A stretch of 29,799 nucleotides of DNA from a virus. Both the position numbers and the translations under genes were made by a program. The stretch's first letter is position 1; every line of letters starts with the position of its first letter. The DNA lies in the IMG/VR virus record IMGVR_UViG_3300042308_000438, positions 1 to 29,799 of that record; one strand, written 5' to 3'. The notes under the pieces were generated by a model. That model ran no database searches. It saw nothing but the letters and a program-made list of their open reading frames with translations, and was not told the origin of the DNA. Shown one piece after another: positions 1-29,799 of this stretch.

Positions 1-127
1 CAAGCAGTTATTGGGCTAATTGGTGGCGAGTATATGGAGAAGGACTTGTCGGAATGTTAGAAGGAGTTATATTTAGTAATTGGAAACTAATTGACACAAT
101 ACCGCCTGAAGCACGGTTACTTGGTTA
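1..127. repeat. Terminal direct repeat, left copy (contig circularity)
   Basis: These 127 bases are identical to bases 29673-29799. The repeat lies inside the terminase reading frame and contains no feature of its own. An exact 127-base overlap equals a common maximum k-mer of short-read assemblers. The simplest reading is therefore an assembly overlap of a circular or circularly permuted genome, with a unit length of about 29,672 bp. A true short terminal repeat is possible but less likely. Confidence 0.95.
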
Positions 128-587
128 TGGTTTAGATTTCGGGTATTCTAACGACCCTACAAGCATAGTAGAAGTTTACAATTACAACGGGCAAAGAATA
201 CTAAACGAAATATGTTACCAAACAAGTTTACTGAATAACGACATAGCAAAGAAACTACAAAAACACGTAATAGCATACGCAGATAGTTCAGAACCTAAAA
301 GCATTGAAGAAATACGAAGAACAGGACAACAAATTAAAGGAGTAACAAAGGGCGCAGATAGTGTAAACTACGGAATACAAATAATGCAGTCTCAAAATTA
401 TTTAGTTACTTCACAAAGCACAAACCTTATCAAAGAATTAAGGGCGTATTGTTGGGATGCCGACAAGTCTGGTAAAACATTAAACAAACCGCAAGGCAAA
501 AACGACCACGCTATCGACGCTGTACGTTACCACGAAATGGAAACTTTAGGACTAAACAATACACACGGGCAATACTTTATACGATGA
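1..587 (+). CDS. terL: Terminase large subunit, C-terminal part (continues from 29099 across the circle)
   Basis: This is the nuclease half of the packaging motor that cuts phage DNA into headful or unit lengths. Joined to 29099-29672 it gives a 386-aa protein; here the frame is open from base 3 and the first internal ATG is at 54. The RNase H-like nuclease core is visible: GLDFGY with Asp237 (full-length numbering), a central acidic segment (YADSSEP), and DHAIDAVRY with Asp360 and Asp364 near the C-terminus. These are typical metal-binding positions of terminase nucleases. The gene ends in an ATGA overlap with the next small gene. The length is slightly below the usual 400-450 aa but all core motifs are present. 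The assignment is secure; the packaging type cannot be told from sequence alone. Confidence 0.93.
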   Translation, partial: SSYWANWWRVYGEGLVGMLEGVIFSNWKLIDTIPPEARLLGYGLDFGYSNDPTSIVEVYNYNGQRILNEICYQTSLLNNDIAKKLQKHVIAYADSSEPKSIEEIRRTGQQIKGVTKGADSVNYGIQIMQSQNYLVTSQSTNLIKELRAYCWDADKSGKTLNKPQGKNDHAIDAVRYHEMETLGLNNTHGQYFIR

Positions 588-748
588 ACGATTTAGAAAT
601 AATGATGCAAGCGGTTCAGATTTACATATACCAAAAAAAAGGTGTAAAGGTTCGTATTTATTTACGTGACATCCGAGATATTAATATGCTAAAACAAGCT
701 TACGATTACATACAAAAAAACGAACACAACAAAACAGCAAATAATTAA
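584..748 (+). CDS. Small hypothetical protein, 54 aa
   Basis: This 54-aa protein starts in an ATGA overlap with the terminase stop, which points to translational coupling. It begins MNDLEIMMQAV and is rich in Lys, Tyr and Ile, with a predicted helix-strand-helix pattern and no membrane segment. A 10-base gap separates it from the tail-chaperone-like gene. I do not recognise the family. Support comes from the coupled start, the complete frame and dense packing with its neighbours. It probably belongs to the late structural operon, but nothing in the sequence assigns a role. Confidence 0.6.
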   Translation: MNDLEIMMQAVQIYIYQKKGVKVRIYLRDIRDINMLKQAYDYIQKNEHNKTANN

Positions 749-758
749 TTATAGATAT

Positions 759-1511
759 ATGAAGTTAGAAATAAACGTACCAACAACTTTAAACGAAATA
801 CCATTAAAAAGCTACCAAGAATTTTTAAAGGTACAGGAAGGAAGCAACGACGAAGAATTTATAGCGCAAAAAATGATACAAATATTCTGCGGAATAGAAT
901 TAAAGGATATTGTAAAAATGAAGCTTACAAGTCTAAACGAATTAATAATACACTTTAAAAACTTGTTTGAGCAGAAGCCGAAATTTCAACCTACTTTTAA
1001 AATAGGAACACAAGAATTTGGTTTTATTACAAACCTTGAAGAAATAAGTTTTGGCGAATACGTAGACTTGGAAAACAATTTATTAAAGTGGGAAGACTAC
1101 CATAAGGCAATGGCTGTTATGTACAGACCAATTAAAATGAAGTTCAAAGACAAGTACGAAATAGTTGACTATACACCAATGGAAGAAATGCACGAATTAA
1201 TGAAGTTTACACCTGTAGATATAGCGATTAGTTCAAGTATTTTTTTTTGGAATTTAGGAAGCGAATTATTGACAGCTACGCTTACTTATTTGGAACGGCA
1301 GATAAAGATGAACAAGAAGGTGCAAACGAGTTTAGCGAACAAGCTCAATTTGGAAAACAATGGGGTTGGTACCAGTCAATTTATGCACTCGCTCAAGGAG
1401 ACCTTACAAGATTTGACACAGTCACCAGCTATCGACTTACTCAATGTCTCACCTATCTTACCTTCGAAAAACAAAAGCAAGAAATTGAACAACGCCAACT
1501 TAATAAACTAA
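759..1511 (+). CDS. Tail assembly chaperone-like protein, zero-frame product (250 aa)
   Basis: Residues 1-163 form the shared N-terminal domain, starting MKLEINVPTTL at an ATG after an A/T-rich leader. At codons 160-163 the frame passes through a run of nine T residues (1240-1248). The zero frame then continues for another 87 codons to a TAA at 1509-1511. That extension contains NNGVGTSQFMHSLKETLQ, which looks protein-like. The same DNA is also open in the -1 frame, giving an alternative C-terminus (entry at 1247). A gene early in the tail module with a slippery run and two products matches tail assembly chaperones of the lambda G/GT type. Unlike G/GT, both alternative C-termini here have about the same length. 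The function is inferred from layout and from recalled similarity of the -1 frame domain, not from a clear domain match. Confidence 0.6.
   Translation: MKLEINVPTTLNEIPLKSYQEFLKVQEGSNDEEFIAQKMIQIFCGIELKDIVKMKLTSLNELIIHFKNLFEQKPKFQPTFKIGTQEFGFITNLEEISFGEYVDLENNLLKWEDYHKAMAVMYRPIKMKFKDKYEIVDYTPMEEMHELMKFTPVDIAISSSIFFWNLGSELLTATLTYLERQIKMNKKVQTSLANKLNLENNGVGTSQFMHSLKETLQDLTQSPAIDLLNVSPILPSKNKSKKLNNANLIN
1239..1249 (+). other. Candidate slippery site for -1 frameshifting (A-T9-G)
   Basis: In the zero frame the codons read ATT TTT TTT TGG. The heptamer T TTT TTT at 1241-1247 fits the X XXY YYZ rule for -1 slippage, and both tRNAs would re-pair perfectly. After slippage the next codon is TTG at 1247-1249, entering a frame open to 1519. 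A run of nine T is also long enough for RNA polymerase slippage, which would give the same pair of products. I see no strong pseudoknot just downstream. Confidence 0.6.
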
Positions 1512-1519
1512 AACGATGA
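1247..1519 (+). CDS. -1 frame C-terminal domain of the tail-chaperone-like gene
   Basis: This 90-codon stretch has no ATG start. It is best read as the C-terminal half of a fusion made by slippage at 1241-1247, giving a 253-aa product (163 shared residues plus 90). It contains FGKQWGWYQSIYALAQGD and LTYLTFEKQKQE. I associate such segments with C-terminal domains of tail assembly chaperones in Bacteroidetes phages. It overlaps the zero frame over its whole useful length and ends four bases into the next gene (ATGA at 1516). Codon use changes after about 1370, with CTC, GTC, ACC and ATC that are rare elsewhere, as expected if two frames constrain the same DNA. An alternative is that only this frame is functional and the T run was mis-sequenced. 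Confidence 0.65.
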   Translation: MEFRKRIIDSYAYLFGTADKDEQEGANEFSEQAQFGKQWGWYQSIYALAQGDLTRFDTVTSYRLTQCLTYLTFEKQKQEIEQRQLNKLKR

Positions 1520-1971
1520 CAGGTTATTACGAATTATTAGATAAACTTAAAACACACTTTGACGCAGACGTTATTGTTAACACGGTAACACAAGGAGACA
1601 TTTTTAAAGTAGATTTAAGTAAACAAACTATATTTCCTTTAGTTCATATAATGGTAAACAACTGCACGTTAGACGAACGCACAGTAACTTGGAACATTAG
1701 TTTAATAGCTATGGACATAGTTGACTTGTCAAAGAGCGCGACAACAAATATTTTTTTAGGTAACGACAACGAAATTGATGTTTTGAATACACAACACGCA
1801 GTATTAAATAGAGCATACGAAATAATAAAACACGGAAGTTTAGCATACGACTTATATATGGTGGAAGGCACGGCAAATTTAGAACCATTTACAGAACGTT
1901 TTGAAAATTATATGGCAGGATGGACTATGACTTTTGACGTAGTAACACCGAACGAAATGACAATTTGTTAA
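1516..1971 (+). CDS. Tail terminator/completion-like structural protein, 151 aa
   Basis: This soluble protein starts MTGYYELLDKLKTHF and contains VNTVTQGDIFKVDL, an IFPLVHIMVNN strand and a C-terminal block PFTERFENYMAGWTMTFDV. I recall this pattern from a conserved structural protein of Bacteroidetes siphoviruses. Its alpha/beta size and its place between the chaperone-like gene and a gp10-like gene suggest a tail completion or terminator role at the head-tail joint. The start overlaps the preceding -1 frame stop by four bases (ATGA). No signal peptide or membrane segment is visible. The structural role is fairly likely; the exact role is inferred. Confidence 0.6.
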   Translation: MTGYYELLDKLKTHFDADVIVNTVTQGDIFKVDLSKQTIFPLVHIMVNNCTLDERTVTWNISLIAMDIVDLSKSATTNIFLGNDNEIDVLNTQHAVLNRAYEIIKHGSLAYDLYMVEGTANLEPFTERFENYMAGWTMTFDVVTPNEMTIC

Positions 1972-1972
1972 G

Positions 1973-2521
1973 ATGAAACAAAGCGAAGTACAAAAAGAAC
2001 TTGAAAGGTTTCGTGATTACGTTATTAAAGAAGCACGAAAGAATTTAACACGTGATAAAAAAAACGTTTCTAAAGGACTTTACGAAAGTTTAAAAGGAAA
2101 TGTTAAGGCAATGCCTAATTCGTTTAGTATGGACTTTGAAATGAACCAATACGGACAATTTCAAGACAAAGGAGTTAAAGGTGCAAACCCAAGTTTAGTA
2201 AAAAACGGAAAACAAAAAGCACCGAATAGTAAATTTAGTTTTAAAAGTAAAATGCCACCTGTTGAACCTTTGAGTAAATGGGCGCAAAAAAAGAATATAA
2301 GATTTAGAAATGCAGACGGAACATTTGCAAAAGGCGGTTATAAGACTTTGGGTTTTTGGTTGCAGAAAAGAATATTTGCACAAGGAATTAAACCAAGTTT
2401 GTTTTTTACCAAACCATTTGAAAGCGCATTTAAAAGATTGCCAGAAGAATTAATTGAAAAGTTTGGACTTGATGCAATGAATTTATTTAAAGAAACACAA
2501 TTTAAAAAAGAAAAAAAATAA
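1973..2521 (+). CDS. HK97 gp10-like head-tail/tail protein, 182 aa
   Basis: This basic protein opens with a long helix (MKQSEVQKELERFRDYV). It then has a segment on keeping the protein glycine/lysine-rich (QYGQFQDKGVKG), a linker NADGTFAKGGYKTLGFW, and a C-terminal helix (PFESAFKRLPEELIEKFG). The helix-plus-extended-loop layout, the high lysine content and the neighbouring tail genes resemble gp10-type tail-completion proteins of HK97-like phages. Its stop (TAA at 2519-2521) shares one base with the next ATG, so translation is probably coupled. There is no close motif that settles the function. Confidence 0.5.
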   Translation: MKQSEVQKELERFRDYVIKEARKNLTRDKKNVSKGLYESLKGNVKAMPNSFSMDFEMNQYGQFQDKGVKGANPSLVKNGKQKAPNSKFSFKSKMPPVEPLSKWAQKKNIRFRNADGTFAKGGYKTLGFWLQKRIFAQGIKPSLFFTKPFESAFKRLPEELIEKFGLDAMNLFKETQFKKEKK

Positions 2522-3546
2522 TGGCTAATATATTTGCACGTTCACCGTATTTAATTAGGATTGCAGAAACAGGGCAAAACGGTTCTAAAGTAGAATTGTT
2601 TTTAGCAAATGGTTCTTTTACAGGAAGTCCGCAATACACGTTGAGTAAATTAATACCAGCTTCAAACAACGTTGAAACACTTTACGACATAAGTTCATAC
2701 ATTCGAGAATACATACGTTTTGCAAGTTGCGCTTTAATTCAAAGTTCAGGAACGGTAACAAACCCAACAACAGAACGAGTAAACGTAAGGGTTAAACGTT
2801 ATAAGTTAGTAGGTGTAACTTATACGCTTTTAGACACAACTGATTATTTAGCATTTGACGGTTATTCATATTACGAAGACGGTTACAATTTTGACAATGG
2901 AAACATTGGACTTGATGCTGGGACTTATTATTACAATCCGACAAGTGATGCAGGAAAAATACGAATTACTAATTGTGGCGTAATTTATAGAACTTTATCG
3001 AATACAATTGTTGAAATAATAAATGGGGATGCAACAACAAGGGATATTCGTAGGGTACGTAATCCAAATTCAACAGAAGGAAATATAGTTGAAATTTATG
3101 ATAATACTGCTACTCTTGTAAGAACATTTACTTTTCGTGCAATCGAAGAATGTAAATACACACCTGTTATTATTGACTTTATAAATAAATACGGAGCTTG
3201 GCACCGTGAGTTTTTCTTTAAAGCAAGTAACGACAATTTCAGCATTGAAAACACGGAATACAATTTGATGCAAACAAATAGCTTTAATTATAACGTAAAG
3301 GAAGGACAAAGAAAAGTATTTAACGCAAACGGCAAAAAAAGTGTTAAAGTAAACACAGGTTGGGTAAATGAAAGTTGGAAGGAAGTTTTAAAACAAATAA
3401 TGTTAAGTGAACGAATTTTAATAGACGATAAACCTGCAAAGATTAATAGTAAAAGCACGGAGTTGTTTAAGCATATAAACACGAAACAAATTAATTATAG
3501 TTTAGAGTTTGAATTTGCTTATGATGTTATTAATTCAGTTATTTAA
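2521..3546 (+). CDS. Virion-associated tail protein, 341 aa
   Basis: The protein starts MANIFARSPYLIRI and continues with beta-rich sequence, including a YTLSKLIPASN segment and IEECKYTPVIIDFINKYGAW in the middle. The C-terminal third contains GKKSVKVNTGWVNESWKE and FEFAYDVINSVI. I recall this arrangement from structural proteins of Bacteroidetes phages, where it precedes a large tail-tip protein, as it does here. It is mostly beta structure with no membrane segment, which suits a tail-tip or baseplate hub component. It is linked by one-base stop/start overlaps on both sides. Presence in the virion is likely; the exact position on the tail is inferred. Confidence 0.6.
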   Translation: MANIFARSPYLIRIAETGQNGSKVELFLANGSFTGSPQYTLSKLIPASNNVETLYDISSYIREYIRFASCALIQSSGTVTNPTTERVNVRVKRYKLVGVTYTLLDTTDYLAFDGYSYYEDGYNFDNGNIGLDAGTYYYNPTSDAGKIRITNCGVIYRTLSNTIVEIINGDATTRDIRRVRNPNSTEGNIVEIYDNTATLVRTFTFRAIEECKYTPVIIDFINKYGAWHREFFFKASNDNFSIENTEYNLMQTNSFNYNVKEGQRKVFNANGKKSVKVNTGWVNESWKEVLKQIMLSERILIDDKPAKINSKSTELFKHINTKQINYSLEFEFAYDVINSVI

Positions 3547-5855
3547 TGAAAAGGCAAGTAGCAATATTTATAGAAACGGCTGTAGCACAAACCGAATTAA
3601 ATTATTCGCGCCTGGAGTTATTTAACGATGAAAAAATAACCGTAAGTTCAACCATTCAAAATATTTCGGATATAAGTAAAATCTTTACAGACTTTTCGCA
3701 GGGTTTTACAATTCCTTGTTCACCTACAAACAACGCAATATTTCAGCACTTTTATGAAAATGATGTTGATACTTTAGGAATAATTGATTACCAAAATAGG
3801 TACAACGCTTACATAGAAGTAGACACGGTTTTATTTAGACGTGGTAAAATTCAGCTCGAAAAAACGAATTTAAAAGACGGAAGTGCAGATAGTTATTCAG
3901 TAACATTTTACGGAGCAGGAGTAAGTTTAAAAGACTTCTTTGCTGAAGACAAATTAAGCAAATTAGATTACACAACTTTAGACCACGATTTTACAAGTCA
4001 AGAAGTTTACGACCGAGTAACAATAGATAGTTCAGTAACTGATTACGATGTTCGTTATCCATTAATAACTTCAAAAAAAGTTTGGCAATTTGGCACAAGT
4101 TATCCACTACCTGATGCAAATTTACCGAGTTGGTATGAATACCCTACAGACAATAGTAATAATTTAGGACACTTTAACGGAAGAATTTTTTACAATGAGT
4201 TATTTCCAGCGGTTAGAGTTGCAAGTATATTTGAACTTATTGAAGCAGAATACGCAATAACATTTAATGGAATTTTTTTAACTTCAGATATGTTTAGAAA
4301 AGCGTTTTTGTGGTTTAAAAATAAAGATAGTGCAAGTTTTTTAATGAGTTCAGCAGTTGATTTAGATATTTTAACAAATGCTACAATTTTTAATTCAACA
4401 AACAACACGCTTTTAGAAACAGGGTACCCTGAAATTATGGTGTTAAAAATGAATGTTACTTCGTTATCAATAAGTCCAACACAATACTATATAGACGCAT
4501 ATTTCAACGGAGTTTTATCACAATCTTTTCAAGGAACAACAACAGGTAGTACAGGACAATTTGTTATATCAAATTTTACACCAAATCAAACTTTAACTTT
4601 TAAAGTTAGAAGTGTTGGTTCAATTACAATCAACATAACTTTTAATTATGAAAAGCAAGTTTTTGACGACTTTAATCAAAATTTTATTGTTATAAATTCA
4701 ACAGGAACTGCAACAGCATTAACAACGGCTTTAAGTAATATGTCAGCTTTAGTACCAGATATGAAAATTGTAGATTTTATTTCTGGAATATGCAAAGAAT
4801 TTAATATGACAGTCTATTCAAACACGAAGAACGTATTTACTTTTGAACCGTTGCCGGAATGGTATTCTAAAGGCGCAGTAATTAATATAACGCAATTTAC
4901 TGATGTTACAAGCATTGAAATTGAAAGAATGAAGCTTTACAAGTCTATCGAGTTTAAATACCAAGACAGTGAATGTTTTTTAAATAAATATTTTCTTGAA
5001 AGTCCATTAAATGTAGACGGTCACGGCTACGGAAATGCTAAAATAGGTTTTAACTATGACGGCGGAGAATACAAAGTTGAAAGTCCATTTGAAAACTTAC
5101 TACATAATAATTTTGGAAATAATTTACAAGTAGGTTACGCATTAAATAAAGAATTTACACCTTATATTCCTAAACCTTGTTTGTTGTATATGAATCAAAT
5201 TGTAACTTTAACAGGTGGTGACAAAATATTCTGGGACGGACAAGCAAGCACATCAGACTACGTTCCATTTGGACAAGACAGTAATATTTTATTTTCGCAA
5301 GGTCTTGTGCCGTTAACATTAAATTTTGGAGCAGAAATTTCAAGTTTATATAACGTTGTAAACCCAAATACAATTTACGCTTTATACTACCAAAGTTATT
5401 TAACTAATTTATATAACCCAAAAAACCGATTAGTAAAAGTTAAAACCGTACTTCCTGTTTCTTTACTTACACAACTTCAGTTAAACGATAGGTTAATTAT
5501 AAGGGACAAACGCTATATGATTAATGAAATGCAAAGCGACTTAACTACAGGCGATGTTAACTTTACTTTAATTAGTGACTTTGCACTTGTAACGCCAATT
5601 GTATATTCACCAAGTCCGGTAGGTGGTTCTGTTCATAGTATGGCAATTTTATTTAGTAATGGAGCGTATCAAGTAAGGGTTTCAAAAAGCGCAAACGCAA
5701 GTAACGTTACTTTGTCAAGCGTTATATTTACAAATGAAGGTTATTTAACAGTAACAGTTCCTGCAAACGCAGCCAGAACAATTAAAATATTTTTAGACGC
5801 CGATTTTCTTAATGGAGACACGGAAACAAATTACATTATAATAGAACAAAAATGA
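3546..5855 (+). CDS. Large tail-tip/baseplate structural protein, 769 aa
   Basis: Residues 15-120 carry a conserved-looking segment (YSRLELFNDEKITVSSTIQN, then KIFTDFSQGFTIPCSPTNN). It is followed by IEVDTVLFRRGKIQLEKTNL and a beta strand VTFYGAG. This N-terminal block is familiar from large virion proteins of Bacteroidetes phages. The middle is beta-rich and Asn/Thr-rich. Near residues 405-440 a segment (MKIVDFISGICKEFNMTVY) resembles the gp27-like hub fold common in tail-tip proteins, although this is only a resemblance. The last 70 residues look like an Ig-like or carbohydrate-binding beta domain. It lies upstream of the tape measure and probably forms the tail tip with its 341-aa neighbour. 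No enzymatic motif is seen. Confidence 0.6.
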   Translation: MKRQVAIFIETAVAQTELNYSRLELFNDEKITVSSTIQNISDISKIFTDFSQGFTIPCSPTNNAIFQHFYENDVDTLGIIDYQNRYNAYIEVDTVLFRRGKIQLEKTNLKDGSADSYSVTFYGAGVSLKDFFAEDKLSKLDYTTLDHDFTSQEVYDRVTIDSSVTDYDVRYPLITSKKVWQFGTSYPLPDANLPSWYEYPTDNSNNLGHFNGRIFYNELFPAVRVASIFELIEAEYAITFNGIFLTSDMFRKAFLWFKNKDSASFLMSSAVDLDILTNATIFNSTNNTLLETGYPEIMVLKMNVTSLSISPTQYYIDAYFNGVLSQSFQGTTTGSTGQFVISNFTPNQTLTFKVRSVGSITINITFNYEKQVFDDFNQNFIVINSTGTATALTTALSNMSALVPDMKIVDFISGICKEFNMTVYSNTKNVFTFEPLPEWYSKGAVINITQFTDVTSIEIERMKLYKSIEFKYQDSECFLNKYFLESPLNVDGHGYGNAKIGFNYDGGEYKVESPFENLLHNNFGNNLQVGYALNKEFTPYIPKPCLLYMNQIVTLTGGDKIFWDGQASTSDYVPFGQDSNILFSQGLVPLTLNFGAEISSLYNVVNPNTIYALYYQSYLTNLYNPKNRLVKVKTVLPVSLLTQLQLNDRLIIRDKRYMINEMQSDLTTGDVNFTLISDFALVTPIVYSPSPVGGSVHSMAILFSNGAYQVRVSKSANASNVTLSSVIFTNEGYLTVTVPANAARTIKIFLDADFLNGDTETNYIIIEQK

Positions 5856-6019
5856 TAAATAAAATAATAGAAATGCTTTTATTAAGTGATTTTTACGGTG
5901 AAAGCGAAAACATCGACATAGCAAAGGGTAAATATAAATTTACTACTTCCATAAAAGAACAATGGAAACAAGCACAACGCAAAAGGTTAATAGAAAAAAA
6001 ACTAAATAATAATGGCTGA
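5852..6019 (+). CDS. Small hypothetical protein, 55 aa
   Basis: The start is in an ATGA overlap with the preceding stop, and the end overlaps the tape measure start at 6012. The 55-aa product begins MINKIIEMLLLSDFYG and ends in a very basic tail (QAQRKRLIEKKLNNNG). It has an amphipathic N-terminal helix and no clear membrane segment. Its position between the tail-tip protein and the tape measure, with coupling on both sides, argues that it is translated. The family is not recognised. Confidence 0.6.
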   Translation: MINKIIEMLLLSDFYGESENIDIAKGKYKFTTSIKEQWKQAQRKRLIEKKLNNNG

Positions 6020-8033
6020 AAAAAAAGTAATTGAATTAGAAGTAAGTTCTAATTTAGGCAATTTAAAACAACAACTTAAACAAGCACAAGTTGAAGTTCA
6101 AACGTTGGCGGAAAAGTTCGGAGCAACTTCAGCACAAGCAGTTGAAGCAGCAAAGAAAGCAGCTATCCTTAAAGACAAAATAGGCGATGCAAAAGCGTTG
6201 ACCGATGCGTTTAACCCAGACGCAAAGTTTAAAGCGTTAAGCGGTTCTTTAACAGGCGTTGCAGGTGGTTTTTCAGTTGTTACTGGTGCAATGGGAGCGT
6301 TTGGAAAACAAAACGAAGACGTAGAAAAAGCGTTGTTAAAAGTTCAAAGTGCAATGGCTTTAGCTTCAGGCGCACAAGCAATTGGTGAAAGCATTGACAG
6401 TTTTAAACAACTTGGAGCAGTATTAAAAGCAAATACTATTGTTCAAAAAATAATGACGGCGGCTCAATATGCTTATAATTTAGCAATGTCGTTAAATCCT
6501 ATCGGAGCAATTATAGCGGCAACTATTGCTTTAATAGCGGCTGGTTACGGTTTAATAAAAATGTTTCAAGCAAGTACAGAAGCAACGGCAAAAAACGAAT
6601 CAGCAGTTAAAAAAAATGATGCGGCTTTAAAGCAACAAATAAAATCAAGTGAAAAAGCAAGTGAAGCGTTAAAAACAAAGAACGGACACGAATACGAAAT
6701 GGCGAAAGCTTCAGGTGCAAGTACAAAAGCATTAAGAGCGTTGGCATTAAAACACGCAGAAGAAGAAGTTGCACTTAACAAAGCAAGTTTAGCAACAGCA
6801 AAAAATACATACGAGAAAAACAAGAATACTTTAGCAAGTTTAATTAATTCAGGTGCAAGCGATGAGTTAATTGAAAAGCAAAGAGAAATAACAATTGAAT
6901 CACGAAAAGCGTCCGCAGAAGAACGAAAAGATTTAGAAGAAGCAATTAAAAATAAAAAAGATATTGTAAGGAAAAACCAAGTTGAAGTTAGACAAGAATT
7001 AACCGACAATAATAATAAATCAAAAGAATCAAATAAAGCGCACAACGAAGCAATTAAACAACAAAACGAAGAAGCGGCTAAAACTGAAAAAGAACGTATT
7101 AAAACACTAAATGAAAACATACTTTCGTTAAACGAAGAAATACGAGTTAGCAAATTAACGGATGAACAAAAGGAAGTTGACGCAATAGATAAAAAATATA
7201 CTAAATTAATTGAAGATGGAAAAAAATCTAAAATTGATGTTGCGTTATTAGAAGAAGAAAAACGTTTAGCGTTATTAGGCATAACAAAAAAATATGACGA
7301 TTTAGAACAAGTAGCAAAAGACGAAAAGATTGCAAAAGAAAAAGAAAAAATTGCAACTGAAAAAGCGGTTTTACAAGAACTAACATTAAGCGAAAACGAA
7401 TTAAGATTAGCAAAACTTACAGAACAATATGCTGCCGACCAACTTTTATACAAGGACAATAAAGAAATTTTAAAGGCACTTGACATAAAATATGCAAAGG
7501 ATAAAGAAGATTTAGAACAAGAAGACGTTGCAAGACAAAAAACCATTAATGAAAAGAAAATACAAATGGCAATGGACGGACTTTCCATAATAAACGATTT
7601 GTTTCAAATGAACGCAGGAAAAAGCGAAAAGGATGCACGTAAAGCGTTTAGAGCGCAAAAAGCGTTTAACCTTGCTTCAGCTTTAACAAATACATATTTA
7701 GCAGTTACGGCGGCACTTGGACAAACAAAAGAATTGTTTCCTGGACAACGTTTTATTCAAGCAGGTTTAGCAGGTGCAGCAGGAGCGGTTCAAGTTGCAA
7801 AAATAGCAAAAACACAATTTACAAGCACGGCAAGTTCAGCAGGTGGCGGTGGTGACGTTCCAACTGCTCCAACAATGAGCGCACCACAATTTAACGTAGT
7901 TGGGCAAAGTGGAGTTAATCAGTTAGCAAGTTTAGGACAACAACCAATACAAGCTTATGTAGTTTCCGGACAAGTAACTTCACAACAGGCGTTAGATAGA
8001 AACAGGTTAGCAAACGCAACACTTGGTGGTTAA
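6012..8033 (+). CDS. Tape measure protein, 673 aa
   Basis: This protein fixes tail length and spans the tail tube. It is mostly helical: residues 1-60 and about 210-510 are Lys/Glu/Ala-rich coiled coil. A hydrophobic stretch near residues 155-185 (NPIGAIIAATIALIAAGYG) could insert into the host membrane. The C-terminal segment is Gly/Ala-rich and contains FNVVGQSGVNQLA and a QAYVVSGQVTSQQALDRN block, which I know from tape measures of Bacteroidetes siphoviruses. Fully helical, 673 residues correspond to a tail of roughly 100 nm. The start overlaps the small upstream gene. It follows the tail-tip genes rather than preceding them as in lambda. Confidence 0.85.
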   Translation: MAEKKVIELEVSSNLGNLKQQLKQAQVEVQTLAEKFGATSAQAVEAAKKAAILKDKIGDAKALTDAFNPDAKFKALSGSLTGVAGGFSVVTGAMGAFGKQNEDVEKALLKVQSAMALASGAQAIGESIDSFKQLGAVLKANTIVQKIMTAAQYAYNLAMSLNPIGAIIAATIALIAAGYGLIKMFQASTEATAKNESAVKKNDAALKQQIKSSEKASEALKTKNGHEYEMAKASGASTKALRALALKHAEEEVALNKASLATAKNTYEKNKNTLASLINSGASDELIEKQREITIESRKASAEERKDLEEAIKNKKDIVRKNQVEVRQELTDNNNKSKESNKAHNEAIKQQNEEAAKTEKERIKTLNENILSLNEEIRVSKLTDEQKEVDAIDKKYTKLIEDGKKSKIDVALLEEEKRLALLGITKKYDDLEQVAKDEKIAKEKEKIATEKAVLQELTLSENELRLAKLTEQYAADQLLYKDNKEILKALDIKYAKDKEDLEQEDVARQKTINEKKIQMAMDGLSIINDLFQMNAGKSEKDARKAFRAQKAFNLASALTNTYLAVTAALGQTKELFPGQRFIQAGLAGAAGAVQVAKIAKTQFTSTASSAGGGGDVPTAPTMSAPQFNVVGQSGVNQLASLGQQPIQAYVVSGQVTSQQALDRNRLANATLGG

Positions 8034-8069
8034 AATACAACAAACAAACAATAATTAAATTAATATATT

Positions 8070-8657
8070 ATGTATAGAATAGTTGAATTAATAATTGACG
8101 AAAAAGACGAAACAAGCGGAATAGACGCAGTTTCAGTTGTTGAAAGTCCTGCAATCGAAAGCGACTTTATAGCACTAAAAAAACACGAAATAGAGTTAAA
8201 AGAAGTTGATGCTGAAAAGCGTATTTTAATGGGAGCGGCTTTAATTCCTAACAAACAAATATATAGGAAGAATGACAAGAACGAAGAATACTATATTTAC
8301 TTTTCTGAAGAAACGGTACGCAAAGCAAGTGAGTTATTTTTTATGAATAGCAACCAGAACAACGCAACTTTAGAACATAAACAAAAGTTAGACGGAATGT
8401 CCGTTGTTGAAAGTTGGATTACAGAAGGAAAAAACGACAAAAGCACGAACTACGGATTTAATTTTCCAAAAGGAACTTGGGTTATTTCTATGAAAGTAAA
8501 CAACGATGAAATTTGGAACAAAGTAAAACTTGGCGAAGTAAAAGGATTTTCTATTGAAGGTTATTTTGCGGACAAATACGAAATGAGTTTAATTAACGAA
8601 GATGAAATTTTAGTGGAAAAAATTAAAGAAATTATTTTAAATGGCGAAGCAAACTAA
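8070..8657 (+). CDS. XkdF-like prohead maturation protease, 195 aa
   Basis: The N-terminus (MYRIVELIIDEKDETSGID followed by AVSVVESPAIESDFI) matches the opening of XkdF-like putative serine proteases fused or linked to capsid genes. A candidate catalytic His103 lies in LEHKQKLDGMSVVESW, and Ser161 in VKGFSIEGYF, the pattern of the S78/herpes-like prohead protease fold. It probably cleaves the scaffold and processes the prohead. Scaffold-like and capsid genes follow within 1.4 kb. It starts 36 bases after the tape measure, preceded by an A/T-rich leader, and its end is overlapped by a tiny basic gene. Confidence 0.75.
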   Translation: MYRIVELIIDEKDETSGIDAVSVVESPAIESDFIALKKHEIELKEVDAEKRILMGAALIPNKQIYRKNDKNEEYYIYFSEETVRKASELFFMNSNQNNATLEHKQKLDGMSVVESWITEGKNDKSTNYGFNFPKGTWVISMKVNNDEIWNKVKLGEVKGFSIEGYFADKYEMSLINEDEILVEKIKEIILNGEAN

Positions 8658-8778
8658 CGTTAAAGTTCATCTTAAAAAACCGAAAGTTAAACGTGCAGGA
8701 GTACACGCAAAAACACGAAATAGTAAATTAAAGTCAAGTAAAAATTATACAAAAACTTATACACGACAAGGACGATGA
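8641..8778 (+). CDS. Tiny, strongly basic head-region protein, 45 aa
   Basis: The 45-aa product begins MAKQTNVKVHLKKPKVKRAG and ends TYTRQGR. It has about 15 Lys/Arg and almost no acidic residues. The start overlaps the protease stop by 17 bases and the end overlaps the next gene in ATGA. I recall a family of tiny basic proteins ending in a GQGR-like tail at this same position in Bacteroidetes phages. A role in DNA binding or head assembly is inference. It is too short for most gene finders. Confidence 0.7.
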   Translation: MAKQTNVKVHLKKPKVKRAGVHAKTRNSKLKSSKNYTKTYTRQGR

Positions 8779-8921
8779 GTAAGAAAATAACAAAACAAGT
8801 AGCACAAGCCAAAACAAGTCCAAAAGGCGGTCAACGTGGTTGCCTATGTAAAGACGGAAAAACCTACTCTGCAAAATGTTGTGACGGTAGTTTACAAGCA
8901 CAAGGAATAGGCGCAATCTAA
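8775..8921 (+). CDS. Tiny Cys-rich head-region protein, 48 aa
   Basis: The 48-aa product has a lysine-rich start and a compact cysteine motif, RGCLCKDGKTYSAKCCDGS, followed by QAQGIG. Four cysteines in a C-x-C...CC layout could bind metal or form disulfides. I associate the CLC...CCDGS...AQGIG signature with short proteins in the capsid region of Bacteroidetes phages. The start is coupled (ATGA) to the preceding basic protein. A structural or decoration role in the head is inferred from position only. Confidence 0.7.
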   Translation: MSKKITKQVAQAKTSPKGGQRGCLCKDGKTYSAKCCDGSLQAQGIGAI

Positions 8922-8963
8922 TTTAAAAATACAACAAATAATAAACAATTAAATTATACATAC

Positions 8964-9365
8964 ATGAACACACTACAAAACATTTACAACAAGTTATCCG
9001 AAGAAAAAACGGAGTTAGCAAAACACGAAATTAATTTAGGAACTATTGAAGAAATTGCATTTGCCTTTAAACAAATTAATGCAGTTAACGATAAGTTCAA
9101 TAAATTAGATGCTATTGTTCAAAAGAATATTGTTCCACTTAATGACGCTTACAAACAACTTTTAAGCAATAAAGATTACGAAAAAAAAACTATTAGTTCT
9201 TTAGATAAATTAGCAGCTACATTAATAAAATTATCAAAAGATTTAGGAATTGACTACAAACAAATTCCTGCGTACAAACAAATAATGGATGGTTATAGTC
9301 TTGCAAATCAAGTAAACGACTCAATTGTAAACGCAATGAACGCAGTTAAAAATCTTGGAAAATAA
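8964..9365 (+). CDS. Helical head-assembly protein, 133 aa
   Basis: The sequence is almost wholly alpha-helical with heptad-like spacing. It opens MNTLQNIYNKLSEEKTELAK and contains KQINAVNDKFNKLDAIV and a C-terminal VNDSIVNAMNAVKNLGK. There is no membrane segment or enzyme motif. It lies between the protease and the acidic scaffold-like gene, after a 42-base A/T-rich leader similar to the one before the protease gene. A role in scaffolding or as a capsid accessory protein is the best inference. The family seems conserved at this position in related phages, as I recall, but has no known function. Confidence 0.55.
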   Translation: MNTLQNIYNKLSEEKTELAKHEINLGTIEEIAFAFKQINAVNDKFNKLDAIVQKNIVPLNDAYKQLLSNKDYEKKTISSLDKLAATLIKLSKDLGIDYKQIPAYKQIMDGYSLANQVNDSIVNAMNAVKNLGK

Positions 9366-9389
9366 TTAACAAAATAAAAAAATACAAAT

Positions 9390-9968
9390 ATGAAAACAAG
9401 CGTAATTAATCAAATCAAAACACTTTTAGGAATGGAAGTTAAATTGGAAACAATGAAGTTAATGGACGGAATAACAATTTTTGAAGCGGACACATTCGAA
9501 ACCGACAAAGAAGTTTTTATTGTAACTGAAGACGAACAAAAAATACCAGTTCCAATTGGTGAATATGAATTAGAAGACGGACGTATTTTAGTTGTAGAAG
9601 TTGAAGGAATTATTTTAGAAATAAAAGAAGTTGCAACTGAAGAAGAAGTTGTTGAAGAAGAAGCTCCAGAAGTAGAAGAAGAAGTTGAAGCACAAGCAAC
9701 ACCGAGCGCAAAGAAGACAATTGAAAGCGTAGTTAAAGAAACGTTCTTTGCAGAAATAGAAAAATTAACACAAGAAAATATAGAGTTAAAAGCACAAATC
9801 GACTTACTATCGAAAGTTGAAGAAGTTGCAACTGAAGCAACCGAACTTACCGAAGTAAAACCTATTGCGTTTAATCCTGAAAACACGAATGAAGTTGAAC
9901 ACTTCCAATACGCAAGTAAAAGACCACGTTCAATAATGGATTCAATTATAGAAAAAATAAACAATTAG
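9390..9968 (+). CDS. Scaffold-like acidic protein upstream of capsid, 192 aa
   Basis: An N-terminal beta domain (residues 15-80) contains LMDGITIFEADTFETDKEVF and VPIGEYELEDGRILVVE. A strongly acidic linker follows (EEEVVEEEAPEVEEEVEA, about 90-108), then a coiled coil (FFAEIEKLTQENIELKAQI). The C-terminus is basic (YASKRPRSIMDSIIEKINN), as in scaffolds that bind the capsid protein through a charged tail. It is directly upstream of the major capsid gene and downstream of the protease, the usual scaffold position. The coiled coil and acidic linker support scaffolding; the N-terminal beta domain could make it a separate structural protein. Confidence 0.6.
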   Translation: MKTSVINQIKTLLGMEVKLETMKLMDGITIFEADTFETDKEVFIVTEDEQKIPVPIGEYELEDGRILVVEVEGIILEIKEVATEEEVVEEEAPEVEEEVEAQATPSAKKTIESVVKETFFAEIEKLTQENIELKAQIDLLSKVEEVATEATELTEVKPIAFNPENTNEVEHFQYASKRPRSIMDSIIEKINN

Positions 9969-9975
9969 TATTAAC

Positions 9976-9986
9976 AATTTAAAAAC
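9976..9986 (+). promoter_or_regulatory. Conserved A/T-rich leader before the capsid start
   Basis: AATTTAAAAAC sits eight bases before the capsid ATG. The same 11 bases occur before the major tail protein (10983-10993) and before two early genes (18333-18343 and 18597-18607), each 1 to 8 bases from the start. Bacteroidetes rarely use Shine-Dalgarno pairing, and A-rich unstructured leaders favour strong initiation. A translation-enhancing role is inferred. Confidence 0.5.
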
Positions 9987-9994
9987 TTAACAAA

Positions 9995-10939
9995 ATGCCA
10001 TTTGGTTCAAACCCAGCAATTACCACAACTTACGCAGGTGAGTTTGCAGGTAAGTATTTAGCAGCCGCTTTATTAAGCGCACCAACATTAGAGCAAGGTG
10101 GAGTATCTATACTTCCAAACGTTGCTTACAAACAAGTTATGCAAAAAGTCGCTACAGGTGACATCGTAGCAAACGCAACTTGTGATTTCACAGCTTCAGG
10201 AACGGTAACACTAACTGAAAGAGTATTAACAACAGAAGAATTTCAAGTAAATTTACAACTTTGCAAGTTAGACCTTGCACAATCTTGGCAGTCAGCAAGT
10301 ATGGGTTATTCAGCGTTCAAAACGTTGCCTAAAACTTTTGCAGATTTCTTAATTGCACACGTAGCAGCTAAAGTAGCAGCTAAAATTGAAACTACAATTT
10401 GGAACGGAACAAACGCAACAGCAGGAGAATTTGCAGGATTTAAAACTTTGATGTTAGCAGACGCAGACGTTATCGACGTTTCTTCTCCATTGACAACAAC
10501 TTTAGACGCAACAACTGTAATTGGCGAAATAGGAAGAACAGTAGATTTAATTCCAGCTTCACTTTATGGAAACGAAGGATTAAGAATTTATGTATCTCAA
10601 AAGATTGCTAAATTGTATGTTCGTGCTTTAGGTGGTTTTGGTGCTTCAGGTTTAGGAGCAAACGGAACAAACACACAAGGAACACAATGGTACACAAACG
10701 GAAGTTTATCTTACGACGGTATTCCAATTTTTATGGCTAACGGACTTGGTGCAAACAATATGATTGCAACAACTGTAGACAACCTTTATTTTGGATGCGG
10801 ACTTTTAAACGACAATTCACTTGTGAAAACTATTGATATGGCGGATATTGACGGAAGTAACAACGTTAGAGTTATTTTACGTTACAACGCAGGTATTCAA
10901 TATGGTATCGGTTCAGACGTAGTTCTTTACGGAGTATAA
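9995..10939 (+). CDS. Major capsid protein (HK97 fold), 314 aa
   Basis: This forms the icosahedral shell. The N-terminus is short (MPFGSNPAITTTYAGEF), with no long delta domain, which fits a separate scaffold gene. Characteristic stretches are GKYLAAALLSAPTLEQGG, TCDFTASGTVTLTERVL and QSASMGYSAFKTLPKTFAD, followed by VAAKVAAKIETTIWNGTNA. I recognise this family from capsid proteins of Bacteroidetes siphoviruses. The C-terminal half is beta/loop-rich, ending VILRYNAGIQYGIGSDVVLYGV. It follows the protease and scaffold-like genes, has the AATTTAAAAAC leader, and is followed by a hairpin that may partly terminate transcription. Confidence 0.85.
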   Translation: MPFGSNPAITTTYAGEFAGKYLAAALLSAPTLEQGGVSILPNVAYKQVMQKVATGDIVANATCDFTASGTVTLTERVLTTEEFQVNLQLCKLDLAQSWQSASMGYSAFKTLPKTFADFLIAHVAAKVAAKIETTIWNGTNATAGEFAGFKTLMLADADVIDVSSPLTTTLDATTVIGEIGRTVDLIPASLYGNEGLRIYVSQKIAKLYVRALGGFGASGLGANGTNTQGTQWYTNGSLSYDGIPIFMANGLGANNMIATTVDNLYFGCGLLNDNSLVKTIDMADIDGSNNVRVILRYNAGIQYGIGSDVVLYGV

Positions 10940-10948
10940 TATTAAATA

Positions 10949-10979
10949 AAAAGCGTAGGCAACTGCGCTTTATTTTATT
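10949..10979 (+). terminator. Hairpin after the major capsid gene
   Basis: AAAGCGTAG (10950-10958) pairs with CTGCGCTTT (10963-10971), with one G-U pair and a GCAA tetraloop. The following tract (ATTTTATTC) is only partly T. It is probably a weak or read-through terminator, or a hairpin protecting the 3' end of the capsid message. Confidence 0.65.
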
Positions 10980-11001
10980 CATAATTTAAAAACAAAACAA
11001 A

Positions 11002-11562
11002 ATGGCTTGTTTATTAACGCACGGTCGCGAAGAAGTTTGTAAAGAGTTTGTAGGCGGTATTAAGTCAATTTACTTTATTAACTACGGTAGTATGGGTGCA
11101 ATTACTTATAACGCAACAGTAGATTTAGAAGACGAAATTGATAGTATTGCAGGAGTTACAACACTTTTTAAATACGATTTGAAAGGTGCAAATTCTTTTG
11201 AGCAAACAGTTACAAGTTCACGTGAAAACGGAACAACTTTTGTAGAGCAAACTTTGACTTTTACAATCAAAGGATTAGACGCAATAACTACAAAACAAAT
11301 GAAATTACTTGCTTGGGGACGTCCACACGTAGTAATTAAGACAAACGCTAACAATTTCTTTATAGCAGGACTTAATCACGGAATGGATGTAACTACAGGT
11401 TTAATTTCAAGTGGTACTGCAATGGGTGACTTGAACGGTTACACAATGACACTTGTAGGGCAAGAACCAATTCCTGCAAATCACTTGTCGGTTACAGCAC
11501 CTTACACAGATGCTTTATTGGTTAGTAGCTGTTTCACAGGAGCAACAGTTGACACTAACTAA
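11002..11562 (+). CDS. Major tail (tube) protein, 186 aa
   Basis: The protein starts MACLLTHGREEVCKEFVGGI, followed by KSIYFINYGSMGAITYN. It contains FEQTVTSSRENGTTFVEQ and a late GTAMGDLNGYTMTLVGQEP. The alternating beta pattern, the ENGTTFxEQ strand and the size agree with major tail proteins of Bacteroidetes siphoviruses as I know them. Hexameric rings of this protein would form the tail tube. It lies between two hairpins (10949 and 11582) and carries the same AATTTAAAAAC leader as the capsid gene, so these two most abundant virion proteins share expression features. It is unusual that it sits 3 kb downstream of the tape measure. Confidence 0.75.
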   Translation: MACLLTHGREEVCKEFVGGIKSIYFINYGSMGAITYNATVDLEDEIDSIAGVTTLFKYDLKGANSFEQTVTSSRENGTTFVEQTLTFTIKGLDAITTKQMKLLAWGRPHVVIKTNANNFFIAGLNHGMDVTTGLISSGTAMGDLNGYTMTLVGQEPIPANHLSVTAPYTDALLVSSCFTGATVDTN

Positions 11563-11581
11563 ATTTAAAAAAAATATTTTT

Positions 11582-11611
11582 AAAGCCGTTCGTAAGTTCG
11601 GCTTTTTTTTT
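11582..11611 (+). terminator. Intrinsic terminator after the major tail protein
   Basis: AAAGCCG (11582-11588) pairs perfectly with CGGCTTT (11599-11605) around a 10-base loop, followed by an unbroken T run to 11611. This is a standard Rho-independent signal, stronger than the one after the capsid gene. Read-through would be needed to express the portal, since I see no promoter downstream. Confidence 0.8.
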
Positions 11612-11655
11612 GTTTTAAAAAAAGAACAAAAACACGAATATTTAATTATACTAAT

Positions 11656-12012
11656 ATGATAGTATTAACACCTTCAGGAAGTGCGCAAACGTTTTATTAC
11701 GTTCCGCGAGTTTTAGGAAACGAAGTTAACGTACAACCTTTTAGAATGCAAATAACAGACGAACAAACCAATACTCTTGTTGTTTCAACACAAAGTTTTG
11801 GACAATCACAAGGCGACTATGTTAATTTAATAACACACACTTACGGTTTAATAGAAGGACATTTTTACAATTTAGAATTACAAAATTCGAATAACGACAT
11901 AATTTACAAGGATAGAATATTTTGCACAGCACAACCTTTAGTTACATTTTCGGTTAACAATAATCAATATGTTTCTAATTCAACAACAAATGAATTTATA
12001 GTTTATGAATAA
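11656..12012 (+). CDS. Conserved structural-module protein, 118 aa
   Basis: This small beta-rich protein starts MIVLTPSGSAQTFYYVPR and contains GHFYNLELQNSNNDIIYKDR followed by IFCTAQ. The YNLEL...NNxIIYKDRIF pattern is known to me from a small protein near the portal in Bacteroidetes phages. The end overlaps the portal start by eight bases. No membrane segment or catalytic motif is seen. It may be a neck or decoration protein, but its role is unassigned. Confidence 0.6.
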   Translation: MIVLTPSGSAQTFYYVPRVLGNEVNVQPFRMQITDEQTNTLVVSTQSFGQSQGDYVNLITHTYGLIEGHFYNLELQNSNNDIIYKDRIFCTAQPLVTFSVNNNQYVSNSTTNEFIVYE

Positions 12013-13762
12013 CTTACACGTACTTAATTTGTCGGCTTATACGTCACCTGTAGTTTCGGAAACAAACCGAGAAAATTGGGTGGACTTTTTAACCGAAGAC
12101 GGCGACCAATACTTTCAATTCTTAATTGAGAGATATAGCAATTCAACAACGAATAACGCTATTATAAACAACGTAGCACGATTAATATACGGAAAAGGTT
12201 TAAGTGCTTTAGACGCTAATAAAAAGCCAAACGAGTACGCGCAAATGATGTCTTTATTTCACAAAGAAGACGTACGTAAAATGGTTTTAGATAGGAAAAT
12301 GTTTGGACAATTTGCTATTCAAGTTCACTACAACGACAAGCACGACAAAATATTAAAAGCATATCATATTCCAGTTAACTTATTACGAGCTGAAAAATGC
12401 GACAAAGACGGACAAATAACAGGTTATTATTATAGCGACAATTGGGACGATACTAAAAAGTTTGCACCAATTAGATTTAACGCTTTTGGATATAGCAAAG
12501 AAAAAATAGAAATACTTTATTCAAAACCATATTCGGTTGGAATGAAATATTATTCCTACAGCGACTATGCAGGTTGTATTCCATATTGTCTTTTAGAAGA
12601 AGAAATTGCAGACTATTTAATTAACGAAGTTCAGAACGGATTTAGCGGTACAAAAGTTGTTAATTTCAATAACGGAGTTCCAACGGATGAACAACAACAA
12701 ATAATTTCAAACAAGGTACTTGACAAACTTACAGGAAGTCGCGGACAAAAAGTTATAGTAGCTTTTAACAACAACGCAGAAAGCAAAACAACAGTTGAAG
12801 ACATACCTTTAAACGACGCTCCAGAACACTACACTTATTTGAGCGAAGAATGTTTACGCAAGATAATGTTAGGACACAACATAACAAGTCCGTTATTATT
12901 TGGTGTTGCTTCAACAAATGGCTTTTCAAGTAACGCAGAAGAACTTAAAAATTCAAGTATATTATTTGACAATATGGTTATACGACCATTCCAAGAAGAA
13001 ATATTAGATGCTTTTGATAGCATTTTAGCGTTTAACGGAGTTGCATTAAAGTTATTTTTTAAGACTTTACAACCACTTGAATTTACGGACTTGGAAAACA
13101 CGCAGAACGCAGAACAAGTTGCAGAAGAAACAGGAACAGAATTAAGCGCACATACAAATCCATTAATTGATTTAGGAGAATACCCACAAGACAATTGGAT
13201 TTTAATAGATGAAAAACAAGTTGACTACGACACAGATGACGAAGAAAACGAGTTGTTAAGTAAAGAGCCAAAACAAAGTTTATTAAGTAAGGTTGTTAAC
13301 TTGGTTTCTACAGGTGACGCAAGACCAAACATAACAAGTAGACAAGACAAAGTAATTGACGGAGTTAAGTTTGTTGTTCGATATAAATACGAAGGCGAAA
13401 CAACAGACAATCCAAGAGAATTTTGTACACAAATGGTAAAAGCAAACAAGATTTACCGTAAAGAAGATATTTTAAATATGAGTACACAAGTTGTTAACGC
13501 AGGTTGGGGACCAAAAGGAACAGACTACTATTCTATTTGGTTATACAAAGGCGGTGGAAATTGTCACCACCGTTGGAACAAACAAGTTTATGCAGTCTTT
13601 GAAGGAACAGGATTAAACATAACCGCAAACACCAAAAAATTAGCACAAGCAAAAGCTGCTAAATTTGGTTATGTAGTAACTAATCCAAGTTTAGTTGCAA
13701 CACGTCCTATCGACATACCAAACACACACGGTTTTTTACCTTCTAACAAACGTTTTCAATAA
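12005..13762 (+). CDS. Portal protein with C-terminal MuF-like extension, 585 aa
   Basis: Residues 1-360 form the portal core: FLIERYSNSTTNNAIINNVA near residues 39-58, LIYGKGLSAL, a stretch KMVLDRKMFGQFAIQVHYN, and the clip/stem-like region around EECLRKIMLGHNITSPLLFG (281-300). Twelve copies would form the DNA entry channel at one capsid vertex. Residues 360-435 are a flexible acidic linker. A second domain (about 440-540) carries REFCTQMVKANKIYRKEDI, NAGWGPKGTDYYSIW and KGGGNCHHRW (Cys520, His521, His522). The NCxH pattern recalls minor head proteins of the MuF type, which are normally separate or fused to portals. The gene overlaps both neighbours. The core call is good; the extension call is an inference. 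Confidence 0.8.
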   Translation: MNNLHVLNLSAYTSPVVSETNRENWVDFLTEDGDQYFQFLIERYSNSTTNNAIINNVARLIYGKGLSALDANKKPNEYAQMMSLFHKEDVRKMVLDRKMFGQFAIQVHYNDKHDKILKAYHIPVNLLRAEKCDKDGQITGYYYSDNWDDTKKFAPIRFNAFGYSKEKIEILYSKPYSVGMKYYSYSDYAGCIPYCLLEEEIADYLINEVQNGFSGTKVVNFNNGVPTDEQQQIISNKVLDKLTGSRGQKVIVAFNNNAESKTTVEDIPLNDAPEHYTYLSEECLRKIMLGHNITSPLLFGVASTNGFSSNAEELKNSSILFDNMVIRPFQEEILDAFDSILAFNGVALKLFFKTLQPLEFTDLENTQNAEQVAEETGTELSAHTNPLIDLGEYPQDNWILIDEKQVDYDTDDEENELLSKEPKQSLLSKVVNLVSTGDARPNITSRQDKVIDGVKFVVRYKYEGETTDNPREFCTQMVKANKIYRKEDILNMSTQVVNAGWGPKGTDYYSIWLYKGGGNCHHRWNKQVYAVFEGTGLNITANTKKLAQAKAAKFGYVVTNPSLVATRPIDIPNTHGFLPSNKRFQ

Positions 13763-14262
13763 TGGCAGAAGCACTTTTAGTAACACGACAAGACATAGTT
13801 AAATTCACTTCGTTAAACGGAAATGTTGACACGGACAATTTTATACAATATATAAAGATTGCACAAGATACAGACTTGCAAAATTTCACTGGTACGCAAT
13901 TACTAAACAAGATAAAAGCGGACATAATAGCAAATACGTTAAGCGGAAATTATTTAACGCTTACAACGACTTATTTAAAGCCAATGTTAATTCATTTAGC
14001 GATGAAATATTATTTGCCGTTTGCTTGTTACACAATTTCAAACAAAGGGGTTTACAAACACAATTCAGAAAATAGCACAAGCGTAGAAAAAAGCGAAATA
14101 GACTTTTTAATTGAAAAAGAAACACAAATAGCACAACACTATACACAACGTTTTATTGACTACATAAGTAATAATAATAATTTGTTTCCTGAATACAACA
14201 CGAATTCAAATAGCGATATGTTTCCAGATACTAATAATAATTACACAGGATGGTACATTTAA
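13762..14262 (+). CDS. Head-tail connector-like protein (DUF6712 type), 166 aa
   Basis: The protein is mainly helical and starts MAEALLVTRQDIVKFTSLNG, followed by TDNFIQYIKIAQDTDLQNFTG. It has a conserved-looking TLTTTYLKPMLIHLAMKYYL helix and an Asn-rich tail ending YTGWYI. This is the pattern I associate with DUF6712-type proteins next to the portal in Bacteroidetes phages, with a fold like gp6/gp15 head-tail adaptors. It shares one base with the portal stop (TAATG). It probably forms the ring below the portal. Confidence 0.65.
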   Translation: MAEALLVTRQDIVKFTSLNGNVDTDNFIQYIKIAQDTDLQNFTGTQLLNKIKADIIANTLSGNYLTLTTTYLKPMLIHLAMKYYLPFACYTISNKGVYKHNSENSTSVEKSEIDFLIEKETQIAQHYTQRFIDYISNNNNLFPEYNTNSNSDMFPDTNNNYTGWYI

Positions 14263-14336
14263 AAACATACAAACCAAAAGAAGTAAACATAGTTAAGTTA
14301 AAAACTTATTTAAAGAAATTAGAAAATGGCAAATAG
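14250..14336 (+). CDS. Possible tiny basic protein, 28 aa
   Basis: The frame opens at an ATG inside the end of the connector gene and closes 11 bases into the next gene. It would encode a 28-aa Lys-rich peptide starting MVHLKTYKPKEVNIVKLK. It fills an otherwise empty 63-base gap, and its length and overlaps fit coupled phage genes. The gap could equally be an untranslated leader, and so short a frame may be chance. Confidence 0.4.
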   Translation: MVHLKTYKPKEVNIVKLKTYLKKLENGK

Positions 14337-15459
14337 TAACGGTTGGGGTGACGGAGCGGCTAATAATAATATTGGTTGGGGCAAAGGTAAAGTAAACAAC
14401 ACGATTGGTTGGGGTTCTGTTTATGCAAGTAGTAACGCAGGACGAACAGATATAATTGGAGCTTCCGCAACAATTCCAGTTAATTCGGTTGCGCCTGTTA
14501 TTTCCGGTTCAAATTACGTTACAAGTGTTTTAACAACTACTAACGGAACGTGGTCAAATACACCAATAAGTTTTACTTATCAATGGTATAGAAACACAAC
14601 GTTAATTAGCGGTGCAACTTCTATTAGTTACACGTTAGTTCAAGCCGATGCAGACTTTGAAGTAAAATGTAAAGTAACGGCAATAAACGCTTCAGGAAGT
14701 GGTGTAGCAGATAGCAATGTAATTTACATTTACGATTTTAATTATAACGAAGTTTATACAAGTGGTTATGGAACACCACCAACTTTAGCGGTTTCAAAAT
14801 TACAAAACAAACTTTTAGTTGATTTAAAAACTGCGGGAGTTTGGGCAAAATTAGATAGTTTATTCGTGTTTGCGGGTGACGGAGATTTTGACTTTGCAAG
14901 TGTCGATTGGAAGTTATTACAACAAGGAACAAATAACTCAACTACTTATTCTACAAATCAAGGAATAACCGCAAATAGTATTGTAAGCGCATATTTTGAT
15001 ACGAATTTTAATCCAAGTGTAGCAGGAACAAACTACACACAAAACAACGCTTCACGTTATGCTTATGTAAAAAACTTTGGTGAAAGTCCCGAATATTTAA
15101 CAATAATAGACGGAGTTAGCAACACACATAGAAATTCAATTCAAATAGGAAGTTTCCTTGAACAAAGAATAAACCAAAACGTAGTAGATTTAAGTAACCC
15201 ATTTGAATACGATTCATTTTCAAAAATGAAGTCTATTCATAGAACTTCAGCGACAAGCGTAACTTTGTTTAACGATACGACTTCAACAACGGAAGTTGCA
15301 GTTTCACACGCAGTATCAAATAACAACCAATTAATATTTAATTCGCACACAATTTATTCAGATGGCGGAACTATTGGACTTTATGCAATGGGTGGTTCAA
15401 TGATTAGCGAAAACACGAATTTTGTAAATGCAGTTAATACTTATATGAACTCAATTTAA
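14326..15459 (+). CDS. Virion surface protein with NGWG repeats and an Ig-like domain, 377 aa
   Basis: Residues 4-31 contain three short repeats around GWG (NGWGDG, IGWGKG, IGWGS), likely an attachment segment. Residues about 55-132 form a bacterial Ig-like domain with the hallmark FTYQWYRNTTLISGATSISY and an ADADFEVKCKVTAINASGSG strand. The rest is beta-rich and Ser/Asn-rich (for example DSLFVFAGDGDFDFASVDW) and resembles a lectin- or collar-type surface domain. Ig-like domains on phage structural proteins often bind weakly to sugars or mucus. Placement after the connector and before lysis fits a decoration, fibre or receptor-binding protein. Which virion part it joins is unknown. Confidence 0.65.
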   Translation: MANSNGWGDGAANNNIGWGKGKVNNTIGWGSVYASSNAGRTDIIGASATIPVNSVAPVISGSNYVTSVLTTTNGTWSNTPISFTYQWYRNTTLISGATSISYTLVQADADFEVKCKVTAINASGSGVADSNVIYIYDFNYNEVYTSGYGTPPTLAVSKLQNKLLVDLKTAGVWAKLDSLFVFAGDGDFDFASVDWKLLQQGTNNSTTYSTNQGITANSIVSAYFDTNFNPSVAGTNYTQNNASRYAYVKNFGESPEYLTIIDGVSNTHRNSIQIGSFLEQRINQNVVDLSNPFEYDSFSKMKSIHRTSATSVTLFNDTTSTTEVAVSHAVSNNNQLIFNSHTIYSDGGTIGLYAMGGSMISENTNFVNAVNTYMNSI

Positions 15460-15617
15460 TGAAAAGTAATTATTTAGCAAGTCTTTATTTTATTGCAGGT
15501 TTTTTAACTTCGTTTTCTTTAATTTGTCAAGGCACAGAACCCTACATTAATTTAGCAGGGGTTACTTTATTTTTTTATTTAACTTTCAGTTTAACGGAAG
15601 CACTTGAAGAATTATGA
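15459..15617 (+). CDS. Small two-helix membrane protein, 52 aa (possible holin partner)
   Basis: The 52-aa product has two hydrophobic segments, LASLYFIAGFLTSFSLIC (6-23) and NLAGVTLFFYLTFSL (31-45), and an acidic end (TEALEEL). It shares one base with the preceding stop and overlaps the holin start in ATGA. A tiny membrane protein coupled to a holin suggests a second holin or an antiholin; this is based on position and topology only. Confidence 0.6.
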   Translation: MKSNYLASLYFIAGFLTSFSLICQGTEPYINLAGVTLFFYLTFSLTEALEEL

Positions 15618-16075
15618 AACTACAACTTTATTTATTACTTTACACAATTAAAAATTCAGCGTTGAAATTACTAACTATTTGCTTTTCGTTTTTTTTACCT
15701 ATTAGCGGAATACTTGGACTTTTATTTGCGTTGATATTGTCGGACACGGCAACAGGAATTTGGAAAGCAAAACATCAAAAACAAGAAATAACATCGCGTA
15801 AACTTTCGGCAATAGTTTCTAAATTACTTTTATACGAGTTGACGGTTATACTGTTTTACCTTATAGATTACTATATTTTAAACGACATAATTTTAACGTT
15901 CTTTTCAGTACCATTAATGCTTACAAAAGTTTTAGCGTTGGTACTTGCTTCAATCGAAGTTATGAGTATAAACGAAAATTACAAAGTTGTTAAGGGAATA
16001 GACCTTTGGCAAAGCGCAAAATTATTGTTTGCACGAGCAAAAGAAGTTAAAGACAATATTAATAAGTTAAAATGA
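15614..16075 (+). CDS. Holin, phage_holin_4/toxin-secretion type, 153 aa
   Basis: Holins time lysis by making holes in the inner membrane. Hydrophobic helices lie near residues 17-45, 70-92 and 93-115. The motif SDTATGIWKAKHQKQEITSRK between the first two, and IEVMSINENYKVVKGID after the third, are typical of the phage_holin_4 family (Cph1-like). The C-terminus is charged (FARAKEVKDNINKLK), probably cytoplasmic. It overlaps the M15 peptidase gene by ATGA, and the spanin follows, so this is a full lysis cassette. Confidence 0.8.
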   Translation: MKLQLYLLLYTIKNSALKLLTICFSFFLPISGILGLLFALILSDTATGIWKAKHQKQEITSRKLSAIVSKLLLYELTVILFYLIDYYILNDIILTFFSVPLMLTKVLALVLASIEVMSINENYKVVKGIDLWQSAKLLFARAKEVKDNINKLK

Positions 16076-16506
16076 ATTTAAGCGCACACGTTACATTAAA
16101 AGAGTTTCAAGCTTCAGGATTAGCAACGTTACGAAACCTTAACAACCAAATGAACGAGTCGCAAATTGCGTCCGCAAAACTTTTGTGTGAAAACGTGTTT
16201 GAACCTTTAAGAATTCACTTAAACACACCAATACAAATTAGTTCTGGGTTTCGTAGTTTACAGGTTAATAAAATGATAGGCGGTTCTAAAACTTCACAAC
16301 ATACCAAAGGCGAAGCAATGGACTTACAAATTGGCGCTAAAGGTTTTAATTTTATTAAAGACAAGTTAGACTTCGACCAACTTATTTGGGAGTTTGGAAA
16401 CGATGAAAATCCGTCTTGGGTTCACGTTAGTTATAGTTCTAAAAATAGAAAACAAGTATTAAAAGCAACCAAAAAAAATGGGAAAACTATTTATAGTAAT
16501 TATTAG
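16072..16506 (+). CDS. Endolysin, peptidase M15 (D,D- or L,D-carboxypeptidase type), 144 aa
   Basis: This enzyme would cut peptide cross-links in peptidoglycan during lysis. The M15_3 zinc motif is complete: SQHTKGEAMD with His77 and Asp84, and SWVHVS with His118. Glu107 in LIWEFG is the likely catalytic base. The substrate-binding SSGFRSLQVNKMIGGS block is also present. There is no signal peptide, so it needs the upstream holin to reach the cell wall. It is coupled to the holin (ATGA) and overlaps the spanin gene by 29 bases. Confidence 0.88.
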   Translation: MNLSAHVTLKEFQASGLATLRNLNNQMNESQIASAKLLCENVFEPLRIHLNTPIQISSGFRSLQVNKMIGGSKTSQHTKGEAMDLQIGAKGFNFIKDKLDFDQLIWEFGNDENPSWVHVSYSSKNRKQVLKATKKNGKTIYSNY

Positions 16507-16906
16507 TCTTTTTCTTTATTCGTGTTCGGCTCAATATCATTTGAACAAAGCAATAAAAAAAGGTTACACTTGTGAAGAAACAGGCGACACAATTCGTATT
16601 ACAACTTTGGATAGTATTCCTATTATAATAAACGACACAATAGTTTGGGAAAAGTTTATAAGCACTAAAGACACAATTATAAAATACAAAAATGTTTACG
16701 TTCCAAAAACACGAATACAATTAAAACGTGAATACAAAATAAAGATAAAAACTATCTACAAAGACAAGGTAGTTCAAAAAGCTGAAGCACGAGCTGAAGG
16801 TAAAAAAAACCAACCAAAAGGAAATTTAAATTTATTATTCGTTGGGGTTGGAATAGGTTTACTACTTTCGTACTTATGGAAGTACGCAAAACAATCATTA
16901 ATCTAA
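16478..16906 (+). CDS. Unimolecular spanin (u-spanin) candidate, 142 aa
   Basis: The N-terminus is a lipoprotein signal, MGKLFIVIISLFLYSCS, with Cys16 as lipidation site (-3 Leu, -2 Tyr, -1 Ser). The C-terminus has a transmembrane helix, NLLFVGVGIGLLLSYLW (about 118-134), followed by a short basic tail. A protein tethered to the outer membrane at one end and to the inner membrane at the other is the definition of a u-spanin, as in T1 gp11. The 85-residue periplasmic part is beta/coil-rich and Lys-rich. It lies directly after holin and endolysin. No separate Rz/Rz1 pair is present, which supports the call. Confidence 0.75.
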   Translation: MGKLFIVIISLFLYSCSAQYHLNKAIKKGYTCEETGDTIRITTLDSIPIIINDTIVWEKFISTKDTIIKYKNVYVPKTRIQLKREYKIKIKTIYKDKVVQKAEARAEGKKNQPKGNLNLLFVGVGIGLLLSYLWKYAKQSLI

Positions 16907-16913
16907 ATTTTTT

Positions 16914-17957
16914 ATGAAAAATAACAGCGCAAGGTTTCGACTAAAACAGGACGAAATCGAAATACTTATGCAGTACAGGGGCATTAAAAATGCAACAGAC
17001 GAAGCTGGAGTTAACGACAAAGACGTTAAACACGGATGGCTAAAAACAAAACAAGCAAGTTTATTTTTTAAGAACCCAAACTTTAAGGTTGAAGAACTAA
17101 ACGCAATCCAACAAATAAAAGACGAATGTATAAGCGAAGTTAAAAAATACGCTCCTAAATATACTGATACAGCAATAAAATATGATGTTGACACGGACGG
17201 ACATTTACTTGTTATAGATATTGCAGACTTACATATAGGAAAATTAGCAACAGCATTTGAAACAGGCGAAGAATATAATTCACAGATAGCCGTTAAACGT
17301 GCAAAAGACGGACTACAAGGCATTTTAAACAAAGCTAAAGGGTTTTATATTGACAAAGTTTTATTTGTTGCAGGAAACGACATATTGCACACCGATAACA
17401 CCAAACGAACTACAACAGGTGGAACACCACAAGACACGGACGGAATGTGGTATGACAATTTTTTAATGGCAAAGAATTTATATATTGAACTTTTAGAACA
17501 ATTAATAATTTTTGCAGACGTTGAAGTTGTTTACAATCCAAGTAACCACGATTTAACGCACGGTTTCTTTTTAATGCAATTGATAGAAGCACACTTTAGC
17601 AATTCAAGTATTCGTTTTAACGTAGATTTAAAGCATAGAAAAGCGTTTAGGTACGGAAGTAACTTGATAGGAACAACACACGGTGACGGAGCGAAAATCG
17701 AAAACTTACCTTTATTACTTGCAACGGAGTTTCCTATATTATGGAGCAAAACTAAACACCGTTATATTTATTCGCATCATATACACCACAAAACAAGCAA
17801 AGATTTCATTGGAGTAACATTTGAAACTTTACGCAGTCCTTCAGGTTCAGACAGTTGGCATCACAAAAACGGATATACAGGCGTTCCACGAGCGGTTGAA
17901 GGCTACGTCCACCACAAAGAATTTGGACAAATTGCACGACTTACACATATTTTTTAG
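16914..17957 (+). CDS. Calcineurin-like metallophosphoesterase (SbcD/Mre11-like), 347 aa
   Basis: All five metallophosphoesterase motifs are present: ADLHIG (Asp105, His107), GNDILH (Asp156), NPSNHD (Asn211, His212, Asp213), TTHGDG (His256) and YSHHIHH (His288-His292). Residues 1-95 form an N-terminal region with an HTH-like helical stretch (KQDEIEILMQYRGIKNATDEA). The two-metal centre could hydrolyse DNA ends or nucleotides; SbcD-type nucleases are the closest fit I can name. A partner SbcC ATPase is absent. It closes the late gene block: the first promoter of the regulatory region begins at the base after its stop. The substrate is unknown. Confidence 0.75.
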   Translation: MKNNSARFRLKQDEIEILMQYRGIKNATDEAGVNDKDVKHGWLKTKQASLFFKNPNFKVEELNAIQQIKDECISEVKKYAPKYTDTAIKYDVDTDGHLLVIDIADLHIGKLATAFETGEEYNSQIAVKRAKDGLQGILNKAKGFYIDKVLFVAGNDILHTDNTKRTTTGGTPQDTDGMWYDNFLMAKNLYIELLEQLIIFADVEVVYNPSNHDLTHGFFLMQLIEAHFSNSSIRFNVDLKHRKAFRYGSNLIGTTHGDGAKIENLPLLLATEFPILWSKTKHRYIYSHHIHHKTSKDFIGVTFETLRSPSGSDSWHHKNGYTGVPRAVEGYVHHKEFGQIARLTHIF

Positions 17958-17985
17958 TTTGATTAAATAATTTATACTATATTTG
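17958..17985 (+). promoter_or_regulatory. Bacteroidetes-type promoter for a short RNA
   Basis: TTTG at 17958-17961 and TATATTTG at 17978-17985 match the -33 and -7 (TAnnTTTG) elements of Bacteroidetes housekeeping promoters, 16 bases apart. The predicted start is near 17990. An intrinsic terminator follows within 60 bases, so the main product would be very short. Confidence 0.65.
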
Positions 17986-17989
17986 TCGT

Positions 17990-18047
17990 TCATAGTTAAT
18001 AAAAAGAAAACAGTTATAAGCTCCCCAGCACGTAGCTGTTTTTTTTT
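17990..18047 (+). ncRNA. Candidate small RNA of about 58 nt (promoter plus terminator, no gene)
   Basis: Between the promoter and the T run there is no reading frame of useful length. The RNA would consist of a short A-rich 5' tail and one hairpin with an unusual C-rich apex (GCT-CCCC-AGC, 18020-18029). The CCCC loop stands out in this AT-rich genome and could pair with G-rich targets. It could instead be only the terminator of the late operon with a chance promoter upstream. Confidence 0.4.
18007..18047 (+). terminator. Intrinsic terminator, end of late operon or of the short RNA
   Basis: AAAACAGTTA (18007-18016) pairs with TAGCTGTTTT (18033-18042) with one G-U pair, followed by T residues to 18047. 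The A-run on the left arm would give some activity on the other strand too, though nothing is encoded there. Confidence 0.8.
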
Positions 18048-18074
18048 GTGACAATAAACGGTTTAATTCCGATT

Positions 18075-18110
18075 AACTGTCAAGTAAAGCGCAACGTAAA
18101 CTTGACAGTT
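18075..18110. repeat. Perfect 11-bp inverted repeat in the regulatory region
   Basis: AACTGTCAAGT (18075-18085) is exactly inverted as ACTTGACAGTT (18100-18110), separated by 14 bases. No T run follows, so it is not a standard terminator. It could be an operator, a replication element or an RNA structure in a read-through transcript. Confidence 0.7.
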
Positions 18111-18165
18111 TCAGTTTATAACCTTAATAAAAACTAAAAATTTATGGGTTTTACCTTACAAGATG

Positions 18166-18180
18166 AGTACAATTTGTACT
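18166..18180. promoter_or_regulatory. 15-bp palindrome, operator candidate
   Basis: AGTACAA-T-TTGTACT is perfectly symmetric around one base. It lies about 100 bp upstream of the early promoter (18282-18312). Size and symmetry suit a dimeric HTH regulator; the phage's own candidate is the protein at 25855. The rest of 18111-18281 holds no other structure I can see apart from a weak 39-codon frame. Confidence 0.5.
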
Positions 18181-18281
18181 TATCCTTATTTAGAATGAAT
18201 ATAAATTACACTTTTTTTTATTTAGAAAACGTAATAAACACAAGGATTTTAAAAATAAATTAAAAATAATTGTTAAAAAGT

Positions 18282-18312
18282 ATTGTAGTTATTAAAATAG
18301 TATTTATATTTG
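18282..18312 (+). promoter_or_regulatory. Bacteroidetes-type early promoter
   Basis: ATTG at 18282-18285 and TATATTTG at 18305-18312 are 19 bases apart. The core and its downstream flank, TTATATTTGCATATA then TTATTAAC, are nearly repeated at the promoter before the ERF gene (23539-23568), so the two may be co-regulated. The predicted start is near 18318. The small-gene operon begins at 18345. Confidence 0.8.
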
Positions 18313-18344
18313 CATATAATTATTAACGAAACAATTTAAAAACT

Positions 18345-18560
18345 ATGAAAACAATTCAAAAAAACACAATTTTAAAAGCAACAGCAATTGGCGATAGCAA
18401 CTGCGTATGGACTGCAAAAGTAATTGAAAGAAAAGGCAATTTTGTTATTGCTTTAATACAAGGCGAAATTGTACGCAAAAAAGTAAACGTTTGGAACGGA
18501 GAAGAATTTGTTTATTTATTAGGTAGGTATTCAATGTGTCCAGTTTTTACAATAGCGTAA
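18345..18560 (+). CDS. Small early protein, 71 aa
   Basis: This is the first gene after the early promoter, with the leader AATTTAAAAACTATG at its start. The protein has beta-type sequence (NTILKATAIGDSNCVWTAKV, later FVIALIQGEIVRKKVNVW). It ends with YSMCPVFTIA and carries two cysteines. Small SH3-like barrels have similar strand spacing, but I cannot name a family. First early genes of phages often counter host functions; here that is only an inference from position. Confidence 0.6.
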   Translation: MKTIQKNTILKATAIGDSNCVWTAKVIERKGNFVIALIQGEIVRKKVNVWNGEEFVYLLGRYSMCPVFTIA

Positions 18561-18574
18561 TAAAAAAACAAGGG

Positions 18575-18593
18575 GTGCGACTTGGTAACGCAC
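18575..18593 (+). other. Small hairpin between the first two early genes
   Basis: GTGCG (18575-18579) pairs with CGCAC (18589-18593) around nine bases. No T run follows. It blocks a possible TTG start at 18582 and supports the ATG at 18609 as the start of the next gene. It may stabilise or process the message. Confidence 0.4.
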
Positions 18594-18608
18594 ACTAATT
18601 TAAAAACT

Positions 18609-18773
18609 ATGAAAACAGAATTTAACAAAGTAATTGATTTCTTGGAAACACAACAACAGGAAAACAAATTAAACACGAACCAACTGCATTTAATTATTCA
18701 AACCTTATGTACATTTTTAGACGATGAGCAATTGCAGGAAGTAGAAAATTTATTTAACCAATTTAAAAAATAA
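18609..18773 (+). CDS. Small helical early protein, 54 aa
   Basis: The ATG at 18609 is preceded by AATTTAAAAACT, the same leader as the first early gene, so I prefer it to an upstream TTG at 18582. The product (MKTEFNKVIDFLETQQQEN...) is helical and acidic, with LHLIIQTLCTFLDDEQLQEV suggesting a helical hairpin or dimer. No family is recognised. It is in the early operon, six bases before a small membrane protein. Confidence 0.6.
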   Translation: MKTEFNKVIDFLETQQQENKLNTNQLHLIIQTLCTFLDDEQLQEVENLFNQFKK

Positions 18774-18777
18774 GACT

Positions 18778-18915
18778 ATGAAAAACTTAATTGATTACTT
18801 TACACCAACAACCGAAGAACACAAATCGTTTTTAAGGCACTTTTTAGGCACTCTAACGGCTTTTATTGTGTTGGGTGGTATGTTCTATTGTTTAATGTAT
18901 TTAAAAGCGTTGTAA
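18778..18915 (+). CDS. Small single-span membrane protein, 45 aa
   Basis: The product begins MKNLIDYFTPTTEEHKSFLR and has one hydrophobic segment (FLGTLTAFIVLGGMFYCLMYL, about 22-42). It probably sits in the inner membrane with the charged N-terminus in the cytoplasm. It starts four bases after the upstream stop and ends one base before the next ATG. Its role is unknown; superinfection exclusion or membrane anchoring of replication are possibilities without direct support. Confidence 0.6.
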   Translation: MKNLIDYFTPTTEEHKSFLRHFLGTLTAFIVLGGMFYCLMYLKAL

Positions 18916-18916
18916 G

Positions 18917-19249
18917 ATGGAAAATAGAAATTTAGAATTTTGGAATAAAGGGTGGGAATTAACCTATGAATTTTTAGGTTGGACTTATTCAATTGCAGGA
19001 ACTTGGGAGTTCAACGACTACGATGAAGTTTCGGAGTTTGCATTTATTGAATTAGACGTTGAAGTTTCGGAAAAGTGGTTAACAGAAACAGATGACAATT
19101 TACAACCGCACGTTCTTGGGGTTCGTATTTTAGAAGACTTACGTTTAGAAATGCAGGAAGCAATAAACAGTGATTTGGTACATTATAACTTCTGGGAATG
19201 GAAAGCGAGTAACGATGAAAGTAATTATAATTTTTACCACGAACTATGA
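18917..19249 (+). CDS. Acidic, Trp-rich early protein, 110 aa
   Basis: The protein is strongly acidic and unusually rich in aromatic residues, for example FWNKGWELTYEFLGWTYS and LVHYNFWEWKASNDESNYN. No catalytic motif, signal or membrane segment is visible. High acidity with many exposed aromatics is seen in DNA mimics and in inhibitors of host enzymes, but that is speculation. The end overlaps the next gene in ATGA. The family is not recognised. Confidence 0.6.
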   Translation: MENRNLEFWNKGWELTYEFLGWTYSIAGTWEFNDYDEVSEFAFIELDVEVSEKWLTETDDNLQPHVLGVRILEDLRLEMQEAINSDLVHYNFWEWKASNDESNYNFYHEL

Positions 19250-19530
19250 AAGCAGGAACTATATACGACCAGTTAGATTGGTGGCAACGACAATGGCGCG
19301 GTTCATTTGATTTAGGGTTATACCTTGAGATTTGCAGAATTAAAAAAAACGAACAAATAAAATTTAAACCTATGAAACGATTTAAAGCAACATTTAAAAC
19401 TTGGGCGTATGTTGGCGCACCTGTTAAGTTAGAAACACGAATAGTTGAAGCATACGACTTTCAGCACGTTAAAAACTTAATACAGAAAAACGATGATATT
19501 ATTTTAGAAATTAAACAAATAGAAAAATGA
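19246..19530 (+). CDS. Early hypothetical protein, 94 aa
   Basis: The frame starts in an ATGA overlap (MKAGTIYDQLDWWQRQW...). An internal ATG at 19372 follows an A-rich stretch and begins MKRFKATFKTWAYVGAPV. The second half alone could be a separate 52-aa beta-strand protein. I keep the longer form because of the coupled start. The C-terminal part alternates strands and charged turns (ETRIVEAYDFQHVKNLIQKN), typical of small phage proteins of unknown function. It overlaps the next gene by four bases. Confidence 0.55.
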   Translation: MKAGTIYDQLDWWQRQWRGSFDLGLYLEICRIKKNEQIKFKPMKRFKATFKTWAYVGAPVKLETRIVEAYDFQHVKNLIQKNDDIILEIKQIEK

Positions 19531-19772
19531 AAGAAACAGCAGTAGAGTGGTTAGTTCACGAATTAGATAAACAAATGATTGAACGAGATAAGTTTGATGC
19601 TTTTGATTGGATATTTCAAGACTTAATTAAACAAGCCGAAAAAATGGAAAAGCAACAAATAGTTGAAGCACACGGAAACAAATTAAAGAAAAGTAAAGAC
19701 GAAGGAAATTACGAATATTGGTTTAGTGGCGAAGACTATTACAACAAAACATTTAAAAACACGAAACAATGA
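19527..19772 (+). CDS. Early hypothetical protein, 81 aa
   Basis: This helical protein starts MKETAVEWLVHELDKQMIER and contains WIFQDLIKQAEKMEKQQIVE. It ends with an aromatic, charged segment (YEYWFSGEDYYNKTFKNTKQ). Short phage proteins with the opening TAVEWLxxEL and a C-terminal YY...F tail are widespread in Bacteroidetes phages and prophages as I recall, without known function. It is coupled by ATGA on both sides, leading directly into the DnaA-like gene. Confidence 0.65.
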   Translation: MKETAVEWLVHELDKQMIERDKFDAFDWIFQDLIKQAEKMEKQQIVEAHGNKLKKSKDEGNYEYWFSGEDYYNKTFKNTKQ

Positions 19773-20125
19773 TAGAACTAATAAAAGAAATAATAGAACA
19801 AGACGGACTTGCACAAAAAAACCGAAAACGTGAAATAATACACAGGCGCATTTATTTGTTTAGGAAGCTACGCGAAGACGGACACACACTTAAAGGAATT
19901 GGAAGCCTGTTCAATATGAACCACGCTACAATATTACACGGTTTAAAAACTTACCAAGACTTAAGCGATGTAAACGACAAGTTATTTTTACACGACATTG
20001 AATACTACAAATTGCTTTTGAGTTTAGAACGTCCAGAACTTGACTTACGTAAAGAAATAAAAGAAGCAAAGAACTTAAAAGACTTGCGTAAAATTCAGTT
20101 AAGAATAAGAAATAAATTTTATTAA
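19769..20125 (+). CDS. DnaA domain IV-like DNA-binding protein, 118 aa
   Basis: Residues about 20-65 form a DnaA-type helix-turn-helix: REIIHRRIYLFRKLREDGHT, then LKGIGSLFNMNHATILHGLK (41-60). This is close to the DnaA signature helix that reads DnaA boxes. The ATPase domain of DnaA is absent, so the protein may bind the origin or host DnaA boxes without loading helicase. The C-terminal helices (LRKEIKEAKNLKDLRKIQL) may mediate dimers. It is the last gene before a structured leader and the replication initiator, a sensible place for an origin-related factor. Confidence 0.7.
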   Translation: MIELIKEIIEQDGLAQKNRKREIIHRRIYLFRKLREDGHTLKGIGSLFNMNHATILHGLKTYQDLSDVNDKLFLHDIEYYKLLLSLERPELDLRKEIKEAKNLKDLRKIQLRIRNKFY

Positions 20126-20157
20126 TTGTGTTTATGTTAAAATAATTATTAAATTTG
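20126..20157 (+). promoter_or_regulatory. Bacteroidetes-type promoter for the structured leader and replication genes
   Basis: TTG at 20126-20128 and TAAATTTG at 20150-20157, 21 bases apart, fit the TTG/TAnnTTTG pattern. The predicted start is near 20163, just before the structured RNA. The promoter begins at the base after the DnaA-like gene's stop codon. Confidence 0.6.
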
Positions 20158-20162
20158 TAAAC

Positions 20163-20252
20163 GGATTGGCTCGACACCATAAGTCCAAGAAGGAAATTAT
20201 TAGCCTTGTATTGAAGCAGAAGTCGAGTCCTGCGGAGATATGGGGCTTTTTT
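20163..20252 (+). ncRNA. Structured leader or small RNA of about 90 nt with terminator
   Basis: GGCTCGAC (20168-20175) pairs with GTCGAGTC (20222-20229), eight pairs with one G-U, closing a 46-base loop that holds a smaller AAGG/CCTT or CAAG/CTTG stem. At the 3' end GAGTCC (20225-20230) can instead pair with GGGGCT (20242-20247), just before six T residues, forming a terminator. The two pairings share bases and exclude each other, the layout of an attenuator. The segment is GC-rich against its surroundings and has no reading frame. It may regulate the replication operon at 20269 or act as a free small RNA. Confidence 0.5.
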
Positions 20253-20268
20253 ATTTAAAAAAATTAGT

Positions 20269-20442
20269 ATGATAAAAGAAGAAAAGTTTACAACAAATGA
20301 AGGAAGTATTTTTACTTTAAGTATTGGCGATATTACAGGTCGTTTATTGTTTAATACTGAAAAAGACACGTTGCAATTTACAAAGGATGAAGTTGCCGAA
20401 TTAATTTACATTTTACAATTAGAGTATGAGCGGATGGATTAA
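20269..20442 (+). CDS. Small hypothetical protein, 57 aa
   Basis: This 57-aa protein starts after an A-rich leader, 16 bases beyond the T run of the leader RNA. It reads MIKEEKFTTNEGSIFTLSIG and later LQFTKDEVAELIYILQLEYE, a beta hairpin followed by a helix. It overlaps the replication initiator gene by 17 bases, so the two are probably coupled. If the leader is an attenuator, this gene and the replication genes are its targets. The family is not recognised. Confidence 0.6.
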   Translation: MIKEEKFTTNEGSIFTLSIGDITGRLLFNTEKDTLQFTKDEVAELIYILQLEYERMD

Positions 20443-21064
20443 AATACACAGGAAGTTTTTAGATTGGCAATGGTTTGAAAAGCCAGAAGCAGTGCAATTA
20501 TTTGTTTATATGTTGTTAAAGGCAAATCACAAAGACGGAAATTGGCAAGGACACGAAATAAAAAAAGGACAATTTATTACTTCTGCACAAACAATTTCAA
20601 ACGATACAAAATTAAGTTTGCAGGTTGTTCGGACTTTATTAAAAAAGTTTGAATTAACAAATGAAATTATTGTAAAACCAACAAACAAATTTACTATGCT
20701 AACTATTTGTAAATATGAATGTTACCAAGATGAAAATGAAGACACTAACAAACAACTAACAAACAAACAACAAACAACTAACAAACAACTAACAACAAAC
20801 AAGAATGAAAAGAATAATAAAGAAAATATATATAGGGAATTTCAACACTTATTTATTACTGAAGACGAAGTGAAAAAGTTATTAGATAAACATACAATTA
20901 CACAAATAAACAACGTATTAAACGACATTGAAAACTACAAGCAAAATACTAAATATAAAAGTTTATATTTAACGGCTGTAAAATGGCTACAGAAAAACGA
21001 ACCAACTTTCGAAGGTATTTCACCTGAAGAAATAAAAGCAAGAAAATATGGACTTATTAAATAA
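20426..21064 (+). CDS. Replication initiator/primosome-type winged-helix protein, 212 aa
   Basis: The N-terminal 100 residues have the pattern of phage replication proteins of the DnaD/lambda-O-like winged-helix group: MSGWIKIHRKFLDWQWFEKP, KANHKDGNWQGHEIKKGQF, and a recognition region SLQVVRTLLKKFELTNEI. A linker (about 105-125) is a low-complexity TNKQL/TNKQQ stretch encoded by an 11-bp tandem repeat. The C-terminal domain (IYREFQHLFITEDEVKKLL...TAVKWLQKNEP) resembles DnaD-like C-terminal domains that contact the helicase. It lies directly upstream of, and overlaps, the helicase-like gene. It is likely to bind the origin and recruit the helicase. Confidence 0.75.
   Translation: MSGWIKIHRKFLDWQWFEKPEAVQLFVYMLLKANHKDGNWQGHEIKKGQFITSAQTISNDTKLSLQVVRTLLKKFELTNEIIVKPTNKFTMLTICKYECYQDENEDTNKQLTNKQQTTNKQLTTNKNEKNNKENIYREFQHLFITEDEVKKLLDKHTITQINNVLNDIENYKQNTKYKSLYLTAVKWLQKNEPTFEGISPEEIKARKYGLIK
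20744..20798. repeat. Five tandem 11-bp repeats inside the initiator gene (iteron candidates)
   Basis: The unit ACTAACAAACA occurs exactly at 20744, 20755 and 20777. Imperfect copies (nine of eleven bases) lie at 20766 and 20788. The five units are contiguous, so each falls on the same face of the helix. Eleven is not a multiple of three, so the encoded peptide is not a simple repeat. This points to selection on the DNA, as with the origin iterons inside lambda O. Replication slippage of a Gln/Asn/Thr linker is the alternative. Confidence 0.7.
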
Positions 21065-21935
21065 CGGAAGTGCTTTAGAGTATTTATTGAACTACAGGGA
21101 CGGCAAAATTAAACACGGACTGGAACTTGGAAATGGACTTGATGACTATTTAAAATTTAAACGTAAGCAAGTAAACATAATTTTAGGACACGACAACGTA
21201 GGTAAAACTTATTTCATAAATTGGTATTTTTTAGCACTTGCACTTAAACACAAATTGAAGTTTATAATCTGGAGCGGAGAAAACCAACACGGACAAATTT
21301 TGCGAGACTTAATACAAATGTATGCAGGAATAAATTTCAAACAATTAACACACGATGAAATTAGAAAATATTCAGCATATTTAGAACAATACTTTACATT
21401 TGTAAAAAACGACCGCCTGTACAAACACGAAGAACTATTTAAAATATTTGAACAAAGCGAATGTGATGTAGCACTTATAGACCCGTTTACAGGTTTAGAC
21501 AGAAATATGACTTACGAAGGTAACTACCAATTTATGAATGCAGCACGACAATTTGTAAACAAAACAGGAATGACAATTTACATAAACACGCACCCGAATA
21601 CTGAAAGCGGAAGGAGTTCAAATATTTATACTGAAGGAGACTTTAAAGGACATTTAAAAGCACCGTTAAAAGACCACGTTGAAGGTGGCAAAGCGTTCAC
21701 GAACCGTTGTGACGATATGATAGTAGTTCACAGACTAATAAAACACGATGTAATGAAATTTGTAACTTGGGTTTCAACTGAAAAAATAAAAGACGTAGAC
21801 ACAGGCGGTAAACACACTGGACTTAACGACCCTGTTTACTGTGAATACAATTACGGATTAGGTTTTAAAGTTTATGGAAAAGACGTAATTTCGGACTTTA
21901 GGCCAACAAATAAAATTAACATAATACCTTTTTAA
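21048..21935 (+). CDS. RecA/DnaB-fold replicative ATPase (RepA/Twinkle-like helicase), 295 aa
   Basis: Walker A is GHDNVGKT (47-54). The catalytic-type Glu lies in IIWSGENQ (Glu78), and Walker B is VALIDP with Asp145. A sensor-like INTHPNTESGR and an RCDD segment follow. The single RecA-like core without an N-terminal primase or DnaB helical domain resembles RepA-type and short DnaB-like phage helicases. It would unwind DNA at the fork after loading by the upstream initiator, whose gene it overlaps by 17 bases. No separate primase or polymerase is encoded, so host enzymes must complete the replisome. Confidence 0.75.
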   Translation: MDLLNNGSALEYLLNYRDGKIKHGLELGNGLDDYLKFKRKQVNIILGHDNVGKTYFINWYFLALALKHKLKFIIWSGENQHGQILRDLIQMYAGINFKQLTHDEIRKYSAYLEQYFTFVKNDRLYKHEELFKIFEQSECDVALIDPFTGLDRNMTYEGNYQFMNAARQFVNKTGMTIYINTHPNTESGRSSNIYTEGDFKGHLKAPLKDHVEGGKAFTNRCDDMIVVHRLIKHDVMKFVTWVSTEKIKDVDTGGKHTGLNDPVYCEYNYGLGFKVYGKDVISDFRPTNKINIIPF

Positions 21936-21936
21936 A

Positions 21937-22728
21937 ATGAAAGTAGCTTGGTTTAGTTGTGGAGTAACAAGCGCAGTAGCTTGTAAACTTGCAGTAGATG
22001 AATACGGAAAAGACAACGTTGAATTATTTTATATTGTTATTAATTCAGCGCACGAAGACAACGAACGATTTATTTTAGATTGCGAAAAATGGATTGGTAA
22101 AAAAATAAATAAAATTCAATCAAAAAAATTTAAAGACCAGTTTGAAGTAATTGAAAAAATTAAATATGTAAACGGAGTTAATGGAGCGCCTTGTACTTTG
22201 CACTTAAAAAAAAATGTAAGGTTTTTAATTGAAAAAAGCAATAATTTTGACGGACAAATATTTGGTTTTGAATTTGAAAAAAAAGAAATAAATAGAGCAA
22301 TTAGATTTAGTCAACAATATTCTGATGTCAAACCTTTATACCCTTTAATTGATAGAAAAATAACTAAAAGTCAATGTGCAGAAATTTTGTTAATTAACGG
22401 AATTAAACTACCTAAAATGTATGAGTTAGGTTTTCATAACAATAATTGTATTGGTTGCGTTAAAGGTGGAAAAGGTTATTGGAACCACGTCAAAAAACAC
22501 TTTCCAGAAACATTTGAAAAAATGAGTAATTTAGAACAAAAAATTGGAGCGACTTGCATAAAAAATAAATTTTTAAAAGATTTAAAACCTAACGAAGGAA
22601 AACACGAACCGCCAATAGTTCCAGACTGCGGTACTTTTTGCGAAATAGAATTTGCAGATATTATTGACAAAAACACGGAACGAGTATTAAACGGATATAC
22701 AACTATGAAACAATTAAAACTTTTTTAA
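21937..22728 (+). CDS. PAPS-reductase-like PP-loop protein, 263 aa
   Basis: The PP-loop is MKVAWFSCGVTSAVACK (SxGxTS at 7-12), the ATP pyrophosphatase motif of PAPS reductase and related enzymes, with Cys in place of the usual Gly. A Cys motif NNNCIGCVKGGKGYW and a C-terminal CGTFCEIEF could bind a metal cluster or carry sulfur. Phage members of this family are common but have no settled role; tRNA or DNA sulfur modification, as with DndC-type enzymes, is possible. No Dnd partner genes are present. The middle of the gene (about 22080-22560) uses GAT, AAT, CAT and TAT codons more than its neighbours, which may reflect recent transfer. Confidence 0.7.
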   Translation: MKVAWFSCGVTSAVACKLAVDEYGKDNVELFYIVINSAHEDNERFILDCEKWIGKKINKIQSKKFKDQFEVIEKIKYVNGVNGAPCTLHLKKNVRFLIEKSNNFDGQIFGFEFEKKEINRAIRFSQQYSDVKPLYPLIDRKITKSQCAEILLINGIKLPKMYELGFHNNNCIGCVKGGKGYWNHVKKHFPETFEKMSNLEQKIGATCIKNKFLKDLKPNEGKHEPPIVPDCGTFCEIEFADIIDKNTERVLNGYTTMKQLKLF

Positions 22729-22729
22729 A

Positions 22730-23020
22730 ATGGAACTTGAATTATTAAGTAGCAGAATAAACTTAAACCACACTTGTTTAAAATTACAAGTAAGCATTGA
22801 AGACATAAAAACCAAACATCCTAACCGAACAGATTTAATAAGTTCAATGGAGCAAAGTTTACACGAAATAAAAAAAGCAATGGTTGTTTACCAAACGTTA
22901 GAAAAAGAATTTAGAGCGACAAGACAAATTAACTTTGATTTACAGCATATAAATTTAGAATTAAAACAGGATGTAAAAGACTTAAAAAAAATTATAGAAT
23001 TTAACAACGCAGAACTTTGA
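22730..23020 (+). CDS. Coiled-coil protein, 96 aa
   Basis: The product is almost entirely helical with heptad spacing: MELELLSSRINLNHTCLKLQ, then KTKHPNRTDLISSMEQSL and FDLQHINLELKQDVKDLK. I recall similar short coiled coils with a hydrophilic P-x-R-xDLI turn in many Bacteroidetes phages, next to recombination genes, with no known function. It lies two bases after the PAPS-reductase-like gene, and its stop overlaps the TTG start of NinG. Confidence 0.65.
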   Translation: MELELLSSRINLNHTCLKLQVSIEDIKTKHPNRTDLISSMEQSLHEIKKAMVVYQTLEKEFRATRQINFDLQHINLELKQDVKDLKKIIEFNNAEL

Positions 23021-23538
23021 AAACACGAACTAAAAAATGTTTTAACTGCAAAGAAGAATTTACACCGTTCAGCACACTACAAAAGTTTTGTTTAAAAAAC
23101 GAATGTATAAAAGCAATGGTTGAAGCGCAGAAGTTAAAGGAATGGAACAAGAAGAAAAAGAAGTTAGTTGAAAACTTAAAAACTGCAAACGATTATTTAA
23201 AAATAGCTCAACAGGTGTTTAATAAATTTATTCGTGTTCGTGACGCTGGACTTAATTGTATTTCGTGCAATAAACCTTGTAAAAAAGAAAATGCAGGACA
23301 TTACTATTCGCAAGGTGGACATTCAAACGTAAGGTTTGACGAAGACAACGTACACTTGCAATGTGAAGCTTGTAACACTTATTTAAGTGGTAACCTGTTG
23401 AACTATCAAATAGGCATAGAAAAACGAATAGGAGCGCAAAGATTAATGGAACTTCAGGCGAAAGCACACGAAGTAAAGAAATGGACAAAAGACGAATTAA
23501 AAGAATTAATAGAAATTTATAAAAAAAAATTAAAATAG
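23017..23538 (+). CDS. ninG: NinG/Rap-type recombination endonuclease, 173 aa
   Basis: NinG (Rap) proteins resolve Holliday junctions and D-loops. The family signature is clear in residues 72-135: RVRDAGLNCISCNKPC, AGHYYSQGG, NVRFDEDNVHLQCEACNTYL. Cys81, Cys84, Cys116 and Cys119 with His95 probably bind zinc. An extra N-terminal zinc-finger-like group (Cys8, Cys11, Cys25, Cys30) is also typical. No ATG is available. A TTG at 23017 overlaps the preceding TGA (TTGA), so it is the likely start. It probably acts with the ERF/YqaJ pair encoded just downstream under a separate promoter. Confidence 0.85.
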   Translation: MKTRTKKCFNCKEEFTPFSTLQKFCLKNECIKAMVEAQKLKEWNKKKKKLVENLKTANDYLKIAQQVFNKFIRVRDAGLNCISCNKPCKKENAGHYYSQGGHSNVRFDEDNVHLQCEACNTYLSGNLLNYQIGIEKRIGAQRLMELQAKAHEVKKWTKDELKELIEIYKKKLK

Positions 23539-23568
23539 TTGTTTATTAAATAACTATTCTTATATTTG
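23539..23568 (+). promoter_or_regulatory. Bacteroidetes-type promoter for the recombination genes
   Basis: TTG at 23539-23541 and TATATTTG at 23561-23568, 19 bases apart, fit the TTG/TAnnTTTG pattern. The core and flank nearly repeat those of the early promoter at 18282-18312. The predicted start is near 23574, giving a short A/T-rich leader before the ATG at 23598. Confidence 0.8.
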
Positions 23569-23597
23569 CATATATTATTAACTTAAATTATTTAACT

Positions 23598-24113
23598 ATG
23601 AAACATTTATTTAAAAGTTTAGCAGCGTTCCAACAAGAAGTACCTGTTATTCACAAAGCAACACAAGGTTACGGTTACACCTACGCAGACTTACCGAAAA
23701 TCTTTGAAGTAATTAACCCATTACTAAAAAAACACGGATTAGGGTTTACACAACTAATTAACGGAACACAAATAGCAACTTGTTTATTTCACGTTGAAAG
23801 TGCTGAAAGTATTGAAAGTAAAATTGACATTCCACAAGGAGTAATTTTAAAAGGAATGAACGAGTTCCAAGTATTAGGAAGCGCAATTACTTATTTAAGA
23901 CGTTACGCATTAAGTTCAATGCTTGGTTTAGTTACGGACAAAGACACAGACGCAAGTGGCGAACAAGTAAAACACGAACCTAAAAAGTCTACAATAGACA
24001 ACGCGCGTTTTCAAAAAGCTATTGACGCAATTAGCAAAGGAGAATACACCGTAGAAGAACTAACAACAAAGTTTAGTTTAACACCTGCACAATTAAAAAC
24101 GTTAGAAGTATGA
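23598..24113 (+). CDS. erf: ERF-family single-strand annealing protein, 171 aa
   Basis: ERF proteins bind and anneal single-stranded DNA in phage recombination and circularisation. The family pattern is visible: YGYTYADLPKIFEVINPLLK (25-44), GLGFTQLI, CLFHVESAESIESK, and the core GSAITYLRRYALSSMLGL (95-112), followed by DKDTDASGE. The last 40 residues form a small helical tail. The partner exonuclease follows in an ATGA overlap, making a two-component recombinase. It has its own promoter. Confidence 0.85.
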   Translation: MKHLFKSLAAFQQEVPVIHKATQGYGYTYADLPKIFEVINPLLKKHGLGFTQLINGTQIATCLFHVESAESIESKIDIPQGVILKGMNEFQVLGSAITYLRRYALSSMLGLVTDKDTDASGEQVKHEPKKSTIDNARFQKAIDAISKGEYTVEELTTKFSLTPAQLKTLEV

Positions 24114-24781
24114 AAATACGTTGTTCAGCATTGGGGCGGTTAATGACTGCCCCACGCACCAAGACCGAAACATTAAGCAAAACAGCAAAGAGTTACATCC
24201 AAGAACTTGTTTTAGAAGAAAAATTTGGCATTAAAAAAGAGTTTAGTTCACGTTACACCGACAAAGGTTTACAATGCGAAGACGAAGCAATTAGCTTGGT
24301 AAACGATGTTTTGGGTTTAGGGTTTATATTTAAGAACGAAGAACATTTTAACAACGATTGGATAACAGGAACACCTGACGTAAACACGAATGAAATTTTA
24401 TTAGACATAAAATGCAGTTACGAAGCACACACTTTTCCGTTCTTTGAAGACGAAATACCTACAAAAGATTACTACTATCAATTACAGGGTTACCTTTGGC
24501 TTACGAATAAAACCGAAGCGTTGTTATGTTATTGTTTAGTAAATACACCGTTAGAAATAGTTGAAGACGAAGTTAGGCGAGAACATTGGAAACAATTTAA
24601 AATTGACGAAGACGCAGAACTTCGAGAATACGTAGAAAAGAAACATAACTTCGACCACCTTCCAGAACAAACAAAAGTAAAAGTTTTTAAAATAGAACGT
24701 GATGAAACTGTAATTTGGGAAATACAAAACAAAGTAGAAGAAGCAAGAATTTATTTTAACAGTTTAATTGAAACAATATGA
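24110..24781 (+). CDS. YqaJ/lambda-Exo-like PD-(D/E)XK exonuclease, 223 aa
   Basis: The catalytic pattern is present: GLQCEDEA (Glu57/Glu59), ITGTPD (Asp90), LLDIKCS (Asp99, Lys101), and a following YYYQLQGYLWLT helix typical of the YqaJ group. It would resect one strand of double-stranded DNA so that the ERF partner can anneal the exposed strand. Its start is coupled (ATGA) to erf. The length is normal for the family. The C-terminal 70 residues are helical and charged. Confidence 0.82.
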   Translation: MKIRCSALGRLMTAPRTKTETLSKTAKSYIQELVLEEKFGIKKEFSSRYTDKGLQCEDEAISLVNDVLGLGFIFKNEEHFNNDWITGTPDVNTNEILLDIKCSYEAHTFPFFEDEIPTKDYYYQLQGYLWLTNKTEALLCYCLVNTPLEIVEDEVRREHWKQFKIDEDAELREYVEKKHNFDHLPEQTKVKVFKIERDETVIWEIQNKVEEARIYFNSLIETI

Positions 24782-24812
24782 TGCGTATTTATACGATAAT
24801 ATCCGATAAGAT

Positions 24813-25013
24813 ATGAAAGCAACACTTGAATTTAACCTGCCTGAAGACAAAGAAGATTTTGACTTTGCAACCAAAGGAATTAATTATTATTCAGCATTGT
24901 GTGAGTTTGACAATTGGTTAAGAAGCGAATACAAGTACAACGGTAACGAAGCAATGTTTGAAGTAAGAAAAAAACTAAACTATTTTATAAACGAAAACAA
25001 TGTAACAATATGA
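24813..25013 (+). CDS. Conserved small phage protein, 66 aa
   Basis: The opening MKATLEFNLPEDKEDFDFAT and the segment ALCEFDNWLRSEYKY form a signature I know from a widespread short protein in phage recombination/replication regions, also outside Bacteroidetes. No function is established. It is acidic, probably one beta strand plus two helices. It starts 31 bases after the exonuclease and overlaps the next membrane protein gene in ATGA. Confidence 0.75.
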   Translation: MKATLEFNLPEDKEDFDFATKGINYYSALCEFDNWLRSEYKYNGNEAMFEVRKKLNYFINENNVTI

Positions 25014-25102
25014 AAGAAAAAGCAATAGCAATTATTATTTGGATAGCAATTTATGGTTTTGCTGCCGTTGGTATTTACAATTTATTTAATTGGTTGATAT
25101 GA
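25010..25102 (+). CDS. Tiny single-span membrane protein, 30 aa
   Basis: The 30-aa product (MKEKAIAIIIWIAIYGFAAV, then GIYNLFNWLI) is one hydrophobic helix with two N-terminal lysines. Start and stop both overlap neighbours in ATGA. Such a tight double overlap argues that it is translated. Its role is unknown. Confidence 0.6.
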   Translation: MKEKAIAIIIWIAIYGFAAVGIYNLFNWLI

Positions 25103-25377
25103 CACCAAAAGAAAAAGCCGAAGACATTTTAGATAAATGTTACGGAGTAGAAGTAGAATCAGTTTACTTTGGAGTTAACCATTATTTAGCCAAAAAATTT
25201 GCATTAATAGTAGTTGATGAGATGTTAGATTTTAGAAATGGTTTATACATTAACGAAGGAAGTTTAGCACACAAGTATTTATTAGACATTAAACAAGAAA
25301 TTGAAAACATAGATGCAGAATACAAAAAAGCTGACAAAGAAGCTTTTAACTTAATCAACAAAAAAACGAAACAATGA
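25099..25377 (+). CDS. Small conserved phage protein, 92 aa
   Basis: I choose the ATG at 25099 because it overlaps the upstream stop (ATGA); an in-frame TTG lies nine bases earlier. The protein is helical: MTPKEKAEDILDKCYG, KKFALIVVDEMLDF, and YLLDIKQEIENIDAEYKK. Short proteins opening TPKEKAxxL with a later ALIxVDE segment are frequent in Bacteroidetes phages and prophages as I recall, without assigned function. It overlaps the next gene in ATGA. Confidence 0.7.
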   Translation: MTPKEKAEDILDKCYGVEVESVYFGVNHYLAKKFALIVVDEMLDFRNGLYINEGSLAHKYLLDIKQEIENIDAEYKKADKEAFNLINKKTKQ

Positions 25378-25580
25378 ACATACAAATACAAGACAAAAAC
25401 GTTTTAAGCGTAATGGCTAAATTCAAAGAACGTTCAGAAGCTGGAATAAAGAAATACAAGACAACGTTAGAGCGAACGGATTTAACAACGTTAGAATGGC
25501 TTACACACGCACAAGAAGAGGCAATGGACTTTGTTCTATACTTGGAGCGACTAAAACACGAATACAAACAATTTAAATAA
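25374..25580 (+). CDS. Conserved small helical protein (MazG-like), 68 aa
   Basis: The central signature FKERSEAGIKKYKTTLERTD, followed by LEWLTHAQEEAMDFVLYLER, is typical of a common small phage protein with an EEAxD helix. The acidic helix resembles the metal-binding helix of all-alpha NTP pyrophosphatases (MazG and dUTPase-2 group), so a nucleotide-cleaning role is possible. At 68 residues it is half the usual size of such enzymes, so it would need to dimerise. The start overlaps the previous gene. Confidence 0.65.
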   Translation: MNIQIQDKNVLSVMAKFKERSEAGIKKYKTTLERTDLTTLEWLTHAQEEAMDFVLYLERLKHEYKQFK

Positions 25581-25586
25581 ATAAAA

Positions 25587-25871
25587 ATGGAAACAAGAAA
25601 CAACACAGGTGCAATTTTTAAGAACGACAACAAAAAAGCGGAAAACCATCCGGACTACAAAGGTAAAGTAAACGTAAACGGTAAAGATATGGAAGTAGCG
25701 TTATGGTTGAAGACTTCAGCAAAAGGAGTTAAGTTTATGTCGGCTTCATTTAGTGAACCATTTGTAAAAGGTGAGCCACAAATAAATAAAAATGAGCCAC
25801 AAATTAACGGAACATTAAAGCAAACAATTATACACGAAAGCAATTTCGATAACGATGACTTACCGTTTTGA
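25587..25871 (+). CDS. Small protein with SSB-like acidic C-terminal tip, 94 aa
   Basis: The N-terminal part (NNTGAIFKNDNKKAENHPDY, then GKVNVNGKDMEVALWLK) resembles DUF736-like or small OB/beta proteins of phages and plasmids. The last residues, SNFDNDDLPF, closely match the acidic tip (DDDIPF) of bacterial single-strand binding protein, which recruits replication and repair partners. No other SSB candidate is encoded. It may be a minimal SSB-like protein or a mimic of the host SSB tail. It overlaps the next gene by 17 bases. Confidence 0.65.
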   Translation: METRNNTGAIFKNDNKKAENHPDYKGKVNVNGKDMEVALWLKTSAKGVKFMSASFSEPFVKGEPQINKNEPQINGTLKQTIIHESNFDNDDLPF

Positions 25872-26064
25872 TATGTACATACAAGACGAACAATTAAGAA
25901 CTGAAGTAAAAAAGATTTTAAGGTTAAAAACACGAAACAGCATCGTAAAAGAAATACAGGACAAAGGAAACAAGTTTCACTTTTTCCAGCTTACAAATTT
26001 TCTTCAGGGCAAAGACGTTTCACTTTCAACGCTTAAAAAAATAGATTACTTCGTAAACAGATAA
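25855..26064 (+). CDS. Possible HTH regulator, 69 aa
   Basis: Two in-frame ATGs are possible, 25855 and 25873. The second gives a 63-aa protein beginning MYIQDEQLRTEVKKIL. The segment SIVKEIQDKGNKFHFFQLTN, followed by LQGKDVSLSTLKKIDYF, has the spacing of a helix-turn-helix of the lambda-repressor/Cro type, ending in a dimer-like helix. It is the last gene before a strong terminator. It is the best candidate for a protein that binds the palindrome at 18166. The call rests on pattern only. Confidence 0.5.
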   Translation: MTYRFDMYIQDEQLRTEVKKILRLKTRNSIVKEIQDKGNKFHFFQLTNFLQGKDVSLSTLKKIDYFVNR

Positions 26065-26084
26065 AATTTTTAACTTAAAAACGT

Positions 26085-26118
26085 AGGCGCAGACTTGATT
26101 GTTTGCGCCTTTTTCTTT
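26085..26118 (+). terminator. Strong intrinsic terminator ending the early/middle operon
   Basis: AGGCGCAGAC (26085-26094) pairs with GTTTGCGCCT (26101-26110), ten pairs with one G-U, around a six-base loop, followed by TTTTCTTT. An A-run lies upstream. This separates the recombination operon from the sigma-factor-like unit. Confidence 0.88.
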
Positions 26119-26146
26119 ACACACAACTAATTGTTAATAAATTCGT

Positions 26147-26179
26147 TTTGTTATTGTTGAAAAATTAATCATACATTTG
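26147..26179 (+). promoter_or_regulatory. Bacteroidetes-type promoter for the sigma-like/late unit
   Basis: TACATTTG at 26172-26179 is a good -7 element. TTTG at 26147-26150 (21 bases away) or the TTG copies at 26154-26159 could serve as -33. The predicted start near 26185 leaves a leader of under 20 bases before the TTG start at 26202. No promoter was found downstream until 17958 across the circle, so this may feed packaging and late genes. Confidence 0.7.
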
Positions 26180-26201
26180 CTTAATATCTAAACAATATAA
26201 A

Positions 26202-26741
26202 TTGGAATGGTTAACTAAAGTTGCAAAGCATCATAACGAATGGGTTAAAATGGTTAATCAATTTGGCGAATATTTCTTTGCTGAAGACATAGTACAGGAA
26301 ACTTATATTATGTTAATGAAGTGGAGCAGCGAAGAAAAACTATTTAAAGACGGAAACATAAGTAAGGGGTATATGTGGTTAGCTTTAAAAAATACTTTCC
26401 TTCAGCACGTGAACAAAAACAACAAAATCAAATTTATACCTTTAGACGATGTTTATAATTTAGCAGAAGAAAACAACACCGAAGAAAACGAAGCTTACAA
26501 CGACCTGTTAAATAATGTAGATTTAGAGTGTGATAGTTGGCACTGGTACGACAAACAATTATTTGAACTGTACAAAAACACGAATAAAAGTTTAAGACAA
26601 ATAAGTAGTGAAACTAACATAAGTGTAACAAGTATATTTAATACTGTTAAAACTTGTAAAAAACGAATTAAAAATAACGTAGGGGAAGACTACGAAGATT
26701 TTATAAATAAAGATTACGAACTAATAAAAAAGAAAAAATGA
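26202..26741 (+). CDS. Sigma-70-like transcription regulator, 179 aa
   Basis: Residues 20-45 (FGEYFFAEDIVQETYIMLMK) match sigma region 2 of ECF-type factors. Residues 129-156 (KSLRQISSETNISVTSIFNTV, then KTCKKRIK) form a region 4 helix-turn-helix. The middle is acidic and linker-like. I recall this family as a conserved DNA-binding/sigma-like protein in Bacteroidetes phages. The only plausible start is TTG at 26202. It is first in the unit that leads to packaging and virion genes, so a role in switching on late transcription is a reasonable inference. No distinct late promoter motif has been found yet. Confidence 0.7.
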   Translation: MEWLTKVAKHHNEWVKMVNQFGEYFFAEDIVQETYIMLMKWSSEEKLFKDGNISKGYMWLALKNTFLQHVNKNNKIKFIPLDDVYNLAEENNTEENEAYNDLLNNVDLECDSWHWYDKQLFELYKNTNKSLRQISSETNISVTSIFNTVKTCKKRIKNNVGEDYEDFINKDYELIKKKK

Positions 26742-27118
26742 AAAGTAAAGGATTAGGCGATACAATCGCAAAGATTACAGAAGCAACAGGAATAGACAAG
26801 TTAGTTAAATTTATTGCAGGTGAAGACTGCGGATGTGACGAACGTAAAGAAAAGTTAAACAAACTATTTCCGTATGCAAAACCATTGTGTTTAACAGAAG
26901 ACGAGTTCAACACGTTAGACACTTATTTTAAGCAAAACACGAACACCTTAACAAGCGATGAACAAACAAGTCTAATAGCAATAAACAACAGAGTATTAAA
27001 CCAACGTTTAACCTTTAGTACGTGTTCAAGTTGTCTTCGTGATTTAGTAAGTAAGCTGCGAGTAATTTATAACGAGTACAGTCCAGAACAAACAGAAGAT
27101 GCAAGTAACGAAGGTTAA
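26738..27118 (+). CDS. Conserved Cys-rich protein, 126 aa
   Basis: The N-terminus MKSKGLGDTIAKITEATGID followed by KLVKFIAGEDCGCDERKEKL is a signature I know from many Bacteroidetes phages, including crAss-like ones. A later TCSSCLRDL gives a second cysteine pair, so the four cysteines (CGC and CSSC) could bind zinc. The function is unknown. Coupled (ATGA) to the sigma-like gene, it may be a partner in transcription, but that is inference from position. It overlaps the methyltransferase gene by 20 bases. Confidence 0.7.
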   Translation: MKSKGLGDTIAKITEATGIDKLVKFIAGEDCGCDERKEKLNKLFPYAKPLCLTEDEFNTLDTYFKQNTNTLTSDEQTSLIAINNRVLNQRLTFSTCSSCLRDLVSKLRVIYNEYSPEQTEDASNEG

Positions 27119-28298
27119 AATAAACAGCATAAAGACGAACCCAAAAAACCCACGTTTAATAAAAGACGACAAGTTTAAAAAGTTAGTCAATTCAATTAAG
27201 GAGTTTCCGCAAATGTTAGAACTACGTCCAATAGTTGTAGATGAAAACAATATTATTTTAGGTGGAAATATGCGACACAAAGCTTGTATTGAAGCAGGAC
27301 TAAAAGAAGTTTATATTGTACAAGCGAAAGATTTAACCGAACTACAAAAAGACGAATTTATAGTTAAAGACAACGTAGGGTTTGGCGAATGGGATTGGGA
27401 TATTTTAGCTAATGAATGGGACACGGACAAATTACAAGATTGGGGTTTAGACTTGCCGTTAGACGTAAGCGTTCAGGAACTTGAAGCCGAAGAAGACAAT
27501 TACGAAATACCAGACGAAATAACAACCGACATAGTTTTAGGCGATTTATTTGAAATAGGCGAACACCGTTTACTTTGTGGCGATAGTACAGATAGCGACC
27601 AAGTGGCAAAGCTAATGAACGGACAAAAAGCGGATATTGCTTTTACAAGTCCACCGTATAATGCTGGAACAACTCCAACAGAAATAAAGATGGGTAAAAA
27701 ATCAAAATATGCAAATGATAGTGATAATAAAGACGAAAACGAATATTTAAAACTATTAATTGATTTTACAAACAACTCATTATTATTTTGTGAGTATAGC
27801 TTTGTAAATATTCAAAGTCTATCAGGCAATAAAACGGCATTGATTGACTTTTTATATAATATGAAATCTGTTTATGCTGATACTGTTATTTGGCAAAAAC
27901 AAACTTCACAACCTGCAATGGCTGAAAATGTATTAAACAGCCAATATGAATACATACATTGCTTTAGTCATAAGGCAAACAGAGCAATCGGCACAAAGAA
28001 ATTTAGAGGCACATTAAGTAATGTTTTGGAAATAAGTAAGCAAACAAAAAACGAAGTTAAAGAACATAATGCCACATTTCCAATAGGATTTGCATCTCAT
28101 TTTGTTTCAAATTTTAGCAATATAAGTGTTTTAGATTTGTTTTTAGGTTCAGGAACAACTATGGTCGCATCACACCAACTTAAACGCAAATGTTACGGAA
28201 TGGAATTAGACCCAAAATATTGCCAAGTAATAATTGACCGAATGAAAAAACTTGACCCGAGTTTAGAAATTAAACGCAACGGAGAAATTTTAAATTAA
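27099..28298 (+). CDS. ParB-like/DNA methyltransferase fusion, 399 aa
   Basis: Residues 1-95 form a ParB/Srx-like domain (KINSIKTNPKNPRLIKDD, ILGGNMRHKA at 54-62). After an acidic linker, a methyltransferase follows with motif IV TSPPY (183-187) and motif I DLFLGSGTT (346-354), the beta-class order. TSPPY is usual for N4-cytosine but also occurs in N6-adenine enzymes. The base and site are unknown. It probably protects phage DNA from host restriction. The section between the motifs (about 27655-28130) uses AAT, CAT, GAT and TCA codons more than its flanks, hinting at exchange of the target-recognition part. No partner restriction enzyme is visible. Confidence 0.85.
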   Translation: MQVTKVKINSIKTNPKNPRLIKDDKFKKLVNSIKEFPQMLELRPIVVDENNIILGGNMRHKACIEAGLKEVYIVQAKDLTELQKDEFIVKDNVGFGEWDWDILANEWDTDKLQDWGLDLPLDVSVQELEAEEDNYEIPDEITTDIVLGDLFEIGEHRLLCGDSTDSDQVAKLMNGQKADIAFTSPPYNAGTTPTEIKMGKKSKYANDSDNKDENEYLKLLIDFTNNSLLFCEYSFVNIQSLSGNKTALIDFLYNMKSVYADTVIWQKQTSQPAMAENVLNSQYEYIHCFSHKANRAIGTKKFRGTLSNVLEISKQTKNEVKEHNATFPIGFASHFVSNFSNISVLDLFLGSGTTMVASHQLKRKCYGMELDPKYCQVIIDRMKKLDPSLEIKRNGEILN

Positions 28299-28316
28299 CG
28301 AGAATAAAACGAGAAA

Positions 28317-28646
28317 ATGCCAAACGAAGAAAATTTAAAAAAGTTTAGTGCGGAATACCAACCCGAAAAAAACGGACGTCCAAAAGGAAGTAGAAACCGA
28401 AGCACAATAGCACGCCTTTGGTTAGAAACAACACAAAAGGCAAAGAACCCAATAACAGGCGTTGAAGAAACTTTAAGTCAAGAAGACTTGGGAACTTTAG
28501 CAATGGTTAAAAAAATGCGCGACGGCGATGTTTCAGCATACAAAGCACTTATGGATAGTGGCTACGGTGCGCCTGTTCAACAAATAGAACAAACAAATAT
28601 AGAACTTCCATTATTTCCAGACGTTAAAATAGAAGACAATGAGTAA
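28317..28646 (+). CDS. terS: Terminase small subunit candidate (DUF5681-like), 109 aa
   Basis: The N-terminal pattern NGRPKGSRNRSTIARLWLET (16-35) is typical of short DUF5681-like proteins that occupy the small-terminase position in many phages. The KGxxNRST basic turn can contact DNA. A second helical block (SQEDLGTLAMVKKMRDGDVS) and an acidic tail follow. It precedes the large terminase, separated only by an inserted HNH gene. It would recognise the packaging site. The call is based on position and the N-terminal motif. Confidence 0.65.
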   Translation: MPNEENLKKFSAEYQPEKNGRPKGSRNRSTIARLWLETTQKAKNPITGVEETLSQEDLGTLAMVKKMRDGDVSAYKALMDSGYGAPVQQIEQTNIELPLFPDVKIEDNE

Positions 28647-29124
28647 TTATAAAAAAATACAAGGTTTTGATTATGCTGTTGATTGCAACGGAAACATAAA
28701 ATCTTTAAAGACTAATAAGAATTTAAGTTTAGTAACAAACAATAAACGCAAACCTTACAAAAGAGTAGGTTTAACAAAAAATGGAAAAAGGTATTTTTTT
28801 TTAGTTCATAGATTAGTTGCTGAAGCATTTATTTTAAACCCAAACAACAAACCATTTATAAACCATATAAACGAAAATAAATCAGACAATAATATAAATA
28901 ATTTAGAGTGGGTAACTAATCAAGAAAACGTAAGGCATTCTAATTTAAAAAAAATTAATCAAATTGATTTAGCAGGTAATTTAATTAAAGTTTGGAACGC
29001 TTTATTTGAAATAAAAGACAGTAAGCTTTTTAATATTTCAAAGATTTCAGAATGCTGTAATAAAAAAAGAAAAATAGCGTATAACTATAAATGGGAATAT
29101 GTTAATACGGACGACTGCAATTAA
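28639..29124 (+). CDS. NUMOD4/HNH homing-type endonuclease, 161 aa
   Basis: A NUMOD4 domain (residues 8-30: GFDYAVDCNGNIKSLKTNK) is followed by an HNH core: VHRLVAEAFI (His57), KPFINHINENKSDNNINNLE (His76) and WVTNQENVRHS (His100). The last 50 residues form a NUMOD1/IENR-like DNA-binding segment (IDLAGNLIKVWNAL...ISECCNKKRK). Such free-standing HNH genes spread by cutting DNA that lacks them and often sit between terminase genes. It overlaps terS by 8 bases and terL by 26 bases. It prefers AAT over AAC, unlike most neighbours, consistent with separate origin. A role in packaging-linked cleavage, as proposed for some HNH proteins next to terminases, is an alternative. Confidence 0.85.
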   Translation: MSNYKKIQGFDYAVDCNGNIKSLKTNKNLSLVTNNKRKPYKRVGLTKNGKRYFFLVHRLVAEAFILNPNNKPFINHINENKSDNNINNLEWVTNQENVRHSNLKKINQIDLAGNLIKVWNALFEIKDSKLFNISKISECCNKKRKIAYNYKWEYVNTDDCN

Positions 29125-29799
29125 TAAAATCTTATCTTTAAAAAAAAGAATTAAAATAATTCAAGGCGGTACTTCAGCGGGTAAAACTTTTGGGGTTATT
29201 CCTATTTTAATTGATATTGCAATGAAGTCTAATGATTTAGAAATTAGCGTAGTTGCCGAAAGTATTCCGCATTTAAGACGTGGAGCGTTAAAGGATTTTC
29301 TTAAAATAATGAAATGGACGGATAGATATATAGACGTTTCATTTAACAAATCATTATTACGATACGAATTTTCAAACGGTTCTTATATAGAATTTTTTAG
29401 CGCAGACGATAGTTCAAAATTACGTGGAGCTCGTAGAGATATACTTTACATAAACGAATGTAACAACGTAACATTTGAAGCATATAACGAACTTGCAATA
29501 CGTACAAAAAAACGAATATACCTTGACTTTAACCCAGCAAATGAATTTTGGGTACATACCGAACTAAAAGACGAACCCGACACAGACTTTTTAATTTTAA
29601 CGTACAAGGACAACGAAGCACTCGATGAACGAATAGTAGCGGAAATAGAAAAGAACCGTTTAAAAGCCACGACAAGCAGTTATTGGGCTAATTGGTGGCG
29701 AGTATATGGAGAAGGACTTGTCGGAATGTTAGAAGGAGTTATATTTAGTAATTGGAAACTAATTGACACAATACCGCCTGAAGCACGGTTACTTGGTTA
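29099..29799 (+). CDS. terL: Terminase large subunit, N-terminal part (continues at base 1)
   Basis: This is the ATPase half of the packaging motor. The ATG at 29099 is the only ATG after an in-frame TAG at 29075 and gives MLIRTTAINKILSLKKR, which fits the family's usual short N-terminus. Walker A is GGTSAGKT (23-30), and Walker B with its catalytic Glu is ILYINECN (Glu120). A coupling motif region (YLDFNPANEFW) follows. The frame runs off the window end and continues in register at base 3 to the stop at 587, giving 386 aa. The start lies 26 bases inside the HNH gene, which shows how closely that insert is fitted. Confidence 0.93.
   Translation, partial: MLIRTTAINKILSLKKRIKIIQGGTSAGKTFGVIPILIDIAMKSNDLEISVVAESIPHLRRGALKDFLKIMKWTDRYIDVSFNKSLLRYEFSNGSYIEFFSADDSSKLRGARRDILYINECNNVTFEAYNELAIRTKKRIYLDFNPANEFWVHTELKDEPDTDFLILTYKDNEALDERIVAEIEKNRLKATTSSYWANWWRVYGEGLVGMLEGVIFSNWKLIDTIPPEARLLG
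29673..29799. repeat. Terminal direct repeat, right copy
   Basis: These bases are identical to 1-127 with no mismatch. See the left copy: the overlap marks the join of a circular map and should be counted once. Confidence 0.95.

Follow-up and report, generated by a model that had tools for sequence, protein, structure and literature searches.

The window analysed here is a complete IMG/VR record (IMGVR_UViG_3300042308_000438) of 29,799 bases and encodes terminase, portal and tape-measure genes together with a replication and recombination module. A gene of 118 aa with a DnaA C-terminal helix-turn-helix (19769..20125, + strand; Pfam Bac_DnaA_C, E 1.9e-6, under the Pfam gathering score) is followed by a gap at 20126-20268, which was confirmed to lack a + strand gene, as an earlier sequence-only reading of the window had reported. 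The operon downstream of the gap opens with a 57 aa gene of unassigned function (20269..20442, + strand) and continues with a DnaD-like helicase loader (20426..21064, + strand; phrog_2514, E 5e-29) and a helicase of the primase/helicase family (21048..21935, + strand; phrog_239, E 2.7e-22). A phosphoadenosine phosphosulfate reductase-like gene (phrog_424) lies within the same replication operon at 21937-22728, and its position varies among relatives. The helicase resembles primase/polymerases of Cellulophaga phages, with relatives also in Maribacter phages, and these relatives and the promoter type described below (TAnnTTTG) suggest a host in the Bacteroidota, probably in the family Flavobacteriaceae. 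The region between the DnaA-like gene and the operon had no DNA match among named phage records.

Several other features of the window were recorded. Part of a terminase large subunit (phrog_5653) is encoded at 54-587, and the end of the window (29139-29799) reads, as judged by eye only, like the N-terminal ATPase half of a terminase (GGTSAGKT); because both ends carry terminase parts, the record may represent an entire genome opened inside the terminase gene. A protein weakly similar to an RNA polymerase sigma factor family (phrog_1740, E 1.7e-6) is encoded at 26202-26741, downstream of a promoter-like TACATTTG at 26172. A second conserved promoter-plus-terminator unit was found at 17978-18049, consisting of TATATTTG and then ~65 nt ending in GAAAACAGTTATAAGCTCCCCAGCACGTAGCTGTTTTTTTTT. 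It occurred in 40 distinct contexts with a covarying stem pair (GTTG..CAGC, GTTA..TAGC) and variable non-coding DNA downstream, and it resembles an independent small RNA gene. The adjacent variable non-coding stretch (18050-18345) contains a perfect 11-bp inverted repeat (AACTGTCAAGT/ACTTGACAGTT; 18075-18085/18100-18110) and further repeats, and is possibly an origin or regulatory region.

The promoter postulated for the gap was located at 20150..20157 (+ strand), where TAAATTTG corresponds to the Bacteroidota -7 element TAnnTTTG and not to a sigma-70 site; the element is kept before the RNA in relatives despite differing upstream genes. Because the G of the consensus TAnnTTTG sits at -5 in F. 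johnsoniae (PMC6847099), transcription was predicted to start near 20162 (+ strand), one base 5' of the first hairpin. Positions 20150-20252 thus comprise the promoter and a predicted RNA of ~91 nt, in which a hairpin (P1) is connected by a conserved linker to a long terminator hairpin (P2, a GAA/GGA internal loop, P3 and six T).

All parts of the RNA lie on the + strand. P1 pairs GGATT (20163..20167) with AGTCC (20182..20186), with two-sided changes in all 5 pairs. The P1 loop contains K (GGCTCGAC, 20168..20175), which pairs with K' (see below), and the unpaired, conserved ACCATA (20176..20181; consensus AYYATA). A single-stranded linker (AAGAAGGAAATTATT, consensus AAAGGAATTATT; 20187..20201), identified by column conservation, leads into the 5' arm of P2 (20202..20212), which pairs with 20237..20247 as judged by the minimum free energy fold and by covariation. 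The internal loop has a GAA side (20213..20215; its G and the A after it do not vary over 91 distinct rows) and a conserved GGA side (20234..20236), and P3 pairs GCAG (20216..20219) with CTGC (20230..20233), again with two-sided changes in all 4 pairs. The apical loop of the terminator consists of a two-base linker (AA, 20220..20221; first A invariant) and K' (GTCGAGTC, 20222..20229). The T-run (20247..20252), whose first T also closes P2, belongs to a conserved T-rich tail, and is followed by an A-rich spacer (20253..20268) that forms the translation initiation region of the first gene; a start codon follows closely in relatives as well. The locus therefore has the arrangement of an attenuator leader, with promoter, structured leader and intrinsic terminator directly 5' of a gene, and the conserved parts keep their order and spacing. 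From this arrangement, a ~91-nt transcript and read-through into the operon would be expected.

The sequence-only reading had placed an 8-bp long-range stem at 20168-20175 and 20222-20229, and this stem was recovered exactly there, with one G-U pair; it connects the loop of P1 with the terminator's apical loop. The same reading had proposed a terminator hairpin with six T; the hairpin and T-run exist, and the 5' arm that it named does not stand. The named arm (~20225-20230 with 20242-20247) forms pairs only after a one-base shift (20226-20230 with 20243-20247) and is not conserved, with 45.8% of cells paired and slid versions pairing better. The conserved and energetically preferred terminator is instead formed by 20202-20212 with 20237-20247 plus 20216-20219 with 20230-20233. 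The further proposal of mutually exclusive hairpins, in which the terminator would reuse bases of the long-range stem, found no support in that form, as the two stems share no bases. As K' lies in the apical loop and the arms do not overlap, both stems can coexist as a kissing-loop pseudoknot.

To place these helices in a comparative frame, 160 viral loci were fetched with two protein queries, the helicase loader encoded 3' of the leader and the DnaA-like protein encoded 5' of it, and the majority carried the leader. For 62 distinct leaders, aligned by plain MAFFT with no structure imposed (A1), pairing was assessed in P1, P2, P3 and the kissing helix. Standard pairs filled 92.2% of cells, compared with 69.1% after shuffling and at most 43.8% with slid partners; 401 double changes were counted over the four helices, 24 of the 28 pairs had changes on both sides, and the covariation score was 0.637 against 0.212 for shuffles (pairing and covariation counts here and in the next alignment span related, mostly metagenome-assembled sequences and not independent events, and the margins are very large). 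A covariance model built without the kissing helix (R1) was then used to realign 92 matches (A2). The kissing helix, absent from this model, was paired in 99.3% of A2 cells, with 168 double changes and a covariation score of 0.645 against 0.180. The kissing words differ completely between groups, as in GGCTCGAC/GTCGAGCC, CGTCTAAC/GTTAGACG, GGTCTCAC/GTGAGACC, CATCCTAC/GTAGGATG, CCTTCGAC/GTCGAAGG and GGCTGGAC/GTCCAGCC. G-U pairs were used freely among the covarying types of P2, which supports its pairing as RNA. Unpaired bases were conserved too, namely AYYAUA in the P1 loop, the linker AAAGGAAUUAUU, the GAA/GGA internal loop and the invariant A that opens the terminator loop.

The single-sequence folding energy of the window was unremarkable relative to shuffles (z -1.2 and -0.3), and scans for sigma-70 promoters and generic terminators gave no excess over shuffles, sigma-70 being the wrong promoter type for Bacteroidota. 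The case for structure rests on comparison, since the window alone folds no better than shuffles. By that comparison the paired bases, whose lack of conservation in relatives had been named as grounds for discarding the structure, covary, and a chance origin of the fold was ruled out. The earlier description of a structured leader that heads the replication operon and contains its own terminator is likewise supported, and is conserved in relatives.

K directly follows the 5' strand of P1, K' runs straight into the 3' strand of P3, and the links that cross back are only the six-base AYYAUA and the two-base link. In nearly all rows the terminator loop is ten bases long. Loops of almost constant length whose unpaired bases are conserved favour simultaneous folding, and the data fit a pseudoknot in which all helices would form together better than two exclusive folds. 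Folding order was followed in 91 distinct sequences by a nested (pseudoknot-free) calculation, which cannot decide whether timing sets the outcome. In this model the kiss dominated the nascent RNA before the 3' arm of P2 was made (mean pairing probability 0.87-0.96 for the eight pairs), and P1, P2 and P3 dominated once that arm was complete. Because the long-range stem comes first in the model, and P1 and the terminator only with the complete 3' arm, a weaker form of the exclusive-hairpin proposal, in which timing would decide between stop and read-through, is plausible. The terminator hairpin is strong (mean -17 kcal/mol). Other than the kiss, no conserved competing antiterminator was found. 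An AAGG/CCUU hairpin in the linker was considered for this role and rejected, being only ~30% probable in each of two registers and absent from one group. A leader peptide was also dropped, since inspection showed that reading frames crossing the RNA are not conserved from group to group.

The order in relatives was always the end of an upstream gene, TAnnTTTG, the RNA, a short A-rich spacer and the start codon of an early gene. All 149 distinct long-loop contexts that extended far enough had an ORF start 0-21 nt past the T-run, compared with 7.6% of random positions. Searches anchored on the RNA and not on a gene gave the same placement, with the start codon still closely downstream. The spacer is too short for a second promoter, and the operon should therefore need read-through. 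The genes headed by the RNA are early and mostly concerned with replication, the first being variously a DnaD-like loader, an HNH endonuclease, a BT4734-type primase, a DUF6291 protein, a ParB/methyltransferase or a member of several small families. The upstream gene varies too, the DnaA-like gene being the usual neighbour and not a universal one. The unit of promoter, RNA and spacer is modular: replication genes of many unrelated kinds follow it, and one phage can have two copies with differing words. Among 30 viral records searched whole, 26 contained the RNA, nearly always as one strong copy. A 47-kb record (G001, the record of L004) carries two leaders of different type (17061-17158 and 45537-45635) and two DnaA-like genes, and is either two phages joined in assembly or a genuine double module.

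A compact class of leader was obtained from loci of BT4734-type primases, and a terminator-loop scan gave 60 stretches. In this class the P1 loop consists of just a six- to eight-base word (AAGCAG, AATGCAG, AAGGCAG) with no AYYAUA motif. R1 matched compact members weakly (E 0.02 to 0.3; the L199 copy, E 7e-5), and common descent of the compact and long-loop classes is likely. Many compact leaders, and two long-loop leaders (L363 and L372), repeat the P1-loop word just 5' of the downstream start codon. Where a start-region word was present in the compact class it matched the leader's own P1-loop word in 24 of 24 distinct cases (AAGCAG 12, ATGCAG 9, AGGCAG 3), a count in which only the remaining position tests the match independently, as the scan pattern fixed CTGC in K'. 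The helix between K' and the start region covaries within the class. The start-region copy was absent from 14 other compact leaders, and no copy of K was found in the initiation region of the window's first gene or of other A2 rows. In 8 of 8 phages with a compact leader before ParB, a long-loop leader lies ~1.7 kb further on, and K differs between the two in the six that were read. The reverse order of classes was observed on the - strand of L199 (13.9 kb; leaders at 21-110 and 1892-1987), in which a long-loop leader precedes a ParB/methyltransferase gene and a compact leader (GGGCAG/CTGCCC) follows ~1.8 kb on.

The leader had been assigned to no known class, and searches agreed with this. 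No Rfam 15 family matched in the window and nothing relevant was matched in four relatives, at gathering and permissive thresholds. The sole weak Rfam match, the trpB motif (RF04312), scored 18.5 bits against a gathering score of 59 and was rejected. IsrK is grouped with the C4-type phage antisense RNAs, and for C4/IsrK-type RNAs there was no Rfam match in the window or the four relatives. A type III toxin-antitoxin RNA (ToxI-like) was also rejected, the unit being single and unrepeated and the first genes encoding replication, HNH, ParB or small unassigned proteins. Named phages contained only short chance words of the RNA, and an intergenic match in Polaribacter phage P12002L was rejected on testing with the model. 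A pattern scan of bacterial genomes returned 50 stretches, none containing the RNA. Model searches of ~400 genomes each of the family, phylum and order returned one divergent copy, in a contig of one Flavobacteriaceae genome, before a replication initiation protein and with a 10-bp kiss (AGCCTTCGAC/GTCGAAGGCT). No relatives of the L361 replication protein were found in viral contigs. The near absence from bacterial genomes suggests that sequenced species seldom carry these phages in integrated form, or that their hosts are unsampled. The open-access literature yielded analogues only and no description of such an RNA, and the leader represents a new RNA family, probably with a job of a known kind.

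With moderate confidence, the leader is interpreted as a cis-acting transcription attenuator of this new family, heading early, mostly replication, operons of Bacteroidota phages. Attenuation is the best reading because of where the RNA lies, because the spacer cannot fit another promoter and because the terminator is part of the RNA. RNA polymerase would start at ~20162, P1 would fold and display K in its loop, and the emerging K' would pair with K to give the 8-bp kissing helix. The P2/P3 hairpin and T-run would then either stop transcription, leaving the ~91-nt RNA, or be passed into the loader and helicase genes. The most likely logic, put forward as a plausibility argument, is that K' held by P1 would be the ON state and K' freed the OFF state: with the kiss already formed, the hairpin would zip up more slowly around its own loop. 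The same assignment is suggested by the K copies at start codons, since a freed K' would both permit the terminator and cover the start region, each of which is OFF. Release of K' might be brought about by a phage protein, by an RNA or by nothing at all. In compact relatives, a freed K' could also block translation by pairing with the K copy next to the downstream start codon; such control would not apply to the first gene of the window, as its initiation region holds no K copy. A broader scheme is offered tentatively and would more probably fail than hold. It takes the presence of one RNA word in up to three places (the P1 loop, its complement in the terminator loop and the start region) as an RNA-only switch, in which the terminated short RNA would act on the leaders of other copies. 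Output of the replication genes, and perhaps exclusion during co-infection, would then depend on matching words, with K variants as specificity groups.

A free-standing phage sRNA, with its own promoter and terminator, might instead act in trans on host or phage targets while the operon lives on constitutive read-through. This is unlikely. Promoter, compact RNA with a 5' hairpin and terminator do amount to a complete ~91-nt sRNA gene, and a strong terminator directly before essential genes also fits such a gene with low read-through. The terminator loop is a usual place of the seed in sRNAs, and K' is located there; in compact relatives a target-like copy of K stands beside the start codon. 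The RNA was nevertheless found only at operon heads, at the short distance from the start codon given above, and two different leaders in one phage each stand at their own operon. Two leaders with different K in one phage suit cis elements better than one sRNA gene. Targets in trans were also sought: the window has no other CTCGAC, and in long-loop phages K was not enriched at start codons; K copies in these phages numbered 13, fewer than the 38.7 of letter shuffles (which do not preserve dinucleotides).

Less likely again is a riboswitch proper, in which the kissing fold and the conserved loop bases (AYYAUA, AA), linker and GA loop would form a ligand or protein pocket setting termination, for example as feedback by a replication protein. 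Strong conservation of unpaired bases alongside covarying helices is seen in aptamers; loop lengths are nearly constant, and the presence of two linkers that cross grooves implies that the tertiary fold is intricate. Against such a pocket, the genes that follow the leader are unrelated, so that no single product or metabolite is implied, and the AYYAUA loop is missing from the compact class.

It is very improbable that the RNA is simply a structured 5' end with an insulating terminator, protecting RNA ends or stopping upstream transcription with no switch. The RNA does begin and end in stable hairpins, and upstream genes run head to tail into it, but an insulator needs neither a compensated 8-bp loop-loop helix nor a promoter 5' of the terminator, and it leaves the K copies beside start codons unexplained. 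A DNA-level element (an origin iteron or a protein-binding inverted repeat) was given next to no weight: the site adjoins a gene with a DnaA-like DNA-binding domain in the replication region, but the many G-U pairs among the covarying types of P2 keep RNA pairing and not DNA pairing, the element always lies in one orientation between promoter and T-run, and other upstream genes occur too.

As a cis-acting attenuator, the leader can be set beside four known systems. In RepZ-type plasmid leaders (IncI/IncB), pairing of a leader loop controls the replication initiator, translationally and through a separate antisense RNA. The phage leader shares the loop pairing before a replication gene, but it has a built-in terminator and no candidate antisense RNA was seen. 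In the Gifsy-1 prophage, the short RNA IsrK and a read-through mRNA share one promoter and pair (PMC4825925). IsrK is likewise a phage RNA with its own promoter and terminator in which pairing of RNA words controls a downstream gene (PMC4825925); the phage concerned is a temperate one infecting Salmonella, and IsrK leads to an antiterminator, whereas the leader described here has no Rfam match, pairs within itself and mostly heads a replication operon. The put RNA of the lambdoid phage HK022 is similar as a structure of nascent early phage transcripts that governs termination in cis (PMC9378689), but put suppresses pausing and termination and is itself no terminator, whereas here the terminator lies within the fold. 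Riboswitch leaders with a pseudoknot connected to a terminator, such as SAM-II leaders, which release a terminated sRNA, resemble the phage leader in their pseudoknot, the terminator before or near the gene, a short RNA and a read-through mRNA as the two products (both inferred for the phage leader) and possible start-codon control (PMC9373788). The phage leader differs from them in that its genes are not metabolic, no Rfam class was matched and no ligand is assigned.

Almost nothing is known of early gene control in uncultured Bacteroidota phages, and the leader represents a widespread, undescribed structured RNA family in their early control region. Covariation is strong enough for the mechanism to be tested directly by point and compensatory mutants. 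Because the unit is modular, it may be a general switch for early genes and could provide a useful kissing-loop attenuator for Bacteroidota genetics.
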